This document shows, piece by piece, positions 1-64,000 of a stretch of 64,000 nucleotides of DNA. The notes beneath the pieces are model-generated. The model made no database searches and had not been told where the DNA came from. It was given only the letters and a program-made list of their open reading frames with translations. Numbering within the stretch: the stretch's first letter is position 1; each line of letters begins with the position of its first letter. Source of the stretch: Natrinema salifodinae. Lineage in GTDB: Archaea; Halobacteriota; Halobacteria; Halobacteriales; Natrialbaceae. The stretch lies in assembly GCF_900110455.1 (NCBI RefSeq), contig NZ_FOIS01000004.1, forward strand, positions 62,001 to 126,000, written 5' to 3'. The translations under genes were made by a program, and so were the position numbers.

Positions 1-107
1 GGGGAGACGTTCACGTCGTCGGCGATCGTCGGGGCCGACGTGTTTCGGGCGTCGTCCATCAACGCGTGGATGATTCGACGATCGATCTCGTCGAGTCAGT
101 GGTCCAT
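1..107 (-). pseudogene. Lrp/AsnC-family regulator, N-terminal part, with stop at codon 4 (cut by window edge)
   Basis: Read leftwards from an ATG at 107, the frame gives Met-Asp-His, then TGA (98-96), then LDEIDRRIIHALMDDAR and a helix-turn-helix start (TIADDVNVS) typical of haloarchaeal Lrp/AsnC regulators. Relatives begin MDxRLDEIDRR, so the TGA sits where CGA (Arg) is expected: one C-to-T change would explain it. A TATA-like box at 131-140 lies 24-33 bases upstream of the ATG, which supports this start and a leaderless transcript. Later in-frame starts exist (TTG at 62, ATG at 59) but would remove the first helix. The rest of the gene is outside the window. It follows the nucleoside phosphorylase gene and may once have regulated it. 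A sequencing error cannot be excluded. Confidence 0.6.
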
Positions 108-130
108 ATACTTCGCTCGTACTCGGAGCG

Positions 131-140
131 ATACTATATG
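131..140 (-). promoter_or_regulatory. TATA-like box of the Lrp-type gene
   Basis: On the minus strand this reads CATATAGTAT, 24-33 bases before the ATG at 107. This is the usual distance for a leaderless haloarchaeal transcript and fixes the likely start of the broken regulator gene. Confidence 0.5.
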
Positions 141-230
141 CTCCGTTGATTCACCGCGGTATCGGCGGCTTTCGGCCGGCATCGGTCACCGCATCGCGAG
201 GGGGACGCAACTGAGAACTGAGCGACAGCG

Positions 231-959
231 CTACAGTTGGGTCGCGGCCTCGAGCGTGATGTCGATCGCTCGGCCGACGTTGTTCTTCGCCTTGTCCGGC
301 AGTTCGTCGTCCTCGGTGTTCGTCCCCTTCTGCGTGCCCTCGACCAGGTTCCCGTCGACGGTACAGATCGCGCCGGCGCGCAGGCCCTTGCGGCGGGCAA
401 GCGAGAAGACGGCGGCGGCCTCCATCTCGACCGCGAGCAGGCCGGCGGCCTCCCAGTCGTCGACGTGCTCGTCGGTTTCGGCGTAGAAGGCGTCGTCGGA
501 GACGATGGGGCCGACGTGGACGTCCTCGTCGTTCGCTTCGGCGGAGTCGACCAGCGCCGAGAGCACGTCGTAGTCCGGTACCGCGGGGTACTCGGCGGCC
601 TCGTAGCGCTTGCTCGTGCCCTCGTTTTTCGCGGCGCCGGTCGCGACGATCATGTCGCCGATCTCGATCTCCGACTGGAGGGCGCCGGTCGTCCCGACGC
701 GGACGAACGTCTCGACGCCGACGTTTGCTAGCTCCTCGATGGCGATCGCGGCGGAGGGGCAGCCGATCCCCGTCGAGCAAATCGTCAGCTCCCGACCCTC
801 GTAGGTGGCGTTGACGATCTTGTACTCGCGGTTGCTCGCGACCGTCTCCGCCTCGTCGCAGTGGTCGGCGATGCGATCGACCCGTCCCGGATCGCCCGGG
901 ATGAGCGCGATGTCTGTCAGCTCTCCGTCGTCGACCAGCAGGTGTGGCTGCGTCGCCAT
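231..959 (-). CDS. udp: nucleoside phosphorylase, uridine phosphorylase family
   Basis: 242 aa, the normal length for the PNP/UDP phosphorylase superfamily. The enzymes split a nucleoside with phosphate into base and (deoxy)ribose-1-phosphate in the cytoplasm. Visible family features are the phosphate-binding start ALIPGDPGRVDRIA, the VRVGTTGAL stretch near residue 90 and the substrate-binding VEMEAAAVFSLA stretch near residue 175. It shares the strand with the PfkB kinase and R15P isomerase downstream in the window. In halophilic archaea a phosphorylase of this kind feeds ribose-1-phosphate into a pentose bisphosphate route, there with guanosine as substrate. The base specificity cannot be read from the sequence, so the uridine name is by family only. 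Confidence 0.9.
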   Translation of the reverse strand: MATQPHLLVDDGELTDIALIPGDPGRVDRIADHCDEAETVASNREYKIVNATYEGRELTICSTGIGCPSAAIAIEELANVGVETFVRVGTTGALQSEIEIGDMIVATGAAKNEGTSKRYEAAEYPAVPDYDVLSALVDSAEANDEDVHVGPIVSDDAFYAETDEHVDDWEAAGLLAVEMEAAAVFSLARRKGLRAGAICTVDGNLVEGTQKGTNTEDDELPDKAKNNVGRAIDITLEAATQL

Positions 960-1121
960 ACCGTCGCGTTCCGCGGGCTGCGAGAAAAAAGGTTCGAGGA
1001 AGGGTCGAGGAGCGGCCGATTCGAATCGGCGATCCTCAACGCCACCCCGGGTCCCCGCATCCGCTCGGTGTGATAGTGGTGGTGTGGGTGTCGCAAACGG
1101 CAGTCGGTCGTCGGTTGTCGG

Positions 1122-1445
1122 TCAGTGATCACCGCTGGGGGATCGATCAGCCGGACGCACGTCGACGCGCTCGGGTCGGATCGTGACCACTGCGTCGTCG
1201 AGTTCGAACTCGACCAGGCCGGTCGCCCGCGCGGTGCCGCGATTGGTCTCGGCGAAGAGACTGTCGAGCGCGTCCGGATCGATGTAGTCGTACAGCTGCG
1301 TGCTGGCGCCGGTTACGTCGTCTCCGTAATACCGGGCCAGCGCCATCGCAGCGGCGATACTCGGCGGTTCATCCGCACCTCGTTCGTACTGGACCGGTCG
1401 TCGGAGACCGCATCCGTTGGACTGGTTTACCCTTCCTTCCGTCAT
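1122..1445 (-). CDS. HalOD1 output domain protein
   Basis: 107 aa. The middle (SIAAAMALARYYGDDVT ... LYDYIDPDALDSLF ... VEFELDDAVVTI) matches the HalOD1 domain, a small haloarchaeal domain found alone or at the end of signalling proteins and thought to act as an output module. Function is unknown. It stands alone here, between the nucleoside phosphorylase and the PfkB kinase on the same strand. The first 20 residues are poorly conserved in type, and a later start cannot be excluded. Confidence 0.7.
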   Translation of the reverse strand: MTEGRVNQSNGCGLRRPVQYERGADEPPSIAAAMALARYYGDDVTGASTQLYDYIDPDALDSLFAETNRGTARATGLVEFELDDAVVTIRPERVDVRPADRSPSGDH

Positions 1446-1585
1446 GTCTCTCAGTCACGAGATCGTGACCATTCACTCGAGTGGGCAACGGCGCCGCCCA
1501 TATAACTACCGTCAGACAACATCGGGTGAGAACCGCCCGATGGAAGCTGATTTTAGGTGTTCTAGGGATACTAAGTAGGTACCGG

Positions 1586-2473
1586 TCACGTTCGCCGACT
1601 GAGAACGTCCTCGACCGCCGCCGCCGTCGGCGCGCTCCGCGCTCCGTCGCGGCCCGCGGTCAGCGCACCACAGGCGTTTCCGTACGCGAGCGCGCGGTCG
1701 ATCGCCGCATCCTCGATCCAGGTTGCGAGAAAACCCGCGGCGAAGGCGTCGCCCGCCCCGGCCGTGTCGACGGGTTCGACGTCGAACCCCTCGTGGACGA
1801 ACTCGCCGTCCGGGGTGTACGCCTCCGCCCCGTCGGCCCCGCAGGTGACGACGACGATCTGCTCGTCGGCCGCCGGGTCGATCGACTCGGCCTCGAACAG
1901 GGCCGTCGCCTCCCGGTCGGTCAGGAAGATAATATCGGCGAGTGAGAGCGCCTCACCGTAGTCTCGGTCCGCGAGCCGACGGCCCGGGTCGAAACTGACC
2001 GGCACGTCGGCCTCGCTGGCGAGCCTGGCGATCGCCGCGGCCGTGTTCGGGCGCTGCCCCGTGAGGTGGACGTGGTCGGCCGCGCGGATGCGAGCCGGTT
2101 CGAGGTCCGCCGGAGTGACGGCCTCGTTGACCCCGTCGTTACCGAGGATCGCGACCTCGCCGCTCTCGTCGACCAGCAGGTACTTGACGGCCGTGTCGGC
2201 TCCGTCGATGACCCGGACGCCCCCGATGGAGACGCCGGCGTCCTCGAGTTCGCGCCTGGCGAGCAGGCCGTTGTCGTCGTCGCCGACGCTACCGATCAGT
2301 CCGGCGTCGACGTCGAGTCCGGCGAGGGCGGCGGCGACGTTGGCGGCGCTGCCGCCGCCGGACTGGCGTTGCGAGCGGATCGAGGCTTCGCCGTCGGGTT
2401 CGGGGAGTCTGTCGACGCGAAGGGTCACGTCCCAGTTGACGTGGCCGGCGGTGAGTACGGTGACCGAATCCAT
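1586..2473 (-). CDS. PfkB-family sugar kinase, candidate ribose-1-phosphate kinase
   Basis: 295 aa, standard for the ribokinase/PfkB family. The N-terminal substrate side has GGGSAANVAAALAGL near residue 40. The ATP-side signature DTAGAGDAFAAGFLATW near residue 235 holds the anion hole and the catalytic Asp. The family phosphorylates sugars or nucleosides with ATP. Given the nucleoside phosphorylase upstream and R15P isomerase on the same strand, the best guess is phosphorylation of ribose-1-phosphate to ribose-1,5-bisphosphate, the step known from halophilic archaea. This substrate is inferred from context; ribokinase or nucleoside kinase activity remains possible. Confidence 0.85.
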   Translation of the reverse strand: MDSVTVLTAGHVNWDVTLRVDRLPEPDGEASIRSQRQSGGGSAANVAAALAGLDVDAGLIGSVGDDDNGLLARRELEDAGVSIGGVRVIDGADTAVKYLLVDESGEVAILGNDGVNEAVTPADLEPARIRAADHVHLTGQRPNTAAAIARLASEADVPVSFDPGRRLADRDYGEALSLADIIFLTDREATALFEAESIDPAADEQIVVVTCGADGAEAYTPDGEFVHEGFDVEPVDTAGAGDAFAAGFLATWIEDAAIDRALAYGNACGALTAGRDGARSAPTAAAVEDVLSRRT

Positions 2474-2593
2474 TCCACGATGCTGGAGAAACGATACCGG
2501 CCGGGAAAAACCTAGGTGACTGCCTGCGACGCCCGAGGATCCGCGCGCAATCGCGATCGGCCAATCGCTGCAGGAAGCGGGGCTGACGGCCGC

Positions 2594-3415
2594 TCAGGTC
2601 ACGATGAACAGCAACACGTTGTGGACGGCCGGACCGAGCCCGACCGCGGCGACCAGCGCCAGAAGCGTCCGGGCCTGTCGGGGCTGTTCTTCGACGTACT
2701 CCCGGAACAGCCCGAGGATGACCAGCCCGAGGACGACCTTGACGAGGACGAACAGCCAGCCGGCGCCGACGTACTCGGCGGTCGGCAGCGACTCGCCGGC
2801 CTCGAGGATCAGGAGGGACAGCGGGACGTCCTCGCCGACCGCGAGCACATCGTAGCCGATCGCGGTCGTGACGCCGTCTAAGGTGTGGGCGAAGACGACG
2901 AGCACGCCGGTCGCGCCCGTGGTCGCCGCAACGTCGGTAAACCAGAGACTCAGCGCGATCCAGGCGATGGTGGTGACGATACCGGTGACGACGACGGCGA
3001 TGACGGGCCAGAACGGATCGAACGTCCCCGCGTCGATACTCTGGAGGATCGCGACCATCGCGAAGACGGTGAAAAACGCCGTCCCGGCGACGCCGACGAA
3101 CCTGGCGATCGTCGGCTGAAGCCCGCCGATGTGGAGGAAGACCGCGACGATCCAGACGATTCCAGCGACGATCGCCGTCACGACGTAGACCATCGGCGCG
3201 CTGAACAGCGGTTCGATGGCCGGCGGAAACGCGTCCAGCTTGTAGAGGACGTGCAGCGCCGCCCCGAACATCATCCACGGCGCGAAGGCCAGGACCGACC
3301 GATCGGTCACCGGCGGGTCGATCGCCCACAGCAGCGCGACGACGCCCCCGAGAATCACGACGGCCGGAACGAGCAGATACCACGGCGGAACGACAAATCC
3401 CTCGGGCAAGACCAT
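2594..3415 (-). CDS. DUF63 family membrane protein
   Basis: 273 aa with about seven or eight hydrophobic segments beginning at residue 12. Marks of the archaeal DUF63 family are the conserved HTLDGVTTAIGYDVL stretch in the second half, where a His-Leu-Asp lies in a membrane segment, and the final GLGPAVHNVLLFIV. The family is widespread in archaea and has no known function. It lies between the PfkB kinase and R15P isomerase on the same strand, with about 120-base gaps on both sides, so it may have its own promoter. A transport role is only a guess. Confidence 0.85.
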   Translation of the reverse strand: MVLPEGFVVPPWYLLVPAVVILGGVVALLWAIDPPVTDRSVLAFAPWMMFGAALHVLYKLDAFPPAIEPLFSAPMVYVVTAIVAGIVWIVAVFLHIGGLQPTIARFVGVAGTAFFTVFAMVAILQSIDAGTFDPFWPVIAVVVTGIVTTIAWIALSLWFTDVAATTGATGVLVVFAHTLDGVTTAIGYDVLAVGEDVPLSLLILEAGESLPTAEYVGAGWLFVLVKVVLGLVILGLFREYVEEQPRQARTLLALVAAVGLGPAVHNVLLFIVT

Positions 3416-3535
3416 ATAGGGGCTACTGGGTCACACCAGTCACTAACACTTTCCGATTAGCGACGATTCACGAGCGCGAGAGATACACCGCTGAGATGGA
3501 GACCGGGATTCCCAGAATAGCGGAAATCGATCGTC

Positions 3536-4501
3536 TCACGCTTCCCAGGGTTCGTCCGTCGTCTCGCCAAAGAGCTCTCGCATGAGTGTCACGATGCTCT
3601 CCGGCGGGAACTGGCCGCGCTCGGTGACGATCGCGTCGACGTACCGCGGCGGGGTGACGTCGAAGGCAGGGTTCTCGACGACCAGGCCGTCGTCCGCATC
3701 GTCGAGGTCGTCCTCGGCGGCGAGCACCTCCCGCTCGTCGCGCATCTCGATCTCGACGGTGTGGCCGGTCATCGTGTCAGGGTGGAGCTTGATCGTCTGG
3801 GCCGCGACCATCACCGGCACGCCCCGCTCGCGGGCGTTGACCGCCAGGCCGCTGGTCCCGACCTTGTTGACGACGCTGCCGTCGGCCGCGATGCTGTCGG
3901 CGCCGACGAGCACGTGATCTGCCCGGTCTAAGTACCGGCGGGCCGCGTTGTCGACGATCAGCGTCACCGGGACGTCCCGCTCGCGCAACTGTCGAGCCGT
4001 GATGTGGCCCTGCTTGCGCGGCCTGGTCTCCTTGACGATCGCTTCGATCTCCTTGCCCGCGTCGAGGGCGGCCTCGATACACGAGAGAGCGTCCGTCGAG
4101 TGGCAGTGAGTCATCACGATGTCCCCGTCGCGCAGTCGGTTCGCGCCGATCTCGCCGAGTTTGTCCTGGGCCTGGTCGAGGTCGCGCCGGAACGCCTCGG
4201 CGCGGGCGATCGTCGATTTCCGCAGGTCGGCGACGGTCTCGCCGTCCGTTCCGCGGAGCACGTACCGGAGAGCGTTCGGGAGGCTGACCGCGGTCGGCCT
4301 GGTCTCGTAGAGCGACTTCGCGGCGGCTCGCAGCTGGCGGCGGAACGCCGCCGGGGTCTCGGCCTCGGACCGGTCGGCCTGGCTCGCCAGCGCCGCCGCG
4401 GCCGCGTCGGCGATCGTCGCCGCGCCGCGGATCCGCATCGCGGCGATGTCCTCGGCGGTGGATTCGACGGTCGGGGCGACGCCGGGATCGTCGTCGGCCA
4501 T
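3536..4501 (-). CDS. ribose-1,5-bisphosphate isomerase (eIF2B alpha-like)
   Basis: 321 aa. It belongs to the eIF2B-alpha/MtnA-like isomerase family and converts ribose-1,5-bisphosphate to ribulose-1,5-bisphosphate. The catalytic pair known from the Thermococcus enzyme, Cys133 and Asp202, is present at the same numbers here: Cys133 in MTHCHST and Asp202 in VGADSIAADG. This separates it from a true translation factor subunit. No Rubisco gene is visible in the window, which fits the non-carboxylating route of halophilic archaea, in which RuBP is dephosphorylated and cleaved. It is divergent from deoC across 72 bases that hold TATA-like boxes for both genes (near 4524-4533 for this one). Confidence 0.9.
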   Translation of the reverse strand: MADDDPGVAPTVESTAEDIAAMRIRGAATIADAAAAALASQADRSEAETPAAFRRQLRAAAKSLYETRPTAVSLPNALRYVLRGTDGETVADLRKSTIARAEAFRRDLDQAQDKLGEIGANRLRDGDIVMTHCHSTDALSCIEAALDAGKEIEAIVKETRPRKQGHITARQLRERDVPVTLIVDNAARRYLDRADHVLVGADSIAADGSVVNKVGTSGLAVNARERGVPVMVAAQTIKLHPDTMTGHTVEIEMRDEREVLAAEDDLDDADDGLVVENPAFDVTPPRYVDAIVTERGQFPPESIVTLMRELFGETTDEPWEA

Positions 4502-4573
4502 GCGGACGAGTTACACCCCGCCGGTGAAAAGTGATCGGGCGGCTTTTTGCCCGTCGGGCGAGTCGGGCCGGGT

Positions 4574-5209
4574 ATGGATCGCAGCGAACTCGCCCCCCTG
4601 ATCGACCACACCGTCCTCGGCCCGGAGACGACCCCCGCCGACGTCCGCGAGGTCCTCGACGCGGCCGCCGAACACGGCATGAACGCCTGTATCCCACCGT
4701 ACGCGATCGAACTGGCTGCCGATTACGCCCCCGACGTGACCCTCGCGACGGTGATCGGTTTCCCCCACGGCCAACACGCCCCCGAGGTGAAACGCCGCGA
4801 AGGCGTGGCGGCCTGGCAGGACGGCGCGGACGAGCTCGACGTCGTGATCAACGTCGGTCGCCTGCGGGCGGGCGACGACGAGGCCGTCAGGAAGGAGCTC
4901 GCGGAACTGGTCGCGGCCGTCCCGATCCCGGTGAAGGTGATCATCGAGACCGCGCTCCTGACCGACGACGAGAAGCGGCGAGCCTGCGAGGCCGCCGAAG
5001 AAGCCGACGCCGCGATGGTCAAGACCTCGACCGGGTTCGCCGACGGGGGCGCTACCGTCGACGACGTCGAACTCATGAGCGAGTTCCTCCCGGTCAAGGC
5101 CAGCGGCGGCATCGGCAGCTACGAGACGGCCGTGGACATGCTCGACGCCGGCGCCGAACGGATCGGCGCCTCCAGCGGCGTCGAGATCCTCGACGGCGCG
5201 CCGGAATAG
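4574..5209 (+). CDS. deoC: deoxyribose-phosphate aldolase
   Basis: 211 aa, class I aldolase that splits 2-deoxyribose-5-phosphate into acetaldehyde and glyceraldehyde-3-phosphate. The Schiff-base lysine is Lys150 in MVKTSTGF, and the ELDVVINVG stretch near residue 87 holds the proton-relay Asp. The ATG at 4574 was chosen because a TATA-like stretch (CTTTTTG) lies about 29 bases upstream; a longer frame from 4547 would start before it. It is divergent from R15P isomerase, so the two genes together could process both ribose and deoxyribose parts of nucleosides. Confidence 0.95.
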
Positions 5210-5264
5210 CGCGGGCGACGTCCGATAGGTACTGTTTTGGTCGCTCCCCGTCCAACGGGAGGCT

Positions 5265-6725
5265 ATGCGCGATCGAGTGCGGGCTCGCCTCGTCGCATTC
5301 GCGAGACGGCTCCGTCGGCTGGAGCGGCGCGAACTCGACGCCTTCTTCCGGTGGCTCGAACACACCGGGAACCTGTTGCACCTCTCGGTGCTCGTCTTCG
5401 TCCCCCTGCTGATCGCCGCGGTGACCTGGCTGGCCAACGCGACCGCGGCCATCTCGTTTCTGCTCTTCCCGCCGCTGGCCTCCGGGGCGTACACCCTCTT
5501 CGCCGATCCCGAGGGAACGTACGCCACGCCCTGGAAGTTCGTCGGCGGGATGACCGTCGGCGCCTGCTGTGGCTGGCTCGCGCTCGCACTCGCAAGCGCG
5601 ATCGGGCTGGACGGCGGCGGCGTCAGCGCCTCCGGCGCCGCGCTCGGCGTCTTCTTCACCGGCACCTGCACCTGGGCGCTCGACTTGGAGGAGCCGACGG
5701 CGTTCTCGACCGCCCTGCTCGTGCTCGTGACCGGGAACGCACACGCGGCCTACGTCCTCGGCATCGTCGTCTCGAGTTCGTTCGTCGCGGTCGCGTTCGT
5801 CGCCTGGCGACGCCACTTCTACGAGGAGCGTGCCCGATATCTCTACGGGACGACCAGCGGGGACGATCACGTGTTCGTGCCGATGGGAAGCGACGATATC
5901 GACGGCGATGCCGACGGCACCGTCGACGAATCGGTCGCTCGCTTCGGCGCGTCGATCGCCGCCGCCCACGACGCCGGCAAGGTGGTCCTCTTCGACGTCG
6001 TCGACGAGGGCGCCGCAGCGGAGGCGGTCGGCGAGTCCGGCGGGAACGTCGGCCGGACCGAGTCGGCCGCTACTACGACCGAGCGCGTCGCCGGCGACGC
6101 CGCTCGCCGGCTGGAATCGCTCGCGGCCGAGTTAGAGGAGGCGTACGGCGTGCCCTGCGAGTTCGTCGTCGCTGCCGACGGCGGACTTTCTGCGAGTCTC
6201 GTCCTGCAGACGGCGCAGCGACAGAACTGCGATCTCATCGTCGCGCCTTACGCCGAGAGCGACCGCGGCGGCCTTTCGCCGTTCATCAAGGGGCTGTTCG
6301 ACAGCGAGATCGACGTGATCGCCTTCCGGTCGAACGACGGCCGGGAGCGCTGGCGACACGGCCTGGTCGCGGCCCGCGGCGCCGGCGATACCGCGCGGGC
6401 GATGCTCGACTTCGCGATTCGGGTCACCGGGTCCCACCGGCCGATCAGCGTCTGTACCTGCATCGACGGCGAGTCGCGTCGCCGTACCGCCGAGAGCACG
6501 CTGGCGGACCTGATCGACGCGTTCTCGGGCCGGTTCGAGACCCACGTCGTCAACGCGGCGGTCGAGACGTACCTCACCAGGGTCGCGCCCCGGTACGACG
6601 TGTGTTTCGTGGGGTCGAGCACGGACCGGACGACCGCCTCGCGGTTCGTCTCGCCGCCGACGTTCCGGAAACTCCGGGACCTCGAGTGCGACGTGGCGAT
6701 CGTCCACCGCGGGCGGCGTCGGTAG
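5265..6725 (+). CDS. HPP-family membrane protein fused to a universal-stress-like domain
   Basis: 486 aa. After a basic N-terminus, residues about 40-190 contain four hydrophobic segments with the HPP-family pattern (ISFLLFPPLASGAYTLF). The remaining 300 residues are soluble and look like two Usp-type alpha/beta domains, for example LIVAPYAESDRGG near residue 325 and a final CDVAIVHRGRR. HPP proteins are integral membrane proteins linked in some organisms to nitrite or other anion transport. The fusion suggests a transporter controlled by a nucleotide-binding stress domain, but no substrate can be read. Its end faces the convergent potassium channel gene. Confidence 0.75.
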   Translation: MRDRVRARLVAFARRLRRLERRELDAFFRWLEHTGNLLHLSVLVFVPLLIAAVTWLANATAAISFLLFPPLASGAYTLFADPEGTYATPWKFVGGMTVGACCGWLALALASAIGLDGGGVSASGAALGVFFTGTCTWALDLEEPTAFSTALLVLVTGNAHAAYVLGIVVSSSFVAVAFVAWRRHFYEERARYLYGTTSGDDHVFVPMGSDDIDGDADGTVDESVARFGASIAAAHDAGKVVLFDVVDEGAAAEAVGESGGNVGRTESAATTTERVAGDAARRLESLAAELEEAYGVPCEFVVAADGGLSASLVLQTAQRQNCDLIVAPYAESDRGGLSPFIKGLFDSEIDVIAFRSNDGRERWRHGLVAARGAGDTARAMLDFAIRVTGSHRPISVCTCIDGESRRRTAESTLADLIDAFSGRFETHVVNAAVETYLTRVAPRYDVCFVGSSTDRTTASRFVSPPTFRKLRDLECDVAIVHRGRRR

Positions 6726-6756
6726 CCTCGGGATCGAACGGCCGGTCAGTGACCGC

Positions 6757-7938
6757 TCACTCGCTCTCGAGGATCCGATCGATCAGTTCGGTCTCGTCGC
6801 TGCCCAGCGCCGAGCGCACGAGCAGGTGGCCGCCGAGCAGGGCGGGGCTGATGACCGCGTCCGCGCCGGCGCGATCGAGTTTCTTCGTGTTCTCGCGTTC
6901 GGTCGCGGCGGCGGCGATCCGCGTGTCGGGCGCGAGTTGGCGCGCGGTGAGGATCGTCAGCGCGTCCTGAGCGTCGTCGTTGGTGGCGACGAGGATCGCC
7001 GCCGCGCGGTCGATCTTCGCGCGGTGTAACGGCTCCTCGTCGCTCGGGTCCGCGGTGATGACAGCGATGCCGCGTTCGCTGAGCGCCGACGCCGCCTCGC
7101 GGTCGCTGGTCACGACGGCGAACTCCCGGCCGCTGTCCGCGAGTTCGTCGACGATCGGTTCCGTCAGTTCGCCGTAGCCGAGCACGAGGAGGTGCTCGTC
7201 GAGCAGTTGGAGCTGTGAGTCGGTCATCTTTCCGAGCGTCTTGGAGATTCTGGCCTGGATCGCGGGGCCGACCAGCGCCCCGATGGCGATACCGAAGCTG
7301 GCCACCCCGAGCACGAGGACGGACATGGTAAACAGCATGCCCTCGGTCGAGCCCGGGGCCGGCGTGACGTCGCCGTAGCCGACCGTGCTCGAGGTGATCA
7401 GCGTGAAGTAGAAGGCGTCGAGGATGGTGTCGATGCCCTCGAAGTGATCCCGGAGCGCGTAGCCGCCGACGGTCCCGTACAGCTGGACGCCGAGTAGGGC
7501 CGCGCCGGCGGCGAGCTGGGTCGTGGTGAGCGAAACCGGCTCGTCGAACCGCTTGCGGGTGAGCAGGAGGACGGGAACTGCGATCAGCGAGAGGGCGACC
7601 AGTGGGTACGAGTAGGGGCTCGACTGGAGCAGTCCCTGTGCGGCGGTCAGCGGGAGGAGGAAGAGCGTCGCCCACCAGCCCGCACGAAGTCCGCGCCGGA
7701 GCGCGAGCGCGCTGCCGACCATCATGAACCCGGTGAGCGCGCCGGTGAACGCGGCCGCGCTCTGGACGGCCTCGGGGACGTACTCGGCGAGGGGCCCGCC
7801 GACGTCGTTCGTCCCGATGTTGACGATCGCCGTCGCGACCGAGAGCAAGGCGACCAGGAGCGCGAGCGCGACGGCTGTCCGCGTTACAGAGACGCGGCGC
7901 CCAGGAAGTCGCGCTCGAAGCGACCGATCGTCGGCCAT
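6757..7938 (-). CDS. potassium channel with TrkA-N (RCK) domain
   Basis: 393 aa. Six hydrophobic segments cover residues about 18-230. The pore loop before the last one carries the intact filter SSTVGYGDVTP. A cytoplasmic RCK/TrkA-N domain follows (LLVLGYGELTEPIVDELA, a Rossmann nucleotide site; the usual GxGxxG is changed to GYGELT). Such channels pass potassium and are gated by NAD(H), nucleotides or ions. Residues near the end (ISPALLGGHLLVRSALG) are typical of the domain end. There is no TrkA-C domain on the chain. It sits among other TrkA-type and stress genes. Confidence 0.9.
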   Translation of the reverse strand: MADDRSLRARLPGRRVSVTRTAVALALLVALLSVATAIVNIGTNDVGGPLAEYVPEAVQSAAAFTGALTGFMMVGSALALRRGLRAGWWATLFLLPLTAAQGLLQSSPYSYPLVALSLIAVPVLLLTRKRFDEPVSLTTTQLAAGAALLGVQLYGTVGGYALRDHFEGIDTILDAFYFTLITSSTVGYGDVTPAPGSTEGMLFTMSVLVLGVASFGIAIGALVGPAIQARISKTLGKMTDSQLQLLDEHLLVLGYGELTEPIVDELADSGREFAVVTSDREAASALSERGIAVITADPSDEEPLHRAKIDRAAAILVATNDDAQDALTILTARQLAPDTRIAAAATERENTKKLDRAGADAVISPALLGGHLLVRSALGSDETELIDRILESE

Positions 7939-8013
7939 ACAGACCGCTGTGCGTCCGCGTTAGTTAAGCGTCCCCGTCTCGGCCCGAATCGCGTCTCCTC
8001 GCACGCCAGGCGA

Positions 8014-8433
8014 TTAGCGGACGATGGTCACCGGGACGGGCGAGCGCTTGAACACGGTCTCGGCGACGTCGCCGACGAACAGGCGGTCGACCATATTGCC
8101 GCCGTGGCTGCCCATCACGACTGCGTCGTAGTCCTCGGCGCGGGAGACGATCGCTCGCGCCGGCCGCCCGATGGCGACGGCAGTGCCGATCTCAGTGTCG
8201 TAGTCGGCGGCCAACTCGCGGGCGCGATCGAAGACCGCTTCGGCGCGCTCTTCTGCAGCCTCCTCGATGTCGTCCTCGAAGGCGATGCTCATCGCGTCGC
8301 CCATCATCACGGACGGTTCGGCGACGACCGACAGGACGGTCACGTCGGCGTCGGGGTGGTTCTCGAGCGCGTATTCGAGCGCGCGCTTGGACATCTCGGA
8401 GCCGTCCATCGGGACGAGAACGCGATCGAGCAT
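8014..8433 (-). CDS. universal stress protein, UspA family
   Basis: 139 aa, one Usp domain starting MLDRVLVPMDGSEMS. The ATP-loop pattern G-x2-G-x9-G-S/T is visible as GSHGGNMVDRLFVGD, but the final Ser/Thr is Asp, so nucleotide binding may be altered. The start at 8433 was chosen because it lies directly before the conserved LDRVLVP strand; the longer frame to 8511 adds 26 residues unlike the family. Cytoplasmic, with a general stress role known for the family and no specific partner visible. Confidence 0.9.
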   Translation of the reverse strand: MLDRVLVPMDGSEMSKRALEYALENHPDADVTVLSVVAEPSVMMGDAMSIAFEDDIEEAAEERAEAVFDRARELAADYDTEIGTAVAIGRPARAIVSRAEDYDAVVMGSHGGNMVDRLFVGDVAETVFKRSPVPVTIVR

Positions 8434-8574
8434 AGGACCGCTACGACGAACGCGCCGATAAACCCCGCCCGTGGTCAGGCCGATTCGGATCGGGCCGACC
8501 GGCGGGTACACGGATACGGATACGGTGGACCAGGCGAGCCGGGCGGCGGTCGGGCCGGACCCGCGAGCGGCGGC

Positions 8575-8802
8575 TCACTTCGGCAGGTCGATCTCGCGGG
8601 CCTCTTCGCTCAGGTCTTCAGTCGAGTTTACCGGCCCCCTGAGAAACAGCGTGTGATAGATCAGCGCGATCCCGAGGACCGCCGCCGCGGGCACGGTGAG
8701 CGCCGTCGACAGCCCCGTGACGTAGCTGACGACGACCCCGAGCAGCAGGCTGACCAGAATCCCGAGGAGGACCAGATCGTAGTACTGGATCGTGACGCCC
8801 AT
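8575..8802 (-). CDS. small membrane protein, two helices
   Basis: 75 aa with two clear hydrophobic segments (residues about 9-30 and 35-52) and an acidic tail (STEDLSEEAREIDLPK). I do not recognise a functional family. It is divergent from the TrkA-C-type gene at 8939 across 136 bases and may share its control region. Membrane placement with a cytoplasmic acidic tail is inferred from hydrophobicity only. Confidence 0.65.
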   Translation of the reverse strand: MGVTIQYYDLVLLGILVSLLLGVVVSYVTGLSTALTVPAAAVLGIALIYHTLFLRGPVNSTEDLSEEAREIDLPK

Positions 8803-8938
8803 GGATGTCGTACGGTGCGAGCGCGCAAAAACCCGTATCCCGCGTATTCCGTCTCGAACCCACCGAGCCGTCTCGGCGGCCGATCTCCGCTCGCTGCCGA
8901 CGGTGAATCTTTAACGATCCCGGCCCACCGGACCGACA

Positions 8939-10222
8939 ATGCCATCCCTTCCGGTCGAAGTGCTGCTCGGCATCTACCTCGGGCTGCTGACCGGCATCGT
9001 GCCCGCGTTCGTCGCCGGCTCGCTCGGCTTCCTCGTGCGGTACTTCACCGGGGTCACGCTCCCCGGGTTCGGCGTCGTCGTCCTCGCGCTGTCGATCGCC
9101 AGCGTCCAGGGCGGGCTGCTCGGTCTCGTCGAGCCCACCATCGCCCAATCCCCGCGGCTGCTGGTCGCCGTGCTGATCGTGCTCATGCTCGCGCTCTACG
9201 CCCACAATCAGGGCGACAAGCTCGGGGCCGAACTCCCCCGTCGGCTCTCGCTGACCTCGCTGCGCCAGCGGACGCTCTCGGCCGACGTCGTCGAACTCGT
9301 CGGCTCGGTCGGCCAGGTCACCGTCAGACCGACCGGCGAGATCCGTGACATGGAGGGTTATCCGCCGTTGTCACCCGAGCTCCGTGGTGCGCTCAAGATC
9401 GGGTCCTGGCGACTGCCCGCCGATCTCCCGCTCTCGGAACTCGAGTCGCGACTCGAGGAGCGGCTCCGGACGGACCACGACCTGACGGACGTCGACGTGA
9501 CGATCGACGAACGGGCGCGGGCGACGATCGCGGCCGCGCCGCCGTCGGGGACGCTCTCGGGGCGGATCGAGGCGGGCAAGCGCGCCGTCTCGATCGCGAC
9601 CCTGATCCCGACGGGGCTCGCCCGCGGTGACGAGGTGAAAGTTCGGATCGGCGAGCGATCGATCGCCGGGACGGTGCTGGGCGCCCGGACCGAACTCGAC
9701 GACGAACGCGCCGAGGCCGCCGCTACCGAAGCGCCGGTCGACGAGGTGGCGACCGACGGCGGCGAGGACGCCGAGCCCGCGACCGCGGCCCCCGCGGCGA
9801 CATCGAACGGGACCACCGCCGGCGGGCCGGGTCGCGTGACCGTCGCCGTCGCGCGCCGGGACGTCAAGCCGATCCTCGAGGCCGAGTCGCCGCAGCTCGT
9901 CGTGCGCTCGCGGGGAACGAGCCGCGAGTTCGAGGCGTTCGCCCTGATCAAGCGCGAGGGGGACGCCGTCCGTCGGCTCACGGTCGGTTCGAGCGGCGGG
10001 ATCGACGCGATCGCTGAGACCGACACCGACACCGAGCGGACCGTCCCGGACGCGGACGTGACGATCCTCGCGGTGCGACGGCAGGGCAGCGAGACGAGCG
10101 GGCGCCGCCACGGCTGGGTGTTCGCCCCGGGAATCGAACGGCGGCTCGAGGCCGGCGACGAAGCGTTCGTCGCGGGGCCCGAGGAAGCCGTCGAGGCGTT
10201 CGCGGAGGGAACCGCGCGATGA
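8939..10222 (+). CDS. membrane protein with TrkA-C-like regulatory regions
   Basis: 427 aa. Three hydrophobic segments lie in residues about 5-100. The rest is soluble and includes RCK_C/TrkA-C-like parts (KVRIGERSIAGTVLGA near residue 235 and DADVTILAVRRQ near residue 360), as in ligand-sensing tails of potassium channels, with a low-complexity Ala/Asp/Glu linker between them. Haloarchaea often carry such proteins as tandem pairs next to potassium transport genes. Here the next gene has the same layout. No pore loop or TrkA-N domain is visible, so it is probably a regulator or an assembly partner, not a channel. Confidence 0.7.
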   Translation: MPSLPVEVLLGIYLGLLTGIVPAFVAGSLGFLVRYFTGVTLPGFGVVVLALSIASVQGGLLGLVEPTIAQSPRLLVAVLIVLMLALYAHNQGDKLGAELPRRLSLTSLRQRTLSADVVELVGSVGQVTVRPTGEIRDMEGYPPLSPELRGALKIGSWRLPADLPLSELESRLEERLRTDHDLTDVDVTIDERARATIAAAPPSGTLSGRIEAGKRAVSIATLIPTGLARGDEVKVRIGERSIAGTVLGARTELDDERAEAAATEAPVDEVATDGGEDAEPATAAPAATSNGTTAGGPGRVTVAVARRDVKPILEAESPQLVVRSRGTSREFEAFALIKREGDAVRRLTVGSSGGIDAIAETDTDTERTVPDADVTILAVRRQGSETSGRRHGWVFAPGIERRLEAGDEAFVAGPEEAVEAFAEGTAR

Positions 10223-10286
10223 GGCGAGCCGTGGCCGTCGACGCCGATCGCGCCCGCGTTCGGTCCGGCATCGGAGGTGCGTCCCG

Positions 10287-11663
10287 GTGGTAGATCCCGC
10301 CCTCGCCCAGGTCACTCTCGACGGGATCGTCTCGACCGAGACGCTGCTGGAGGCGCTCGTCGGGATCCTCGGCTTCGCACTGCTCGCGGCCGGGACCGCG
10401 GCCGGCGCGGCTTTCACCTACCGCTGGTACAGCGGGACCGAGATCCCCGAGGGCGTCGCGGTCCTCGCCGGCGTTACGATCGTCGCGCTCTGGCTGAACA
10501 CCCAGACCGCGCTCCAGGAGGCGATCATCGGCGACACGGGTCTGACCGAACCGGGAACCGCGGTCTACACCGTCGCCGCATTCGTCGCCAGCGCGGTTGC
10601 CGCCGACGGCGGCCGACGGCTCGGCAATTACCTCGCGCGGGACGTGTTCGCGGTCGCCTCGCCGCGGTCGATCGCCGAGGTCGGCCAGCTCGTCCGCTCG
10701 GCCGGCCGCGTCGTCGCCGTCGAACTGCCCGACCAAATCGGCGACATCGACGGCTACGACCCGGTCGACGACGCGGTGAAGGAGGAACTCGCGGGCCAGA
10801 CGCTCCTCTTCCCCCGCCGGCTCGCCGGCGACGAACTGCGCGAGCGCCTGGTCGCCCGCCTCGAGCGCGACTTCGGGGTCGGCCACGTCGACGTCGACCT
10901 CGCGGCCGACGGAACGGTCGATTACTTCGCAGTCGGGAGCCGCCCCGCGGGGATCGGGCCGACGCTCGCGCCGGGGACGGTCGCCGTCGCGCTGGAGGCC
11001 GACCCCGCGGCCGACGCCAGCCCCGGCGACGCGGTCCAGATCTGGACCCGCGACGGCGAGGGTGACGGGAGCGGCGGCGGAACCGCCAGGCGGGTTGCCG
11101 GCGGCGAACTGCGCGGGACCGCTGCCGACGTCGCGACTGTGGCCCTCGACGCCGAGGACGCCCGCGATCTCGACCCCGAGCGGGAGTACCGGCTCGTGAC
11201 GCTACCCGGCAGCCCCGACGCCGAGCGGGACCTGGTCTCCCTGCTCCGGACGGTCGACGAGACGGTGACGACCGTCACCGTCGGCTCGGACGACCCGCTC
11301 GCGGGGCTGCCGATCGATGCGCTGCCGGTACTGGTAGTGGCGCTCGAGCGCGGCGGCGAGAGCGGAGCCGCGAGCGACGACGGCGACGACTCGCTGGCGC
11401 TGCCGGCCGGCGACGTCCGACTCGCGGCCGGTGACGTCGCCTACGTGCTCGGCCGGCCGGACGCGCTGCGGCGGGTGACCGAACGGATCCTCGACCGAGG
11501 TCGGGAACGGAACCGGGCGCCCGACGGAGACCGCGCGCCGGCGCCGGATTCGGAATCGGACGGCGCCGGGGACAGGGACGGGGACGGCCGCGCAGACAAG
11601 TATTCGTCCGCCGACCGGGACCGAAACCGGGATCGAGAACCCGAACAACCGCGGGAGCGGTAG
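10287..11663 (+). CDS. membrane protein with TrkA-C-like regions, paralogue of the preceding gene
   Basis: 458 aa, GTG start at 10287. Three hydrophobic segments fall in residues about 22-110, followed by a domain start (FAVASPRSIAEVGQLVRSAGR) and TrkA-C-like parts ending in the LAAGDVAYVLGRPDAL motif near residue 380. It runs 64 bases after its paralogue and is probably co-transcribed with it. The last 55 residues are a charged Arg/Asp/Glu tail of low complexity. Two different but related subunits suggest a hetero-oligomer. Ion specificity is not visible. Confidence 0.7.
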   Translation: MVDPALAQVTLDGIVSTETLLEALVGILGFALLAAGTAAGAAFTYRWYSGTEIPEGVAVLAGVTIVALWLNTQTALQEAIIGDTGLTEPGTAVYTVAAFVASAVAADGGRRLGNYLARDVFAVASPRSIAEVGQLVRSAGRVVAVELPDQIGDIDGYDPVDDAVKEELAGQTLLFPRRLAGDELRERLVARLERDFGVGHVDVDLAADGTVDYFAVGSRPAGIGPTLAPGTVAVALEADPAADASPGDAVQIWTRDGEGDGSGGGTARRVAGGELRGTAADVATVALDAEDARDLDPEREYRLVTLPGSPDAERDLVSLLRTVDETVTTVTVGSDDPLAGLPIDALPVLVVALERGGESGAASDDGDDSLALPAGDVRLAAGDVAYVLGRPDALRRVTERILDRGRERNRAPDGDRAPAPDSESDGAGDRDGDGRADKYSSADRDRNRDREPEQPRER

Positions 11664-11694
11664 CTACTTGCCTTCGGCACCGATAGCGCCAGGT

Positions 11695-11985
11695 ATGCCA
11701 ACGGAGTGGAAACTGTTCGCCGATCTCGCCGAACGCGCCGGTGACAAACACTGGACCGTCGACCCCGGAGCCGGCGATACCGTCGGCGACGCGTTTGACG
11801 CGCTGCTCGCGGAGGCGCCCGAACTGGAGGAACGCGTGCTCGACGACGACGGCGAGTTGCGCTCGCAGATCAACGTGCTTCGGAACGGAACGAACGTCCT
11901 CGTCGAGGAGGAGGGGTTGGCGACGGAACTCGAAGAAGGAGACGAACTGGCGCTGTTCCCGCCGGTCAGCGGCGGCGCGCGATAG
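11695..11985 (+). CDS. samp1: small archaeal modifier protein SAMP1 (ubiquitin-like, MoaD family)
   Basis: 96 aa, beta-grasp fold of the MoaD/ubiquitin type. It opens with EWKLFADLAERAG and ends LFPPVSGGAR. In Haloferax, SAMP1 ends exactly at the Gly-Gly, which is adenylated by UbaA and joined to lysines of target proteins or used as a sulfur carrier for molybdopterin. Here two residues (Ala-Arg) follow the Gly-Gly, so trimming would be needed before activation. The ATG at 11695 was preferred because it directly precedes the conserved start; the frame could extend to 11668. The DNA at the stop is unambiguous (GGCGGCGCGCGATAG). Confidence 0.9.
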   Translation: MPTEWKLFADLAERAGDKHWTVDPGAGDTVGDAFDALLAEAPELEERVLDDDGELRSQINVLRNGTNVLVEEEGLATELEEGDELALFPPVSGGAR

Positions 11986-12074
11986 GGATACCGACACCGA
12001 GAGGGCGGGGGAGCGGCCGCAATCCGCGGTACGGTCATGTGACAGCGACCGACCGTCGCTCGACCAACCGTCGA

Positions 12075-13025
12075 TCAGTCGGCCGTCAGATCGACCCCGA
12101 GCACGAAGTCCGGTTCCTCCGCGATTTCGGCGCCCGCGTAGGAGGCGTCGCTGACCGCGCGGGGGGTCTCGGGGATCAGGACCCGCGTCTTATCGGCGCC
12201 GCAATCGGCGGCGTCCCGTGCGATCGCCGCGAACAGCGATCGGGCGGCGTCGACGTCGTCCCAGGCGCCGACGCCGTACTCGGCCCAGGTCTCGGTCTCC
12301 GTTTTCGCCGCTGTCGCGCCGTTGGAATCGTCCTCGACCGCCTGGTCGTACGTCCGCGACCGGTAGGCCGCCCCCGCCAGGCCGTGCTCTCCGTCGACGG
12401 CGAAGACTGCCGTCTCGTCGGCCAGGCGCTCGAAGTCCTCGCGCGTGAGCTCCCGGACGGCCCACGACTCCTCTGGGGCGAGGCCGAGGCCGGCCAGGTG
12501 TCCGCGCGCGTCGCTGTGAGTCCAGTAGCGCCAGGCGGCTGCGGGATCGTTCGAGACTCGAGACGGCCCCTCGGCGTCCGGATCGGGTGCCGGATGCGCA
12601 AACCGGAACTCGGTGATCGGCTCGAGGTCGCTCGCCCGCGCGGCGCCGAGCGAGGCCGCGTTCCACGAGAAGATCATCACCCGACCGACGGTCGCGCCCT
12701 GTTCGCGGGCCCACTCGAAGGTCGCCTCGTTCAGCCGCTGGCTCACGCCCCGCCGGCGGTAGTCGGCCGCGACGCGCATGCCCTGGAACCAGGCCTCGTC
12801 GGGCGAGAGCATGACCGCCTGCACGATGCCAGCCGCCTGGCCGTCGATTTCGGCGAGGAAGGTCTTCTTCCCCTGCCCGGGCTCGTCCTCGAGCCAGTCG
12901 TGGTAGATCCGCGGGATGTAGTCGCCGCCGCGGTCGGGCCAGATCTCGCCGGTGAAGTCGGCGACGGCCTCGTAGTCGTCGTGGGTCGCGCGTCGTATCT
13001 CGAGGGCGGAATCCGAGTCCGTCAT
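12075..13025 (-). CDS. GNAT-family N-acetyltransferase
   Basis: 316 aa. The first half is a GNAT domain: IRRATHDDYEAVADF at the start, the beta4 strand GMRVAADY near residue 85 and the acetyl-CoA loop RRRGVSQRL. The second half (from about residue 165) is a degenerate second GNAT-like unit, as in many haloarchaeal double-domain acetyltransferases. The acceptor is unknown. Cytoplasmic. It stands alone, convergent with samp1, and 96 bases downstream of the end of gatD on the same strand. Confidence 0.85.
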   Translation of the reverse strand: MTDSDSALEIRRATHDDYEAVADFTGEIWPDRGGDYIPRIYHDWLEDEPGQGKKTFLAEIDGQAAGIVQAVMLSPDEAWFQGMRVAADYRRRGVSQRLNEATFEWAREQGATVGRVMIFSWNAASLGAARASDLEPITEFRFAHPAPDPDAEGPSRVSNDPAAAWRYWTHSDARGHLAGLGLAPEESWAVRELTREDFERLADETAVFAVDGEHGLAGAAYRSRTYDQAVEDDSNGATAAKTETETWAEYGVGAWDDVDAARSLFAAIARDAADCGADKTRVLIPETPRAVSDASYAGAEIAEEPDFVLGVDLTAD

Positions 13026-13121
13026 TACGCGGTACTCACGCGGTCAGCCGAGAAAGAAGTACACGCCGCGGAACGCGTCGCCGATTTCGTCGCTCGGCGG
13101 CGTCCCTATCGCTAGGTCTCT

Positions 13122-14426
13122 CTACTCCCAGGGAACCGACCGCTCCTGAATCTCGCCGGCCAGCGAGGTGCTCATGGCCTCTTCGACGTCGTCGGCGTGC
13201 TCGAGCGCCCACATGAGTTTGACCTTCGCGGTGCCGGGGAGGGTGTCGCCGGCCTCGACGACGCCGGCCTCGAGCAGGTCGCGACCGGTGTCGTAGACCC
13301 GGTCGCAGACCCGCCCTTCGAGACACTGGCTGGTCATGACGACCGTCGTGCCGTCCTCGATCAGTTCCTCGATCCGCGGGATGAGGTCCGTGTGGACGTG
13401 CCCGAGACCGGTGCCCTCGATGACCAGGCCTGCGGCGCCCTCGACGACGTCGAGGAACTGCGGATCCATCCCGGGCGTGAACTTGAGGAGTTCGACGTCG
13501 TCCTCGAGCTCCGGTTCGACGACCAGGTCGGTCTCGCCCCGCTGCCGGTAGTCGCGGCGGAACTCGATCGCCACGGTCTCGCGGCTCGACGCCGCTTGAC
13601 TATCCGAGGCCGCATCGGCCTCGCTCGTCTCGTAGTCGACGGTACCCAGCGGCTCCGCGCCGACGGTCTCGAAGGCGTCCCGGCGGGAGGTGTGGTTCTT
13701 CCGCACGCGCGTGCCCCGGTGGAGTGCGCAGACGTCGTCGGACTCGGTAGCGTGCATGCAGACGAGCACCTCCGCGCAGTCGCTCTTGGCGGCCTCGACG
13801 GCCGAGACGGCGTTCATGACGTTGTCCGAGGACGGCCGGTCGGCCGAGCGCTGCGAGCCGGTGAAGACGATCGGCACCGGCGTCTCGAGCATGAACGCGA
13901 GCGTCGAGGCCGAGTACTGCATCGTGTCCGTGCCGTGCATGACGACGACGCCGTCGGCGCCGGCCTCGATCTCCTCGTAGACGGCCTGCGCGAGGTCCCG
14001 CCAGATCGGCGGCTCCATGTTCTCCGAGAGGATGTTGGCGACGACGCGGCCGCGGTAGTTCGCGCGGCCCGCCAGGTCCGGCACCGCGCGCAGGACGTCT
14101 TCGGCGTCGAACTGCGCCGTGACGGCGCCGGTGCGGTAGTCGACCGTCGAGGCGATCGTCCCGCCGGTCGAGATCAGCGAGATCGTCGGCAGGTCGTCGT
14201 CGAACTCGATCTCCGAGGCGGCGCCCTCGTCGCCCGCGGCGTCGGCCCCGTCGATCTCGTAGACGTCCTCCGCGAGGACTTCCACGTCGGCCCCCTCCCG
14301 GTCGACGCCGACGTTGTAGCCGCCCTCGAGTTTCACCACGAGGTGATCGTCCGTGCTCGAGGGGAGCAACACGCCTTCGTACGTGCGGTCCGCGCGATCG
14401 ACGCGGATGCGGTCGCCTGGGTTCAT
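13122..14426 (-). CDS. gatD: Glu-tRNA(Gln) amidotransferase subunit D
   Basis: 434 aa. GatD is the asparaginase-like subunit of the archaeal GatDE complex, which converts Glu-tRNA(Gln) to Gln-tRNA(Gln). Residues 1-80 form the small N-terminal beta-barrel domain. The asparaginase core follows with the nucleophile loop LISTGGTIAST, the second catalytic loop VVMHGTDTMQYSAS and VFTGSQRSADRPSSD. A disordered acidic insertion (residues about 60-75) is typical of haloarchaea. The start at 14426 (MNPGDRIRVDRA) matches the family; a frame to 14498 adds 24 atypical basic residues. The partner gatE is not in this window. Confidence 0.95.
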   Translation of the reverse strand: MNPGDRIRVDRADRTYEGVLLPSSTDDHLVVKLEGGYNVGVDREGADVEVLAEDVYEIDGADAAGDEGAASEIEFDDDLPTISLISTGGTIASTVDYRTGAVTAQFDAEDVLRAVPDLAGRANYRGRVVANILSENMEPPIWRDLAQAVYEEIEAGADGVVVMHGTDTMQYSASTLAFMLETPVPIVFTGSQRSADRPSSDNVMNAVSAVEAAKSDCAEVLVCMHATESDDVCALHRGTRVRKNHTSRRDAFETVGAEPLGTVDYETSEADAASDSQAASSRETVAIEFRRDYRQRGETDLVVEPELEDDVELLKFTPGMDPQFLDVVEGAAGLVIEGTGLGHVHTDLIPRIEELIEDGTTVVMTSQCLEGRVCDRVYDTGRDLLEAGVVEAGDTLPGTAKVKLMWALEHADDVEEAMSTSLAGEIQERSVPWE

Positions 14427-14564
14427 AGATATGGCTCGACGTTGCGCGGCGGCGGACTTGAAGGCACGCTTTCCGTTTAGCGGCGCCATTCCGGTCACCG
14501 ACGTGCCATCGTCCGATCGAACGATCGCGCAAAAACTCCCGAGAACGGATTCGACCGTCCGAGT

Positions 14565-15857
14565 TTACGAGCCCGTCTTCTCGACCCGGTACCAGGCCCC
14601 GTCCCAGCTGAGGCCGTACTCGAGCAGCGACTTGAGCGTCAGGATCCCGAACGCGGGGTAGAGCAGCGGCGCCAGGACGACCGTCCAGCTGAGGCCGTCA
14701 ATCCGACCGTCGCGGGTATCGCGCCAGGCGACCAGGCCGATGGTCGCGACCAGGGCGGTGAACGGCAGGAGGAACGCCGATTCGACGTCCAGAACGAGCA
14801 ACAGGAGGAGCTTCGAGGTGAGCGCGAGGGTGAACAGGCTGCCGAAGAGACTCGAGCACATCCGGCCGATCGAGACGAGGCCGCGGCGGTCGATCTCGCC
14901 GCGGAGAAGGTCGCCGACGGTCGCGTGCAGGACTTCGATCTGGCCGACGCGCCAGCGCTTACGCTGGCCCCAGAGGTCGGCCAAGGTGTGCGGCGCTTCC
15001 ATCGTGTTCGTACACTGGCGGGCCTGGCGGACGGTCAGTCCCTCGCGGTAGCAGGCGTGGGCGAAGTCGAGGTCCTCGGTGAGCATGTCGTCGTAGCCGC
15101 CGACGCGCTCGAAGGCCTCGCGGGTGAGAACCGTCGAGGAGCTGCGGCAGTTGGTGAAATCGAAGAGTTCGACCAGTTTGTAGCTTGCATGGAAGACGAC
15201 CCGTTCGCAGTAGGCGACCGTCTCGACGGGGCCGGTCGGCCGCGGGATCCGGCGACCCTGGAAAACGTCTGTGCCGTCGAGCAGCGCGCCCATCGCTCGC
15301 GGCAGGAACTCGGGCGTGATCCGCTCGTCGGCGTCGAACACCGCGATGTACTCGGCATCGCGCTCGCGGACGGCGTAGTTGATCGCGCCCGCCTTGGACC
15401 CGGGTTCGCCGTTGACGAGACACGTCACTCGGTCGCGTTCGGCCGCGAGTTCGCGGGCGCGGTCCAGCGTCGGGCCGTCGTTGGGTTCGGCGACGACGAC
15501 GATCTCGAGGTTCTCGTACGCACTTTCACAGAGGGATTCGACGCTCTCGGCCATTACCACGTGATCGCGGTAGACCGGAACGATCGCCGTCAGCCGTGGG
15601 CCGTCGATGACCGACTCGATGGCGTCCCGCGACGACCACACCTCGCGGGCCAGCAACAGCCCGGTGATCGCCACGAAGCACGTAAACACCGCCATCGCCG
15701 ACAGCGCTTCGAGGAAGATAACCTGGACAGTCACGACGAGGAAGTCGACCGTGATCCGCTGGATCTCTCGACCCTGCGTGAGTCCGAAGACGAGCAGGAC
15801 GACCGCGCCGACGACGGTTCCCCCGTGCTCGACGGCGCGAGGGACTGTCGAAATCAT
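14565..15857 (-). CDS. membrane glycosyltransferase, family 2
   Basis: 430 aa. Two N-terminal hydrophobic segments, a GT2 domain ([20 protein letters not shown]), the DXD-type motif [12 protein letters not shown] near residue 190, [14 protein letters not shown] and the QRKRWRVGQ motif of processive or membrane-bound enzymes, then three hydrophobic segments at the end. It resembles cellulose/chitin/hyaluronan-synthase-like enzymes that make or extend surface polysaccharides or glycolipids on the cytoplasmic face. The ATG at 15857 was chosen because a TATA-like stretch lies at about -25, and the alternative TTG at 15887 would fall inside that box. Sugar and acceptor are unknown. Confidence 0.85.
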
Positions 15858-16009
15858 TAGCGGGGATTTCAATCGACGGTTTATCAATTCTTCTACGCCG
15901 TCGTTCGGTACCTGCGCTGGCCGGCGCTATCGCGGCCCCGTTCGATACCGGGGACGATTCGGGTCAGGCACGGGGCGACGCGTGCCGACCGCGATTGCGC
16001 CCACCTCGC

Positions 16010-16019
16010 AATATTTATA
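16010..16019 (+). promoter_or_regulatory. TATA box of mfnA
   Basis: AATATTTATA, 27-36 bases before the ATG at 16046. This is the strongest TATA-like match in the region and supports the shorter start for mfnA and a leaderless transcript. Confidence 0.6.
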
Positions 16020-16045
16020 ACCAGACATCCGTTCACATACGTGAT

Positions 16046-17131
16046 ATGCAAGCCGAGCCGCAAGCGTTCGACCGGGTTCTCTCCTCGATGTGTACGGACC
16101 CTCACCCGGCGGCGCGCGACGCGGCCGAGCGGTTTCTCGCGACGAACCCCGGCGACCCCGGCACCTATCCGAACGTCGCGGCCCTCGAAGACGACGCCAT
16201 CGAACTGATGGGCGAAATCGCGGGCCTGGCGAACCCGTCGGGCTACATCACCAGTGGCGGCACGGAGGCCAACATCCAGGCCGTCCGGATCGCCCGCGAG
16301 CGGGCCGACGCCCGCACGCCGAACGTCGTCATGCCCGAGTCGGGCCACTTCAGCTTCCAGAAGGCCGCCGACCTACTCGGCGTCGAACTCCGCATCGTCC
16401 CGACCGACGACCGGTACCGGGCCGACCTCGATGCCGTCCGCGCCGCCGTCGACGACGACACCGCCGCGGTGATCGGCGTCGCGGGCACGACCGAGTACGG
16501 CCGCGTCGACCCGATACCCGAACTCGGCGAGATCGCCCGCTCGGTCGACGCCACGCTTCACGTCGACGCCGCCTGGGGCGGCTTCGTGCTCCCCTTTACC
16601 GACTACGAGTGGAACTTCGAGCACGCCCCCGTCGATACGATGGCGATCGACCCGCACAAGATGGGCCAGGCCGCCGTCCCCGCGGGGGGCCTGCTCGTGC
16701 GCTCGGCGGACCTGCTGGACGAACTCGCCGTCGACACCCCCTACCTCGAGTCGACGAGCCAGGCGACGCTGACCGGGACCCGATCGGGGGCCGGCGTCGC
16801 CAGCGCCGTCGCCGCGATGGAGGAGCTGTGGCCAGGCGGCTACCGCCGGCAGTACGTCCGCTCGCAGAACAACGCCGAGTGGCTCGCCGACGCCTTAGAG
16901 AAGCGGGGCTACCAGGTCGCCGAGCCGACGCTGCCGCTGGTCGCGGCCGACGTTCCGCGGTCGACGTTCGACGCCCTCCGAGCGAAGGGGTGGCGGATCT
17001 CCCGGACCGCGACCGACGAGCTCCGGATCGTCTGTATGCCCCACGTCACCCGCGAGATGCTGGCGTCGTTCGTCGGCGATCTCGACCGGCTCGAGGTGCG
17101 TGCGAGCGTTCCGGTGGCGAGCGACGACTGA
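16046..17131 (+). CDS. mfnA: L-tyrosine/L-aspartate decarboxylase MfnA
   Basis: 361 aa, PLP-dependent group II decarboxylase. The PLP lysine lies in [14 protein letters not shown] near residue 210, the cofactor Asp in [13 protein letters not shown] and the substrate part in [13 protein letters not shown]. Methanogens use MfnA to make tyramine for methanofuran. Haloarchaea do not make methanofuran, and the homologues in Thermococcus and others decarboxylate aspartate to beta-alanine for coenzyme A, which is the likely role here. The start at 16046 is supported by the TATA box at 16010-16019; the upstream frame would begin inside the promoter. Confidence 0.9.
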
Positions 17132-17345
17132 CCGGACGCGTCGTGTCGTCGGTAGCGACGGCCCCGGACGAACGGATCGGCGTTGCCGTCCGGTTATCGT
17201 ACGCGAACGCAATCCTCCTGCCCCGATAATTGCCCAGTCGGGTAGAATTCCGCGCTACCGACGACGACCGTGAAATATGCATCTAGACAGTGCCTGCAGC
17301 ACCCTTAGATAGGCCTGCATCCGAGTGCGAGTGTGGTGACAAATC

Positions 17346-17948
17346 ATGAGCAACGACAGGGCTCGGAACATGGTTTCACGCAGTATCGAAGGCGTGGAAA
17401 CGCTCGTTAGCACCGAGTCCGGCGAGATTTTCGTCGACGTCTCCGCCTCGAATCCGCGTTATATCCGCGTCGAAGAGGGGGACACGGTCCAGGAAGGGGA
17501 TATTCGTTCACGAACGCCGGACGAACTCGCGTCCGAGTCGCTCAGAAAGTGGACCGTCGAAACGATCGGCCCGGAAACGATCATCGGGGCGGATCGGGAA
17601 ACGGGCGAGCGACGCGAATGGGACCGCGAATCGCTCGAACAGAAACTCGCGATCGGCGGGCTCAGCACGAACCTCACCGATTTCGAGCGAGTGAAAGTGA
17701 GCGGCGGGGCGGACGCGTCGAACGGGGACGAACCGGGTTCGGACGAGGTCTCCGTAACCGTTTACGGAAACGACAGCCGGAAATTCACCGAGACGTACCG
17801 CCGTATCGACGGCGATGGCGACGGCGACGAACGTCGGCTCGAACTAACCGAATCCGACGAGCGCGTCGAACGGTTCGAACCGGAGCTTCGAGAGCGGTTC
17901 GATCAAGCGGTCGAACTCGCGCTGCGAAACGAAGGGTACGCGGTCTGA
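17346..17948 (+). CDS. hypothetical haloarchaeal protein
   Basis: 200 aa, strongly acidic, soluble, no signal peptide or membrane segment. I do not recognise the family. The N-terminal half reads as a small beta-rich domain (GVETLVSTESGEIFVDV ... RYIRVEEGDTVQEGDI); an acidic Asp/Gly linker follows near residue 160, then a predicted helix at the end. GC content at third positions is lower than in neighbours, and several rarer codons appear, so it may be a late arrival. It stands alone, 214 bases after mfnA, with a probable own promoter. Confidence 0.65.
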   Translation: MSNDRARNMVSRSIEGVETLVSTESGEIFVDVSASNPRYIRVEEGDTVQEGDIRSRTPDELASESLRKWTVETIGPETIIGADRETGERREWDRESLEQKLAIGGLSTNLTDFERVKVSGGADASNGDEPGSDEVSVTVYGNDSRKFTETYRRIDGDGDGDERRLELTESDERVERFEPELRERFDQAVELALRNEGYAV

Positions 17949-18216
17949 TCGCGGTCCGTTTCTCTTCGGCGCCGTCGTAGCCGCCGAAAGGCCCACCGAT
18001 AGCGGTCGATCGTCGATACGCATCCCGTACCGGCTGGCCTACCCGGCTGACGGACGGCCGACCGCGTGGCGATACGTAGCACCGCTCGAGCAGTATTGAA
18101 TCGAGTCGGAACGCGATCACGTCGGCGATGCAACCGGCCGCAGCGAACCGCGGACGGGAACGGATTCAGCGATCGAAACCGGCGGGTTTTACGCCCACGG
18201 GCCCGACGTGACGAGC

Positions 18217-20364
18217 ATGAGCAACGACGACTTTCCGACGGACCGTCCCGCGGTCGTGACCTGCGGGCTCCCCTACGCGAACGGGGACCTGCACATCGGT
18301 CACCTGCGGGGGTACATCGGCGCGGACGCGTTCACCCGCACGCTCCGGACGCTCGGCCAGGAAACGGCCTACGTCAGCGGGTCGGACATGCACGGTACCC
18401 CCGTCGCCGTCAACGCCGAACAGGAGGGCGTCGATCCGGAAGACTTCGCCCTGGAGTGGCACGAACAGTACGAGGAGACGTTCCCCCAGTTCAACGTCGA
18501 GTTCGACAACTACGGTCACACTCACGACGAGACCAACACCGAACTGACCCAGGAGATCGTCCGGGAACTCGACGAGGAGGGCTACATCTACGAGAAGGAG
18601 ATCCAGGTCGCCTACGACCCCGACGCCGACCAGTACCTCCCCGACCGCTACGTCGAGGGGACCTGTCCCTACTGCGGCGCGAAGGCCCGCGGCGACGAGT
18701 GCGACGAGGGCTGTCAGCGCCACTTAGAGCCCGGCGAGGTCGAGGATCCGACGAGCACGATCACGGGTAATCCCGCGGAGTACCGCGAACGCACCCACAA
18801 GTTCTTCGAGGTCTCCGAGTTCGCCGACTTCCTCACCGAGTTCTTGGACGGCCTCGAGGGCACCTCGAACGCGCGCAACCAGCCCCGCCAGTGGATCGAG
18901 GACGGCCTGCAGGACTGGTGTATCACCCGGGACATGGACTGGGGGATCGACTACCCCGGCGCGGACGGCGAGGACCTCGTCCTCTACGTCTGGGTCGACG
19001 CGCCGATCGAGTACGTCGCCTCGACCAAGCAGTACTCCGAGCGCGTCGGCGACGACGAGTACGACTGGGAACAGGTCTGGAAGGGCGACGGCGAGATCGT
19101 CCACGTCATCGGCCGCGACATCATCCAGCACCACACCATCTTCTGGCCCGCGATGCTCGAGGGCGTCGGCTACAACAAGCCCCGCGGGATCGCCGCGACC
19201 GGCTTTATCACGATCAACGGCAAGGGCCTCTCGACCAGCCGCAACCGCGCCATCTGGGCGAAGGAGTACCTGGACGAAGGGTTCCACCCCGACCTGCTGC
19301 GGTACTACCTGACGACCACCGGCGGCCTCCAGCAGGACGTCGACTTCTCCTGGGATGCCTTTCAGGAGAAGGTCAACGGCGAACTCGTCGGCACCGTCGG
19401 CAACTTCTGGTACCGATCGCTGCTCTTTGCCTACCGCAACTACGAGGGCACCCCCGAGGTCTCCGAGTTACACTCGGAGGCCAGCGAGACGGAGTCTCGC
19501 ACTGCCGACGTCTCCGAGGACGTTCAAGAGCGCATCGAGGGTGCCATCGGCGACGTCCGCGAGAGCGTCAACGACTACTCGCTTCGCGGGGTCGGCCAGG
19601 CGGCCGTCCAGTTGGCCCAGTTCGGCAACGAGTACATCCAGCGCAACGAGCCCTGGAAGCTCACCGACGAGGAGCCCGAGGAGGCCGCGCAGGTCATCCA
19701 CGACTGCGTCCAGATCGCCAAGGCCGTCGGCGTCCTGCTCGAGCCGATCGCGCCCGACAAGGCCCAGCGGCTGTGGGAGCAACTCGGCGAGGAGGGTGAG
19801 ATCGCCGACGCTCACCTCGAGGACGCGCTCGAAGCGCCGCCGCGGAACTTCGACGAGCCAGGCGAACTCTTCGCGAAGATCGAGGACGACCGCGTGGCGG
19901 CGCTCAACGAGAAGCTCGAGGAGCGCGTCGCGGCGGCCGGCGACGACGAAGACGAGGACGAGGAAGCGGAAACCGAAAGCGACGACACCGCCGCGGACGA
20001 AGCCGCGGGCATGGCAGACACCGACGACCTCGAGGCGCTCGCCGACGAGCGCATCAATTTCGACGACTTCCAGGAACTCGACATCCGCGTCGGCCGGATC
20101 GAAGAAGCGGAGGGGATCGACGGCGCCGACGACCTGGCGCGCCTCGAAGTCGACATCGGCTTCGAGACCAGACAGATCGTCGCGGGCATCAAGCAGCTTC
20201 ACGATCTCGACGAGCTGCCGGGCGAGAAGTGCGTCATGCTCGCGAACATGGAGAAAGCGGAACTGTTCGGCGTCGAGTCCAACGGCATGATCCTCGCGGC
20301 CGGCGAGGAGGCGGACCTGCTGACGACTCACGGGGACGCCGAGGTCGGCGAGAAGGTGCGGTAA
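18217..20364 (+). CDS. metG: methionyl-tRNA synthetase
   Basis: 715 aa, class I synthetase charging tRNA(Met). The HIGH motif is in ANGDLHIGHLRGY near residue 30. The zinc knuckle is CPYCGAKARGDECDEGC near residue 150. The KMSKS loop appears as the haloarchaeal variant NGKGLSTSRN near residue 335. An acidic linker (residues about 575-605) leads to the C-terminal EMAP-like tRNA-binding domain (LDIRVGRIEEAEG). The ATG at 18217 was preferred over GTG at 18208 because a TATA-like stretch (GTTTTACG) lies about 30 bases before it. Essential and cytoplasmic; it appears monocistronic. Confidence 0.97.
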   Translation: MSNDDFPTDRPAVVTCGLPYANGDLHIGHLRGYIGADAFTRTLRTLGQETAYVSGSDMHGTPVAVNAEQEGVDPEDFALEWHEQYEETFPQFNVEFDNYGHTHDETNTELTQEIVRELDEEGYIYEKEIQVAYDPDADQYLPDRYVEGTCPYCGAKARGDECDEGCQRHLEPGEVEDPTSTITGNPAEYRERTHKFFEVSEFADFLTEFLDGLEGTSNARNQPRQWIEDGLQDWCITRDMDWGIDYPGADGEDLVLYVWVDAPIEYVASTKQYSERVGDDEYDWEQVWKGDGEIVHVIGRDIIQHHTIFWPAMLEGVGYNKPRGIAATGFITINGKGLSTSRNRAIWAKEYLDEGFHPDLLRYYLTTTGGLQQDVDFSWDAFQEKVNGELVGTVGNFWYRSLLFAYRNYEGTPEVSELHSEASETESRTADVSEDVQERIEGAIGDVRESVNDYSLRGVGQAAVQLAQFGNEYIQRNEPWKLTDEEPEEAAQVIHDCVQIAKAVGVLLEPIAPDKAQRLWEQLGEEGEIADAHLEDALEAPPRNFDEPGELFAKIEDDRVAALNEKLEERVAAAGDDEDEDEEAETESDDTAADEAAGMADTDDLEALADERINFDDFQELDIRVGRIEEAEGIDGADDLARLEVDIGFETRQIVAGIKQLHDLDELPGEKCVMLANMEKAELFGVESNGMILAAGEEADLLTTHGDAEVGEKVR

Positions 20365-20526
20365 CGCCGATCCCGTCCGGTCGAGCAGTCACGACCGGGA
20401 GATGAAAACCGGAATCGCCGCTGAACGGATCTGACTGCGTGAATTTTCGCCGCTGGTGCTGATCGTGGCAGCTAGATTTTGCGCCAACGAGTAGTTATAT
20501 GTTCATTGCTATCAACCCACACGTTC

Positions 20527-21324
20527 GTGCGCCCCGGGTTCGTGTCCCACCTCGTCGGTCGACCGCTCCTGCGGCGAGCGCTGGCGCCGATCGGGAGCTT
20601 CGTCGCGATCGCCGCCGCCGGCGTCCTCGGTTTCTCGGTTCTCGGCGGCGTCGGTCTCGTCGAGGCGGCGTTCTGGCTGGCCGATCTGACGAGCATCGAA
20701 CTGTACGTCGAGCGCCGAGAAGTGCCGGGACGCGCGATCAAGGCCTACGCGGTCCTTGTGACGGTCGGACTCGTCCTCTCGGGCCTGTGGATCGGCGAAA
20801 CGGTCCTGACCGCGGCGTTCGAGGGTCAACTTCGAACCGAGGTGACGCGAGCAACAATGAAACGACGGATCACGGAGACGGACGACCACGTCATCGTCTG
20901 CGGGTACGGAATGTTCGGACGAACAATTGCGAACGACCTCGCCGAGTCCGGGCGGGACGTCGTCGTCATCGAAACCGACGACGACACCGCCCGCCGAGTG
21001 CGGGCCGACGGCCACCTGCTCGTCTCTGGCGACGCCAGGCGCGACGTCGTCCTGCGAGACGCCGGGCTCGAGCGCGCGTCGAAACTCGTCGCCGCGATCG
21101 ACGACTCCAACGTCAACATCCAGATCGCGATCGTCAGCGGGACGGCCGCGTCGACGCCCGAAATCATCGTCCGCGTCGGCGAGGAGATCTACGAGTCGGT
21201 CGCGCGGGAGGCCGGCGCCGACGAGGTCGTCATTCCCGAAGTCGTCAGCGGCGAGCGGGTCACTAGGCTGCTCGATCGATCGGCCGAGACGGCCGATCCG
21301 ACGACGGCGGATTCGACGGACTGA
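20527..21324 (+). CDS. two-helix channel-like protein with TrkA-N domain, no potassium filter
   Basis: 265 aa if started at GTG 20527 (a TATA-like TTATAT lies about 30 bases upstream; TTG 20479 is the longer alternative). Two hydrophobic helices (residues about 12-45 and 75-95) flank a loop where a potassium channel has TVGYGD. Here the loop reads LADLTSIELYVERREVP, so the filter is absent. A normal RCK/TrkA-N domain follows: VIVCGYGMFGRTIANDLA with an intact GxGxxG and the acidic strand end VVIETDDD. It may be a channel subunit, a different ion pathway or a membrane-bound nucleotide sensor. The potassium name given by databases to this family would mislead. Confidence 0.75.
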   Translation: MRPGFVSHLVGRPLLRRALAPIGSFVAIAAAGVLGFSVLGGVGLVEAAFWLADLTSIELYVERREVPGRAIKAYAVLVTVGLVLSGLWIGETVLTAAFEGQLRTEVTRATMKRRITETDDHVIVCGYGMFGRTIANDLAESGRDVVVIETDDDTARRVRADGHLLVSGDARRDVVLRDAGLERASKLVAAIDDSNVNIQIAIVSGTAASTPEIIVRVGEEIYESVAREAGADEVVIPEVVSGERVTRLLDRSAETADPTTADSTD

Positions 21325-21370
21325 TCGGGATGAGCGGCCGGCCGACGGATGAGAGAGGGGAGCGACGCGG

Positions 21371-21658
21371 TCAGACCTCGTCGACGACGTCGGCGAAGTC
21401 GTCGGTATCGACGATCTCCATCGTCCGTCCCTCGAGGCCGTGGCGGTGAAGCGTCAGCGCCGACTTGAACGCCGCCTCGTTGTCATCGGTTTCAAAGATC
21501 ACGAGGAAATCGTGCTCGCCGAGGGCGGCGTAGGAGTCCCGAAGGGTGGCCCCGTGCTCTTCGAACTCCGTCCTGATCTCGCCCCAGATCGACGCGAGCT
21601 CCTGTGCGTTTTGCACGTCGCGGTCGGCGAGGTCGACGAGCGTTGCGTAGGTCGGCAT
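21371..21658 (-). CDS. GYD domain protein
   Basis: 95 aa. It matches the GYD family, a ferredoxin-like dimeric alpha-beta barrel of about 95 residues (MPTYATLVDLADR at the start, LGEHDFLVIFETDDNEAAF in the middle). The name-giving Gly-Tyr-Asp is replaced by Gly-Glu-His-Asp. No enzymatic role is established for the family. It is convergent with the TrkA-N gene and divergent from pyruvate kinase. Confidence 0.8.
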   Translation of the reverse strand: MPTYATLVDLADRDVQNAQELASIWGEIRTEFEEHGATLRDSYAALGEHDFLVIFETDDNEAAFKSALTLHRHGLEGRTMEIVDTDDFADVVDEV

Positions 21659-21790
21659 ATCGGGTGCGAGGGGCGATCCGCGGAAAACGGTTCGCGTGGC
21701 AAACGACGGGGGCGCCAGCCGCGAGCGCGATAGCTACTCGAATGCGAGTAAGTCCCTATCTTTTAGGCGATGCCCGCGCTAGTCCCCGCT

Positions 21791-23545
21791 ATGAGAAACG
21801 CGAAGATCGTCTGTACGTTGGGGCCGGCGTCGAGCGACCGGGGAACGATCCGGGACCTCGCCGCGGCCGGCATGTCCGTCGCACGGCTGAACGCGAGTCA
21901 CGGCAGCCGGGAGGACCGAGCCGAACTGATCGACCACGTCCGCGCGGTCGACGAGGATCGAACGGAGCCCGTCGCGATCATGCTCGACACGAAGGGCCCG
22001 GAGATCCGGACCGCACCGCTGCCCGACGGCGAGACGGTATCCCTCGAGACCGACTCCGAAATTCAGTTCGTCGAGGGCGAGGAAGCGACGCCGGAGCGGG
22101 TCGGCCTCTCGGTCTCGATCGACGTCGAACCCGGTGATCGCATCCTGCTCGATGACGGCTTGATCGAGACCACCGTGCTCGAGCAGGACGGTGACGTGAT
22201 TCGGGCGCGGGTCGACACCGGCGGCGAACTCGGCGGCCGAAAGGGCGTCAACGTTCCCGGCGTCGATCTCGATCTTGACGTCGTCACCGAGAAGGATCGA
22301 AAGGACCTCGAACTGGCCGCCGAGAAGGACGTCGACTTCGTCGCGGCGAGTTTCGTCCGGGACGCCGAGGACGTCTACGAGGTCGGCGAGGTCCTCGAAG
22401 AGCAGGGTGCGGATATCCCGATCATCGCGAAGATCGAACGCGCGGGCGCCGTCGAGAACTTGGACGAGATCATCGACGCCGCCTACGGCGTGATGGTCGC
22501 GCGCGGGGACTTAGGCGTCGAGTGTCCGATGGAGGACGTCCCGATGATCCAAAAGCGGATCATCCGGGAGTGCCGCGAGGCGGGCCGGCCGGTCATCACG
22601 GCCACGGAGATGCTCGACTCGATGGTCCACGCGCGCCGACCGACCCGCGCGGAGGCCTCTGACGTCGCCAACGCCGTCCTCGACGGCACCGACGCGGTCA
22701 TGCTCTCGGCCGAGACCGCCGTCGGCGACCACCCCGTCGCCGTCGTCGACGCGATGGACAGCATCGTCCGTCAGGTCGAAGAGTCCAACGAGTACGCCGA
22801 GTTGCTCGAACAGCGCGTGCCCGGATCGGGCGAGGCGCGGACCGACGCCCTGGCGCGCTCGGCTCGATTCCTCGCGCGGGATATCAGCGCGGATGCGGTC
22901 GTCGCCGCGACCGAGTCCGGATATACGGCGCTGAAAACCGCGAAGTACCGTCCCGGCGTGCCGGTCGTCGCCTCGACGCCCAGCCAGGCGGTCCGCCGCC
23001 AGCTCGCGCTGACGTGGGGCGTGACGCCGCTGTACGCGCCGGTCTCGGACCAGGGAGCTGACGCCGTCGTCGAGAAGGCCGTCCAGGCGGCCTTGGACGC
23101 CGGCATCGCCGAGAGCGGCGACACCGTCGTCGTCCTCTGTGGGATGATGACCGAACTCGAAGGTGCGAACACGACGAACATGCTGAAGGTCCACGTCGCC
23201 GCCGAGGCGCTGACGACCGGCCGCGTCGTCGTCGAGGGCCGGGTCACCGGCCCCATCGCGCGGGTGCCGGACGGCGACCTTTCCGTCGTCCCGGACGGCG
23301 CGATCCTCGCGCTGCCGACCGAGTTCGACGCGGAGTTCGAGGGCGATACGAGCCGCATCGGCGGGATCGTCGATGCCGAGCGGGGCATGACCGGCTATCC
23401 GGCGCTGGTCGCCCGCGAGATGGACATTCCGATGGTCAGCGGCGCAGACCTCGCAGACCTCGCCGCCGGCGACACCGTCACCCTCGACGCCGAACGCGGC
23501 GTCGTCTACGGCGGCGAGATCGGCGACCGGACCGAACGACCCTGA
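21791..23545 (+). CDS. pyk: pyruvate kinase with C-terminal swivelling domain
   Basis: 584 aa, longer than the usual 470. Residues 1-470 are the catalytic protein: KIVCTLGPASSDRGTI at the start, the active-site IAKIERAGAVEN stretch, VMVARGDLGVECPMEDVP and ITATEMLDSM. It forms pyruvate and ATP from PEP and ADP. Residues about 480-580 resemble the PEP-utilising mobile domain, but the motif that normally holds the phosphorylated His reads GMTGYPALVARE, with Tyr in its place. The domain is therefore probably structural or regulatory. The ATG at 21791 begins the conserved region exactly; the frame extends to 21770 without similarity. Confidence 0.95.
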   Translation: MRNAKIVCTLGPASSDRGTIRDLAAAGMSVARLNASHGSREDRAELIDHVRAVDEDRTEPVAIMLDTKGPEIRTAPLPDGETVSLETDSEIQFVEGEEATPERVGLSVSIDVEPGDRILLDDGLIETTVLEQDGDVIRARVDTGGELGGRKGVNVPGVDLDLDVVTEKDRKDLELAAEKDVDFVAASFVRDAEDVYEVGEVLEEQGADIPIIAKIERAGAVENLDEIIDAAYGVMVARGDLGVECPMEDVPMIQKRIIRECREAGRPVITATEMLDSMVHARRPTRAEASDVANAVLDGTDAVMLSAETAVGDHPVAVVDAMDSIVRQVEESNEYAELLEQRVPGSGEARTDALARSARFLARDISADAVVAATESGYTALKTAKYRPGVPVVASTPSQAVRRQLALTWGVTPLYAPVSDQGADAVVEKAVQAALDAGIAESGDTVVVLCGMMTELEGANTTNMLKVHVAAEALTTGRVVVEGRVTGPIARVPDGDLSVVPDGAILALPTEFDAEFEGDTSRIGGIVDAERGMTGYPALVAREMDIPMVSGADLADLAAGDTVTLDAERGVVYGGEIGDRTERP

Positions 23546-23633
23546 CCGGAGATCGGGACCGGCGTCGGACGGCGGCCGACGCCCGGGGACCACGGACCAC
23601 GGCTTTTTGACGGCGGGACTACTACGACCCACT

Positions 23634-24017
23634 ATGACTGACGAGTCGCCCGGGAGCGGCGACGACACCGAGGACCCGTGGCGCGAGTCGTCGACGGATT
23701 CGAATATCGAGACGGCGACCGACGCGAGCGGCCCCGGCGCGAGCGGCACCGACACCGGCGAGGACGAGTGGAGCGTGCGCGACGACCGCGACGATGACGG
23801 TGATCGCAATCGCATCCCGATCGATCTCTCCGGCTCGCGGGACGACGACTCGGACGAGACGGACGAGACCGGGACCGAAGGCGAATACGTCCCCGAGGAC
23901 AGTTCGACGCCGATCGAACCGGGCGACCCGGACCTCGAGAACGCGCTGTTCGTCCTTCTGGGCGCGGTCGCGATGGTGCTCGTGCTCGTTCGCCTGGTGA
24001 TGATTCCGATGGGGTGA
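23634..24017 (+). CDS. acidic tail-anchored membrane protein (DUF7312-like)
   Basis: 127 aa. The first 95 residues are very rich in Asp, Glu, Ser and Thr and probably disordered. One hydrophobic helix (about residues 103-123, LFVLLGAVAMVLVLVRLVM) closes the protein, so it is likely anchored by its tail with the acidic part in the cytoplasm. A TATA-like TTTTTGA lies 25-30 bases before the ATG at 23634, which supports this start over 23607. It resembles a Halobacteria-only family of unknown function. It follows pyk by 88 bases. Confidence 0.7.
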   Translation: MTDESPGSGDDTEDPWRESSTDSNIETATDASGPGASGTDTGEDEWSVRDDRDDDGDRNRIPIDLSGSRDDDSDETDETGTEGEYVPEDSSTPIEPGDPDLENALFVLLGAVAMVLVLVRLVMIPMG

Positions 24018-24171
24018 TCGGCCGGACGACCACACGGGTCGCGGGGCGTCGACTCGACGCCTGAGTTCGCCTGGTGAATCAGGATCGGCGAACCGGAACC
24101 TCGTCGCGAGGGTAAAAATCACTCTTGAAACGCGGTAAACATTTAATCGGGAGAAGGCCTAACCTCCGTAT

Positions 24172-24777
24172 ATGGTCGAATCCCTCGTGGGGAACGTGCC
24201 GTTGTTGCTGCTGGTAGTGGGACTCGCGTTGATGGTGCTCGAAGCCGTTTCGCCGGGGGCGCATCTCATCGTCATCGGGATCGCACTGGTCGGGGCCGGC
24301 CTCGTCGGGATGCTCTTCCCGCCCGCGGCGAACGTGCTCGTACTGGCGGGACTGACGCTCGTCATCGGACTCGCCGCGGCCTACGTCTACCGGGAGTTCG
24401 ACTTCTACGGCGGGAAGGGGACCGCCCAGACGTCGGATTCGAACTCGTTGGCTGGGGCGACGGGCTACGTCACCGAGCCCGTCACGACCCGCAGCGGCGA
24501 GGTCAAACTCGACGAGGGCGGGTTCGCGCCCTACTACAGCGCACGGTCCACGAGTGGGACCATCGAGGAGGGCGAGGAGATCATCGTCATCGATCCGGGC
24601 GGCGGAAACGTGCTCACGGTCGAATCGCTCGACGCGCTCGGCGAGGACGAGATCGACCGCGCGCTCGCACGAGAGACGGCCGAGACCGACCCGGACGACG
24701 AGGGCGGGAACGTGTCGTCCGAAAGCGGAAGCGAAACCGACGCCGACGCCGAGACGGAAACGGAGAAGTCGCGATAG
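24172..24777 (+). CDS. NfeD-family membrane protein
   Basis: 201 aa. Three hydrophobic helices (residues about 4-75) contain the family pattern GLALMVLEAVSPGAHL. A C-terminal OB-fold-like domain follows (SLAGATGYVTEPVTTRSGEVKL ... EEIIVIDPGG split by the middle part), then an acidic tail. NfeD proteins work with SPFH/stomatin proteins in membrane organisation, and the next gene is such a partner 77 bases downstream. The gene pair is therefore probably one unit. The short form here lacks the ClpP-like protease domain of long NfeD proteins. Confidence 0.9.
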   Translation: MVESLVGNVPLLLLVVGLALMVLEAVSPGAHLIVIGIALVGAGLVGMLFPPAANVLVLAGLTLVIGLAAAYVYREFDFYGGKGTAQTSDSNSLAGATGYVTEPVTTRSGEVKLDEGGFAPYYSARSTSGTIEEGEEIIVIDPGGGNVLTVESLDALGEDEIDRALARETAETDPDDEGGNVSSESGSETDADAETETEKSR

Positions 24778-24854
24778 CCGCAGGTGTGCTATTGAAGAAC
24801 ACATGTAGCCGAAATAAGGGAACGCTTTTCTGTCCACCGGCGTAACGGCGAAAT

Positions 24855-26018
24855 ATGGTGCCACCACTGATCCCGATGCAGACCGGCGGTGCGTTGCTGT
24901 TCGTCGGTGCTCTCGTACTCGTCGTCGTCGTCGCTGCGCTGTTAAGCGCGATCGAGATCGTCGACGCGTACGAGAAGCGCGCCTTGACCGTCTTCGGGGA
25001 GTACCGAAAGCTCCTCGAACCGGGGATCAACTTCGTCCCCCCGTTCGTCTCGAACACCTACCGGTTCGACATGCGAACGCAGACGTTAGACGTCCCCCGG
25101 CAAGAAGCCATCACCCGAGACAACTCGCCCGTCACGGCCGACGCCGTCGTCTACATCAAGGTGATGGACGCCAAGAAGGCGTTTCTGGAGGTCGACGACT
25201 ACAAGCGCGCCGTCTCCAACCTCGCCCAGACCACCCTCCGGGCCGTGCTGGGCGACATGGAACTCGACGACACGCTGAACAAGCGCCAGGAGATCAACGC
25301 CCGCATCCGCCAGGAACTCGACGAACCCACCGACGAGTGGGGGATCCGCGTCGAGAGCGTCGAGGTCCGCGAGGTCAACCCCTCGAAGGACGTCCAGCGC
25401 GCGATGGAGCAACAGACCTCCGCCGAGCGGAAACGCCGCGCGATGATTCTGGAAGCCCAGGGTGAACGGCGCAGCGCCGTCGAGAAGGCCGAGGGTGACA
25501 AGCAAAGCGAGATCATCCGCGCCCAGGGTGAGAAGCAGAGCCAGATCCTCGAAGCCCAGGGTGACGCGATTTCGACCGTGCTGCGGGCCCGCTCCGCGGA
25601 ATCGATGGGTGAGCGCGCGGTCATCGACAAGGGCATGGAGACACTCTCCGAGATCGGTCAGGGCGAGTCCACGACGTTCGTCCTGCCCCAGGAACTGTCC
25701 TCCCTGGTCGGCCGCTACGGCAAGCACCTCTCCGGCAGTGACGTCGAGAAGGACGGGACGGAACTCGAGGCCCTCGAGTTCGACGAGGAGACCCGCGAAC
25801 TGATCGGTCTGGACGACATCTCCGAGATCATCGGCGAGATCGATCAGGAGGCCGAGATGGACGTCGAAGCGATGGAACAGGAGGCCCAGGCGATCAAGGA
25901 AGGCGAGGACCCGTCGACCATCACCGATCCCGACGAGGTCATCGAGGAGATGGATCAGGACTTCCAGGGCCAGACCGACGGCGGCACCGACGTGCCGACC
26001 GACGAGTCTGAGGAGTGA
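24855..26018 (+). CDS. SPFH/Band 7 (stomatin-like) membrane protein
   Basis: 387 aa. One N-terminal membrane helix (residues about 10-32) is followed by the SPFH domain (EKRALTVFGEYRKLLEPG, RTQTLDVPRQEAITRDN, SPVTADAVVYIKV) and a long Ala/Glu-rich helix with repeats of EAQGE/RAQGEKQS near residues 200-235. Stomatins oligomerise in membranes and scaffold proteases or channels. The last 100 residues are an acidic extension typical of halophiles. Partner of the NfeD gene directly upstream. Confidence 0.95.
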   Translation: MVPPLIPMQTGGALLFVGALVLVVVVAALLSAIEIVDAYEKRALTVFGEYRKLLEPGINFVPPFVSNTYRFDMRTQTLDVPRQEAITRDNSPVTADAVVYIKVMDAKKAFLEVDDYKRAVSNLAQTTLRAVLGDMELDDTLNKRQEINARIRQELDEPTDEWGIRVESVEVREVNPSKDVQRAMEQQTSAERKRRAMILEAQGERRSAVEKAEGDKQSEIIRAQGEKQSQILEAQGDAISTVLRARSAESMGERAVIDKGMETLSEIGQGESTTFVLPQELSSLVGRYGKHLSGSDVEKDGTELEALEFDEETRELIGLDDISEIIGEIDQEAEMDVEAMEQEAQAIKEGEDPSTITDPDEVIEEMDQDFQGQTDGGTDVPTDESEE

Positions 26019-26126
26019 CTAAATAACAGAATAATTATCTATAAAAGAGCTAACTGATAATTTTCGGTGAACAAAGCGGAGCGAAACCTGTTTTACCGGT
26101 CGCCCCGTTCTGGACGGTACGTAGAT

Positions 26127-26744
26127 ATGACATCGCCCGATGGGGTCGACGACGAGAAACGAGCGACCCTGCGCCGATTCGCTGCCCTCGGAGCCGCCTC
26201 TCCACTGGTCGGGCGCTCCGATTCAGCAGCGGCTGATACGGGTGAAAGCGACGCCCGCGACGCGATCGCGGGGTATCTCTCCACGACGCCTGGCGCACAC
26301 TTCTCCAAGATTCGCGACGATCTCCAGCTCGGAACCGGCGAGACCCAACACCACCTGCGCCGGCTCGAGGACGTCGACGCGATCGAGCGCTACCGCGATG
26401 GCGACTACAAGCGGTTCGTCACGGCCGGCCGATTCGACGAGTTCGAGAAACGCGCGCTGGGCTACCTCCGGCGGGAGACGCCTCGCGGAATGCTGATCGA
26501 ACTCCTCTTGAACCCGGACGCGACCGCGGGCAACCTGGCCGACGCGCTGGACGTCTCGCCGCCGACGGTGAGCAAGTACGCCGGCGAACTCGAGGATGCG
26601 GGGCTGCTCTCCCGCGACGACGGCTACGCGGTCGAACGTCCGGAGACGGTGCTCGTTCTGGTCGTCCGCCACGCTGACTCCTTTGGCGACCGGGCGCGAG
26701 AACTCGCCCGGAACGCGGATCGGTTCCTCGAGTATCGCGGATGA
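26127..26744 (+). CDS. two-domain winged-helix regulator with a Tat-like N-terminus
   Basis: 205 aa. Two winged-helix units are visible: residues about 45-110 (AIAGYLSTTPGAHFSKIRDD ... QHHLRRLEDVDAIERYRDG, split by the recognition part) and about 115-180 (LLLNPDATAGNLADALDVS ... SKYAGELEDAGLLSR). The first 30 residues (RATLRRFAALGAASPLVG) resemble a twin-arginine signal or short hydrophobic segment, which is odd for a DNA-binding protein. The ATG at 26127 was chosen because TGTTTTACC lies about 30 bases upstream. Its target genes are unknown; it lies next to the SPFH gene but has its own promoter. Confidence 0.75.
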   Translation: MTSPDGVDDEKRATLRRFAALGAASPLVGRSDSAAADTGESDARDAIAGYLSTTPGAHFSKIRDDLQLGTGETQHHLRRLEDVDAIERYRDGDYKRFVTAGRFDEFEKRALGYLRRETPRGMLIELLLNPDATAGNLADALDVSPPTVSKYAGELEDAGLLSRDDGYAVERPETVLVLVVRHADSFGDRARELARNADRFLEYRG

Positions 26745-26807
26745 AACGCAGTACGAAGATGCTTACGCCGAGGTAAGACGCTGTTACTTCGGTTCGACAG
26801 TTTGCGC

Positions 26808-27470
26808 TTATGCGTTCGCTCCGTCGACGATATCCAGTAGCTCGATCAGTGACTCGAGTTCGTAGGTCGCGCCCGCCGGTCGGTCGCGGTCGCGGTTGTG
26901 GGGTCGTCGGACGTACGCGGTCTCCAGCCCGGCCGCCCGACCGGCGGTGACGTCTTTCGCCGAGTCGCCGACGTAAAGCCCCTCGCTGACGCCGAGCGTG
27001 TCGAGCGCGTCCTCGATGTAGTAGGGGGCGGGCTTGCGGCGCTCGTAGCCTTCGAACGTGGGATCACGGCCGCGGACGACCGCGAAATCGAACCCGAAGT
27101 GATCGGCGACGAATTCGGCGGTCTCGTGGCGGTTGTTGGTGACAAGGCCGATCGACGTCCGATCGCCGAGTTCGTGAATCGCATCGATATCGTCGTACGT
27201 CCCGCGCTCGCCCGAGCGGAGCCGGTCGTGGGTGCCGTTCGAGGCGTACGTCTCCTTCAGTTCCCAGAACCGCGCGGGATCGATCCCGAGGTCCGCGCAG
27301 TGCGCTCTAATCCGTTCGTAGTCGTGGCGCCTGAAATCGCGTCGCTGGGCGGGCGTCGGGTCGGCGCCGAGCTCGGCGAGCGCGGCGTCACCGGCGTCTG
27401 CGTACACCTGCGGATCGGTCCGAGGTCCGTCGAGGATGATCCCGTCCATGTCGAACAGTACCGGCGTCAT
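26808..27470 (-). CDS. HAD-superfamily hydrolase
   Basis: 220 aa. All four HAD motifs are visible: FDMDGIILDG (motif I with both Asp), VTNNRHE (motif II), KPAPYY (motif III Lys) and VGDSAKDV (motif IV). The cap is helical (type C1), as in phosphoglycolate phosphatase. The substrate cannot be read. Since the window has R15P isomerase, a ribulose-bisphosphate phosphatase role is one option among many. It stands alone. Confidence 0.85.
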   Translation of the reverse strand: MTPVLFDMDGIILDGPRTDPQVYADAGDAALAELGADPTPAQRRDFRRHDYERIRAHCADLGIDPARFWELKETYASNGTHDRLRSGERGTYDDIDAIHELGDRTSIGLVTNNRHETAEFVADHFGFDFAVVRGRDPTFEGYERRKPAPYYIEDALDTLGVSEGLYVGDSAKDVTAGRAAGLETAYVRRPHNRDRDRPAGATYELESLIELLDIVDGANA

Positions 27471-27579
27471 TCGACACGAAATCGTACGTCGCGGGTAAAA
27501 GAGGTTCGGCGTCGCGCGTGACTCTCGGAACGATCGGTAAAATACGGAGAGAGAAGCGAGAGCTGGCGACGTGCCGGGC

Positions 27580-27813
27580 TTAAATATCGACTTTCCAGGT
27601 GGTGCTGGAGGAGTAACCCCATTTTTCGATCTCCACGTTATAATCTCCCTCCTGGAGTGCGGTGATGTTCGAGCCGACCTCTTTCGCCGTCATTCCGAGC
27701 TCCTTGCCGATGAGGCGGGACTTGAAGTACGTCTTGGTCGCCGCGTTCTCCCGGAGGTACTCCAGAATCCGCTGTTGTTTGCTCGTGAGGTCGGGCGCCA
27801 TTGCAGTGCTCAT
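27580..27813 (-). CDS. small winged-helix-like protein (DUF7123-like)
   Basis: 77 aa, starting MSTAMAPDLTSKQQRILEYL. It is a compact helix-turn-helix-like protein (FKSRLIGKELGMTAKEVGSN) with a C-terminal strand ending KWGYSSSTTWKVDI. The family is conserved in Halobacteria without an assigned role. DNA binding is inferred from the fold pattern. The start at 27813 was chosen because the upstream extension to 27888 is basic and unlike the family. Confidence 0.75.
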   Translation of the reverse strand: MSTAMAPDLTSKQQRILEYLRENAATKTYFKSRLIGKELGMTAKEVGSNITALQEGDYNVEIEKWGYSSSTTWKVDI

Positions 27814-28055
27814 ACACAACGGGATGACAGGAACGGCCTTAGGGGGTTTGGTACGCGCGGTTAACCGACCGCAGTCGTGCGATTTCACCGGGGAGTAATC
27901 GGCGAATAATCGGACGGAAAGGTTTCGTTGGTACGTCCGGTTAAAACATCCCGGGTGCGGACTGTCGTTTGTTCGTGATCGTTACCGGCCGACGGGAGCC
28001 GATCGGCGGGTCCGACCAGCGGGGAGCGGTGCGGATGCGTCGACGCCGGTGACGG

Positions 28056-28580
28056 TCACGCGTCGACGTCGTAATACGGTGTTACGAACGGTCCGAACGC
28101 GCAGGCGACCGCTTCGCCGAGCGCATCCGCGCGGTCGGTCAGCCCGTCCGTGAGCGCGCCGGCGGCGCCGTCCGACTCGGCGACGTTCTCGGTTCCGAGC
28201 AGGTCGTCCATCACCGGTCCCAGCTCCGCACCGTCGTCGAGTCGCGCCGCGACCCCGTCGGGAAGCCGCAGCGTCGGCCCGCCGCCCCGTCCCACTCGCT
28301 CGCCGTCGGTGACGGCAGCCCACATGATCAGCGAGAGGCCAGGTGTCCCGTCCAGCCGGGCAACCCCGCCTTCGAGGCCGACGCCGTAGTCGGCGTCGGC
28401 TGCGGCGAGCGCACGGCGGGCGCGGTTCTCCGCGCCGGTGACGGTCTCCTCGATCGACCAGGGCTGTTCGCTGACGCCGGAGTCGACGTTGACCGCGGTG
28501 ACGGTCGGCTCGTATCTTGCGAGCGTCCGCTCGACCGCGTCGACCTTGACCGGGTTCGTGCTCCCGACTGCGAGTTTCAT
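28056..28580 (-). CDS. inosine/xanthosine triphosphatase (DUF84/YjjX family)
   Basis: 174 aa. The start KLAVGSTNPVKVDAVERTL, followed by GSTNPVK-type nucleotide contacts and the GVGLEGGVARL stretch near residue 65, identify the DUF84/YjjX family. These enzymes hydrolyse the damaged nucleotides ITP and XTP and so keep them out of nucleic acids. Length is normal. It is a single gene with a free upstream region of about 215 bases before tfb on the other strand. Confidence 0.9.
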   Translation of the reverse strand: MKLAVGSTNPVKVDAVERTLARYEPTVTAVNVDSGVSEQPWSIEETVTGAENRARRALAAADADYGVGLEGGVARLDGTPGLSLIMWAAVTDGERVGRGGGPTLRLPDGVAARLDDGAELGPVMDDLLGTENVAESDGAAGALTDGLTDRADALGEAVACAFGPFVTPYYDVDA

Positions 28581-28797
28581 ACCACCCGTTCGAACGGGGT
28601 GTAGTTGGAGGCTCCGCTTCGGAACTCCTTCCCTGCTTGAATGTTACTCTTCATCATGCTCTTTTCCTCGAATTATCCGGTTTCGCTGGGGATCTGGCCG
28701 AGATTTCGAAACCATTAAACCTCGAGTGTCTGAACGTGGAAGGTAACGATCCGCCCGGGCTTTTGCGATCGGTTCGGCCGGGAGCACTCGCCATCGC

Positions 28798-29784
28798 ATG
28801 ACTAACGCACCATCGAACACGAGAGTACGACGTAGCGAACACGAAACGAGCGAACAGGAGACCGAAACCGAGACGCAAGACCAGGATCTCGTTTGCCCCG
28901 AGTGTGCGGGCAACCTCGTCGTCGACGACGAACACGGCGAGACCGTCTGCGAGGACTGCGGCCTGGTCGTCGAAGAGGACTCGGTCGACCGCGGCCCCGA
29001 GTGGCGCGCGTTCGACGCCGCCGAGAAAAACGAGAAGTCCCGCGTCGGCGCCCCGACCACGAACACGATGCACGACAAGGGGCTGTCGACGAACATCGAC
29101 TGGCGCAACAAGGACGCCTACGGCAACTCGCTGGGCTCGCGCCAGCGCGAGAAGATGCAGCGCCTGCGCAAGTGGAACGAGCGCTTCCGTACCCGCGACT
29201 CCAAGGAGCGCAACCTCAAGCAGGCCCTGGGTGAGATCGACCGGATGGCCTCCGCGCTCGGCCTCCCCAACAACGTCCGCGAGACCGCCTCTGTCATCTA
29301 CCGGCGTGCGCTCGACGAAGACCTCCTGCCCGGACGCTCCATCGAGGGCGTCTCGACGGCCTGCGTCTACGCCGCCGCCCGCCAGGCGGGCGTCCCCCGC
29401 AGCTTAGACGAGATCGCGGACGTCTCCCGCGTCGAGAAAAACGAGATCGCGCGCACCTACCGCTACGTGGTCCGCGAACTCGGCCTCGAAGTCCAGCCCG
29501 CCGACCCCGAGAGCTACGTCCCCCGCTTCGCCTCGGGCCTGGAGCTCTCCGACGAGGCCGAACACCGCGCGCGCTCGCTGCTCCAGAACGCCAAGGAGAA
29601 AGGCGTCCACTCCGGGAAGTCGCCGGTCGGCCTCGCGGCCGCCGCGGTCTACGCCGCCGCCCTGCTGACCAACGAAAAGACCACCCAGGCCGCCGTCTCC
29701 GACGTCGCCGACATCTCCGAAGTGACGATCCGGAACCGCTACCACGAACTCCTCGAAGCCGAGGACACGATCGGCCTGGCGTAA
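28798..29784 (+). CDS. tfb: transcription initiation factor TFB
   Basis: 328 aa. The N-terminal zinc ribbon is CPECAGNLVVDDEHGETVC split by its loop, with CEDCGLVVEE completing the four cysteines (residues about 31-53). The B-reader/linker region follows, with RNKDAYGNSLGSRQREKM, and then two cyclin-like repeats (residues about 130-225 and 230-325). TFB binds TBP-DNA and recruits RNA polymerase. Haloarchaea carry several TFB paralogues, and this window cannot tell which one this is. The first 30 residues are acidic and disordered. Confidence 0.97.
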   Translation: MTNAPSNTRVRRSEHETSEQETETETQDQDLVCPECAGNLVVDDEHGETVCEDCGLVVEEDSVDRGPEWRAFDAAEKNEKSRVGAPTTNTMHDKGLSTNIDWRNKDAYGNSLGSRQREKMQRLRKWNERFRTRDSKERNLKQALGEIDRMASALGLPNNVRETASVIYRRALDEDLLPGRSIEGVSTACVYAAARQAGVPRSLDEIADVSRVEKNEIARTYRYVVRELGLEVQPADPESYVPRFASGLELSDEAEHRARSLLQNAKEKGVHSGKSPVGLAAAAVYAAALLTNEKTTQAAVSDVADISEVTIRNRYHELLEAEDTIGLA

Positions 29785-29867
29785 CCGTCTCGCCGCATCT
29801 TCGCTTCGTCGCTCGCCGGTCGGCGGAACGACACCGTTTTTGCCGTTCTCGTCCGCAGTTGAGCACG

Positions 29868-30542
29868 ATGAGCCTGCAGTTCGATTCCTTCGTCCTCGCA
29901 GCGTCGACGGCGGATCTCGCGGACGCAGCCGATCCCGTCGCTCGCGAGCACGCCGACGCGATCGAGTTCCGAATGGACCTGGCCGACGAACCGCTCGCCG
30001 CGCTCGAGGACTACGACGGCGAGGTGCCGATCCTCGCGACCAACCGCGCCGAGTGGGAGGGCGGCGAGGCGAGCGACGACGGCCGGCTCGAGGCGCTAGC
30101 CGAGGCGACCACCGTCGACGGCGTCGAAGCGATCGACGTCGAACTCGAGTCGATCCTCGCGGACGAGGCCGACGAGCTACTCGAGACCGCACGCGACGTC
30201 TCGATCGTCGCGTCGGCCCACGACTTCGAGGGGACCCCGCCACGAAACGAGCTGGTCCGCACGCTGACCGAGGCCGGCAAGCACGCCGACGTCGCGAAGG
30301 TGGCTGTCACGGCCGAATCGAAAGCCGATACCCTCGCGTTGCTCTCGGCGACCGAACAGCTGACTGCCCACGGCGACGCCGTCGCGACGATGGCGATGGG
30401 CGACGTCGGACGCCACACGCGCGCGGTCGCGCCGGTGTACGGTTCGAAGATCGGCTACGCGCCCGTCGACCCCGACGACGCGACCGCGCCAGGCCAGTAC
30501 GATCTCGAGACGCTCGCGGGCCTGATCGGGAGTCTCGACTGA
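29868..30542 (+). CDS. aroD: 3-dehydroquinate dehydratase, type I
   Basis: 224 aa. The enzyme dehydrates 3-dehydroquinate to 3-dehydroshikimate in the shikimate pathway. The Schiff-base Lys is in DVAKVAVTAES near residue 143, and the catalytic His is in IVASAHDFEGTP near residue 116. The ATG at 29868 was chosen over TTG 29859, with TTTTTGCC about 30 bases upstream. The preceding step (3-dehydroquinate synthase II) is encoded at 33063-34247. Confidence 0.93.
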   Translation: MSLQFDSFVLAASTADLADAADPVAREHADAIEFRMDLADEPLAALEDYDGEVPILATNRAEWEGGEASDDGRLEALAEATTVDGVEAIDVELESILADEADELLETARDVSIVASAHDFEGTPPRNELVRTLTEAGKHADVAKVAVTAESKADTLALLSATEQLTAHGDAVATMAMGDVGRHTRAVAPVYGSKIGYAPVDPDDATAPGQYDLETLAGLIGSLD

Positions 30543-30672
30543 TCCGCTCGCGTTCGACGAACGGGAACGTGTTACCGGAGACGGCCGATTCGGCAGCCGT
30601 CTTTGCTGCAAGCTGAAAAACAATCGAAATCGGAACGTTAAGGGTGGGGATCCCCTACCATCTCCACGTACA

Positions 30673-31113
30673 ATGACATGGCTCCGTGCGCTCCTCGCTG
30701 CCGGCCTCTCGGTTCTCATGCCCGGCGCGGGACACGCCCTCGTTCGGGACTGGCTCCGCGCCGTCGGCTTTGCCGGCCTCTTCCTCGCGGCGAGCGCGAT
30801 CCTCCTGCCGATCGATCAGGTCGCGGCCCTCGGCCCGATCACGAGCTCCGGCGACCTCTCCAAGTACGCGACCGTCATGACCGAGGAAACCGGCCAGATG
30901 ACGCAGTTCTTCCTCTCGTTTATCGCCCTGTTCGCCGCGATCGACGCGACCTTCCGCGCGCTCGGCTTCCCGCCAGGCGGGACCGACGACGACGGCGCGA
31001 CGTGCCCGCACTGCGGGAAGGAAATCGACGAGGAACTCGAGTTCTGCCACTGGTGTACGACGCGGCTCGACCCCGACCCCGAGACGGCCGACGACGGCCC
31101 CGTTCGTCCGTAA
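30673..31113 (+). CDS. membrane protein with C-terminal zinc ribbon
   Basis: 146 aa. Two hydrophobic segments (residues about 5-20 and 28-48) and a third near 80-97 precede a zinc ribbon CPHCGKEIDEELEFCHWC (residues about 112-129). This matches a small Halobacteria family of unknown function (DUF7575-like). The ribbon probably faces the cytoplasm. A GC-rich palindrome (CCCCGCGGGG) just after the stop could end transcription. Confidence 0.75.
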   Translation: MTWLRALLAAGLSVLMPGAGHALVRDWLRAVGFAGLFLAASAILLPIDQVAALGPITSSGDLSKYATVMTEETGQMTQFFLSFIALFAAIDATFRALGFPPGGTDDDGATCPHCGKEIDEELEFCHWCTTRLDPDPETADDGPVRP

Positions 31114-31321
31114 ATCACGGCCCCGCGGGGCGCGGCTACTCGATCGCGCGATATAACCACGCTAGTACTACTTTGCCGGGACCCTTTTCATCGCGCGTCG
31201 GATATCGCGGACAGCGACGTCGATCGCCTGGCACGGCCCGTGGCCCGCGACCCGCGGCCGCGAGACGTGAGATGCAACCCGTCGGCTGCGAGCGACGGCC
31301 GCGATCGACGGGAGTACTTCG

Positions 31322-31498
31322 ATGCGAACGGACGATACCAGCACCTATCACGACGACCGCGGCGAACAGCTCTCGGGAGCGAGCGACGAATTCGAGCGGT
31401 ACGTGAGCTACGCGGACGGCGACGGGACGATCATCTGCGATCGCCGAAACCCGTCCGCCTGGCTCCGGTCGACGGCCGTCCGACCGTGTCGGCGGTAA
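31322..31498 (+). CDS. small haloarchaeal protein (DUF7331-like)
   Basis: 58 aa, easily missed by size cut-offs. It reads MRTDDTSTYHDDRG, then an acidic middle, then YVSYADGDGTIICDRRNPSA. This pattern recurs in Halobacteria as a stand-alone protein of 50-60 residues of unknown function. The Cys and the conserved DGDGTIICDR core are present. Coding capacity is supported mainly by the recognisable family pattern and acidic composition. It is convergent with the RnfC-like gene. Confidence 0.65.
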   Translation: MRTDDTSTYHDDRGEQLSGASDEFERYVSYADGDGTIICDRRNPSAWLRSTAVRPCRR

Positions 31499-31590
31499 CC
31501 GACTGGAACGCCGCCGACGGACGACCCGTCGTCGACGTCAATCGGCGAGCGGCGGCTCCGGCTGCCGGCGGCGCCGGCGGCAGTCGGCGA

Positions 31591-32844
31591 TCAGCGACAC
31601 CGGGAACAGACAAACCCGGTCGGCTCGACGGCCGTGAGCTGCGTCTCCGGCAACGACCGCCCGCACTCGGCACAGCGGGCCCAGTAGATCCGGTCCGCAT
31701 CGGATTCGTCCTCGGCTGCGCGCGCGGCGGCATCCGCGCCCGCGTCCGCTCGCTCGATCGTGATCGACCGATCGCCGATCTCGGTGACCGTCCCGTCGAT
31801 CGGCGCGTGCTGTGCGATGCTGATCCCGTCGGCCGGCCTGGCGATCATCTCGTTCGTCTCGACCTCGTCGCCGGGACGGACGATCGGCTCGCTGGGAACC
31901 ACCAGGCCCTCGAACGCGGGGTTCGTGATCAGGGGTACTTCGACGCGATCCGGAACGAGCGTCTCGGTCGGTTCGGTCTCGTGAACGGACTGCTTCCAGG
32001 CCGCGGACGCGAGGACGTTGACGCGGCCGCCGCTCCCGAGACGATTGTCCGCGACGACTGAGTCGTCCAGGACGAGCAAACAGTTCGTCCGCTTGCGAAC
32101 GCCGAACTCCTCGGGCGGCCGCTGGATCTCGAAGCACCACCCCGGGCCGCCGTCGAGGATGACCTCGTTCCCGGCGAGCCCGTCGGTTCGACCCGCCGCC
32201 TCGAGGAGGTCCGTGGCGGGCGTTCCGATCGGCACCTCGAGGAAGCGGTGGGTGGGGACCCGGCCGTCGACGTGGACGAACTTCCGGGTCACCGGTTCGT
32301 CCTCGACGAGCGCGCGGTAGACGTTGTAGAGCGTCTCGGTGTTCTGGACGATCCAGCCGTAGTCCATCGGGAGATCATCGCCCCGAATCACCTCGCCCGC
32401 GACGAGCCGCATGAGGACGCTCTCCATCCCGAATTCGTACTTGTCTTCGGTGTAGGCGATGACGAGCCCCGTCTCGGCCTCGCCGACCGGGAGGTCGGCC
32501 GGCTCGTAGATCGTCGCGTCGGTCGCCGCCTCCAACTCTCCCAGCCACTCCTCGCGGTTGGACCGCTTGGCGCCGACGACGATCCGGTCGAACGCGCGAT
32601 CGAGCAGCCCCTCGAACAGCGCGACTAACTCTTCGGTGCGCGCACGTCCCAGCCACTTGTCCATGTAGTAGTTCGGTTCGCTCTCCTGGTGGTTCACCAA
32701 CAGCGAGTCGACCGCCTCGAGGCGTTCCCACTTCGCGTAGGTCGGAAATCCGGCGCCCCCTGCGCCCGCCAGGCCGGCGTTGCGCAGCGTCACCGCGAAT
32801 TCGGGCAGCTCGACCGCTTTGACTTGCTCTCGAGTGACGCTCAT
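31591..32844 (-). CDS. RnfC/PduS-like SLBB-domain protein with C-terminal zinc ribbon
   Basis: 417 aa. The N-terminus has the RnfC/NuoF-type glycine loop AGLAGAGGAGFPTYAKW followed by DSLLVNHQESEPNYYMD, the place where RnfC has an AECEP stretch. A Rossmann-like part and an SLBB-type part (VPIGTPATDLLEAAGRTDG) follow, then a barrel-sandwich part (AQHAPIDGTVTEIGDRS) and a terminal zinc ribbon CAECG...CSRC. There is no 4Fe-4S cluster motif and no Rnf partners nearby. It probably binds a flavin or NADH and handles electrons in the cytoplasm, but the reaction is unknown. Haloarchaeal copies are usually labelled NADH dehydrogenase, which overstates the evidence. Confidence 0.75.
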   Translation of the reverse strand: MSVTREQVKAVELPEFAVTLRNAGLAGAGGAGFPTYAKWERLEAVDSLLVNHQESEPNYYMDKWLGRARTEELVALFEGLLDRAFDRIVVGAKRSNREEWLGELEAATDATIYEPADLPVGEAETGLVIAYTEDKYEFGMESVLMRLVAGEVIRGDDLPMDYGWIVQNTETLYNVYRALVEDEPVTRKFVHVDGRVPTHRFLEVPIGTPATDLLEAAGRTDGLAGNEVILDGGPGWCFEIQRPPEEFGVRKRTNCLLVLDDSVVADNRLGSGGRVNVLASAAWKQSVHETEPTETLVPDRVEVPLITNPAFEGLVVPSEPIVRPGDEVETNEMIARPADGISIAQHAPIDGTVTEIGDRSITIERADAGADAAARAAEDESDADRIYWARCAECGRSLPETQLTAVEPTGFVCSRCR

Positions 32845-32856
32845 AGCACGCGTATA

Positions 32857-33028
32857 TTGATGCTAGCAACCACCATAGAGGTTGGTCGTTCGTTCTCCGG
32901 AAACCCGTGAAAAATTGGGCGTTAGGCCGTGACTCGGTGCATGATGCGGTGACTGTCACCGGGACTGGGAGATGGTCGGTCGATCGCGGTCGAACGGCCC
33001 GTCGGCTGTGGTGGATGCTAGCAATTAA
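32857..33028. repeat. imperfect inverted repeat with TGCTAGCA cores in the 3-dehydroquinate synthase II / RnfC-like gap
   Basis: The left arm (32857-32878) and right arm (33006-33028) share CT-TGGTGG-TGCTAGCA in opposite orientation with a few mismatches, about 130 bases apart. Both lie in the 218-base gap. The left arm is just upstream of the RnfC-like start at 32844, so it could be an operator pair or the ends of a small non-coding element. Nothing coding is visible between the arms. Confidence 0.35.
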
Positions 33029-33062
33029 CTGTGTCGGTGAAGCGAGAAGACGTCGAAACCGG

Positions 33063-34247
33063 TTATTTCTCGATGATGCTCTCCTCGACGGGCTCGCCGA
33101 AGTGGCGGGCCGTGTCCTCGGAGTACAGCAGGATCTCGTCGCCGGATTCGAGGTCCGTGACCGCCTTACGACCCTCCGAGGAGGCGACCTTGATCGTCTC
33201 GGCGTTCTGGAGCAGCGTCTCGATGCGGTCGCCGTCGTCGGTCTCCAGGCCGATCCGGAACATCGGCCGCTGTTCGATCTTGACCCGGCCGACGATGGCC
33301 TCGCGGGTATTGCCGTCGGTGTCGATGACCTGAACCTCGTCGCCGCTCTGAAGCTCCGAGAGGTACTTCGTGCCGCCGTCGGGCGTGCGGACGTAGGCGT
33401 GGACCGCGCCTGCGTTGACCCGGAAGGGGCGGGAGGCGACGTACGGCGACTCGGCGGTCTCGGCGTGGACGAAGACCAGGCCGCGGCTCATCGAGCCGAC
33501 GAGCATCCCCTCGTCGTGTTCGAGCAGGTTGCCGGTGTCGACGCAGACTCGGTCGGCGCTGCCGGCCCGCTCGACGTCGAGCACCTCGGCGTACTCCAGG
33601 TCGAGGGTCTCGCGCTCGGCCTCGTCGCGAACCTCGACGGTCTCGCGGATCTCGTCGGGGTCGTCCGAGTCGAGCAGGACGGCGTCGGCGCCGATCTCGA
33701 GGGTTTCGAAGGCCGTCTTGGCCTCCTCGGCGCTGGTGACGCCGGCGATCAGGTCGGTCTCCTCGCCGATGCGCGCGATCAGGTTCTCGAGCGGGATGAT
33801 CGTCCAGTCCTCGCCGACGACGATCGTGTGCTCGGCCTCCTCGGCGGCCGCTTCGGCGAAGCGTTCGTACTCCTTGCCGAGGATGCGGACGTACGCGCCA
33901 CGGTCGAAGTCGCCGTCGCGGCGCAGCGTCGAGAGGTCCGCCGAGCCCGAGAAGTCCTCGGGCAGTTCGATCGTCGCGTCGCCCTCGCCGGCCTTGCCGA
34001 CGACGACCGAATCCGCCTGCGCGGGCGGGTCGCCGTCCTCGTCTTCGGCGTCGTCGACGAGGGTCACGTCCCCGTCGGTCCGGAACGCCGCGACGTTGAT
34101 ATCGCCGAGTTCGCGGACGCGTTCCACGTCGTCTTCGTCGACCAGTACCCAGTCTGCGCCCGCTTCGAGCGCGGCGGTGATCCGCTCCCGGCGGTCGTCC
34201 CAGTCGCCGACTGCGTCGTCGGCTTTTACCCAGACAGCTCGCGTCAT
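33063..34247 (-). CDS. 3-dehydroquinate synthase II (archaeal AroB')
   Basis: 394 aa. This archaeal enzyme oxidises and cyclises ADH (from ADH synthase) to 3-dehydroquinate using NAD, replacing bacterial DAHP synthase plus AroB. Family parts visible are the start MTRAVWVKADDAVGDWDDR, VGSMSRGLVFVHAET and the final GSEEIL-like SGDEILLYSEDTARHFG region. The start at 34247 was chosen by similarity; the frame runs on to 34481 through the AT-rich promoter region. ADH synthase lies at 39053-39850. Confidence 0.95.
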   Translation of the reverse strand: MTRAVWVKADDAVGDWDDRRERITAALEAGADWVLVDEDDVERVRELGDINVAAFRTDGDVTLVDDAEDEDGDPPAQADSVVVGKAGEGDATIELPEDFSGSADLSTLRRDGDFDRGAYVRILGKEYERFAEAAAEEAEHTIVVGEDWTIIPLENLIARIGEETDLIAGVTSAEEAKTAFETLEIGADAVLLDSDDPDEIRETVEVRDEAERETLDLEYAEVLDVERAGSADRVCVDTGNLLEHDEGMLVGSMSRGLVFVHAETAESPYVASRPFRVNAGAVHAYVRTPDGGTKYLSELQSGDEVQVIDTDGNTREAIVGRVKIEQRPMFRIGLETDDGDRIETLLQNAETIKVASSEGRKAVTDLESGDEILLYSEDTARHFGEPVEESIIEK

Positions 34248-34686
34248 AAATCGACCCTCGAAGGGAACCGGCTTGAACGTGGCGGATCGGGCAGGGGCGA
34301 CAGGTGATCGATTCGATACCGGCGGGCGTCGAACCGCCGTACGGGTCGATCGGCAGCCCGTTCCGACTCTCACGACCGATCGAACGTTCCGATACTCTGA
34401 ACAGTAGCGACAGTAATGATAGTACGGATATTTTAGCAGAAAATGAATAGCGCGGCCCTTATCGCCGACTATAGTAGCCACTGAAAGTCAATGCACACCC
34501 GATCGCATGACAGACGTGCGATCGGTGTGTAAATCGTTTCAGTTGTTACTATATTGCAACGCCTACGCGAGAAGACGAGCAGTGACTGGGCGATCACGTA
34601 AGACCTTTCCAGCAGATCAGCCGATAGCGAGGGTATAGTGCTGATATGGATTCAATATGGCTTCGTTGATCTTCTGACTGACCAAA
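34248..34686. other. non-coding gap, AT-rich, with a palindromic element
   Basis: 439 bases without a credible gene. The left part must hold the promoter of 3-dehydroquinate synthase II; the centre holds the 84-base palindrome listed separately; the right part (34555-34686) is AT-richer than the surroundings and shows nothing else. The composition change continues through the lipoprotein gene to about 35220. Confidence 0.6.
34470..34553. repeat. 84-base palindromic element (MITE-like or REP-like)
   Basis: The ends are TATAGTA (34470-34476) and TACTATA (34547-34553). Inner pairs are ACTGAAA with TTTCAGT, CACAC with GTGTG and CGATCGCA (34500-34507) with TGCGATCG (34517-34524), leaving a 9-base loop. 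The arms match over most of their length with a few mismatches. No reading frame lies inside. Similar hairpins seem familiar from other haloarchaeal genomes, but I cannot confirm this here. It may be a non-autonomous transposon relic, or a strong hairpin at the RNA level. Confidence 0.7.
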
Positions 34687-35121
34687 TTACTGGTCTCGAA
34701 CTGTCGCGCAGCCGTAGATCGGTGTTATTTCCTCTTCTGTCGCCATTTGGTAATAGATGACCAGACTCGCTGACGTCCCTTCTGAACAACCATCCTCGGG
34801 ATAGGTACCGACACCATCCCGAGGTGCCCACGGGAACTGTACAGGGTTGGTATCGTCGATGGTAACGGTAACCTCTCTCGGAGTACCGTCAATGATCCTG
34901 TTCTCGTCGGCTGATCGGGCACCAAGCTCGTATTCGTGGTCGAAGATTGTCTCTCCAGCCTTGTTAGTTACGGTGACCACGAAGTCGTGTGGTTTCTCGG
35001 CGCCATTATACATATTAGCGTAGTGACGGTCGGACTCCTCTTCAAGGAAGGTAGAGCAACCCGCGAGGGTTGCGCTAGTGAGGGTCGCTATCGAGGTGAG
35101 TAGGTTTCGCCGAGAGACCAT
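34687..35121 (-). CDS. Tat-exported lipoprotein of unknown function
   Basis: 144 aa. The start is MVSRRNLLTSIATLTSATLAGC: a twin-arginine signal with a lipobox (LAGC, Cys22), so the mature protein is probably lipid-anchored outside the cell membrane. The mature part reads as a small beta-sandwich (DFVVTVTNKAGETIFDHEYE ends one strand pair) of a type common among haloarchaeal surface lipoproteins. Function is unknown. GC content is clearly lower than in neighbours, which suggests transfer. A TATA-like AAAATATTT at -26 to -34 sets the start at 35121; the frame extends nine codons upstream without a promoter at the right distance. Confidence 0.8.
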   Translation of the reverse strand: MVSRRNLLTSIATLTSATLAGCSTFLEEESDRHYANMYNGAEKPHDFVVTVTNKAGETIFDHEYELGARSADENRIIDGTPREVTVTIDDTNPVQFPWAPRDGVGTYPEDGCSEGTSASLVIYYQMATEEEITPIYGCATVRDQ

Positions 35122-35139
35122 ACAAATTAGACACATATA

Positions 35140-35169
35140 GGAGGACAAATATTTTATCAGATATCCTCC
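35140..35169 (-). promoter_or_regulatory. promoter of the lipoprotein gene inside a 30-base palindrome
   Basis: GGAGGA (35140-35145) and TCCTCC (35164-35169) are exact inverted repeats that flank the TATA-like box AAAATATTT (35147-35155 on the other strand), 26-34 bases from the ATG at 35121. Inner ATAT pairs extend the symmetry. A dimeric repressor bound here would cover the TATA box. Confidence 0.5.
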
Positions 35170-35296
35170 AAATAGCTAACTTATGTGTGTCTGAATTAAC
35201 ATACACGGGCGATAAGGGAGTCTAGTTGAAACGACGACCAGAAGAGGTTCGACTCGGCGAAACGTTGAGGGCGCCGCCGCACCTACGAGCGAGCAG

Positions 35297-35968
35297 ATGG
35301 CTGTCTACGACGCGATCTGTTTCGATCTCGATCGGACTCTCTGCGAGCCCACCCAGGACGCCGCCGACCTGCTCGACGCGACGTTCGACCACACCGGCCG
35401 CGAGCGGTTCTGTACGCCCGCGGATCTGCGAGCCGCGGTGCCCGATCTGCCGACCGCCGAGACGGATCGGGAGTTCTACGAACACCTCTTCGCCGAAGTC
35501 GCGCGCCGCGCCGGCGTCGAGTCCGACGTCGCGCCGGACCTTGCCGCGGAGTACCTCGAGTTGCAGGACCCGACCGCGGTGCAGTTCCGACCAGGCGCGC
35601 GAGCCGCGCTCGACCACGCCCGCGACCGGGGTCGCGTCGGCCTGATCACGAACGGCGGCCGGAAGACACAGACGCAGAAGCTCCGGTCGCTGGGGATCGA
35701 GGACGCGTTCGACGTGCGGGTGTTCACCGACCCCAGCGCCGGGATCTACCCGAAGCCGGACGCGGCTCCCTTCGAGTACGCGCTCGCCGAACTCGACGTC
35801 GCGCCGGATGCAGCGATCCACGTCGGCGACTCGCTGCACGCCGACGTCGCGGGCGCCAACGCGATGGGTCTGGACTCCGCCTGGCTCGACACCGGCCGCG
35901 ACGGCCCCCGCGAGCACGAGCCGACCTACGAACTCGCGTCGCTCGAGGCGTTCGAGACGGTCGTCTGA
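35297..35968 (+). CDS. HAD-superfamily hydrolase
   Basis: 223 aa. Motifs: FDLDRTLCEP (motif I; the usual DxDGT is DLDRT), LITNGG (II), YPKPDA (III) and HVGDSLHADVAGA (IV). The helical cap and FRPGARAALDHARDRG region place it with the phosphoglycolate phosphatase/2-haloacid dehalogenase-like phosphatases. The substrate is unknown. Like the gene at 26808 it could serve sugar-phosphate turnover, including RuBP phosphatase, but nothing in the context decides this. Confidence 0.85.
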   Translation: MAVYDAICFDLDRTLCEPTQDAADLLDATFDHTGRERFCTPADLRAAVPDLPTAETDREFYEHLFAEVARRAGVESDVAPDLAAEYLELQDPTAVQFRPGARAALDHARDRGRVGLITNGGRKTQTQKLRSLGIEDAFDVRVFTDPSAGIYPKPDAAPFEYALAELDVAPDAAIHVGDSLHADVAGANAMGLDSAWLDTGRDGPREHEPTYELASLEAFETVV

Positions 35969-35981
35969 GCCGCGTCGATCG

Positions 35982-36524
35982 CTACCGGTCGTTCGGCAGC
36001 AGATCCATGTGAACGACCGCCTGGTACTGGGTGTCGGTCCCCTCCGAGAGGCGCTTGAGTAGCGCCGCCGCGTTCGGGACGCTCTCGGGCAGTTCGAACG
36101 GGTCGTTCTCGTCCTCTCCCCGTCGCTTGCAGAGCTTGACGAACGCCGCCAGGTTCTCGGTGACTCCCGACCGGACGTAGACCACGCCGACATCGCGGTC
36201 GAGTCGCTCTCGCCAGTCCTCGATCACGGGCTCGATCGCGCGGCGGGGCTGTTGCATGCGCTCGGCCAACTCCTCGGCGTCGACGTCGACGGCCGCCTCC
36301 TCGCCCAGTCCGTCGAAGACCGCTTGGAGGTCGTCCGTCTGCTCTTCGATCGACGGCGCGTCGGCCTCCGCGTCGAGCAACTCGGCGACGGCCTCGACCT
36401 CCTCGCGCCGGACCGCGACGGGGTAGACGAAGTCGTGGGTCTCCTTCGGCAGCGCGTACGACTGCCCCTCGACGCCCTGATCGCCGGTTCCGGACCGGCC
36501 CAACATCAAGTCGAGAATTCCCAT
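35982..36524 (-). CDS. hypothetical haloarchaeal protein
   Basis: 180 aa, soluble and acidic. The start MGILDLMLGRSGTGDQG is a short hydrophobic stretch; the rest looks mainly helical (AVAELLDAEADAPSIEEQ, LAERMQQPRRAIEPVIED) with a C-terminal part FVKLCKRRGEDEN. I do not recognise the family. It is the last gene of a minus-strand run after the SprT-like gene (57-base gap). Confidence 0.65.
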   Translation of the reverse strand: MGILDLMLGRSGTGDQGVEGQSYALPKETHDFVYPVAVRREEVEAVAELLDAEADAPSIEEQTDDLQAVFDGLGEEAAVDVDAEELAERMQQPRRAIEPVIEDWRERLDRDVGVVYVRSGVTENLAAFVKLCKRRGEDENDPFELPESVPNAAALLKRLSEGTDTQYQAVVHMDLLPNDR

Positions 36525-36581
36525 ATCTGAACGGGGTATCGAGAGGTGAATAAGTGTTCCGTGGTCGAGACGACGGCGGCG

Positions 36582-37175
36582 CTACCAGTCGTCGCCGAGC
36601 GCCGCCTTCGCGCCGCCGTAGCCGCTCGCGGTCGTCCAGATCCGCCCGCTGGCCGCGTGCTCGACCTCGTAGGAGCCGCCGCAGGCGCCACAGCGGTACC
36701 GATCGGGCGCTTTCACCGGCTTCGAGGCGCGGTGGCGCTTTGCGGTCCAGTCGCAGTCGGCCCCGAGACACCGGAGGACGTACCGCGGGTCCGCGAACTC
36801 CTCGCAGTGGCGCGGCGCGTCCAGCCGCGCGGCCGCCTCGCGGAAGCGCGCGCCGTGGCCGGACTCGCCGAAGCGCTGGAACTCCCAGGCGTGGACGAGT
36901 TCGTGGCGGACGATCCCGGCGAACGCCGGCCACTCGTAGCGCTCGTAGGCTCGCCTGGCGAGCACAATCGTCGCCGTCTCGCGGGCGGCGTCCCAGCGAC
37001 ACGCGCCGGCGCGGCGCTTCGCGCGTTTCGAAACAGTCCACTCGAGGGCGGCGAGGTCGACAGCTAGGTCGTACTCGTCGACGACCTCGCGGGCGTGGAT
37101 CCGCGCGCGGGCGAGGATCTCGTCCGCGAGCGTCAGTCGTTCGCCGTCGGTCACGTACGGGCCGATGGAACGCAA
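36582..37175 (-). CDS. SprT-like zinc metalloprotease family protein
   Basis: 197 aa. The HExxH zinc motif is IVRHELVHAWEFQRF near residue 91, with a third His in GHGARF about 15 residues later. A C-terminal zinc ribbon is formed by RCLGADC and CGACGGSYEV. This is the SprT/Spartan pattern; eukaryotic Spartan cleaves DNA-protein crosslinks. A role in crosslink repair is inferred only by family. It lies between two other minus-strand genes with short gaps. Confidence 0.85.
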   Translation of the reverse strand: MRSIGPYVTDGERLTLADEILARARIHAREVVDEYDLAVDLAALEWTVSKRAKRRAGACRWDAARETATIVLARRAYERYEWPAFAGIVRHELVHAWEFQRFGESGHGARFREAAARLDAPRHCEEFADPRYVLRCLGADCDWTAKRHRASKPVKAPDRYRCGACGGSYEVEHAASGRIWTTASGYGGAKAALGDDW

Positions 37176-37239
37176 ACGGGGACCGAAGGGCTTTCGATTC
37201 CGCCGATGGGGGACCGTCGACCCGGTGGGCCGGACGGCT

Positions 37240-37851
37240 CTATGACGAACGGCGGAATCCGTCTCCGTCCTCGATCAGTGCTTCGAGCGCCGCGACGACC
37301 CGGTCGCGTTCGTCCTCGCGAACGACAAGGCTCTGCTCGAGTTGTAGCCCGCCCCGATCGCCCCGCGCGAGCCAGTTGACGAAGTTGTTCGGGCTGGCAC
37401 CGGCGTACGGTCCGTCCGAAACCGCCTCGACCGGGGGCGTGACCGCCGCGTCGAGTCGATCGCTGACGCAGCGTTTGACTGCGAGGTCGATCCCGCCGCC
37501 GACGACGACCCGATCGCCGGCGAGCCCGTGCAGGCTGATCACGGTCTCGAAGCCCCGATCGGCGATCGTCTCGAGCAGCGGGTACTCGTCCGGACCGATC
37601 GCCGAGGAGGGCGGGTGCCACAGGTCGAACTCCTCGCCGTCTTCGTGGTAGCCGAGACACGCCCAACAGCTGGCGTCGGACAGCCGGGTCGCGAGTTCGA
37701 GCGCCTGCTCGGCTGTTCCCGGTTCGACCCGCCCGCCGTGTGCGGCACAGACCAGCACCTCGTCGTTCGATCCGTCGTCGTAGAGGAATTCGGAGTAGTG
37801 TCCCGTATCGGTCCGCTCGAGCGGTTGCGTCGTGATGGTCGGCCGTGACAC
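37240..37851 (-). CDS. poly-gamma-glutamate hydrolase family protein
   Basis: 203 aa. The zinc-site pattern AAHGGRVEPGTAEQA near residue 37 and VISLHGLAG near residue 105 match the phage-type poly-gamma-glutamate hydrolase family (a carboxypeptidase-like fold). No signal peptide is visible, so it acts inside the cell unless exported otherwise. Some haloarchaea make poly-gamma-glutamate, but no synthase is in this window. The substrate is uncertain. Confidence 0.8.
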   Translation of the reverse strand: MSRPTITTQPLERTDTGHYSEFLYDDGSNDEVLVCAAHGGRVEPGTAEQALELATRLSDASCWACLGYHEDGEEFDLWHPPSSAIGPDEYPLLETIADRGFETVISLHGLAGDRVVVGGGIDLAVKRCVSDRLDAAVTPPVEAVSDGPYAGASPNNFVNWLARGDRGGLQLEQSLVVREDERDRVVAALEALIEDGDGFRRSS

Positions 37852-37937
37852 GGACGCAGCCTATGACGGACGGGAGGATAACTGTTCGACCCGCGGGAGC
37901 CGGGTGCGAACGACGGCGGCGACGCGCTCCCGCCCGT

Positions 37938-37968
37938 TGTTAGTAACTAATCTGCGAATAGTTAGTAA
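37938..37968 (+). promoter_or_regulatory. candidate operator with TTAGTA repeats before the CDF gene
   Basis: TTAGTAACTAA (37940-37950) is a near-perfect palindrome, and ATAGTTAGTAA follows at 37958-37968, about two helical turns away. A TATA-like ATTAATAAG at about 38003 lies 26-33 bases before the ATG at 38036. The sites lie upstream of the TATA box, where an activator or a metal regulator could bind. Function is inferred only from position. Confidence 0.35.
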
Positions 37969-38035
37969 GAACGGTGCATAATACGGCGTCTAATAGCAGC
38001 TGGATTAATAAGCGAGTACCTCCGAGATCGAACTA

Positions 38036-39013
38036 ATGAGTCCCCACGAGTCGGCGCACGCCCACGACGACTCGCCCTCCCGCGACGATCACGGTCACGG
38101 GCACGAACACGATCATAGCCACGGTCACGGACACGGCGACGGGAACACGAGCAGCCGCAAGCTCGCCGCGGTCTCGCTCATCAACGTCGTCGGCTTCGTC
38201 GTCGAACTCGCCGGCGGCCTGGCGTTCGGTTCGGTCGCGCTCATCAGCGACGCCATCCACATGCTCTTCGACGCGCTAGCGTACGTGATGGCCTTCGCGG
38301 CGGCCTACGTCGCCGAGCACTACGGCGAGGGCGAGCGCTGGACGTACGGTCTCCACCGCCTCGAGCCGTTCGCCGCGTTCGTCAACGGACTGTTGCTTCT
38401 GCCGATGGTCGGGTTCATCCTCTGGGAGTCGTATCACCGGTTCCTCGAGCCCGTCGCCATCGGCACCGCTCCGACGCTCGCGATCGCGACGGGCGGCCTG
38501 CTGGTCAACGTCGGTTCGGTCGCCGTCCTCCACGGCGACGCGATGAGTCTCAACGAGCGGGGCGCGTTCTACCACCTGCTGGGCGACGCCGGCGGCTCCG
38601 TCGCCGTCATCGTCTCCGTGCTCGTCGTCGAGTGGACCGGGCACCGGATCGTCGACCCGATCACCGCGGCCCTGATCGCCGCCGTCGTGGCCTGGTCGGC
38701 CGTCAGAGTCCTGCGCGGCAGCGGCGAGATCTTCTTCCTGAAGACGCCCCTGGAGAGCGACGAGATCCGCGGGCACATCCGCGAGCTCGACGGCGTCGAT
38801 CGGGTCGACGACTTCCACGCCTGGCAGATCTGCAGCCAGATCACGGTCGCGACGGTCCACCTCGAAACGGGCGTCGAGACGATGACGGAAGCGGAGTCGG
38901 TGGTTGACCGCGTCCACGACGAACTCGCCCACCACGGCGTCGATCACGCGACCGTCGAGGTATCGCCCAGCTACACCGATCGCGACGTGTATCTGGATAC
39001 GCACTGCCACTGA
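38036..39013 (+). CDS. cation diffusion facilitator (zinc/cobalt-type efflux transporter)
   Basis: 325 aa. A His-rich N-terminus (HGHEHDHSHGHGHG, residues about 20-40) is followed by six membrane helices. The metal-site pairs are visible in helix II (DAIHMLFDALAY) and helix V (HLLGDAGGSVAVI). A cytoplasmic domain of about 90 residues ends in VEVSPSYTDRDV. CDF proteins export Zn, Co, Cd or related ions against protons. The metal is most likely zinc by motif type. The leaderless promoter and repeats upstream suggest metal-dependent control. Confidence 0.95.
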   Translation: MSPHESAHAHDDSPSRDDHGHGHEHDHSHGHGHGDGNTSSRKLAAVSLINVVGFVVELAGGLAFGSVALISDAIHMLFDALAYVMAFAAAYVAEHYGEGERWTYGLHRLEPFAAFVNGLLLLPMVGFILWESYHRFLEPVAIGTAPTLAIATGGLLVNVGSVAVLHGDAMSLNERGAFYHLLGDAGGSVAVIVSVLVVEWTGHRIVDPITAALIAAVVAWSAVRVLRGSGEIFFLKTPLESDEIRGHIRELDGVDRVDDFHAWQICSQITVATVHLETGVETMTEAESVVDRVHDELAHHGVDHATVEVSPSYTDRDVYLDTHCH

Positions 39014-39052
39014 ACGTGGCGAGCTTCGAAGAAGAATCAGGAAAGCAGGAAC

Positions 39053-39850
39053 TCAGGCTTCGATCGCCAGGCCGGCTTCGGCGAGCGCGTCCTCGGTCGA
39101 GAGGTCGTCGTGGACGACGCCGGCGACCGCCCGCGCGATGGCCTCGGGGTTCTCGTGCTGGAAGATCGACCGGCCCATCGAGACGCCCGCGCCGCCGGCG
39201 TCCATCACGCCGCGGACCATCTCGATCGTCTGGCGGTCGGTGCCCTTCGAGCCGCCGGCGATGACGACCGGAAGGCGAGTCGATTCGACGACGTGCTGAA
39301 AGCTCTCGGCGTCGCCGCTGTAGCCCGTCTTGACGATGTCGGCGCCGACCTCCTCGGCGAGACGGACCGCGTGCCCGAGCGCTTCGGGGTCTTCGGGGTC
39401 GACGCCGGGGCCACGGGCGTAGGCCATCGCGAGCACGGGCATGCCGAGCCGTTCGGCCGCCGCGGTGACCTCGGAGAGCTGGGTGATCTGGTCGGGTTCG
39501 TGGTCGGAGCCGACGTTGATGTGGAAGGAGACGGCGTCGGCGCCGACGCGGACGGCCTCCTCGACGGTGCCGGTCATCCGTTTGTCACTCTCGTCGGGCC
39601 CGATCGTCGTCGAGCCGTTGAGGTGGACGATGTAGCCCTGGTCGTTTTTATTGTCGTGGACGCGGGGCGCGACGCCCTTCTGCGTGAGGACTGCGTCCGC
39701 GCCGCCGCTGGTCACGCCGTCGATGGTCGATTCGATGTCTTTCAGCCCCTGGACGGCGCCCATCGTGAGCCCGTGATCCATCGGGACGATCACGTAGGAG
39801 CCGTCTGTACCGATCCTGTCGAGTCGCGCGTCGATGCCTGTGGTAGTCAT
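39053..39850 (-). CDS. 2-amino-3,7-dideoxy-D-threo-hept-6-ulosonate (ADH) synthase
   Basis: 265 aa, class I aldolase of the DhnA/archaeal FBA family. It makes the ADH precursor of 3-dehydroquinate from aspartate semialdehyde and a deoxy-ketohexose phosphate. The start DGSYVIVPMDHGLTMG and the Schiff-base part DIVKTGYSGD near residue 170 fit the family. It could also be a fructose-bisphosphate aldolase by sequence alone, but its place as last gene of the trpCBA operon (24 bases after trpA) favours the aromatic role. Confidence 0.88.
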   Translation of the reverse strand: MTTTGIDARLDRIGTDGSYVIVPMDHGLTMGAVQGLKDIESTIDGVTSGGADAVLTQKGVAPRVHDNKNDQGYIVHLNGSTTIGPDESDKRMTGTVEEAVRVGADAVSFHINVGSDHEPDQITQLSEVTAAAERLGMPVLAMAYARGPGVDPEDPEALGHAVRLAEEVGADIVKTGYSGDAESFQHVVESTRLPVVIAGGSKGTDRQTIEMVRGVMDAGGAGVSMGRSIFQHENPEAIARAVAGVVHDDLSTEDALAEAGLAIEA

Positions 39851-39874
39851 TGCGAGTTTGTAGCAAGCTTGTGG

Positions 39875-40801
39875 TTATGGCTGTTCTGGTTCCGGTGTAT
39901 CTTCCGTATCGACCGTGATAGAGTCCGCGCCGCGGCGCGCGCCTCGCTTGAGTTCGCGGGCCTTGGCCTCGAGTCGGTCGACCGCGTCGCTCGGGTCGTC
40001 GCTCGAAGCGATGTTCTGAGACTCCGTTTCAGTGCCCGCTGAGCCGTGCTCAGCGATGATGTCCACGAGCGCGCTGCCGACGATGACGCCGTCCGCGCCC
40101 GATTCGACGATTTCGGCGGCGTGGTCGCCCTCGCTGACGCCGAAGCCGACCGCCTTGGGCACGTCGTACTCGGAGAGGCGCGCCAGGCTGTCGTGGGTCG
40201 CGGTCGAGACGTTTTCGCGTGCGCCCGTGGTTCCGAGGCGGGCCTGGACGTAGGCGAAGCCCGAAACCTGCGACATGATAGCATCGAGGCGCTCGCCCTC
40301 GGTCGTCGGCGCGATGATGAAGACGAGATCGAGCCCGTTGTCGTCGCAGGCCCGACGCAGCGGGTCGGCCTCCTCGGCGGGGAGGTCGGGGACGATGATT
40401 CCCGAGAGGCCCGCGTCGGCCGCCCGTTCCACAAAGGGCCGCACGTCGGGTTCCGAACCGTACTGGAGGATCATGTTGTAGTAGGTCATCACCAGCAGCG
40501 GCGCCTCCGTCTCGAGGTCGTCGACCAACTCGAAGAACCCCTCGGGGGTCGTGCCGGCCTCGAGCGCGCGGTTGATCGCCCCCTGAATCGTCTGCCCCTC
40601 CGCGATCGGCTCCGAGAACGGCAGGCCGAGTTCGATCAGATCCGAGCCGCCCCGATCCAGGGCCTCGACGTACTCCTTGGTGTCCGCGAGGGACGGATCG
40701 CCGGCGGTGATATAGGTGATCAGCGCCGGGTGGTTCTCGCGGACGGCCGCTTCGACGTCGCTGTCGTATTCGCCGGGGGCGGATCGCGATTCGTCGCTCA
40801 C
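39875..40801 (-). CDS. trpA: tryptophan synthase alpha subunit
   Basis: 308 aa. TrpA cleaves indole-3-glycerol phosphate to indole, which passes to TrpB. The catalytic Glu is in [11 protein letters not shown] near residue 58. The second catalytic acid, Asp60 of E. coli, is Glu here (PIAEG). This conservative change seems usual in haloarchaea. The phosphate loop GVSEGDHA and [10 protein letters not shown] are present. About 30 acidic residues extend the C-terminus. Its first four bases overlap the end of trpB (40798-40801). Confidence 0.96.
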
Positions 40802-42075
40802 GAGTCGAACACCTCCACGTCCGGCGCGGCCGCAAGGTCGCGTTTCTCGGTCTCCTCGAGAACGGTCTCCAAGTCCTTGTCGCCGCGCCCGGAGACGGTG
40901 ACGACGACCAGGTCGCCGAGGTCCTCGTGGGCTTCTTCCAAGTACCCCAGGGCGTGGCTCGACTCCAACGCCGGGATGATCCCCTCGAGTCTGGAGAGCC
41001 GGTGGAAGCCGTTGAGCGCGGCCTCGTCGTCGACGCTCGTCGGTGTCACGCGACCGGTCTCGACGAGATGCGAGAGCTCCGGCCCGACGCCGGCGTAGTC
41101 CAGCCCCGCGCTGACGCTGTGGGACTCGACGATCTGGCCGTCCGTGCTCTGGAGGAGTTTCGTCATCGCGCCGTGGAGGACGCCGTCGGTCCCCGTCGAG
41201 AGCGTCGCGGAGTTTGGCGCGACGGCCTCTTCCTCGTCGATCTCGAGACTCGAGCCGCCGGCTTCCACGGCGACGAGGTCGACCTCTTCATCGGGAACGA
41301 AGGCGTGGAACGTCCCCATCGTGTTCGAACCGCCGCCGGCGCAGGCGACGACGCTGTCGGGAAGCCGACCCGCCTGCTCGCGGACCTGTTCGCGGGCCTC
41401 CTGGCCGATGACAGCCTGGAAGTCCCGGACCAGCTTCGGGAACGGGTGCGGGCCGACGACTGAGCCGATCACGTAGTGCGTCCGCTCGACGGTCGTCGCC
41501 CAGTCGCGCATCGTCTCGTTGATCGCCTCCTTCAGGGTCCCGCTGCCGGTCTCGACGGGATTGACCTCGGCCCCGTTCATCCGCATCCGGTAGACGTTCG
41601 GCCGCTGGCGGTTGACGTCCGTCCGGCCCATGTAGATCTCACAGGGCATATCGAGGTGGGCCGCAGCCATCGCCGTCGCGGTGCCGTGTTGCCCGGCGCC
41701 GGTCTCGGCGATGATCCGCTCCTTGCCCATGTACTTGGCCAGCAGGACCTGGCCGAGTGCGTTGTTCAACTTGTGCGCGCCGCCGTGGACCAGGTCCTCG
41801 CGCTTGAGGTAGACTTCGCGGTCGTAGCGTTCGCTCAGCCGGTCGGCGCGCTGGAGCGGCGTCGGCCGGCCGCCGAAGTCCCGCATCCGCTCGCGGAACT
41901 CGTCCATGAAGCCGTCCTCGTTCTCGAGGACGTACCGCTCGTAGGCGTCCTCGAGTTCCTGCAGGGCCGGCATCAGCGCCTCGGGGACGTACTGGCCACC
42001 GTAGTCGCCGAAGGTACCCGTGCCCGCCTGCCCGGTGTCGCTCTCGCCGTCGCGGTCGCGCTCGCCTGTACTCAT
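40798..42075 (-). CDS. trpB: tryptophan synthase beta subunit
   Basis: 425 aa, PLP enzyme joining indole and serine to tryptophan. The PLP Lys lies in [14 protein letters not shown] near residue 105, the phosphate loop in [12 protein letters not shown] near residue 245, and the start [17 protein letters not shown] is typical of TrpB1. The first 20 residues are an acidic halophile extension. Second gene of the trp operon, 49 bases after trpC. Confidence 0.97.
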
Positions 42076-42124
42076 GTCTGAATCGCTCCGTCGTGGTCGT
42101 TGTCGTACTCGTTCATGTCGTCTC

Positions 42125-42928
42125 TCACTCCGTCGATTCCGATCGCGGCTCCGACTCCGCTTCCGCCCGCGCGAGCCGCCGCGTGTTCTCGGTCACGTCG
42201 CTATCGCCCGCGCCGTGGTCCATGATGGCGCTGCCGACCAGCAACGCGTCGGCACCGGCTTCGCGCATCTGCCGGACGTCGGCCGGCGACGAGATCCCGC
42301 TCTCGGCGATCAGCGTTACGTCATCGGGTACGTGGGGAGCGACCGACTCGAAGGTTTCGAGGTCCACCTCGAGCTGTGCCAGGTCGCGGTTGTTCACGCC
42401 GATGAGGTCCGCGCCCGCCTCGACGGCGGCCTCGAGTTCCGCGCGGTCGTGGACCTCGACCAGCGGCTGGAACCCGCGCTCGCGAGCCGCGGCGATCAGG
42501 CCGTCGAGATCCTCGACGAACCTGGCGATCAACAGCAGCAGGTCGGCCTCGACGACGTCCATCCCGTCCTCGTCGAGGACGAAGTCCTTCCGCAGGACGG
42601 GGACGTCGACGGCCTGGCGGACGCGAGTCAGCGCCTCCGGCGAGCCGCCGAAGTGGGTCGGCTCCGTAAGGACGGAAATCGCCGCCGCGCCGCCGTCGAC
42701 CATCGCTTGTGCGAGTTCCACGGGGTCGTCCGCCCGAGTTCCGTCGGCCGTCGGACTCGTCGGCTTCACCTCCGCAACGATCGGGACTCGCCCGTCGGCC
42801 TCGGCCCGGGCCACCGCGTCGGGTAGCGAGCGCGCGTCGACGGCCACCTGACCGTCGCCGCCCGACCGCTCCCGCGCGGCCGCAAGGATCGACTGCACCG
42901 CGGGCGCCAGCTCCGTCTCGGAGTTCAT
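42125..42928 (-). CDS. trpC: indole-3-glycerol-phosphate synthase
   Basis: 267 aa. Catalytic residues are in [14 protein letters not shown] (Lys), [14 protein letters not shown] (Lys) and the C-terminal [11 protein letters not shown] and LLVGSAIMD strands of the TIM barrel. The start at 42928 (MNSETELAP) was chosen because it matches the family and sits just behind the operator; the longer frame to 42958 would run through the TGTACA sites. First gene of the operon trpC-trpB-trpA-ADH synthase. Confidence 0.96.
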
Positions 42929-42931
42929 TGT

Positions 42932-42957
42932 TGTACATCGACGTACGCATATGTACA
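42932..42957 (-). promoter_or_regulatory. trp operator: three GTAC-centred sites 10 bases apart
   Basis: TGTACA (42932-42937), CGTACG (42942-42947) and TGTACA (42952-42957) have GTAC cores starting at 42933, 42943 and 42953, exactly one helical turn apart. The array starts four bases before the trpC ATG at 42928 and overlaps a TATA-like ACATATG about 24 bases upstream. In Methanothermobacter the regulator TrpY binds TGTACA boxes at trp promoters. A similar repressor here is inferred; no such regulator gene is seen in the window. Confidence 0.6.
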
Positions 42958-43060
42958 AAAGGCTTGCGTCATTCGGATGTGCAAGACGGGACCGATGCGG
43001 CGGGCCCCTTTAAGAACGAGGACCGGCGCCTATTCAAGTCCGGATCGCCTACGAACGGGT

Positions 43061-43531
43061 ATGGAGGACGTTACGGACGCCGGAATTTACGTGCGGGAGT
43101 CGCCGTACCTCGACCGGTACGTCGAGATCGGAGCCGCCAGCGGGCGGGTCCTCAGCGTCTCCTTCCCCGACGTGCCTGAGGACGACGCCGACGACGACCA
43201 TCCCGTCCTCGATCGGGTCTTCGAGTACCTCGACGGGCTGGAGCCGGTCACCTTCGACGACGTCCAGGTCGCGATGACCATGCCCACCGACCAGCGCGCG
43301 GTCTTGGAGCAGGTCCGCGAGATCCCCTACGGCGACCAGGTCGACGTCGATACCCTCGCGCGGATGACCCCCAACCTCGATCACGAGGACGAGGACGACG
43401 TCATCCTGGTCCGGACCGCGCTCGACGAGAACCCGGCACCGATCCTGATTCCGGACCACCGCGTGCGCGACGGCCCCAGCGCCGCGCCGCCGGACGTCGA
43501 ACAGAAGCTGCGTTCGATCGAGGAACTGTGA
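43061..43531 (+). CDS. alkyltransferase (MGMT)-like protein without active-site cysteine
   Basis: 156 aa. The C-terminal half follows the MGMT/Ogt DNA-alkyltransferase pattern: REIPYGDQVDVDTLAR, then DENPAPILIPDHRV. The active motif PCHRV reads PDHRV, so the methyl-accepting Cys is Asp132. The recognition helix, normally with the Arg finger, is acidic (DHEDEDDVILVRTAL). It therefore cannot repair O6-alkylguanine by the usual mechanism, and DNA binding is doubtful. It may be an alkyltransferase-like (ATL) relative or a repurposed fold. It is divergent from the trp operon. The start at 43061 precedes the conserved region best. Confidence 0.85.
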   Translation: MEDVTDAGIYVRESPYLDRYVEIGAASGRVLSVSFPDVPEDDADDDHPVLDRVFEYLDGLEPVTFDDVQVAMTMPTDQRAVLEQVREIPYGDQVDVDTLARMTPNLDHEDEDDVILVRTALDENPAPILIPDHRVRDGPSAAPPDVEQKLRSIEEL

Positions 43532-43678
43532 CGTCTCGGAGTCGGAGCCGCGCTCGTTCCGTCGCGACGACGCGGTGATCGCCGCTCGCTCTCGCGTGCA
43601 CTACTCACCCCTACGTTATCCCTTCGAGATAGGCCGGAAGTTAGTCTCACAAGTCGTCTTCTCGAGTTGACCCAGATA

Positions 43679-43909
43679 TTAACCGTCCGCGTCCGGATTT
43701 TCGTCGATGTGGTGCACTGCGGTCGGTGACAGGAGCCGACCGCTCGGCAGTTCCACCCATCCGTTCGCGAGCAGGCGTATCGCGCCCTCGTGCAACACCG
43801 TCTCGCTCTCCATATCGCCGTACACGACGGCGTCGTCGTACTCCTTTACGAACAGATCGCCTAGCTCGACGTCCGCGAGGTCGAGGGCCGATTCGGTGGA
43901 GATCACCAT
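43679..43909 (-). CDS. small hypothetical haloarchaeal protein
   Basis: 76 aa, starting MVISTESALDLADVE. It is acidic, soluble and beta-rich in appearance (DAVVYGDMESETVLHEG, WVELPSGRLLSPTAV). I do not recognise the family. A longer frame upstream to 44314 lies antisense-like within the Nudix gene and is not real. Single gene with a small upstream gap of 73 bases to the end of the Nudix gene, so co-transcription is possible. Confidence 0.55.
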   Translation of the reverse strand: MVISTESALDLADVELGDLFVKEYDDAVVYGDMESETVLHEGAIRLLANGWVELPSGRLLSPTAVHHIDENPDADG

Positions 43910-43982
43910 ATCGATGCCTTCCGCGTAGGGGTTGAAAAACGTCCGGCGGCGGCGAACGAACGCGCCGACGGGACGAACGCCC

Positions 43983-44576
43983 TCAGCGGTTGGAGCGGTC
44001 GACTTTCTCGGGCGCTTCGAAGTCCGTCGCCAGTTCGAGCAGTTGCACGAGAATGCGGCCCGTCGCGCCCCAGACGGTGTAGCCGTCGACGTGGAAGTAG
44101 TGAATGACGATGTCGCCGTAGTAGGGGTGATCGCGGCGCTCGTACTCGTAGTTGGCCGGATCGAGCAGCCCCGAAAGCGGGAGCACGACGATCTCGGCGA
44201 CTTCACGCCCGTCGCGTTCGTACTCGCGGTCCGGCACGTGCCCGACGAAGGGCGTGACCGCGTACTCGGATATCGTCCGGATGTCGTCCAGTTGGCCGAC
44301 GATCTCCGCCTCATCGCGCTCGAGGCCGATCTCCTCGTTGGCCTCCCGAAGCGCGGTATCGAGGATCGTCTCGTCCTCCGGCTCGGCTCCGCCCCCGGGG
44401 AAGCTCATCTGTCCCGGGTGCTCGCCGAGGTCGTCGGCCCGCCTGGTAAAGAGCAGGTGATCCTCGCCGTCGCGGTCGACGATCGGTGCGAGCACGGCCG
44501 CGTCGTACGGCTGATCGTCGATCTCGGCCGGTTCGTGAGTCGCGACCGGGTCGAGCGTCAGTCTCCGTCGCGTCAT
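43983..44576 (-). CDS. Nudix hydrolase, CoA pyrophosphatase type
   Basis: 197 aa. The full Nudix box G-x5-E-x7-REUxEExGU is present: GGGAEPEDET followed by ALREANEEIGL near residue 65. Flanking parts (HPGQMSFPGG before the box, typical of CoA-type NudL) suggest hydrolysis of coenzyme A to phosphopantetheine and 3',5'-ADP, but other nucleoside diphosphates are possible. The start overlaps the end of the DUF7109-like gene by four bases, so the two are translated as a unit. Confidence 0.9.
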   Translation of the reverse strand: MTRRRLTLDPVATHEPAEIDDQPYDAAVLAPIVDRDGEDHLLFTRRADDLGEHPGQMSFPGGGAEPEDETILDTALREANEEIGLERDEAEIVGQLDDIRTISEYAVTPFVGHVPDREYERDGREVAEIVVLPLSGLLDPANYEYERRDHPYYGDIVIHYFHVDGYTVWGATGRILVQLLELATDFEAPEKVDRSNR

Positions 44577-45088
44577 TCCTCGAGCGCGTCCTCCAGTCGC
44601 GTCCGTTCGTCCGTGAGCTCGACCGGGGCCCAGGCTTCGACGTCGTAGCTGACGTCGATCAGGGTCCGGATCCGGTCGACGTCGCCCGCGGCGACGGCCT
44701 CGTCGGCGGCCTCGCGAACGCGCTCGCGAGCGGCCGCGCCGAGGGCCTCGCGGTCGAGTCGTCGCCGGTCGATATCGAGGATGTGCGGGACGTCCTCCGC
44801 GTACTCCGGCACCGTCGGAAAGGCCGTCGGACCGGCGACCAGCAGCGGCTCGCCGTCCGAGGCAGCTCCGTCGGGGGCCACGCCGTCATCGCGGGGCTCG
44901 CGGGGTTCGTACCGGCAGAGCGCGAAGTCCTCGATCGCCCGGTCGATCGCCGCCTCGAGGGCCGCGTCGTCGACGGCCCGCCCGTCGTCGCGGTAGGCGG
45001 CCTCGGCGAGCGCCCGCTCGAGCTCCGTGCGGGTCAACCCGCCGAAGAGGTCGACCACGCCGGCCAGTTCGTCGGCGGTCGCGTCCAT
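44573..45088 (-). CDS. hypothetical haloarchaeal protein (DUF7109-like)
   Basis: 171 aa, acidic and mostly helical. The start ELAGVVDLFGGLTRTELERAL and the FPTVPEYAEDVPHILDID stretch match a Halobacteria family of unknown function. It overlaps the Nudix gene by four bases and starts 26 bases after the GpgS-like gene, so all three probably form one transcript. The overlap hints at a link to nucleotide clean-up, but no more can be said. Confidence 0.75.
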   Translation of the reverse strand: MDATADELAGVVDLFGGLTRTELERALAEAAYRDDGRAVDDAALEAAIDRAIEDFALCRYEPREPRDDGVAPDGAASDGEPLLVAGPTAFPTVPEYAEDVPHILDIDRRRLDREALGAAARERVREAADEAVAAGDVDRIRTLIDVSYDVEAWAPVELTDERTRLEDALEE

Positions 45089-45114
45089 ACGCGGTCCAAC
45101 GGGGAGTGATCGGA

Positions 45115-46317
45115 TTAGTCTTTAGTCTCTCGGCTCGCGAGCCCGAACCGACGCGCCGCGCTCCCGCCCCGTCCTCGATCCGCATCCCGTGTCCGCCAGG
45201 GCCTGGCCGCCACGAGCACGTCGGCCGGCGAGAACGGGGCCTCGGTCCACCGCGGTAGCCGCGTGTCGGGCCCCGGCGGGGCGATCGACTCGGCGTAGCG
45301 GGCGACCTGATCCCGCTCGCCGGCGGGGTCGTACTCGAGCCCGTTGAACGCCGCGTCGGCGCGGTACTGGTCGATCAGTTCGCCGCCGGCCACCCGGTAG
45401 CGGTCGGGCAGCGTCTCGTAGTCGGGCTCGACGCCGCGGTCCTCGAGCGCGCGCAGAAGTTCGGCGGCGACCTCGCGGCTCATCCCCTCGAGGCCGGCGT
45501 CGCCGGTGACCGCGCGGTGGTCGTGCTCGTGGCGGCCGAGGTCGACCTGCGCGCTCCCGCCGAAGCCGGCGACGTCGTAGGCGTCGCCGAGCGTCCCGAC
45601 CTCGAGCCCCCAGGCCCGCGGCGCGCGGAGCCGGCGAGCGAGGTCGGCGGTCGCGGCGAACTCGCCGGCCAGGGCGTACCGGAACGCGCCGAGGTAGTCG
45701 ACGATCGGCGCGTCGTGGGCGGCGGCGAGGGCGCGCACGAGCGGTTCGTAGAACAGCCGAAAGAGGCGACCGTAGAGCCGGTCGCGTTCGACGCGAGCGT
45801 AGTAGCCCTTCGAGAACTCGTAGTCCAGCGTCAGCGGCGCGAGCAGCCGACGGACGTGCTCGGCCTCGTAGCTCCGGGCGTCGGCGTCGTGGACGACGAC
45901 GGTGTCGGCGGCGTCGGCCGCGGGTCCGAGCGCGAGCCAGACGTCCCGGCCCTTCCCGAAGTCGCCGGCCAGGCCCGCGTCGGCGAACAGCCGATCGACG
46001 CCAGGCGCGTTACACCAGAGGACGCGGGTCGGCAGGTCGAACGTGTCCAGCCAGTCCCGGAACGGACCGATTCGCTCGGGCTCGGTGCGGACGGGGACGA
46101 AGACCGCGGCGGGTGCCGGCACCAGCCGTTCGAGCTCGCCGAGCACGCGGTCAGCCGCGGGACTCTCGTACTCGCGGCCGGCCATCGGGACGACGACGGC
46201 CGTCTCGGCAACCGCGCTGGCGGCCTCGCGCGCGAGGTCACCGCCTGCTTCCGCGTCCGCCCCCGAGCACTCCCCGAACTCGTGAAGCGTCGCGATCCGT
46301 TCCTGGACGTACTCCAT
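45115..46317 (-). CDS. glycosyltransferase, glucosyl-3-phosphoglycerate synthase (GpgS)-like
   Basis: 400 aa. Inside the GT-A fold, VVVHDADARSY near residue 150 is the DXD metal site, and LDYEFSKGYYARV near residue 180 is the phosphoglycerate-side pattern of GpgS (GT81). GpgS joins NDP-glucose to 3-phosphoglycerate for glucosylglycerate-type compatible solutes or polysaccharide starters. Visible start MEYVQERIATLHEFGE at 46317. A much longer frame continues to 47715 through the MFS gene antisense frame and is an artefact. The missing phosphatase partner (GpgP) could be one of the HAD genes, but this is only a guess. Confidence 0.8.
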   Translation of the reverse strand: MEYVQERIATLHEFGECSGADAEAGGDLAREAASAVAETAVVVPMAGREYESPAADRVLGELERLVPAPAAVFVPVRTEPERIGPFRDWLDTFDLPTRVLWCNAPGVDRLFADAGLAGDFGKGRDVWLALGPAADAADTVVVHDADARSYEAEHVRRLLAPLTLDYEFSKGYYARVERDRLYGRLFRLFYEPLVRALAAAHDAPIVDYLGAFRYALAGEFAATADLARRLRAPRAWGLEVGTLGDAYDVAGFGGSAQVDLGRHEHDHRAVTGDAGLEGMSREVAAELLRALEDRGVEPDYETLPDRYRVAGGELIDQYRADAAFNGLEYDPAGERDQVARYAESIAPPGPDTRLPRWTEAPFSPADVLVAARPWRTRDADRGRGGSAARRFGLASRETKD

Positions 46318-46418
46318 CGATGGGTTGTTCGAGCGGACCGGTAAAACGGCCACGACTCCGGGCGGCGGGACGCGTCGGCCGAAATCGAGCGGTCGCCGGG
46401 TTGCTGACTCGCCGACGG

Positions 46419-47687
46419 TCAGTTCGCGTCCGCGCTCGCTCTCGGTTCCCCGTTCGCGCCCGTCGGAAGCCGGCCGGCCGCATAGAGGGCGACCAGGCCG
46501 ACCAGGACGACGCCCACGCCGAGCGCGAGGAGTCGGAACGCGGCGTCGAACGCCACGCCGGCGTCGACCAGAAATCCGAGGACCGCGCTCCCGGCCGCCT
46601 GAAGCGGCATCATGACGCCGGTGAACAGGGCGTAGGCGCTGGCGCGGTTCTCGTCGGGGACCGAGGCGAGGACGTAGGTGTCCGAGGCGGGGAAGATGCT
46701 GTGGATGACGTAGCCCATAACTGCCGTGACCGCGAGGATCGCCCAGGTTCCCTCGACGACGGTCAGCGCGAGCAGGGCGAGGAGGAACGCGCCGACGATC
46801 GATAGCAGAAGCGGCACGAACCGGACGCGATCGGCGATCCAGCCCGTGATCGCGAACGCCGGCACGCCGGCCAGAAAAAGCAGCGTCAGGACCGACCGGG
46901 CGAACCCCTCCGGGAACCCCTTGACCTCGACGAGGTAGGTCACATAGAAATTGAACACGCCGTTCCAGACCAGCGCCGTGACCCCGACGATCGCCACGCC
47001 CGTGGCGACGATCGGCCACTGGCGGCGCAGCGCCGCCCGGAGGTCCCGGTCGAGTTTCCCGGCCGTCGGCAGCGTCGCGCGCCGCGCGGCGACGAACAGC
47101 GCGGCCGTCGACGCGACCGCCGCCAGCGCGATTGCGATAAAGAGCGCGCGCCAGGCGGCCACGGGCCAGGCGACCGCGAAGAAAGCGCCGACCAGCAGCG
47201 GGGCGGCCACCGCGGCGGCCTGGCTCGACGTGCCGTGGACGCCGATCGCGCGCCCGACCCGCGCGGGAAATAGTTCGCTGACCAGCGGACTCGCCGCCAC
47301 GAAGTAGGCGCTGCTGGCGATCCCCATACATAGCGCGCCAATGGAGAGCACCTCGAGGCTTCGAGCGGTGGCCGCGAACACCGATCCCGCGGCGAGCAGA
47401 CCGCCCGACGCGAGGATCAACCAGTGACGCGGGAACCGCGTCAGGAGGTAGCCAGTCGGAATCTGGAGGGCCGCGGCGCCGAGCCAGGCCAGCGTCGCCA
47501 GCAGGCCGACGGCGGCCGCGCTCGCGCCGAAGGCCTCCCGGAAGGGTTCGAGCAGCGGCGCGTAGATCACCCGACCGATATTGACCAGAAAGACCATCAC
47601 GCACAGCGACCCGAACACGCCGGTTCGACCGGCGTGGCGCCGTCCGGCCGCCGTCTCGCTCGGCGACTCGGTCGTCGTCTCGCTCAT
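46419..47687 (-). CDS. MFS transporter
   Basis: 422 aa with twelve predicted membrane helices (first at residues about 25-45). The MFS motif A place between helices 2 and 3 reads GYLLTRFPRHW; ITGWIADRVRF is the repeat in the second half. Cytoplasmic loop between helices 6 and 7 at residues about 200-220. Substrate unknown. The first 20 residues are polar (MSETTTESPSETAAGR). It shares a 107-base divergent promoter region with the zinc-ribbon gene at 47795 and ends 101 bases before the GpgS-like gene. Confidence 0.9.
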   Translation of the reverse strand: MSETTTESPSETAAGRRHAGRTGVFGSLCVMVFLVNIGRVIYAPLLEPFREAFGASAAAVGLLATLAWLGAAALQIPTGYLLTRFPRHWLILASGGLLAAGSVFAATARSLEVLSIGALCMGIASSAYFVAASPLVSELFPARVGRAIGVHGTSSQAAAVAAPLLVGAFFAVAWPVAAWRALFIAIALAAVASTAALFVAARRATLPTAGKLDRDLRAALRRQWPIVATGVAIVGVTALVWNGVFNFYVTYLVEVKGFPEGFARSVLTLLFLAGVPAFAITGWIADRVRFVPLLLSIVGAFLLALLALTVVEGTWAILAVTAVMGYVIHSIFPASDTYVLASVPDENRASAYALFTGVMMPLQAAGSAVLGFLVDAGVAFDAAFRLLALGVGVVLVGLVALYAAGRLPTGANGEPRASADAN

Positions 47688-47794
47688 ACCTTCGTTGTCT
47701 CGCCGACGGGGTCAACGGTTACGGATCGGCGCGGGCGAGTCGGAACTCGAAAAAGCACCGGTCTTTTTCTTCCCCTCCTTCTTACAGGGCGAAC

Positions 47795-47965
47795 ATGAAA
47801 TCAGTCCGGAAGGCACTGCGTGACGGGGAACTCGACAAGGACACCTACGATCGGCTCGTCTGCGGCGACTGCGAGAAGCCGCTGAAGACCGAAAACGACC
47901 CGAACGACATCAAGACGGTACGGATCTGCCCGGACTGCGCTTCGGAGTGGAAGGAAATCCGCTGA
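47795..47965 (+). CDS. small zinc-ribbon protein (HVO_0758 family)
   Basis: 56 aa, missed by usual size limits. Starts MKSVRKALRDGELDKDTYD and has two CxxC pairs (CGDC at about 23-26 and CPDC at about 45-48), as in the Halobacteria HVO_0758 family of zinc-finger microproteins. The role is unknown; such proteins are candidates for binding RNA or proteins. TCTTTTTCT lies 25-34 bases before the ATG, which supports the start and a leaderless transcript. Confidence 0.85.
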   Translation: MKSVRKALRDGELDKDTYDRLVCGDCEKPLKTENDPNDIKTVRICPDCASEWKEIR

Positions 47966-48184
47966 AACCGGCCGCCGACCGCCGGTAATCGGCAGCCGGC
48001 GGCGTCGGTCGATCCGAGGCGGTGAACTCGGATCGACACTGACACACCGTCGGCAGTCGCCGCTGCCCACTGCCTCGTCGCGATCCGCGCGGCGACCGTG
48101 CGATCGACGCCCTCGATCATCGGTTCGCCGCTCGGTCGCGGTGCCAGCCGTTGCTTTTTGCCGCCGACCGGTGCAGTCTCGAGC

Positions 48185-49276
48185 GTGAGCTACGACGCGC
48201 TCCGCGATCGGCTCGCCGCGTTCGAGTCGGACGATCCCCGAACCGTCCTCTCGCTGCCCGACGGCAGCGTCGACCGGTGGTACGCACTCTCGGGAGCCGG
48301 CGGCGATCGACTCGAGGCAGCCGCCGCGTTCGCCGATCAACTCACCGCGGGCGGCCGCTCGTTCGCACTCGAGCCCGTCGACGATCGGCCTGGCGGCCAG
48401 GCGGTCAACGCGGCGATCCAGGTCCACGAACTCGGCGAGTCGGCGACGCTCGTCGGCCACCTCGACCACCCGGTGTTGTCCGAGTTTCCGTTCGAGACGC
48501 ACTCGATGGGGTGCCCGGCGACGATCCGCGTCGTGGCGTTCGATGGAGACGAGGTCATGTTCTCCGAGCCGGGGCCGGCCGAAGACTGGGGGATCGACGA
48601 GTTGCTGTCGGTCGTCGACTGGGAGCGCGTCGTCGGCGCGGACGCGCTCTGCTGTGGGAACTGGGTCTCGGTCCGTGGGCTCGCGGGCGTCTTCGACCGC
48701 CTGGCGGCGGCCCCGCCGGACGAGCCGCTTCCGGTGGTGGTCGACCCCGGTCCGATCGACGCGGTCGAGCCGGCGGCCCTCGCGGATCTGTTCGACGCGC
48801 TCGCACGCGCCGATTCGCCGGGCGCGGCGGCCGTGTTCTTGAGCGTGAATCCGACGGAACTCGACGCCGCCGCGCGGGCCGCGGAAGGCGGCGACGTCGC
48901 GGGAGACGGCGCGGATTCGAGCGGAGACGCGGGAACGGATACGGACACGGATGCGGACGCCGGCCGGGTTCGGGATCGGGCGAGCGCGCTCCGCTCGGCG
49001 CTCGGCGTCACCGGCGTCGTCTCCCACGGCTCCGACGCCGCCGTCGGGGCGACGCGCGACGACACCGCTATCGTCGAAATGCTCGACATCGGCAAGCCCC
49101 AGCGGACGACCGGCGCGGGCGACCGGTTCTCGGCCGGCCTGGCCTGCGGACTCGCACGCGCCTGGTCGCTCGAGACGGCGCTCGCGCTCGGGAACGCGTG
49201 TGCGGCGCACTTCGTCGGGATCGGCGAGACGGCCGATCCGTCGGGGATACGATCGCTCCTCGAGAACGGCGACTGA
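48185..49276 (+). CDS. PfkB-family sugar kinase (second copy)
   Basis: 363 aa, GTG start at 48185, chosen because CTTTTTG at 48155-48160 lies 25-30 bases upstream. It has the N-terminal RPGGQAVNAAIQVHELG part and the ATP-side signature TTGAGDRFSAGLACGLARAW. Residues about 240-265 are a low-complexity acidic insertion that lengthens it beyond the usual 300. The substrate is unknown; it differs enough from the kinase at 1586 that the two are not recent duplicates. Convergent with the DHH gene. Confidence 0.85.
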   Translation: MSYDALRDRLAAFESDDPRTVLSLPDGSVDRWYALSGAGGDRLEAAAAFADQLTAGGRSFALEPVDDRPGGQAVNAAIQVHELGESATLVGHLDHPVLSEFPFETHSMGCPATIRVVAFDGDEVMFSEPGPAEDWGIDELLSVVDWERVVGADALCCGNWVSVRGLAGVFDRLAAAPPDEPLPVVVDPGPIDAVEPAALADLFDALARADSPGAAAVFLSVNPTELDAAARAAEGGDVAGDGADSSGDAGTDTDTDADAGRVRDRASALRSALGVTGVVSHGSDAAVGATRDDTAIVEMLDIGKPQRTTGAGDRFSAGLACGLARAWSLETALALGNACAAHFVGIGETADPSGIRSLLENGD

Positions 49277-49296
49277 CGACGATTAACGACGACCGG

Positions 49297-50490
49297 TCAC
49301 CGCTCGCCCGACATCGCGGCGAAGAGCCGCTCTTCGAACTCCGTTCGGCTGATGCCGTCGGAGGGGCCGATCCCCGCCATGTGATCGACCGAGAGCTGGC
49401 CGCCGCCCATCCGGGCGTGGCCGCCGGCGCTGGCCATCGGAATGTCGCTGATGGCGTGGCGCAGGGTCTCGCCCATGTGCACCCGGTCGTCGCGCGAGCG
49501 ACCCGAGAGGTGGATCGTCCCGTCGTGTTCCCCGTAGACGACCACCGCCGTGACGCCCTCGAGGTGCATGAGTTCGTCCGCGGCCTGGGGGATCGCGTCC
49601 ACGTTGCCGATCTCGCCGACGTCGCAGACGGCGAAGGGGCCCTCGACCCGCTTTTCGGTGATCGCCGTCGCCTTGACCTGCAACACGTCGTCGCTGATCT
49701 GCGGGTTGGCGATCCGGTCGAGAAGGTCCTCGTCGATCCCGGAAAAAAGAGCGGCGCAGGCGTCGAACTCGGCCCGCGAGCAGCCGTTGGTCAGGTGGTT
49801 CGTGTCCGACTGGATGCCGTAGAGCAGCCCCGTCGCGAGTTCCGGCGATACCTCGAACCCGCCGCCGTCCGCCGCGGCCATCGTCGCGCCGATGTCGTCT
49901 AAGTACTCGACGACGATCGTCGACGCCGCGCCGTAGCCGGTTCGGACGTCGGTGAACTTCGTCCCGGCGCCGTTGCCGGGATGGTGGTCGACGACCGCGA
50001 TCGGCTCGACGGTCTGGGCGCCCGTGAATCCGCGCGGCGTGTTGTGATCGACCAGCACCACCGCCTCCGAATCGAGCTGCGAGCTCGCCTCGAGGGGGTC
50101 GAGGTCCAGGTTCAGAACGGTCCGGAACGCGCGGTTCTCCTGGTGTCGGATCTCGCCGGGGTACTGCAGGGTCGCGTCGGCGTCGACCGACTCCGCGATC
50201 GCCGCGATCCCCATCGCACACGACATGGCGTCCGGATCGGGATTGGGATGCATCAGCACCGTCACCTCGTCGTGATCGGCCAACACGCGCTGGAGCCGGA
50301 CCCCCGGAGGCCGCCGGAACCAGCGGATCACCCACCACCCGCCGAGGACGAGCGCGACGACGGCGAGAACCAGCAGGGAGAGGACCAACGGGTCGAGCGC
50401 GCGGATCGAGTCGCCCACCGACTCGGGCATCGACGCCAGCGGGTCCGCCCCGACGGTCGTCGCGGCCGTCGGGACGCTCCGATAGCTCAT
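49297..50490 (-). CDS. membrane-anchored DHH-family phosphoesterase
   Basis: 397 aa. One membrane helix (residues about 34-58) is followed by the DHH domain: HPNPDPDAMSCAMG (motif I), VVLVDHN (II), AVVDHHPG (III, the DHH) and AASTIVVEYL, then the DHHA1 domain with GGHARMGGGQL. This pattern is that of RecJ-like/NrnA-type enzymes acting on short oligonucleotides, nanoRNA or cyclic dinucleotides. The membrane anchor and cytoplasmic enzyme part suggest a role at the membrane surface. The start at 50490 is uncertain; the first 30 residues are polar. Confidence 0.88.
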   Translation of the reverse strand: MSYRSVPTAATTVGADPLASMPESVGDSIRALDPLVLSLLVLAVVALVLGGWWVIRWFRRPPGVRLQRVLADHDEVTVLMHPNPDPDAMSCAMGIAAIAESVDADATLQYPGEIRHQENRAFRTVLNLDLDPLEASSQLDSEAVVLVDHNTPRGFTGAQTVEPIAVVDHHPGNGAGTKFTDVRTGYGAASTIVVEYLDDIGATMAAADGGGFEVSPELATGLLYGIQSDTNHLTNGCSRAEFDACAALFSGIDEDLLDRIANPQISDDVLQVKATAITEKRVEGPFAVCDVGEIGNVDAIPQAADELMHLEGVTAVVVYGEHDGTIHLSGRSRDDRVHMGETLRHAISDIPMASAGGHARMGGGQLSVDHMAGIGPSDGISRTEFEERLFAAMSGER

Positions 50491-50550
50491 ATCAGCACGT
50501 CAAATCGAATCACCATGAATTTTCCCCCGATTTCGGGGTGTCGCCGGGCG

Positions 50551-51456
50551 TCAGTCCGCGGTCTCGGCGCGATAGGCCTCGATCGCGTCCCGATACCCTT
50601 CCCGGAAGGTCGGATACGCGAACTCGTAGCCCAGCTCGCGCAGTTTCTCGTTCGAACACCGCTTGCTCGTCAGGATCCGTCGCCTGGCCGCCGCAGACAG
50701 CTCGTCGTCCTCGAGCCGTTCGTCCTTCGTCCGCTTGGGCGGCCGCTCGACGCCGCACTCGTCGGCCAGCCAGTCCGCGAAGTCCCACTTCGGCGCCGGC
50801 TCGTCGTCGACCACCTGGACGACCTCGCCGCGCGCTATGTCCTCTTCGAGCAGGAAGCGGACCGCACCGGCGGCATCGTCCCGGTGGACCATGTTCAGGT
50901 ACCCCTCCGTGACGGGGCCCTCGAGGTACCGTTGGAGTCGGTACCGGTCGGGACCGAACAATCCGGCAAAGCGGGCGACGGTCCCCTCGTAGCCGTACTC
51001 GTCGGGGTACTCGAGCGCGATCCGCTCGGCCTCGGCGAGCACCTCGGTCTTCTCCGTCGTCGGCTCGATCGGCGTCTCCTCGTCGACCCAGTCGCCGCCG
51101 TGGTCGCCGTGGACCCCCGTCGAGGACGCGTAGACCAGGCGATCGGGCGCGCCCGCACCCTCGCGTTCGCCGAAGGCCTCAATCGCCGTCCGCAGCCCCT
51201 CGACGTACACCTCGCGGGCGGCGTCGGCGCCTCGGCCGCCGCTACTGGCGGCGAAGACGATGGCGTCGACGGGCGGCACTGCGTCGAGGTCGCCGCGATC
51301 GGTGACGTCCGCCCGAACGGCGTCGAATCCGGCGTCCTCGATCCGCGCGACCCCGTCGTCCGAGCGGCGGACGCCGATCGGCTCGTGGCCGCGGGCTACG
51401 AGCTGGCGGCCCAGTTCCAGGCCGACGTAGCCACACCCCAGAATTGCGACTCGCAT
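50551..51456 (-). CDS. NAD-dependent epimerase/dehydratase family protein
   Basis: 301 aa. The Rossmann start MRVAILGCGYVGLELGRQL has the GxGxxG pattern, and DRLVYASSTGVHGDHG near residue 110 holds the Ser-Thr and part of the active site, although a clear YxxxK is hard to place. The family acts on nucleotide sugars, but this type (YeeZ/SDR-like) is often of unknown substrate. The start at 51456 was chosen because it begins the Rossmann strand. It precedes the DHH gene by 60 bases and follows the sulfite-oxidase-like gene by 116. Confidence 0.85.
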   Translation of the reverse strand: MRVAILGCGYVGLELGRQLVARGHEPIGVRRSDDGVARIEDAGFDAVRADVTDRGDLDAVPPVDAIVFAASSGGRGADAAREVYVEGLRTAIEAFGEREGAGAPDRLVYASSTGVHGDHGGDWVDEETPIEPTTEKTEVLAEAERIALEYPDEYGYEGTVARFAGLFGPDRYRLQRYLEGPVTEGYLNMVHRDDAAGAVRFLLEEDIARGEVVQVVDDEPAPKWDFADWLADECGVERPPKRTKDERLEDDELSAAARRRILTSKRCSNEKLRELGYEFAYPTFREGYRDAIEAYRAETAD

Positions 51457-51572
51457 ACCCGATCTCGCGGCCGATCGGACATAATTGCACCGCTCGAATC
51501 GGGACCTCGGGACGGGTCGGTCGCGATTTCCGGCGATGGTCGACTCGATCGACGAGGGTCCGTCGGAGCCGC

Positions 51573-52865
51573 CTACTCGCGGTCGACCGTGACCTCGACC
51601 GCGTGGGGCGCGTACGCGTTCTCGGCGTAGCCGCCCTCGTTCCACGGGTATTCGTCGTCGCTATCGTCAGCACCACCCTCGCCGTCCTCGGTTTCGGCCT
51701 CGTCCGCGTCCGGCCGCGAGATGCGCGCGGGCTGCCGACGCCCGTGCTCGTCGGTCGCCCGGGAGACGAGGGTGTACGAGCCTGGCGACGGCTCCCAGAC
51801 GTATCGGAACAGCCGCCAGGCGCAGTCGTAGTTCGGCCCGAAGAACGAGCCCTCGTCCCAGCCGTCCCCGCCGTCGGTCGAGACCTCGATTTCCGTCACC
51901 TGGTCGTCGCCGGCCCAGGCGACGCCGACGACTTCGATTGTGCCGTCGCCCCGCGGTGATACGGTCGCGCCGTCGTCGGGGTAGCCGATCGTCGACTTGA
52001 CGTTCTCGTCGAAGGTGTACGGGTGGTCGACCTCGTCGGACGCTTGCTGTTCCCAGGTGTCGTAGGTCGAGACCGTTTCGCGGGACTCGGGCTCGACGCC
52101 CTCGGGATGGATCCGGTAGGAGGACTGCTGCCATTTGGTGTAGTCGGCGCCATCGCGGTCCTCCCACTCCGGCCCGTGGACCATCTTCTCCGTCACGTGG
52201 AGTTCGGAGAGCCACTTGACGCTGTTGACCCCGTACCAGCCGGGAACGAGCAGTCGAACTGGGCGCCCGTGTTCCGGCGGCAGCGGCTCGCCGTTGACCT
52301 CGTAGGCGAGGATGCAGTCGTCGAGTACCTTCGACATCGGGACCGAGCGGGCGAATCGGTCGTTCTCCGCGTCGACTTCGGGGTGGTCGCCGCCGACCGC
52401 GGTGAGCCACGTTCCGTCGTCGGTCGCCGCGCCGTGATCGGCGAGGACCGACGAGAGCGGTGCTCCGGTCCAGAACGCCGTGCTGACGGCCCCGTACTCC
52501 CACTGGACGTTCCCGGTTTCGGGCTCGAAGTAGCCCCGACCGTTGCCCGCACACTCCATCGTGTGCGCCACCGCGACCGCGGGATAGTCCTCCCGGATGG
52601 TCTTCATGTCGAGGTCGGCGTCTCGGTCGACCGCACCGGTGAGTTCGACCGTCCAGTCGTCGATCTCGGGGTCCAGCGTCTCGTTGCGGTGGCAGACGTA
52701 GTGGTCCTCGACCGGCGTGAGCCAGTTCGCGTACGTGCTCCGGTCGGCGGCGCCGACGACCCGGTACCGGTCCTCGAAATCGGGGATGGCCTCGGTGCCG
52801 GGTTTGCGCTCCAGAATCGCCGCCAGTTCCCGTTCTCGGTTCTCGCTGCGCTCCGAATCTGACAT
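51573..52865 (-). CDS. sulfite oxidase-family molybdopterin enzyme
   Basis: 430 aa. The molybdenum-ligand Cys is in HTMECAGNGRGYFEP near residue 109. The substrate or cofactor part PVRLLVPGWYGVNSVKWL near residue 205 and the dimerisation domain (GVAWAGDDQVTEIEVSTDGG) follow the sulfite oxidase fold. Oxidation of sulfite to sulfate is the family model. There is no signal peptide, haem domain or b5 domain, so it is likely cytoplasmic and must use an unknown electron acceptor. The C-terminus is an acidic Asp/Glu tail ending in a conserved AVEVTVDRE. Confidence 0.9.
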   Translation of the reverse strand: MSDSERSENRERELAAILERKPGTEAIPDFEDRYRVVGAADRSTYANWLTPVEDHYVCHRNETLDPEIDDWTVELTGAVDRDADLDMKTIREDYPAVAVAHTMECAGNGRGYFEPETGNVQWEYGAVSTAFWTGAPLSSVLADHGAATDDGTWLTAVGGDHPEVDAENDRFARSVPMSKVLDDCILAYEVNGEPLPPEHGRPVRLLVPGWYGVNSVKWLSELHVTEKMVHGPEWEDRDGADYTKWQQSSYRIHPEGVEPESRETVSTYDTWEQQASDEVDHPYTFDENVKSTIGYPDDGATVSPRGDGTIEVVGVAWAGDDQVTEIEVSTDGGDGWDEGSFFGPNYDCAWRLFRYVWEPSPGSYTLVSRATDEHGRRQPARISRPDADEAETEDGEGGADDSDDEYPWNEGGYAENAYAPHAVEVTVDRE

Positions 52866-52915
52866 GGCGAACGGACACCGCCGCGAGCGATAAAGTTCGG
52901 GGCTGCGCCTCGCGC

Positions 52916-53341
52916 CTACGGCGCGCCGTCGGCGATCACGTACTGCACGTGGACGAACTCCTCGAAGGACATCGGCGCGCGGCTCTCGAGTTTCTGCTGG
53001 ATCTCCTTGGCGTCCAACTCGAGGTCGAGTTCGCTCTCGACTGCGTCGACATCGAGCACCGCCGTCGACATGCCCAGCAGTAGGTGTTCGAGCGCCATCG
53101 TCTCGATCGTCTCGGGGTCGGGCTCGCCGTCTCCGAGCGACTGGATCGCGGCGGCCTCCTCGAGGCTCAGTTCCGGCGAGTCGCCGTCGACCAGCGTGTC
53201 GAGCCTGGCCCGGTCAACGTCAATCTCGGTCGCGACCGCGGACGGGCCGCGGTCCTCGACGATCGTCGCGAGGTCGTCCTCGTACTCGGCCCGGAGGTCG
53301 GCGGGCGAGTCGGGGACGGTCATCCGTTGTTCGTAGAACAT
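52916..53341 (-). CDS. hypothetical haloarchaeal protein (DUF5791-like)
   Basis: 141 aa. It reads MFYEQRMTVPDSPADLRAEYE, then LEHLLLGMSTAVLDVD and APMSFEEFVHVQYVIADG, matching a Halobacteria family of unknown function. Acidic, helical, cytoplasmic. A later start at 53323 (MTVPDSPADL) is equally possible. A much longer frame to 55060 through NhaC is an artefact. It sits 50 bases before the sulfite oxidase gene. Confidence 0.8.
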   Translation of the reverse strand: MFYEQRMTVPDSPADLRAEYEDDLATIVEDRGPSAVATEIDVDRARLDTLVDGDSPELSLEEAAAIQSLGDGEPDPETIETMALEHLLLGMSTAVLDVDAVESELDLELDAKEIQQKLESRAPMSFEEFVHVQYVIADGAP

Positions 53342-53451
53342 ACGGGAAGGGACGAGAATCGGGAAGAAAGGTATTGTGACTCGTGCCATACTCGTCCCGC
53401 CCGCGGTTTTCCTCGCAGCGGTCGAAAACGATGCGGAGCCGCCGGTTGCGG

Positions 53452-54942
53452 TCAGTCCTCGCCAGGCGCGATCGGCTCGGGATCGGGCTCGGCTGCCGAT
53501 CGGGTCGTCGACCCGGCGGCGTCCGCGGGGGCTCGATCCGCGAACGCGATCTGCCACCCGGTCACGCCCATGAGGAGGAGGATAACTGGCGACAGAAGGC
53601 CGAAGAAGTAGTACGGCGCGTACGACAGCGTAGCGACGTTGAGCGTCCCGGCCATGAACAGGCCGCCGCTCGACCAGGGGACGAGCGCGGAGGTCGTCGT
53701 CCCGGAGGCTTCGACGGCGCGCGAGAGGTTCTCGCTCTTCAGCCCCTGCTCGTGGTAGAGGTTCCGGAGGGACATCCCGGGAACGACGATGCTGATGTAC
53801 TGCTCGGCGGCGAGCACGTTCATCGAGACCGACGAGAGCACCGTCACGCCGGTGAGACTCGCTACACCGCGGCTCAGCCGGCCGAGGTGGTGCGCGAGGA
53901 CGGCGAGTACACCCGCGCGCTCGAGCAGGCCGCCGAGCGAGAGCGCAGCCATCGCGATCGTCACGATCCACGCCCCGCCGAGGAGCCCGTCGCTCGCGAG
54001 CAGTTCGTCGACCAGTTCCATCCCGGTCTCGGGACTGGTTCCCGACTGCGCGATGGACCAGGCCGCGGCGAACCCAGTCCCCTGGACGAGCATCGACGTC
54101 AGCACGCCCGCGAACACGCCCGCGCCGAGAGCGGGAAGCGGCGAAACGCCGTAGATCGCGAGGCCGAACGTGAGCACGAGCGGAAGGAAGACCAGCGGGC
54201 TCACGGCGTAGGTGCCCTCGATGGCGCCCTGGATCTCCGCGATCCGTCCGGCGGGGACGGCGCCGCCGGCCCGCAGGCCGAGGACGGCGTACAGGACGAC
54301 CGAGAGGCCGAACGCGACGGCCGTCCCGGCGCGCATCGCGTTGATGTGATCGTAGAGGTCGGTGTTGCTCACGGCGGCGGCGAGGTTCGTCGTGTCCGAC
54401 AGCGGCGACTGCTTGTCGCCCGCGTAGGCGCCGGTCAGGACCGCCCCGGCCGTCATCGGCGCGGGGACGCCGAGCCCGGACCCGATGCCGATGAAGGCGA
54501 CGCCGAGCGTTCCCGCCGTGGTCCACGACGAGCCGACGGCGAAGCTGACGACCGCGGCGAGGATCGCAGTCGCCGGCAGGAACACCGACGGCGAGAGGAG
54601 TTCCAGCCCGTAGTACATTAGACTCGGAATCGTCCCGGCCGAGACCCACGTCGCGATGAGCGCGTAGACGACGAACATGATGAGCAGCACCCGCATCCCC
54701 ATCAGGAGGCTGTCCGTCATGCCGTCGTAGAGTTCGTCCCAGGAAAGCCCGAGATGGTATCGAGCGAACAGCCCGGTGAACCCGATCCCCCAGACGAGCG
54801 GGAACTGCGGGTCCAGTTCGAACGCGACGATCCCGACGCACAGGAAGAGCAACATCGCCGCGATGGGAACGAGCGCCGTCCCGAGCGACGGCCGCTCGTC
54901 GGGGTCGAGCTCCTCGAACAATCGGGGCTCGAACGCTACCAT
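53452..54942 (-). CDS. nhaC: Na+/H+ antiporter, NhaC family
   Basis: 496 aa with about eleven to twelve membrane helices. NhaC parts seen: LMYYGLELLSPSVFLPATAI, VSFAVGSSWTTAGTLGVAF (the conserved Ser-Ser-Trp-Thr-Thr-Ala) and GDKQSPLSDTTNLAA (the charged re-entrant part). The C-terminus is acidic and cytoplasmic. NhaC exports sodium in exchange for protons and is typical of alkaliphiles and halophiles. The N-terminus (MVAFEPRLFEELDPDE) is polar. It is divergent from cetZ across 260 bases. Confidence 0.93.
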   Translation of the reverse strand: MVAFEPRLFEELDPDERPSLGTALVPIAAMLLFLCVGIVAFELDPQFPLVWGIGFTGLFARYHLGLSWDELYDGMTDSLLMGMRVLLIMFVVYALIATWVSAGTIPSLMYYGLELLSPSVFLPATAILAAVVSFAVGSSWTTAGTLGVAFIGIGSGLGVPAPMTAGAVLTGAYAGDKQSPLSDTTNLAAAVSNTDLYDHINAMRAGTAVAFGLSVVLYAVLGLRAGGAVPAGRIAEIQGAIEGTYAVSPLVFLPLVLTFGLAIYGVSPLPALGAGVFAGVLTSMLVQGTGFAAAWSIAQSGTSPETGMELVDELLASDGLLGGAWIVTIAMAALSLGGLLERAGVLAVLAHHLGRLSRGVASLTGVTVLSSVSMNVLAAEQYISIVVPGMSLRNLYHEQGLKSENLSRAVEASGTTTSALVPWSSGGLFMAGTLNVATLSYAPYYFFGLLSPVILLLMGVTGWQIAFADRAPADAAGSTTRSAAEPDPEPIAPGED

Positions 54943-55202
54943 CGACCCACCCCGAATTCGGTGGTCGGCCGCTGCGGATCGCGTTGGACGGCGGCTTCGT
55001 CGGCGGCAGCCGTCCCCCGCCGCGGACCGAACCGGCCGCGTTGCATCGATTTCCGTTCAAGTGTTACACGCATACGTGATGGATTACCGTCCATAGCTCC
55101 GTTCCCCGGAGGACTTGTATCTAACTTCTACGGGCCGCGACCTCGTCCGCCGGGACGACTCGCTCCGGAACGTTCAACACGCGGCCATACCATGACCGTG
55201 AC

Positions 55203-56336
55203 ATGAAAGTCGCCCTGATCGGCGTCGGCCAGGCCGGCGGCAAGATCACCGAACGGCTCGCCAGGTTCGACGCGGAAATGGACTTCGGTGCCGTCCAAGG
55301 TGCGCTGGCGGTCAACTCCGCGGAGCCCGACCTCCAATCGCTCGAGTTCGTCGACACGCAACTGATCGGCGCCGACCGCGTCAACGGTCACGGCGTCGGC
55401 GGCGACAACGAACTCGGCACGGAAGTGATGCAGGCCGACGTCGAGCAGGTGCTGGACGCGTTCGACGGCCGCGTCACCTCCCGCGCCGAGGCGATCTTCG
55501 TCGTCGCCGGGCTCGGCGGGGGGACTGGCTCGGGCGGCGCGCCCGTGCTCGTCCACCACCTCCAGCAGGTCTACGATGTCCCCGTCTACGCTCTCGGCGT
55601 GCTGCCCGGGCGCAATGAGGGGGCGCTCTACCAGGCCAACGCCGGTCGGTCGCTGAAGACGCTCCTCCGGGAGGCCGACGCGACGCTACTGATCGACAAC
55701 GACGCCTGGCACGAACAGGGCGAGAGCATCGAGGGCGCCTTCGAGCGGATCAACGAGCGGATCGCCAAGCGCGTGGGCCTGCTGTTCGCGGCCGGCGAGG
55801 CCGTCGACGGGGTCGGCGAAAGTAGCGTGACGTCGAAGACGTCACGAACGAGAGGCGGCGCAGCCGCCGCTAGCGTAGTGGACTCGAGCGAGGTCATCAA
55901 CACCCTCCGCGCGGGCGGGGTCGCGGCGCTGGGCTACGCCACCGAGATCGCGAGCGAGGACAGCGGCGAGAACATCCGGACGGCGATGACCGTCTCCCGC
56001 CAGGCGCTGCTGACGGGGACGAGCCTGCCCGACGCGACGACGGCCGAGGCGGCGCTGCTGGTCGTCGCCGGGAACCCGGAGGCGATCCCGCGCAAGGGCG
56101 TCGAGAAGGCCCGTAGCTGGCTCGAGGACGAGACCGGGAGCATGCAGGTCCGCGGCGGAGACTTCCCGCTGGACAGCGACCGCCTCGGTGCGCTGGTGTT
56201 GCTCGGCGGCGCGGAGCGGTCCGACCGGATCCGGGCGTTCATGGAGCGCGCGAAGGAAGCGAAGGAGGCACAGGAGACGGAATCGACGGATCCCGCCGCG
56301 GCGCTGACCGACGACCGGCTCGAGGACCTCCTCTGA
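55203..56336 (+). CDS. cetZ: tubulin-like protein CetZ with an in-frame palindromic insertion
   Basis: 377 aa. CetZ is the archaeal FtsZ/tubulin-type GTPase that controls cell shape. The start KVALIGVGQAGGKITERL and the tubulin signature AGLGGGTGSGGAPVLV near residue 100 are normal. Residues 208-223 (VTSKTSRTRGGAAAAS) are an insertion: in relatives VDGVGES is followed directly by VVDSSEVINTL. The matching DNA 55823-55870 is 48 bases (16 codons) bounded by TAGCGT repeats. The C-terminus is acidic. CetZ type (1 or 2) is not clear. It is probably followed by a GH2-like gene 43 bases later. Confidence 0.95.
   Translation: MKVALIGVGQAGGKITERLARFDAEMDFGAVQGALAVNSAEPDLQSLEFVDTQLIGADRVNGHGVGGDNELGTEVMQADVEQVLDAFDGRVTSRAEAIFVVAGLGGGTGSGGAPVLVHHLQQVYDVPVYALGVLPGRNEGALYQANAGRSLKTLLREADATLLIDNDAWHEQGESIEGAFERINERIAKRVGLLFAAGEAVDGVGESSVTSKTSRTRGGAAAASVVDSSEVINTLRAGGVAALGYATEIASEDSGENIRTAMTVSRQALLTGTSLPDATTAEAALLVVAGNPEAIPRKGVEKARSWLEDETGSMQVRGGDFPLDSDRLGALVLLGGAERSDRIRAFMERAKEAKEAQETESTDPAAALTDDRLEDLL
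55823..55876. mobile_element. palindromic element inserted in frame in cetZ (two hairpins, TAGCGT direct repeats)
   Basis: The direct repeat TAGCGT (55823-55828 and 55871-55876) bounds 48 bases of insert plus one copy. Inside are CGTGACGTC/GACGTCACG (55826-55834 and 55838-55846, 3-base loop) and GGCGGC/GCCGCC (55854-55859 and 55863-55868, 3-base loop). Deleting one unit restores the CetZ sequence expected from relatives. The length is a multiple of three, so the frame is kept. This resembles the small palindromic elements found in genes of Rickettsia, by analogy only. I do not see a second copy in the window. Confidence 0.7.
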
Positions 56337-56379
56337 AACGTCGGAACTGCTTTTTCCTTCCAGTTCACTGGCAGCAACA

Positions 56380-58362
56380 ATGACTGCTGAGAGGGGCCGA
56401 GAGTGGACGGGTGGGATCGTCACGGACCGGGATGGGGACGGCGTGCCGACCGTCGCGGAGTGGCGGCCGGTGTCGGTGCCCGGTCGCAACGCGGCGTTTG
56501 CCGACGCGGACCGGATCGCCTATCGAACGACGGTTCCGGACCCGCGGGACGCGGAGACCGATCGCGCGCTGCTCGAGGTCCGGGGCGCCTACGGCCGCGC
56601 TGAGATTTGGATGAACGGCCGCCACCTGGGGGACCACGACCCCCACTTCGTGCCGGCCCGATTCGAGTTCGAGCCCCTGCTGGAGAACGAACTGCTCGTC
56701 GTCTGCGAGCGACCCGACTCGTTCCCGGGGATCCACGCGACCGACGAGGTTCCGGACGACCTCGCGACGCCGGGCATCTGGTGGGACGTCACCGTCGAAT
56801 CGCGGCCGGCGACGTTCGTCCGGCGACTCGAAGCGCGGCCGCGCCTGGCCGCGGGCGGCGCACCGGAGCCGGACGCAAGCGGGACCGGGGACGCGGAGAC
56901 GGAGCAACGACGTGTTGACACGCGCGCGGACGGCGCGGGCGCCGCGATCGACGTCACCGCCGAGATCGACACCACCGTCGGGGTCGACGACGACCTCACG
57001 CTCTCGCTCCGACCCGAAGGGTTCCGCGGCGCCGCCAGCATGGAGCGCCTGGCGGTCGAGGCGCCCGCGGGCGAGCGGACGACCGTCTCGACGCGGGTCC
57101 CGATCCGCGAGCCGTCGCTGTGGTGGCCCCAGGGGTACGGCCCGCAGAGTCGGTACGCGGTGCGGGCGAAACTCGGCGACGACGCCGTCGAGCGGACCGT
57201 CGCGTTCCGCCGGGTCGAACGCGACGGCGAGGAACTGCTCGTCAACGGTCGGCGCATCCGGGCTCGCGGGTTCACGCGACTGCCCGGCGGCGATCCCCGC
57301 GCGGACGTCCGGCGGGCCGCCGAGGCGAACGCGACGCTGCTTCGCGTCCGCGGGCACGTCCCGCCGACGGAGCTGTACGACGCCTGCGACGCGGCGGGAA
57401 TTCTCGTCTGGCAGGACCTGCCCGCGACCGAGGACGGCGGTGAGCCCGCGCTCGATCGAGGACTCGACCTCGCGAACGCGATCGCCGAGACGTACGGCCG
57501 GCATCCGAGCCTCGCGATGGTCGGCGTCCGGGAGGTGCCGATCGATCCGTTCGCGGACCCGCTCGGGAGCGGCCTCCTCGCGAAGCTCGCGTTCCGCTAT
57601 CGCGCCTGGCGGACGTCGGTCGACGACGAGCCGGCGCGGGAGCTCGCTTCCGAAATCGCCGATTCGCTCCCCGAAGCCCTCCCCGTCGTCGCGACCGCCG
57701 GCGCGCCGGGCACCGACGCCGACGCGACCCGCCTCGCGCCGGGCTGGCGGTACCTCGACGCCGCGAACGTCGACTGGCTGCTCGAGATCGACACCTCGCT
57801 GGGCGCGTTCGTCGGCGAGGTCGAGGTCGGCTCACTGACCGACGCGACCGTCGATCCCGCGTCGGTCCCCGGACTCGAGCCGGCGCTCGCGGAGCGATGG
57901 GCCGATGGAGCCGACGACGTCGGGTCCTCTCAAACCCGCCAGGCGAGGACGCTGAAGGCGACCGTGGAGGCGCTCCGGCGGCGCGATTGCGGCATACTCG
58001 CGGCGGCACCGCTCCGGGACCCGGGAGCGGGCGGCGGCACGGGCGTCATTTCGAGCGACGGCAGCGAAAAGCCCGCGTACCGCGCGCTCGCCGACGCCTT
58101 CGAGCCGGTACAGGCCATCCTCGACGAACCGCCGGCGTCAGGGTCGGGGATCGTCGGGATAACGCTCTGTAACGATACCCACCGAGCGCGAAGGGCGCGG
58201 GTCGCCTGGCGCGCCGGCGACGAGTCCGGGGAGACGACGGTCGACGTCGACTCGCTCGACCGGGTGCCCGCCGGCACGGTCGCGATTCCGTCGGACGCCG
58301 AACGAGTCGATATCGAGGTTAGCCTCGGCGATCGGACGGTCCGTAACCGGTACTATTTATAA
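56380..58362 (+). CDS. glycoside hydrolase family 2-like protein
   Basis: 660 aa. The jelly-roll start (LLEVRGAYGRAEIWMNGRHL near residue 66-85 reads as the sugar-binding domain) and a beta-sandwich are followed by a GH2-type barrel start: LLVNGRRIRARGFTRLPGGD, LLRVRGHVPPTELYDACDAA, GILVWQDLP. The acid/base place, normally HPSxxMWxxxNE, reads HPSLAMVGVREVP, so Glu is kept and the preceding Asn is changed. The nucleophile is unclear. No signal peptide is visible. It may be a degraded beta-mannosidase/galactosidase relative with a binding role. It follows cetZ by 43 bases. Confidence 0.75.
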   Translation: MTAERGREWTGGIVTDRDGDGVPTVAEWRPVSVPGRNAAFADADRIAYRTTVPDPRDAETDRALLEVRGAYGRAEIWMNGRHLGDHDPHFVPARFEFEPLLENELLVVCERPDSFPGIHATDEVPDDLATPGIWWDVTVESRPATFVRRLEARPRLAAGGAPEPDASGTGDAETEQRRVDTRADGAGAAIDVTAEIDTTVGVDDDLTLSLRPEGFRGAASMERLAVEAPAGERTTVSTRVPIREPSLWWPQGYGPQSRYAVRAKLGDDAVERTVAFRRVERDGEELLVNGRRIRARGFTRLPGGDPRADVRRAAEANATLLRVRGHVPPTELYDACDAAGILVWQDLPATEDGGEPALDRGLDLANAIAETYGRHPSLAMVGVREVPIDPFADPLGSGLLAKLAFRYRAWRTSVDDEPARELASEIADSLPEALPVVATAGAPGTDADATRLAPGWRYLDAANVDWLLEIDTSLGAFVGEVEVGSLTDATVDPASVPGLEPALAERWADGADDVGSSQTRQARTLKATVEALRRRDCGILAAAPLRDPGAGGGTGVISSDGSEKPAYRALADAFEPVQAILDEPPASGSGIVGITLCNDTHRARRARVAWRAGDESGETTVDVDSLDRVPAGTVAIPSDAERVDIEVSLGDRTVRNRYYL

Positions 58363-58677
58363 ATACCTCCCGTTACCCCTGTCACTGTCCGACAAGGAGG
58401 GACGAGAGGCCTGTGAACCGTTTTCAGACCCCGGGCGACCAGAACATTTAAATTACAGGCGACAGTAGTTGCGCTTACCAGAACGCCGCCGGGGCGCGTA
58501 TCGCTCGACGATCGATGACAGGAAATCTTATTCACCGAGGTTTCGCAGATCGTGAGCGATCGCTTTCTACGGCTCGACAGCTCGGATACGACAGTCGTTC
58601 GCGCAGCGACCGACCGTCGGCGCCGATCGCCGCCGAGCCGTTCCCCGGCGCGGGTATGGCACAGAGGTTTGACTAAC
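58363..58677. other. 315-base leader region before the coiled-coil gene
   Basis: No gene is visible. An AT-rich ACATTTAAATTAC (about 58443-58455) and AATCTTATTC (about 58526-58535) could be promoters lying 150-230 bases upstream of the ATG at 58678. If so, the coiled-coil mRNA has a long leader, unusual for haloarchaea, or a small RNA starts there. I saw no classical riboswitch or strong terminator. Confidence 0.4.
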
Positions 58678-59559
58678 ATGGTAGACGAATCGAAGAACAT
58701 CGAACTGACAGAGGACGACCTCGAGAACAAATCGAAAGGCGAGCTCATCAAGATGGCCGGGCAGCTCCGAGACCGGCGAAACGAGCTCAACCAGATGGCC
58801 TCCGAGCGGGCTTCCAAACGCGACGACCTGAACGCGAAGACGCGCGAGAAGGTCGACGAGGCCCAGGAGCACCGCGAAAAGCGCGACGAGCTCAACGAGC
58901 AGGTCCAGGAACACAAGGAAAAGCGCAACGAGCTCAACGCCGAGGCCAACGAGCTGTTCGACAAGGTCGAGCAGCTCAAGTCGGACATGGAGCTCGACGA
59001 GGGCAAGGATCTCGAAGAACTCGAGGAGGAGATCGAACAGCTCGAGTTCAAGCAGCAGACCGAGGTCCTCTCCAGCGAAGAGGAGAAGGAGCTCATCGAG
59101 AAGATCGAGTCGAAACGCGAGGAGTACGAGGAGCGAAAGGAGAAGCTCGACCAGAACGAGGACCTAGAGGAACTCGTCGAGGAAGCCGAGGAAGTTCGCT
59201 CGGAAGCTTCTAAGCACCACCAGAAGGTCACGGAGCTCGCGGACAAGGCCCAGGAACACCACAACAAGATGATCGAGGCCTACCGCGAGGCCGACGACAT
59301 CCGTGACGAGGCCGACGAGATGCACGAGAAGTTCGTCGATGCTCAGGAGGCGGCCGACCGCCACCACGAGGACTTCGTCCGCGTCCAGAAGCGCCTGCGC
59401 GAACTGGACAAGAAAGAAGAGCAGGAGCGCAAGTCCGAGCGGGACAAGAAGAAGGAAGAGGCCAAAGAAGAGGCCGAAGAAATCTATCAGAAGTTCAAGG
59501 AGGGCGAAACCCTCGACACCGAGGACCTGATGAAGCTCCAGAAGACGGGGCTACTCTAA
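58678..59559 (+). CDS. archaeal coiled-coil protein (DUF7121-like)
   Basis: 293 aa, almost wholly coiled coil with heptads of Glu/Lys/Leu from residue about 12 to 275. The pattern RDRRNELNQMASERASKRDD and HREKRDELNEQVQEHKEKRN is the repeated form conserved in many archaea, sometimes mis-labelled phosphoserine phosphatase. Role unknown; links to ribosome or RNA surfaces have been proposed for related proteins and cannot be checked here. Lys content is high for a halophile. The ATG at 58678 was chosen because the upstream frame is basic and unlike the family. Confidence 0.85.
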   Translation: MVDESKNIELTEDDLENKSKGELIKMAGQLRDRRNELNQMASERASKRDDLNAKTREKVDEAQEHREKRDELNEQVQEHKEKRNELNAEANELFDKVEQLKSDMELDEGKDLEELEEEIEQLEFKQQTEVLSSEEEKELIEKIESKREEYEERKEKLDQNEDLEELVEEAEEVRSEASKHHQKVTELADKAQEHHNKMIEAYREADDIRDEADEMHEKFVDAQEAADRHHEDFVRVQKRLRELDKKEEQERKSERDKKKEEAKEEAEEIYQKFKEGETLDTEDLMKLQKTGLL

Positions 59560-60335
59560 GTCGATCTCGTCTACCGCGCGGTTTTTCTCCCGGTTTTCGG
59601 GATTCGCAAGCGGTCGCGTAGCAGCGTCGCCACCGATGGCGCATGCGACACCTACCCTACGGGTCGCCGCGCCGTCGACGGCGTTTCGGACGTCATCGCG
59701 GCAGTCACGTCGCGAATCCGATCGCGTCTCCGTAGTGCCGTCGCGCGGTAGTTTCACTGATTGTGAACGTAGGGGATTTATTTTGACCGGCGGTGTCTTT
59801 GGACGCAAGTAGCAACGGTACGGCTTCAATCGAACGGAGCGCGCCGCCAGTACGACGATCCGAGAGCGTCACCGAATTCCACGCCGCGTTCAACCACCCC
59901 GTCACGGCCCACCCCGCCCTGATCAAGCCCGCGGTGGGACGGGCGAGTCGGCATCGCCAGTGATGGCTGGCGTCCCCGGGCCGGGACCGCGACCGGGAGC
60001 GAGAGCAGTTCGGGACGATCCCATACGGGGCGGGACACTATCCGCGAGGGCGCTTGCGGCGCTCGACCGAGAACCGACCGCGTCCGCGCGTCCCGGCGCG
60101 GTTCGTCACCGCCGCCGACACCGCGGTCGTAACGGATGCCTACATTGGATTAGTCGACAAGAAGGGGTTCGATATCGCGTTGGATCACGCGTTCGACCCG
60201 ATAGACGGCCGGAGACGGCAGTGCACGATCGACACCGATATCACCGTCAAACGGCGGGTATTCGATTCCTAACGCCGTCCATTCGGGCATACCCCGGACC
60301 GGCGTCCGCCGGGGCGTGTTATCCGATCTATAACA
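59560..60335. other. 776-base gap without a confident gene
   Basis: Frames here are short and have basic, Arg-rich products, unlike haloarchaeal proteins. The best is 60054-60272 (72 codons, ending KKGFDIALDHAFD ... TVKRRVFDS), which I cannot assign. AT-rich GATTTATTTTGACC lies near 59776 and could be a promoter of an unseen RNA or a decayed gene. CGCCA/TGGCG near 59625 forms a small hairpin. The last 40 bases hold the promoter of the ATP-grasp gene (CTATAACA directly before the ATG). Confidence 0.5.
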
Positions 60336-61733
60336 ATGGAACCAGATCGACTGTTATCGGCCATGCAACGCTACAGGGACGACGTGAGCGTGGTCGTGCC
60401 CGGGATCGACGCGCCGAGCACCGTCGCCTGTCTCCGCTCGCTCCGACCGCGCGGCGTCCGAACCATCGTCGGCTCCGAGTCACGATCGACGCCGGCGGCC
60501 AGCTCGACCTACCGCGACGAGTTCGTCTCACTGCCGGATCCGACGACTGATCTGTCTGCCTACGGGGACGCCTTACTCTCGCTCGCCGAACGATCGGACG
60601 TCGAGACGATCATCCCGGTCCGCGAAGAGGACATCTACGTCCTCTCGGACCGCAAGGACGCATTCGCCGACGAAATCGCGACGCCGTGGCCGAACTTCGA
60701 CACCCTCCGGCGCGTCCAGGACCGCGTCGAACTCTTCGAGGCTGCCGACGCCGCCGGGGTCGCGGCCCCCGAGACGACCCTCCTCAACGAGTGGGACGAG
60801 TGGGATCGCGAGGCCATCGTGAAACCGCGCTACACCGTTGCGGCATCCGCCTATCTCGGCCGCAGAGCCGATGACGCGGAGATCGGCTCGACCGAGTACC
60901 AGCGACCCGGTACGCGGCCGGATCCCCAAGCGGAGATCGCAAAGCGCGGTCACGTCCCGCTCGTTCAGGAGCGGATCCCCGACTCGCGGGAATTCGGCTT
61001 CTTCGCGCTTTACGACCACGGTGACCCGGTCGCGACCTTCCAGCACTGCCAGCGCCGCGGCTGGAAGTACTGCGGCGGTCCCAGCGCCTACCGCGAGTCG
61101 GTTCACATCCCGGAACTCGAGACCGCCGGCCGTGCCCTGCTCGACGAACTCGAGTGGCACGGCTTAGCGATGGTCGAGTTCCTGCGCGACCCCGCCGACG
61201 ACGAGTTCAAGCTGATGGAGATCAATCCCCGCTTCTGGTCGTCCCTGCCGTTCTCGGTTCGCACGGGCGCCGACTTCCCCTACTACTACTGGCAGCTGGC
61301 GACCGATGAGCCGATCTCCTCGGAACCGACTTACGAGGTCGGCATGGGCGGACACCTTCTCCGGGGCGAACTCAGTTACCTGCACAGCGTGGCTACCGAG
61401 GAGTACCCCCTCGTCGAGCGCCCGTCTCTGAGTAGTGCCGCACGCGAGGTCGCCACGTCGCTCGTTCGTCAGCCCCGATTCGACTACGCGGTCACGGACG
61501 ATCCGGTGCCGTTCTTTCAGGACGGCGTGAACCTGGTCCGGGCGTGGCTGGACAGCCGCTCCGAGGCGGCCCAAACGGCCGCGGGTGAGCCGGGAACCGA
61601 GATCCCGACCGAGGACGAGACCGAGCATCCGGAAGACGCCGGCGCGGAGCCGACCGAGACGAGTTCGACCGCAGAGGGCGAGCCGACGCGGTCGGCTCAG
61701 ACAGACGGCGGACCGCAATCCGAGTCGCAGTGA
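60336..61733 (+). CDS. ATP-grasp domain protein (carboxylate-amine ligase type)
   Basis: 465 aa. The ATP-grasp core shows REAIVKPRYTVAASAYLG (ATP Lys) near residue 165, VPLVQERIPDSREFGFF near residue 210 and the Mg site LMEINPRFWSSLPFS near residue 298. The first 100 residues are the preATP-grasp fold (VVVPGIDAPSTVACLRSL). Such enzymes join a carboxylate to an amine with ATP; D-Asp/Glu- or peptide-type ligases are possible. The last 60 residues are an acidic low-complexity tail. Substrate unknown. TATA-like stretch and leaderless start are consistent. Confidence 0.85.
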   Translation: MEPDRLLSAMQRYRDDVSVVVPGIDAPSTVACLRSLRPRGVRTIVGSESRSTPAASSTYRDEFVSLPDPTTDLSAYGDALLSLAERSDVETIIPVREEDIYVLSDRKDAFADEIATPWPNFDTLRRVQDRVELFEAADAAGVAAPETTLLNEWDEWDREAIVKPRYTVAASAYLGRRADDAEIGSTEYQRPGTRPDPQAEIAKRGHVPLVQERIPDSREFGFFALYDHGDPVATFQHCQRRGWKYCGGPSAYRESVHIPELETAGRALLDELEWHGLAMVEFLRDPADDEFKLMEINPRFWSSLPFSVRTGADFPYYYWQLATDEPISSEPTYEVGMGGHLLRGELSYLHSVATEEYPLVERPSLSSAAREVATSLVRQPRFDYAVTDDPVPFFQDGVNLVRAWLDSRSEAAQTAAGEPGTEIPTEDETEHPEDAGAEPTETSSTAEGEPTRSAQTDGGPQSESQ

Positions 61734-61835
61734 CCGGCACTCGATCCCGAATCGGACTCGCGTCTCGAATCGGCGACGACCGATAACCGTCAACGCTTAA
61801 CGGGACTCGCTCCCACCTACCCCATATGATTCGAG

Positions 61836-62840
61836 GTGCCATCCGTGGCCGCTAGCAGGAATCTCGATCGTCTTCTGACCGTCGCCCTCGGCGGACTCGC
61901 GTCCGCTCTCGTCGCCGTCGCCCTGTTCGTCGTCTATCCGGACACGCTGACGGAGCTGTTCGGCGTGTTGGTCGCGATCGCAGCCGCCCTCCTCGGCCTT
62001 CGGTTCGCGAGCAACATCGCCGGATCGCTGTTCCCCGACTACGACGTCGCCGAGGTCGCCGTCGAGGGACCGATCAGTCGCGACGGCGGCGGCGGGCCGC
62101 TGCCGACGAGTCCCGGTGCGACGCCGGCCGACGACGTCGTCGAGCAGATCGACCGCGCGGACGAGGACGACAACGTCGACGCGCTGCTAGTGAAACTGAA
62201 CACGCCAGGCGGCGAGGTCGTGCCCAGCGACGACATCCGGCTCGCGACCGAGCGGTTCGACGGGCCGACGATCGCCTACGCGACCGACGTCTGCGCCAGC
62301 GGCGGCTACTGGATCGCCAGCGGCTGTGACGAACTGTGGGCCCGCGAGGGGTCGATCGTCGGCTCGATCGGCGTCATCGGCTCCCGGGTCAACGCCAGCG
62401 ACCTCGCCAAGAAGGTCGGCCTCTCCTACGAGCGCTTTGCCGCCGGCGACTACAAGGACGCCGGGACGCCGCTGAAGGAGATGGACGACGACGAGCGCGC
62501 GTACCTGCAGGGGCTGATCGACGACTACTACGACACCTTCGTCGAGCGGGTCAGCGACGGCCGCGACCTCGAATCGGAGTTCGTCCGCGACACCGAGGCG
62601 CGGATCTACCTGGGCGAGCAAGCCGACGAGCTTGGCCTGGTCGATCACCTCGGCACCCGCCGGGAGATCGAGGACGAACTGGCGGATCGGCTCGGTGCGG
62701 ACGACGTGACCGTCGAGGAGTTCGAGCCCAAGCGGCCGCTGATGGCTCGCGTCGGTGCCGGGGCCCAGCGGGTAGCCTACGCCTTCGGAGCCGGGATCGC
62801 CGGCCTCGGCGACGGTCGCGGGTTCCGCCTGCGGAGCTGA
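61836..62840 (+). CDS. sppA: signal peptide peptidase SppA (S49 family)
   Basis: 334 aa, GTG start at 61836; GTG at 61845 is an equal choice. Two membrane helices (residues about 13-32 and 40-58) precede the S49 domain. The catalytic Ser is in VCASGGYWIASGCD near residue 152, and the general-base Lys in AAGDYKDAGTPLK near residue 206. It cleaves remnant signal peptides or membrane proteins at the outer face. A nine-codon ORF with ATG at 61825 overlaps the start and could act as a leader. The last 30 residues are an additional hydrophobic region. Confidence 0.9.
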   Translation: MPSVAASRNLDRLLTVALGGLASALVAVALFVVYPDTLTELFGVLVAIAAALLGLRFASNIAGSLFPDYDVAEVAVEGPISRDGGGGPLPTSPGATPADDVVEQIDRADEDDNVDALLVKLNTPGGEVVPSDDIRLATERFDGPTIAYATDVCASGGYWIASGCDELWAREGSIVGSIGVIGSRVNASDLAKKVGLSYERFAAGDYKDAGTPLKEMDDDERAYLQGLIDDYYDTFVERVSDGRDLESEFVRDTEARIYLGEQADELGLVDHLGTRREIEDELADRLGADDVTVEEFEPKRPLMARVGAGAQRVAYAFGAGIAGLGDGRGFRLRS

Positions 62841-62946
62841 GTTCGTCGGCCGCGGCCGCTCAGGTCGCGTTCGCGGACCGTGGCGGAACGGGAACGTCTC
62901 GAACGAGTAAGTGGTTTTATCGTCGCCGGGAACCCAACGCCTATCC

Positions 62947-64000
62947 GTGACAACGCTGGTCGTCTGCCTCGATCGGACCGACGACGTTGGCCGCAAGACC
63001 GGCCTCCGCTCGCCAGTCGTCGGTTGGGAGGCAGTTCGCGCGCTCGTGACCGACGTCGGTCTCGCGGATCCCGAGGACTCGGGCGTCAACACCTTGCTCG
63101 AGTCACTTCGAGTCGCCCAGAACCTCCGCGACGAGAACGAGGACGTCGTCGTCGCCGTCGTCTCCGGAGACCGAGAGTCGATGGTGTCGGCCGATCGAGC
63201 GGTCGCCGAGCAACTCGACGTCCTTATCGACGACCACGACCCCGACTCCGCGGTCGTCGTGACCGACAGCGCCGAGGACGAGCGGCTGATCCCCATCGTC
63301 GAGAGCCGCGTCCGCGTCGACTCCGTCGACCGCGTCGTCGTCCGCCAGGCCCGCGACATCGAGTCGACCTACTACCTGCTCAAGCAGTTCCTCGCCGACG
63401 AGGAACTGCGCCAGACCGTCCTCGTGCCGATCGGGCTGACGCTGCTGGTCTTCCCGCTGCTGGCGACCACCGTCGGCCCCGCGGAGGGCGCAGCCGCGAT
63501 CACCACCGTCATCGGCCTGTTCCTGCTCTACAAGGGCTTCAACATCGACGAGCGCCTGACCAGGCTCACCCGCCAGACCCGGGAGTCGCTGTACTCCGGC
63601 CAGGTGTCGGTCGTCACCTACGTCGTCGCGGCCGGGCTGACCCTCGTCGGCCTGTTCGTGGGCGCGCTCGGGGTCTCGAGTCTCGAGCACACGTCCGGCG
63701 TGGTGGTTCCCGCGATGCGGTTCGTCTTCGACAGCATCCCCTGGCTGGCGATGGCCGCGCTGACCGCCAGCGCCGGCCGGCTGCTCGACGAGGCGATCGG
63801 CGAGGACCCGATCCGGCAGTCGTTTTTCAACCTGCCGTTTATCGTCCTCGCGGTGAGCCTGGTCGTCCGCGGCTTCTCCGCGTACTTCCTCGAGCAACAG
63901 AACGTGATCGACCCGTTCGTCGTCCCGGCGGCCGAACTCGGCGTCCTTCAGAACGAGCGGATCATCATGGGGGCCAGCGAACGGCTCGCGCTGTTCGTCG
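62947..64000 (+). CDS. DUF373 family membrane protein, cut by the window end
   Basis: At least 351 codons, GTG start at 62947, open to the edge. Residues about 1-140 are a soluble domain (TTLVVCLDRTDDVGRKTG, VVAVVSGDRESM, AVVVTDSAEDERLIP), followed by hydrophobic segments from residue about 160 (VLVPIGLTLLVFPLLATTVG, IGLFLLYKGFNIDERLTRL). This is the archaeal DUF373 family, integral membrane with an N-terminal nucleotide-like fold, function unknown. The upstream gap of 106 bases after sppA has an ATTTTATC-like box (near 62915) for its own promoter. Confidence 0.88.
   Translation, partial: MTTLVVCLDRTDDVGRKTGLRSPVVGWEAVRALVTDVGLADPEDSGVNTLLESLRVAQNLRDENEDVVVAVVSGDRESMVSADRAVAEQLDVLIDDHDPDSAVVVTDSAEDERLIPIVESRVRVDSVDRVVVRQARDIESTYYLLKQFLADEELRQTVLVPIGLTLLVFPLLATTVGPAEGAAAITTVIGLFLLYKGFNIDERLTRLTRQTRESLYSGQVSVVTYVVAAGLTLVGLFVGALGVSSLEHTSGVVVPAMRFVFDSIPWLAMAALTASAGRLLDEAIGEDPIRQSFFNLPFIVLAVSLVVRGFSAYFLEQQNVIDPFVVPAAELGVLQNERIIMGASERLALFV

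Follow-up and report, generated by a model that had tools for sequence, protein, structure and literature searches.

Three GTAC dyads spaced exactly 10 bases apart precede trpC in the window, the whole 64,000-nucleotide stretch of haloarchaeal DNA analysed, and they very probably represent a functional trp operator through which a tryptophan- or aromatic-responsive repressor would act, a reading well supported by comparative evidence. The whole explanation, in which the operator of trpC-trpB-trpA-ADH synthase is read by a repressor, likeliest TrpY, shared with the trpDFEG operon, is considered probable. If true, the first committed aromatic enzyme would be slaved to the tryptophan branch, which is an unusual wiring. 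With an operator placed so precisely throughout the class and only one candidate repressor, the question can be put to a direct test in Haloferax volcanii.

Layout of the trpC promoter and its operon

The initial annotation had reported GTAC at 42933, 42943 and 42953, two of them as TGTACA, and the window sequence agrees. The outer boxes are complete TGTACA sites, whereas the centre box is CGTACG (Table 1). On the minus strand the triple reads TGTACAtatgcGTACgtcgaTGTACA; it overlaps a TATA-like element, and its 3′ end lies 3 bases before the trpC ATG, which is located at 42928 in the full minus-strand promoter CGCAAGCCTTTTGTACATATGCGTACGTCGATGTACAACAATG. The four genes that follow, claimed earlier to be one unit, each score above the curated NCBIfam cut-off, and 80 of 80 named haloarchaeal loci show them colinear. 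From ORF coordinates, trpC and trpB are separated by 49 bases, trpB and trpA overlap by 4 and trpA is separated from the ADH synthase gene by 24. The trpC intergenic region is shared with a divergent small protein gene (window 42977-43531, plus strand) that has no NCBIfam match, and the same arrangement is found at loci L343 and L344.

Table 1. Features of the trpC promoter and of the genes downstream, in window coordinates
Feature	Position	Strand	Evidence
Candidate operator, 26 bp, TGTACATATGCGTACGTCGATGTACA (minus-strand reading)	42932..42957		three GTAC dyads 10 bases apart; 10/13 dyad pairs complementary; register kept in 79/79 family upstreams
Box 1, TGTACA, overlaps TATA-like element	42952..42957		79 relatives: TGTACA 69, TGTATA 8, TGTACG 2
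Box 2, central GTAC	42943..42946		GTAC in 69/79; else GTCC, GCAC, GTTC, GTGC, GTCG or GAAC
Box 3, TGTACA, ends 3 bases before trpC ATG	42932..42937		TGTAC in 78/79, TGCACA in 1
TATA-like element CTTTTGTA, merged with box 1	42954..42961	-	position and conservation; putative promoter role
BRE-like element CGCAAG	42963..42968	-	position; 1.61 bits per column at -40..-29 in 79 relatives; putative role
trpC, indole-3-glycerol phosphate synthase	42125..42928	-	NF041303 430 bits, cut-off 380; ATG at 42928
trpB, tryptophan synthase beta	40798..42075	-	TIGR00263 599 bits, cut-off 392
trpA, tryptophan synthase alpha	39875..40801	-	TIGR00262 241 bits, cut-off 102
ADH synthase (2-amino-3,7-dideoxy-D-threo-hept-6-ulosonate synthase), archaeal aromatic pathway entry	39053..39850	-	TIGR01949 357 bits, cut-off 299

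In the proposed mechanism, the trpCBA-ADH synthase promoter would have the three boxes as its operator. A repressor of TGTACA-like dyads would occupy all three on one helix face, covering the stretch that runs from the TATA element almost to the start codon of a predicted (nearly) leaderless trpC, and would block TBP/TFB or RNA polymerase when tryptophan, the presumed ligand, or aromatic amino acids are plentiful. A related array would work at trpDFEG, and therefore the first committed aromatic enzyme would be switched together with the tryptophan branch. The likeliest repressor would be the single TrpY-family protein of the genome.

Chance, coding sequence and conservation

As judged from the comparison of genomes, the triple is a conserved promoter element and not a product of chance. 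The window contains 206 GTAC, and the sole triple at 10-base spacing is that of trpC; in the whole 4.27-Mb genome, GTAC-6-GTAC-6-GTAC occurs once, again before trpC. The GTAC density leads one to expect 0.002 triples per window, and 400 Markov-simulated windows gave two triples at 10-base spacing altogether, an equally spaced triple of any spacing from 4 to 40 being present in 12 of them. TGTACA is unremarkable alone, with 3 occurrences in the window versus 1.5 expected. A search of 194 class genomes for the same pattern gave 75 places, 45 of which are trpC promoters, each in a different genome; 42 of these belong to the window's family, where 49 genomes were searched and the assignment was made by coordinate comparison, and 3 to other families (L335, L343, L344). 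That the spacing is accidental, or that the region is coding, with trpC read from an upstream TTG, is therefore scarcely credible. An in-frame TTG at 42958 would indeed carry trpC through the boxes in this genome, but an in-frame TGA stands at -21..-19 (spacer ATATGA) in most relatives, so that the region cannot be coding in them, and chance is opposed both by the low expectation and by the recurrence at trpC.

GTAC pairs at 10 bases were also considered as a genome-wide regulon marker and were rejected, since the genome has 35 of them and no enrichment; about 44 would be expected if the GTAC density of the window held throughout. The inspection covered 32 of the 35 together with the window pair at 578, the remaining two being the trpC pairs, and most pairs lie inside long open frames. 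A palindrome search with three mismatches in the same genome gave nothing above chance level except trpC.

The family set consisted of 81 genomes, 80 of them with trpC, and 79 upstream regions were read; one genome (G072) was left out as it has no trpC match and another (G059) as its match is partial. Of the 79 regions, 63 carry the exact triple. In 6 others the first box is TGTATA and the other two are still GTAC, and in the remaining 10 one or two boxes are changed and the register is kept. Loss of the spacing in relatives had been named in the initial annotation as a ground for refutation, and the claim has survived it. In the 79 relatives, the mean information is 0.12 bits per column at -150..-60 versus 1.88, 1.77 and 1.98 at boxes 1, 2 and 3, respectively, with a slight bias toward the register in these column counts because the ATG was picked by best fit to a typed consensus. 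Seventy-eight of the 80 named haloarchaeal loci were counted; L144 and L159, though in register, were kept out of the column counts made on these loci and of the matrix described below because of an offset match start. Beyond the family, a looser form occupies the same register in other haloarchaeal families (Haloferax, Halobellus, Halorussus, Halorubrum and others), with TGTGCA, GTCC and TGGACA variants, so that GTAC is the form of the window's family and not the rule.

The conservation might reflect the core promoter only, namely, the BRE, TATA and initiator of a nearly leaderless gene, with boxes that no regulator reads. Box 1 does lie over the TATA-like element and box 3 near the start; however, boxes 2 (-18..-15) and 3 (-8..-5) fall outside the BRE/TATA and yet are conserved as strongly. 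In most relatives the dyad pairs are complementary: 66 to 79 of 79 for the outer six, 78 and 69 for the inner two. In addition, the control promoters of TrpY genes have no such array, and the boxes of trpD are placed differently relative to TATA. This reading is very unlikely. The spacers between the boxes are also conserved, but asymmetrically; given the mostly complementary outer and inner pairs, the trpC site is better described as a dyad frame with fixed nonpalindromic spacers. Comparative evidence supports the earlier proposal of an operator-like site covering the TATA region and the trpC start.

The second trp operon and the candidate repressor

The same sites had been suggested as something to look for before other trp genes, and related phased boxes were found before trpDFEG. 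The trpD promoter of the window's own genome carries GTAC, GGAC, AGAC and GTAC at -47, -37, -27 and -17 from the ATG, the array being degenerate in the window's genus, with GTAC at only two of the four positions. A matrix built from 39 distinct trpC sites was applied to 28 trpD promoters (of the 30 loci returned, L213 and L214 were set aside, being second matches or below the cut-off). It placed 22 of the 28 above all 100 of their shuffles, and in each of the other 6 one shuffle was equally high. The own trpD promoter scored 19.7 versus a shuffle maximum of 5.9, and L195, from a different family, reached 33.3 with a perfect GTAC triple directly before the trpD ATG. TrpY promoters served as a control in the scoring, but shuffles are the better one because the TrpY promoters are more GC-rich. 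The trpD alignment was made by regular expression for 10 of the 28 promoters, and the others were read by eye. These findings suggest that one regulator reads both trp operons, the trpD boxes being the strongest sign of it. In the own genome (L212), a tRNA-like gene, recognized by eye, is divergent from trpD, and a promoter-like CGAAACCTTCAATT is conserved there in many relatives.

It has been reported that, in Halobacterium salinarum, lack of aromatic amino acids induces all seven genes of the trp branch and raises OE1472F, the homolog of ADH synthase encoded in the trpCBA operon, 12.5-fold (PMC4162585). On this account, the homologous operons in Halobacterium are repressed by their end products. 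Since the medium of that study contained no aromatic amino acid at all, tryptophan is not singled out as the signal. The earlier claim that tryptophan controls entry to the aromatic pathway holds in part: the ADH synthase gene is in the trp operon and is induced in Halobacterium, whereas the role of tryptophan alone does not follow from those data (PMC4162585).

A TrpY-type regulator, also proposed as something to find in the genome, is present there as a single protein (NF053754, 242.9 bits, cut-off 180; G000:C4:633213-633704, minus strand). All 194 class genomes have a family member above the cut-off, and because of this universality co-occurrence does not single out TrpY. Fifteen members from several families share 74-91% identity with the own TrpY, and the N-terminal residues are near-invariant across families. 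The own protein gives a weak ACT-domain match, and all 16 aligned members show ACT at an E-value of 0.1 or lower; a search with the ACT domain (PF01842) was rejected as a route to TrpY, since the TrpY gene was not among its 7 matches at E 0.001. TrpY is the leading candidate for what binds the trpC boxes, a role for which the sequences mildly favour it. Its gene is not linked to the trp genes (G000:C4:633213 versus C4:104928 for trpC), no phased boxes were found in its own promoter, and no trp gene was found within about 5 kb of TrpY in any of the 20 members of the phylum sampled outside the haloarchaea. Near the TrpY-family gene, hisB is located in 22 of 30 haloarchaeal loci (L222 among them), which might hint at a wider role in amino acid metabolism.

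The trp operator may instead be bound by an Lrp/AsnC-type regulator, such as LrpA2, or by another unnamed factor, and this is a possible, although unlikely, reading. In Halobacterium, LrpA2 rises 14.9-fold when aromatic amino acids are missing, and the authors of that study propose for it a role as pathway regulator (PMC4162585). The window's genome has 10 PF01037 matches, and the lack of linkage between TrpY and the trp genes also fits such a regulator. Conversely, a 10-base-phased GTAC array is present in the own promoter at 0 of the 10 PF01037 loci, and TGTACA is the TRP box of the Methanothermobacter thermautotrophicus TrpY. Moreover, the near-invariant N-terminus of TrpY fits a site conserved throughout the class.

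Known systems, tryptophanase and other phased sites

With the M. thermautotrophicus system, the present one shares a TrpY-family protein, TGTACA boxes over a trp core promoter and a presumed repressor logic. In the Methanothermobacter type, trpY is divergent from the trp operon and is autoregulated through shared boxes. Both features were looked for here and neither was found, and on this ground the haloarchaeal system is not classed as a trpY-trp system of that type. It further differs in that the pathway is split over two operons, with the ADH synthase gene in one of them, and in its three dyads at exactly 10-base spacing. Though classed apart, it may work like the Methanothermobacter system.

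In Thermococcus, a TrpY homolog exerts no control of the trp operon, which counts against TrpY at trpC, and the haloarchaeal homologs form branches separate from those tested (PMC6737238). Tar (TK0271) of Thermococcus kodakarensis is an activator of trp/aromatic genes which, like the predicted repressor, reads a palindrome of related half-sites, TGGACA-N8-TGTCCA, upstream of the BRE/TATA (PMC6737238). In contrast, the outer boxes at trpC are 14 bases apart and lie over and downstream of the TATA, reaching the start, and they do not form the Tar palindrome. The haloarchaeal Lrp/AsnC regulators (LrpA1, LrpA2, Lrp) are likewise amino-acid-responsive, and LrpA2 responds to missing aromatic amino acids (PMC4162585); unlike at trpC, no phased GTAC site was seen ahead of any of the 10 PF01037 loci in the window's genome. 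The available text of PMC2894021 and PMC8229911 mentions no trp site for these regulators.

The promoter of tryptophanase is a standard Haloferax tool. In the tryptophanase set, 30 loci were returned and 29 promoters examined, with the exclusion of L372, whose match begins only at residue 97. Phased GTAC pairs or triples were present in 7 of the 29, all in one genus, and the trpC matrix placed 15 of the 29 above all their shuffles. In the own genome, phased GTAC was not found in the tryptophanase promoter, which the matrix did not place above its shuffles (5 of 100 equally high). Eight genomes of one genus in family f12 (L364-L370 and L337) have exact 10-base GTAC pairs or triples 50-72 bases before the tryptophanase start; these arrays lie before the TATA region, in the place expected for an activator.

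It is conceivable, but rather improbable, that one near-invariant TrpY-family protein runs a class-wide regulon by position, repressing trpCBA-ADH synthase and trpDFEG from phased dyads between TATA and start and activating tryptophanase from an array upstream of the TATA. If true, one archaeal regulator would flip tryptophan synthesis and breakdown in opposite directions. No description of how the haloarchaeal tryptophan and aromatic pathways are switched was found in the literature searched, though the induction has been published.

Among the 75 places of the class-wide search, 3 precede tryptophanase in one genus (L336-L338, NF009709 being the tryptophanase family at L336), and among the remaining 27 are a repeat array (L334), a GTACA microrepeat (L339) and scattered sites. 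The repeat array (G233:C1:808747) is satellite-like, made of GTACAGTCCA units, and phased GTAC triples occur at three more places in that genome. Upstream of two mutually similar EamA-type transporter genes, assigned by eye and from different families (L274, G000:C3:269599; L345, G176), a 10-base-phased pair or triple of GTAC lies close to a TATA-like element, which may be chance. In two genomes of genus g60 (L340, L341), a phased GTAC triple is located at the start of a DpsA-like ferritin gene, also named by eye. At L342 (G168:C4:13662-13705), five GTAC at exact 10-base spacing separate a TATA-like element from the start of a gene for a small, probably membrane, protein.

Follow-up and report, generated by a model that had tools for sequence, protein, structure and literature searches.

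The cetZ2 gene of Natrinema salifodinae carries an in-frame insertion that we interpret, with a probability of about 0.85, as a member of a family of non-autonomous mobile modules, each very small and composed of two adjacent hairpins, which we call haloarchaeal coding palindromic elements. Members measure 45-51 nt, are dispersed through Halobacteriales and, as far as tested, are confined to Halobacteria. Their stems are kept paired through compensatory changes, and separate lineages have acquired the module independently, in some cases at an identical codon boundary.

The insertion in cetZ2

The host gene is a 377-aa ORF at 55203-56336 on the plus strand of the window, that is, the whole 64,000-nt stretch of DNA that was analysed. 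The closest solved structure to its product is PDB 4b45 (E = 1.6e-134), the CetZ2 of H. volcanii (PMC9856176), and the alignment contains one 17-residue gap. Comparison with orthologues placed a 51-nt in-frame insertion at 55821-55871 of the plus strand, whose limits can be shifted by one codon (55824-55874 fits equally well), adding 17 residues between the GVGES and VVDSSE segments of CetZ2. The 48 bases and 16 residues of the original prediction are corrected accordingly, whereas its claim that removal of the insert gives back the family sequence was borne out, including for the H. volcanii protein. In both the orthologue and 4b45 alignments VVDSSE (55875-55892, plus strand) directly follows the insert, and by homology alone we take this segment to correspond, within the tubulin/FtsZ fold, to the region of the T7 (synergy) loop. 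The insertion site tolerates additions, since in a more distant genome (G041, locus L051) this CetZ2 loop holds an insert that is comparable in size but unrelated. A single-sequence AlphaFold model of the window CetZ2 gave a mean pLDDT of 36, too low for placing the loop. Upstream of cetZ2, a 496-aa ORF on the minus strand (53452-54942) resembles a membrane transporter.

Both hairpins described from the cetZ stretch beforehand were recovered on the plus strand. Hairpin 1, CGTGACGTC-GAA-GACGTCACG, occupies 55826-55846 with a perfect 9-bp stem and a GAA loop; hairpin 2, GGCGGC-GCA-GCCGCC, occupies 55854-55868 with a perfect 6-bp stem and a GCA loop. They lie within a 46-nt core at 55824-55869 (plus strand; 75.1 bits, E = 2.1e-15), defined as the portion that covariance models match in other genes and species. 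The insert folds at -27.4 kcal/mol as RNA (z = -3.9) and at -18.9 as DNA (z = -5.2), and no shuffled sequence equalled either value. The TAGCGT repeats said to bound it are indeed present at both ends (55823-55828 and 55871-55876), but do not reflect a general target-site duplication: the right-hand repeat of the cetZ2 copy in G028 reads TAGTGT, and the two ends of 124 copies match no better than shuffled ends (45, 34 and 43 of 500 shuffles scored at least as high for 3, 6 and 9 nt, respectively).

The insert is missing from 28 of 30 aligned CetZ2 orthologues, being present only in the window and in one Natrinema relative, G028. A DNA search of 392 Halobacteriales genomes revealed a third carrier in Haloterrigena (G321), and the cetZ2 genes of G000 (the window's genome), G028 and G321 are the only ones with the insert in that set. 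Close relatives thus include both filled and empty sites, and the outcome named in advance as refuting, in which all relatives would be filled with unrelated sequence, did not occur. Neither the cetZ copy nor the non-coding copies of the module reached the gathering score of any Rfam family, and a PDB search with the insert peptide returned nothing. In CetZ2 the insert is most likely a translated and tolerated loop, although translation is inferred only from the frame and no function has been shown.

A family dispersed through Halobacteriales

A plain nucleotide search of the window's own genome, as the original prediction had proposed, found no other close copy and only chance matches to one hairpin. 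The family became detectable through searches across genomes and covariance models: a DNA search across genomes picked up further genes containing full-length copies of this architecture, and the refined model described below gave five matches in the window's own genome, one of them in an acyl-CoA ligase gene (L188). A covariance model of the two hairpins (R1), built from four full-length copies, identified full-length relatives in 262 of 392 Halobacteriales genomes at E <= 0.01, so that the possibility of no other copies existing anywhere was not realised; a reversed-sequence control model matched in 17 of 392. Refinement on 92 copies afforded model R2, which at E <= 1e-4 gave 137 matches in 12 genomes versus 0 for the reversed model in the same genomes, a sharper control than that for R1 because R1 and its reversed model differ in build.

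In a sample of 247 genomes from the phylum, every genome that R2 matched belonged to Halobacteriales. Similarly, a strict exact pattern run over 84,980 species found 12 stretches, all 12 in Halobacteria. The exact-pattern scan and plasmid records placed copies in Natrinema, Natronorubrum, Natribaculum, Halorussus, Halobacterium, Halobellus, Haloterrigena and Halorientalis. A search of viral contigs for the module found nothing, and one of phage records gave only an irrelevant match in a Xanthomonas phage.

Strand and phase, scored by codon-position GC content, were sense and phase 0 for 89 of the 92 best copies; on recheck the copy at L122 was also sense and phase 0, raising the count to 90 of 92, while L120 encodes the same peptide in a broken frame and L061 is a non-coding copy. 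The host proteins, comprising 50 clusters and three rechecked ones (more than 50 host genes), are unrelated and conserved. They include isoleucyl-tRNA ligase (ileS), methionyl-tRNA ligase (metG), DNA topoisomerase I (topA), biotin carboxylase (accC), urocanate hydratase (hutU), CobN (cobN), SufD (sufD), an IGHMBP2-type helicase, MoeA, type II GAPDH, methionine synthase and thioredoxin reductase. Coding copies fall into one subtype of about 48 nt with the consensus SVASETQRxGGGEAAD and another of about 45 nt, SVASETQRADGEAVD. That the insert-bearing proteins are translated and retain activity is inferred from frame and gene conservation alone. One module copy, recognised by eye near 1501-1543 of locus L186 (G331), lies in an ORF resembling ribosomal protein uL6.

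Six-frame translation of 124 coding copies showed a mean charge of -1.4 and no stops (0/124) for the frame in use, against mean charges of -0.01 to +4.8 and stops in up to 43 of 124 copies for the five unused frames; the antisense frame closest to neutral is more hydrophobic than the one used. Since the used frame alone is both clearly acidic and stop-free, and the proteome is as a rule acidic, selection suffices to explain the single-frame, sense-strand bias. Consistent with selection, dispersed non-coding repeats of G158 contain the module in either orientation with respect to one set of conserved motifs. Asp or Glu immediately precedes the insert in 85 of 124 copies versus a 20% background, although the formal significance of this preference is overstated because copies at one site are not independent.

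In 78 distinct copies, 99.5% of cells were standard pairs, and both stems together contained 197 double-change cells compared with 51.5 in shuffles. Sliding the partners abolished this covariation, and one-sided changes were almost absent. Compensated changes were also found inside single sites (4 pairs in topA, 4 in ileS and 5 in the helicase). The pairing percentage is biased upward somewhat, as copies were gathered with models that reward this structure.

Mobility and competing explanations

The cetZ2 inserts of G000 and G321, which belong to two genera, show 0 differences in 51 positions, whereas 75 of 194 fourfold sites outside them (39%) differ. A recombination tract that could have brought the insert between these genomes was looked for without success, identity in the flanks not being raised, and in the cetZ2 tree G000, G028 and G321 occupy three separate places among empty relatives. 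In accC, inserts follow VED at the same codon boundary in G017 (48-nt type) and G028 (45-nt type, reading GAC-[45 nt ending GAC]-GGC), and the 14 other Natrinema copies read are empty. We conclude that there has been repeated gain with a site preference, with the enzyme and chemistry inferred only. Additionally, an identical 43-nt core is found in three genes of a single genome, G195 (L218, L219 and L220). Copies in metG and topA carry site-specific sequence signatures, and those in metG share a distinctive stem, which points to site-bound inheritance for some sites; part of the distribution has probably been inherited rather than newly inserted. No mobilising enzyme or autonomous copy was identified, in the absence of a systematic transposase search, and ORFs beside one non-coding hairpin array contained no transposase domain.

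The strong stems, preserved by compensation, would also be expected of a regulatory RNA hairpin kept for tuning cetZ2 expression or translation, as the original prediction had offered as one option, and a sense-strand bias would fit an RNA role. This reading finds no support in a module that is shared by more than 50 unrelated genes and missing from nearly all cetZ2 genes; copies in both orientations in the non-coding repeats of G158 and a bias already accounted for by one acidic, stop-free frame likewise make it improbable. Shared occupancy of accC, ileS, topA and metG sites across families, with the distinctive metG stem, could instead point to an ancestral loop that most lineages lost, its hairpins under selection and without any mobility. 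Such a history would demand many precise losses, and conflicts with the identity of the cetZ insert across two genera despite the divergence of fourfold sites outside it, with two subtypes at the accC site in one genus and with identical cores in different genes of one genome, leaving it quite improbable.

A further rival is removal before or during translation, in the manner of an archaeal intron or of the translational bypass elements found in Magnusiomyces mitochondria; such elements likewise form hairpins within genes. Bypassed palindromic elements are known (cited in PMC6649704). An element removed in this way would need neither a fixed phase nor an absence of stops, yet 90 of 92 copies share one phase and 0 of 124 contain a stop, so that we consider removal very improbable. 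Quasi-palindromes also arise by template switching, and a local mutation of this type in cetZ could have made the hairpins without any mobile element. Occurrence of the same 46-nt architecture and spacing in unrelated genes and families refutes this origin, to which we attach next to no weight; correction of the same type could help to keep the stems perfect, and remains possible as a process that maintains pairing.

Returning to the mobile two-hairpin module, we infer that it is DNA that would be inserted, probably by way of hairpins that are exposed as single strands and recognised by a trans-acting enzyme. Most insertions would presumably be purged by selection, with the gene-borne survivors being those read in the only acidic, stop-free frame and located behind an Asp or Glu codon in loops that tolerate them. 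In CetZ2 the outcome would be a flexible 17-residue loop adjoining the T7 region, translated and probably neutral or mildly modifying. A bolder formulation, which we put forward only tentatively and regard as rather doubtful, is that of a minimal homing-like element: about 48 nt in length and without an enzyme of its own, it would be mobilised in trans via single-strand hairpins, enter one and the same codon boundary of conserved genes many times over, in independent events across genera and families, and impose linked amino-acid pairs on its hosts, since each stem codes for both halves of the loop.

Known palindromic elements and non-coding copies

The nearest precedent is the Rickettsia palindromic element (RPE; Ogata et al. 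2000, 2002), which likewise places palindromic repeats in frame in many unrelated conserved genes with a conserved encoded peptide, and which additionally occurs in RNA genes and intergenic sequence. RPEs measure 105-146 bp and form long stem-loops (PMC2229807), whereas the haloarchaeal module has 45-51 nt and two short, separate hairpins and was found only in Halobacteria. Furthermore, RPEs are reported to lose repeat identity (PMC6649704), in contrast to haloarchaeal stems that stay perfect via compensatory change. Membership in the RPE family itself was rejected on size and the lack of a long stem-loop, but three features of an RPE-like kind are present, namely in-frame insertion, several unrelated genes and empty sites in close relatives (cetZ2 and accC). 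In-frame copies in more than 50 host genes, empty sites and covariation support the proposal that Haloarchaea possess a Rickettsia-like palindromic element able to invade genes and to persist there as a loop of the protein.

Palindromic repetitive elements fused in frame into protein genes have also been described in Methanocaldococcus jannaschii (Suyama et al. 2005, cited in PMC2996958 and PMC2229807). As cited, they concern a single methanogen species, and among the sampled genomes R2 matched none from outside Halobacteriales. The palindromic repeats of Wolbachia (Ogata et al. 2005) are likewise protein-coding and differ as a family of a bacterial endosymbiont, again as judged from citation. 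In the open-licence literature no paper on the encoded peptide was found, and the RPE, Wolbachia and M. jannaschii elements were the sole precedents; prior publication in a subscription journal is not excluded. As far as searched, the module represents a new family of a known kind, protein-coding palindromes.

Short hairpins also characterise REP/BIME sequences and the palindromes of IS200/IS605-type elements (Y1 transposases), for which single-strand recognition in trans is possible. Those elements are typically intergenic, and the preference for an Asp/Glu codon is all that is established of a target motif for the haloarchaeal module. MITEs, which are non-autonomous haloarchaeal repeats, occur in Haloquadratum and Halobacterium (cited in PMC10969869). 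MITEs have terminal inverted repeats and usually target duplications, while no duplication was detected for the module, and membership was rejected on that ground by the end-match test. Membership among translational bypass elements or introns was similarly rejected on the fixed phase and 0/124 stops. Another haloarchaeal RNA insertion is the 108-nt insertion in Halococcus 5S rRNA (PMC7530397).

Previously, coding palindromes had been described only in a small number of intracellular bacteria and in a single methanogen. The kind now extends across an order of free-living archaea, some species of which are genetically tractable, with stems kept perfect and with activity recent enough for filled and empty sites to coexist within one genus. 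How such elements move, why conserved enzymes tolerate them and whether proteins gain loops from them become testable questions. The family also accounts for unusual insertions in enzymes of haloarchaea, by which annotation, alignment and indel-based phylogeny could be led astray.

Non-coding repeats several hundred nt long are dispersed between genes at loci of G158 (L206-L213, L181, L190 and L193) and of G303 (L200-L205). They carry CCAAAGCCCCAGCC and CCCTTTGAGTCC as conserved boxes, which in places recur every 57-63 nt next to TTTATAA boxes, contain the two-hairpin module in either orientation and have no Rfam match, and possibly represent an undescribed RNA or promoter array. Loci L228 and L239 contain, near positions 1010-1120, non-coding hairpin arrays resembling tandem module copies, with a repeat unit of hairpin 1, a GCAG linker, hairpin 2 and CGAC.
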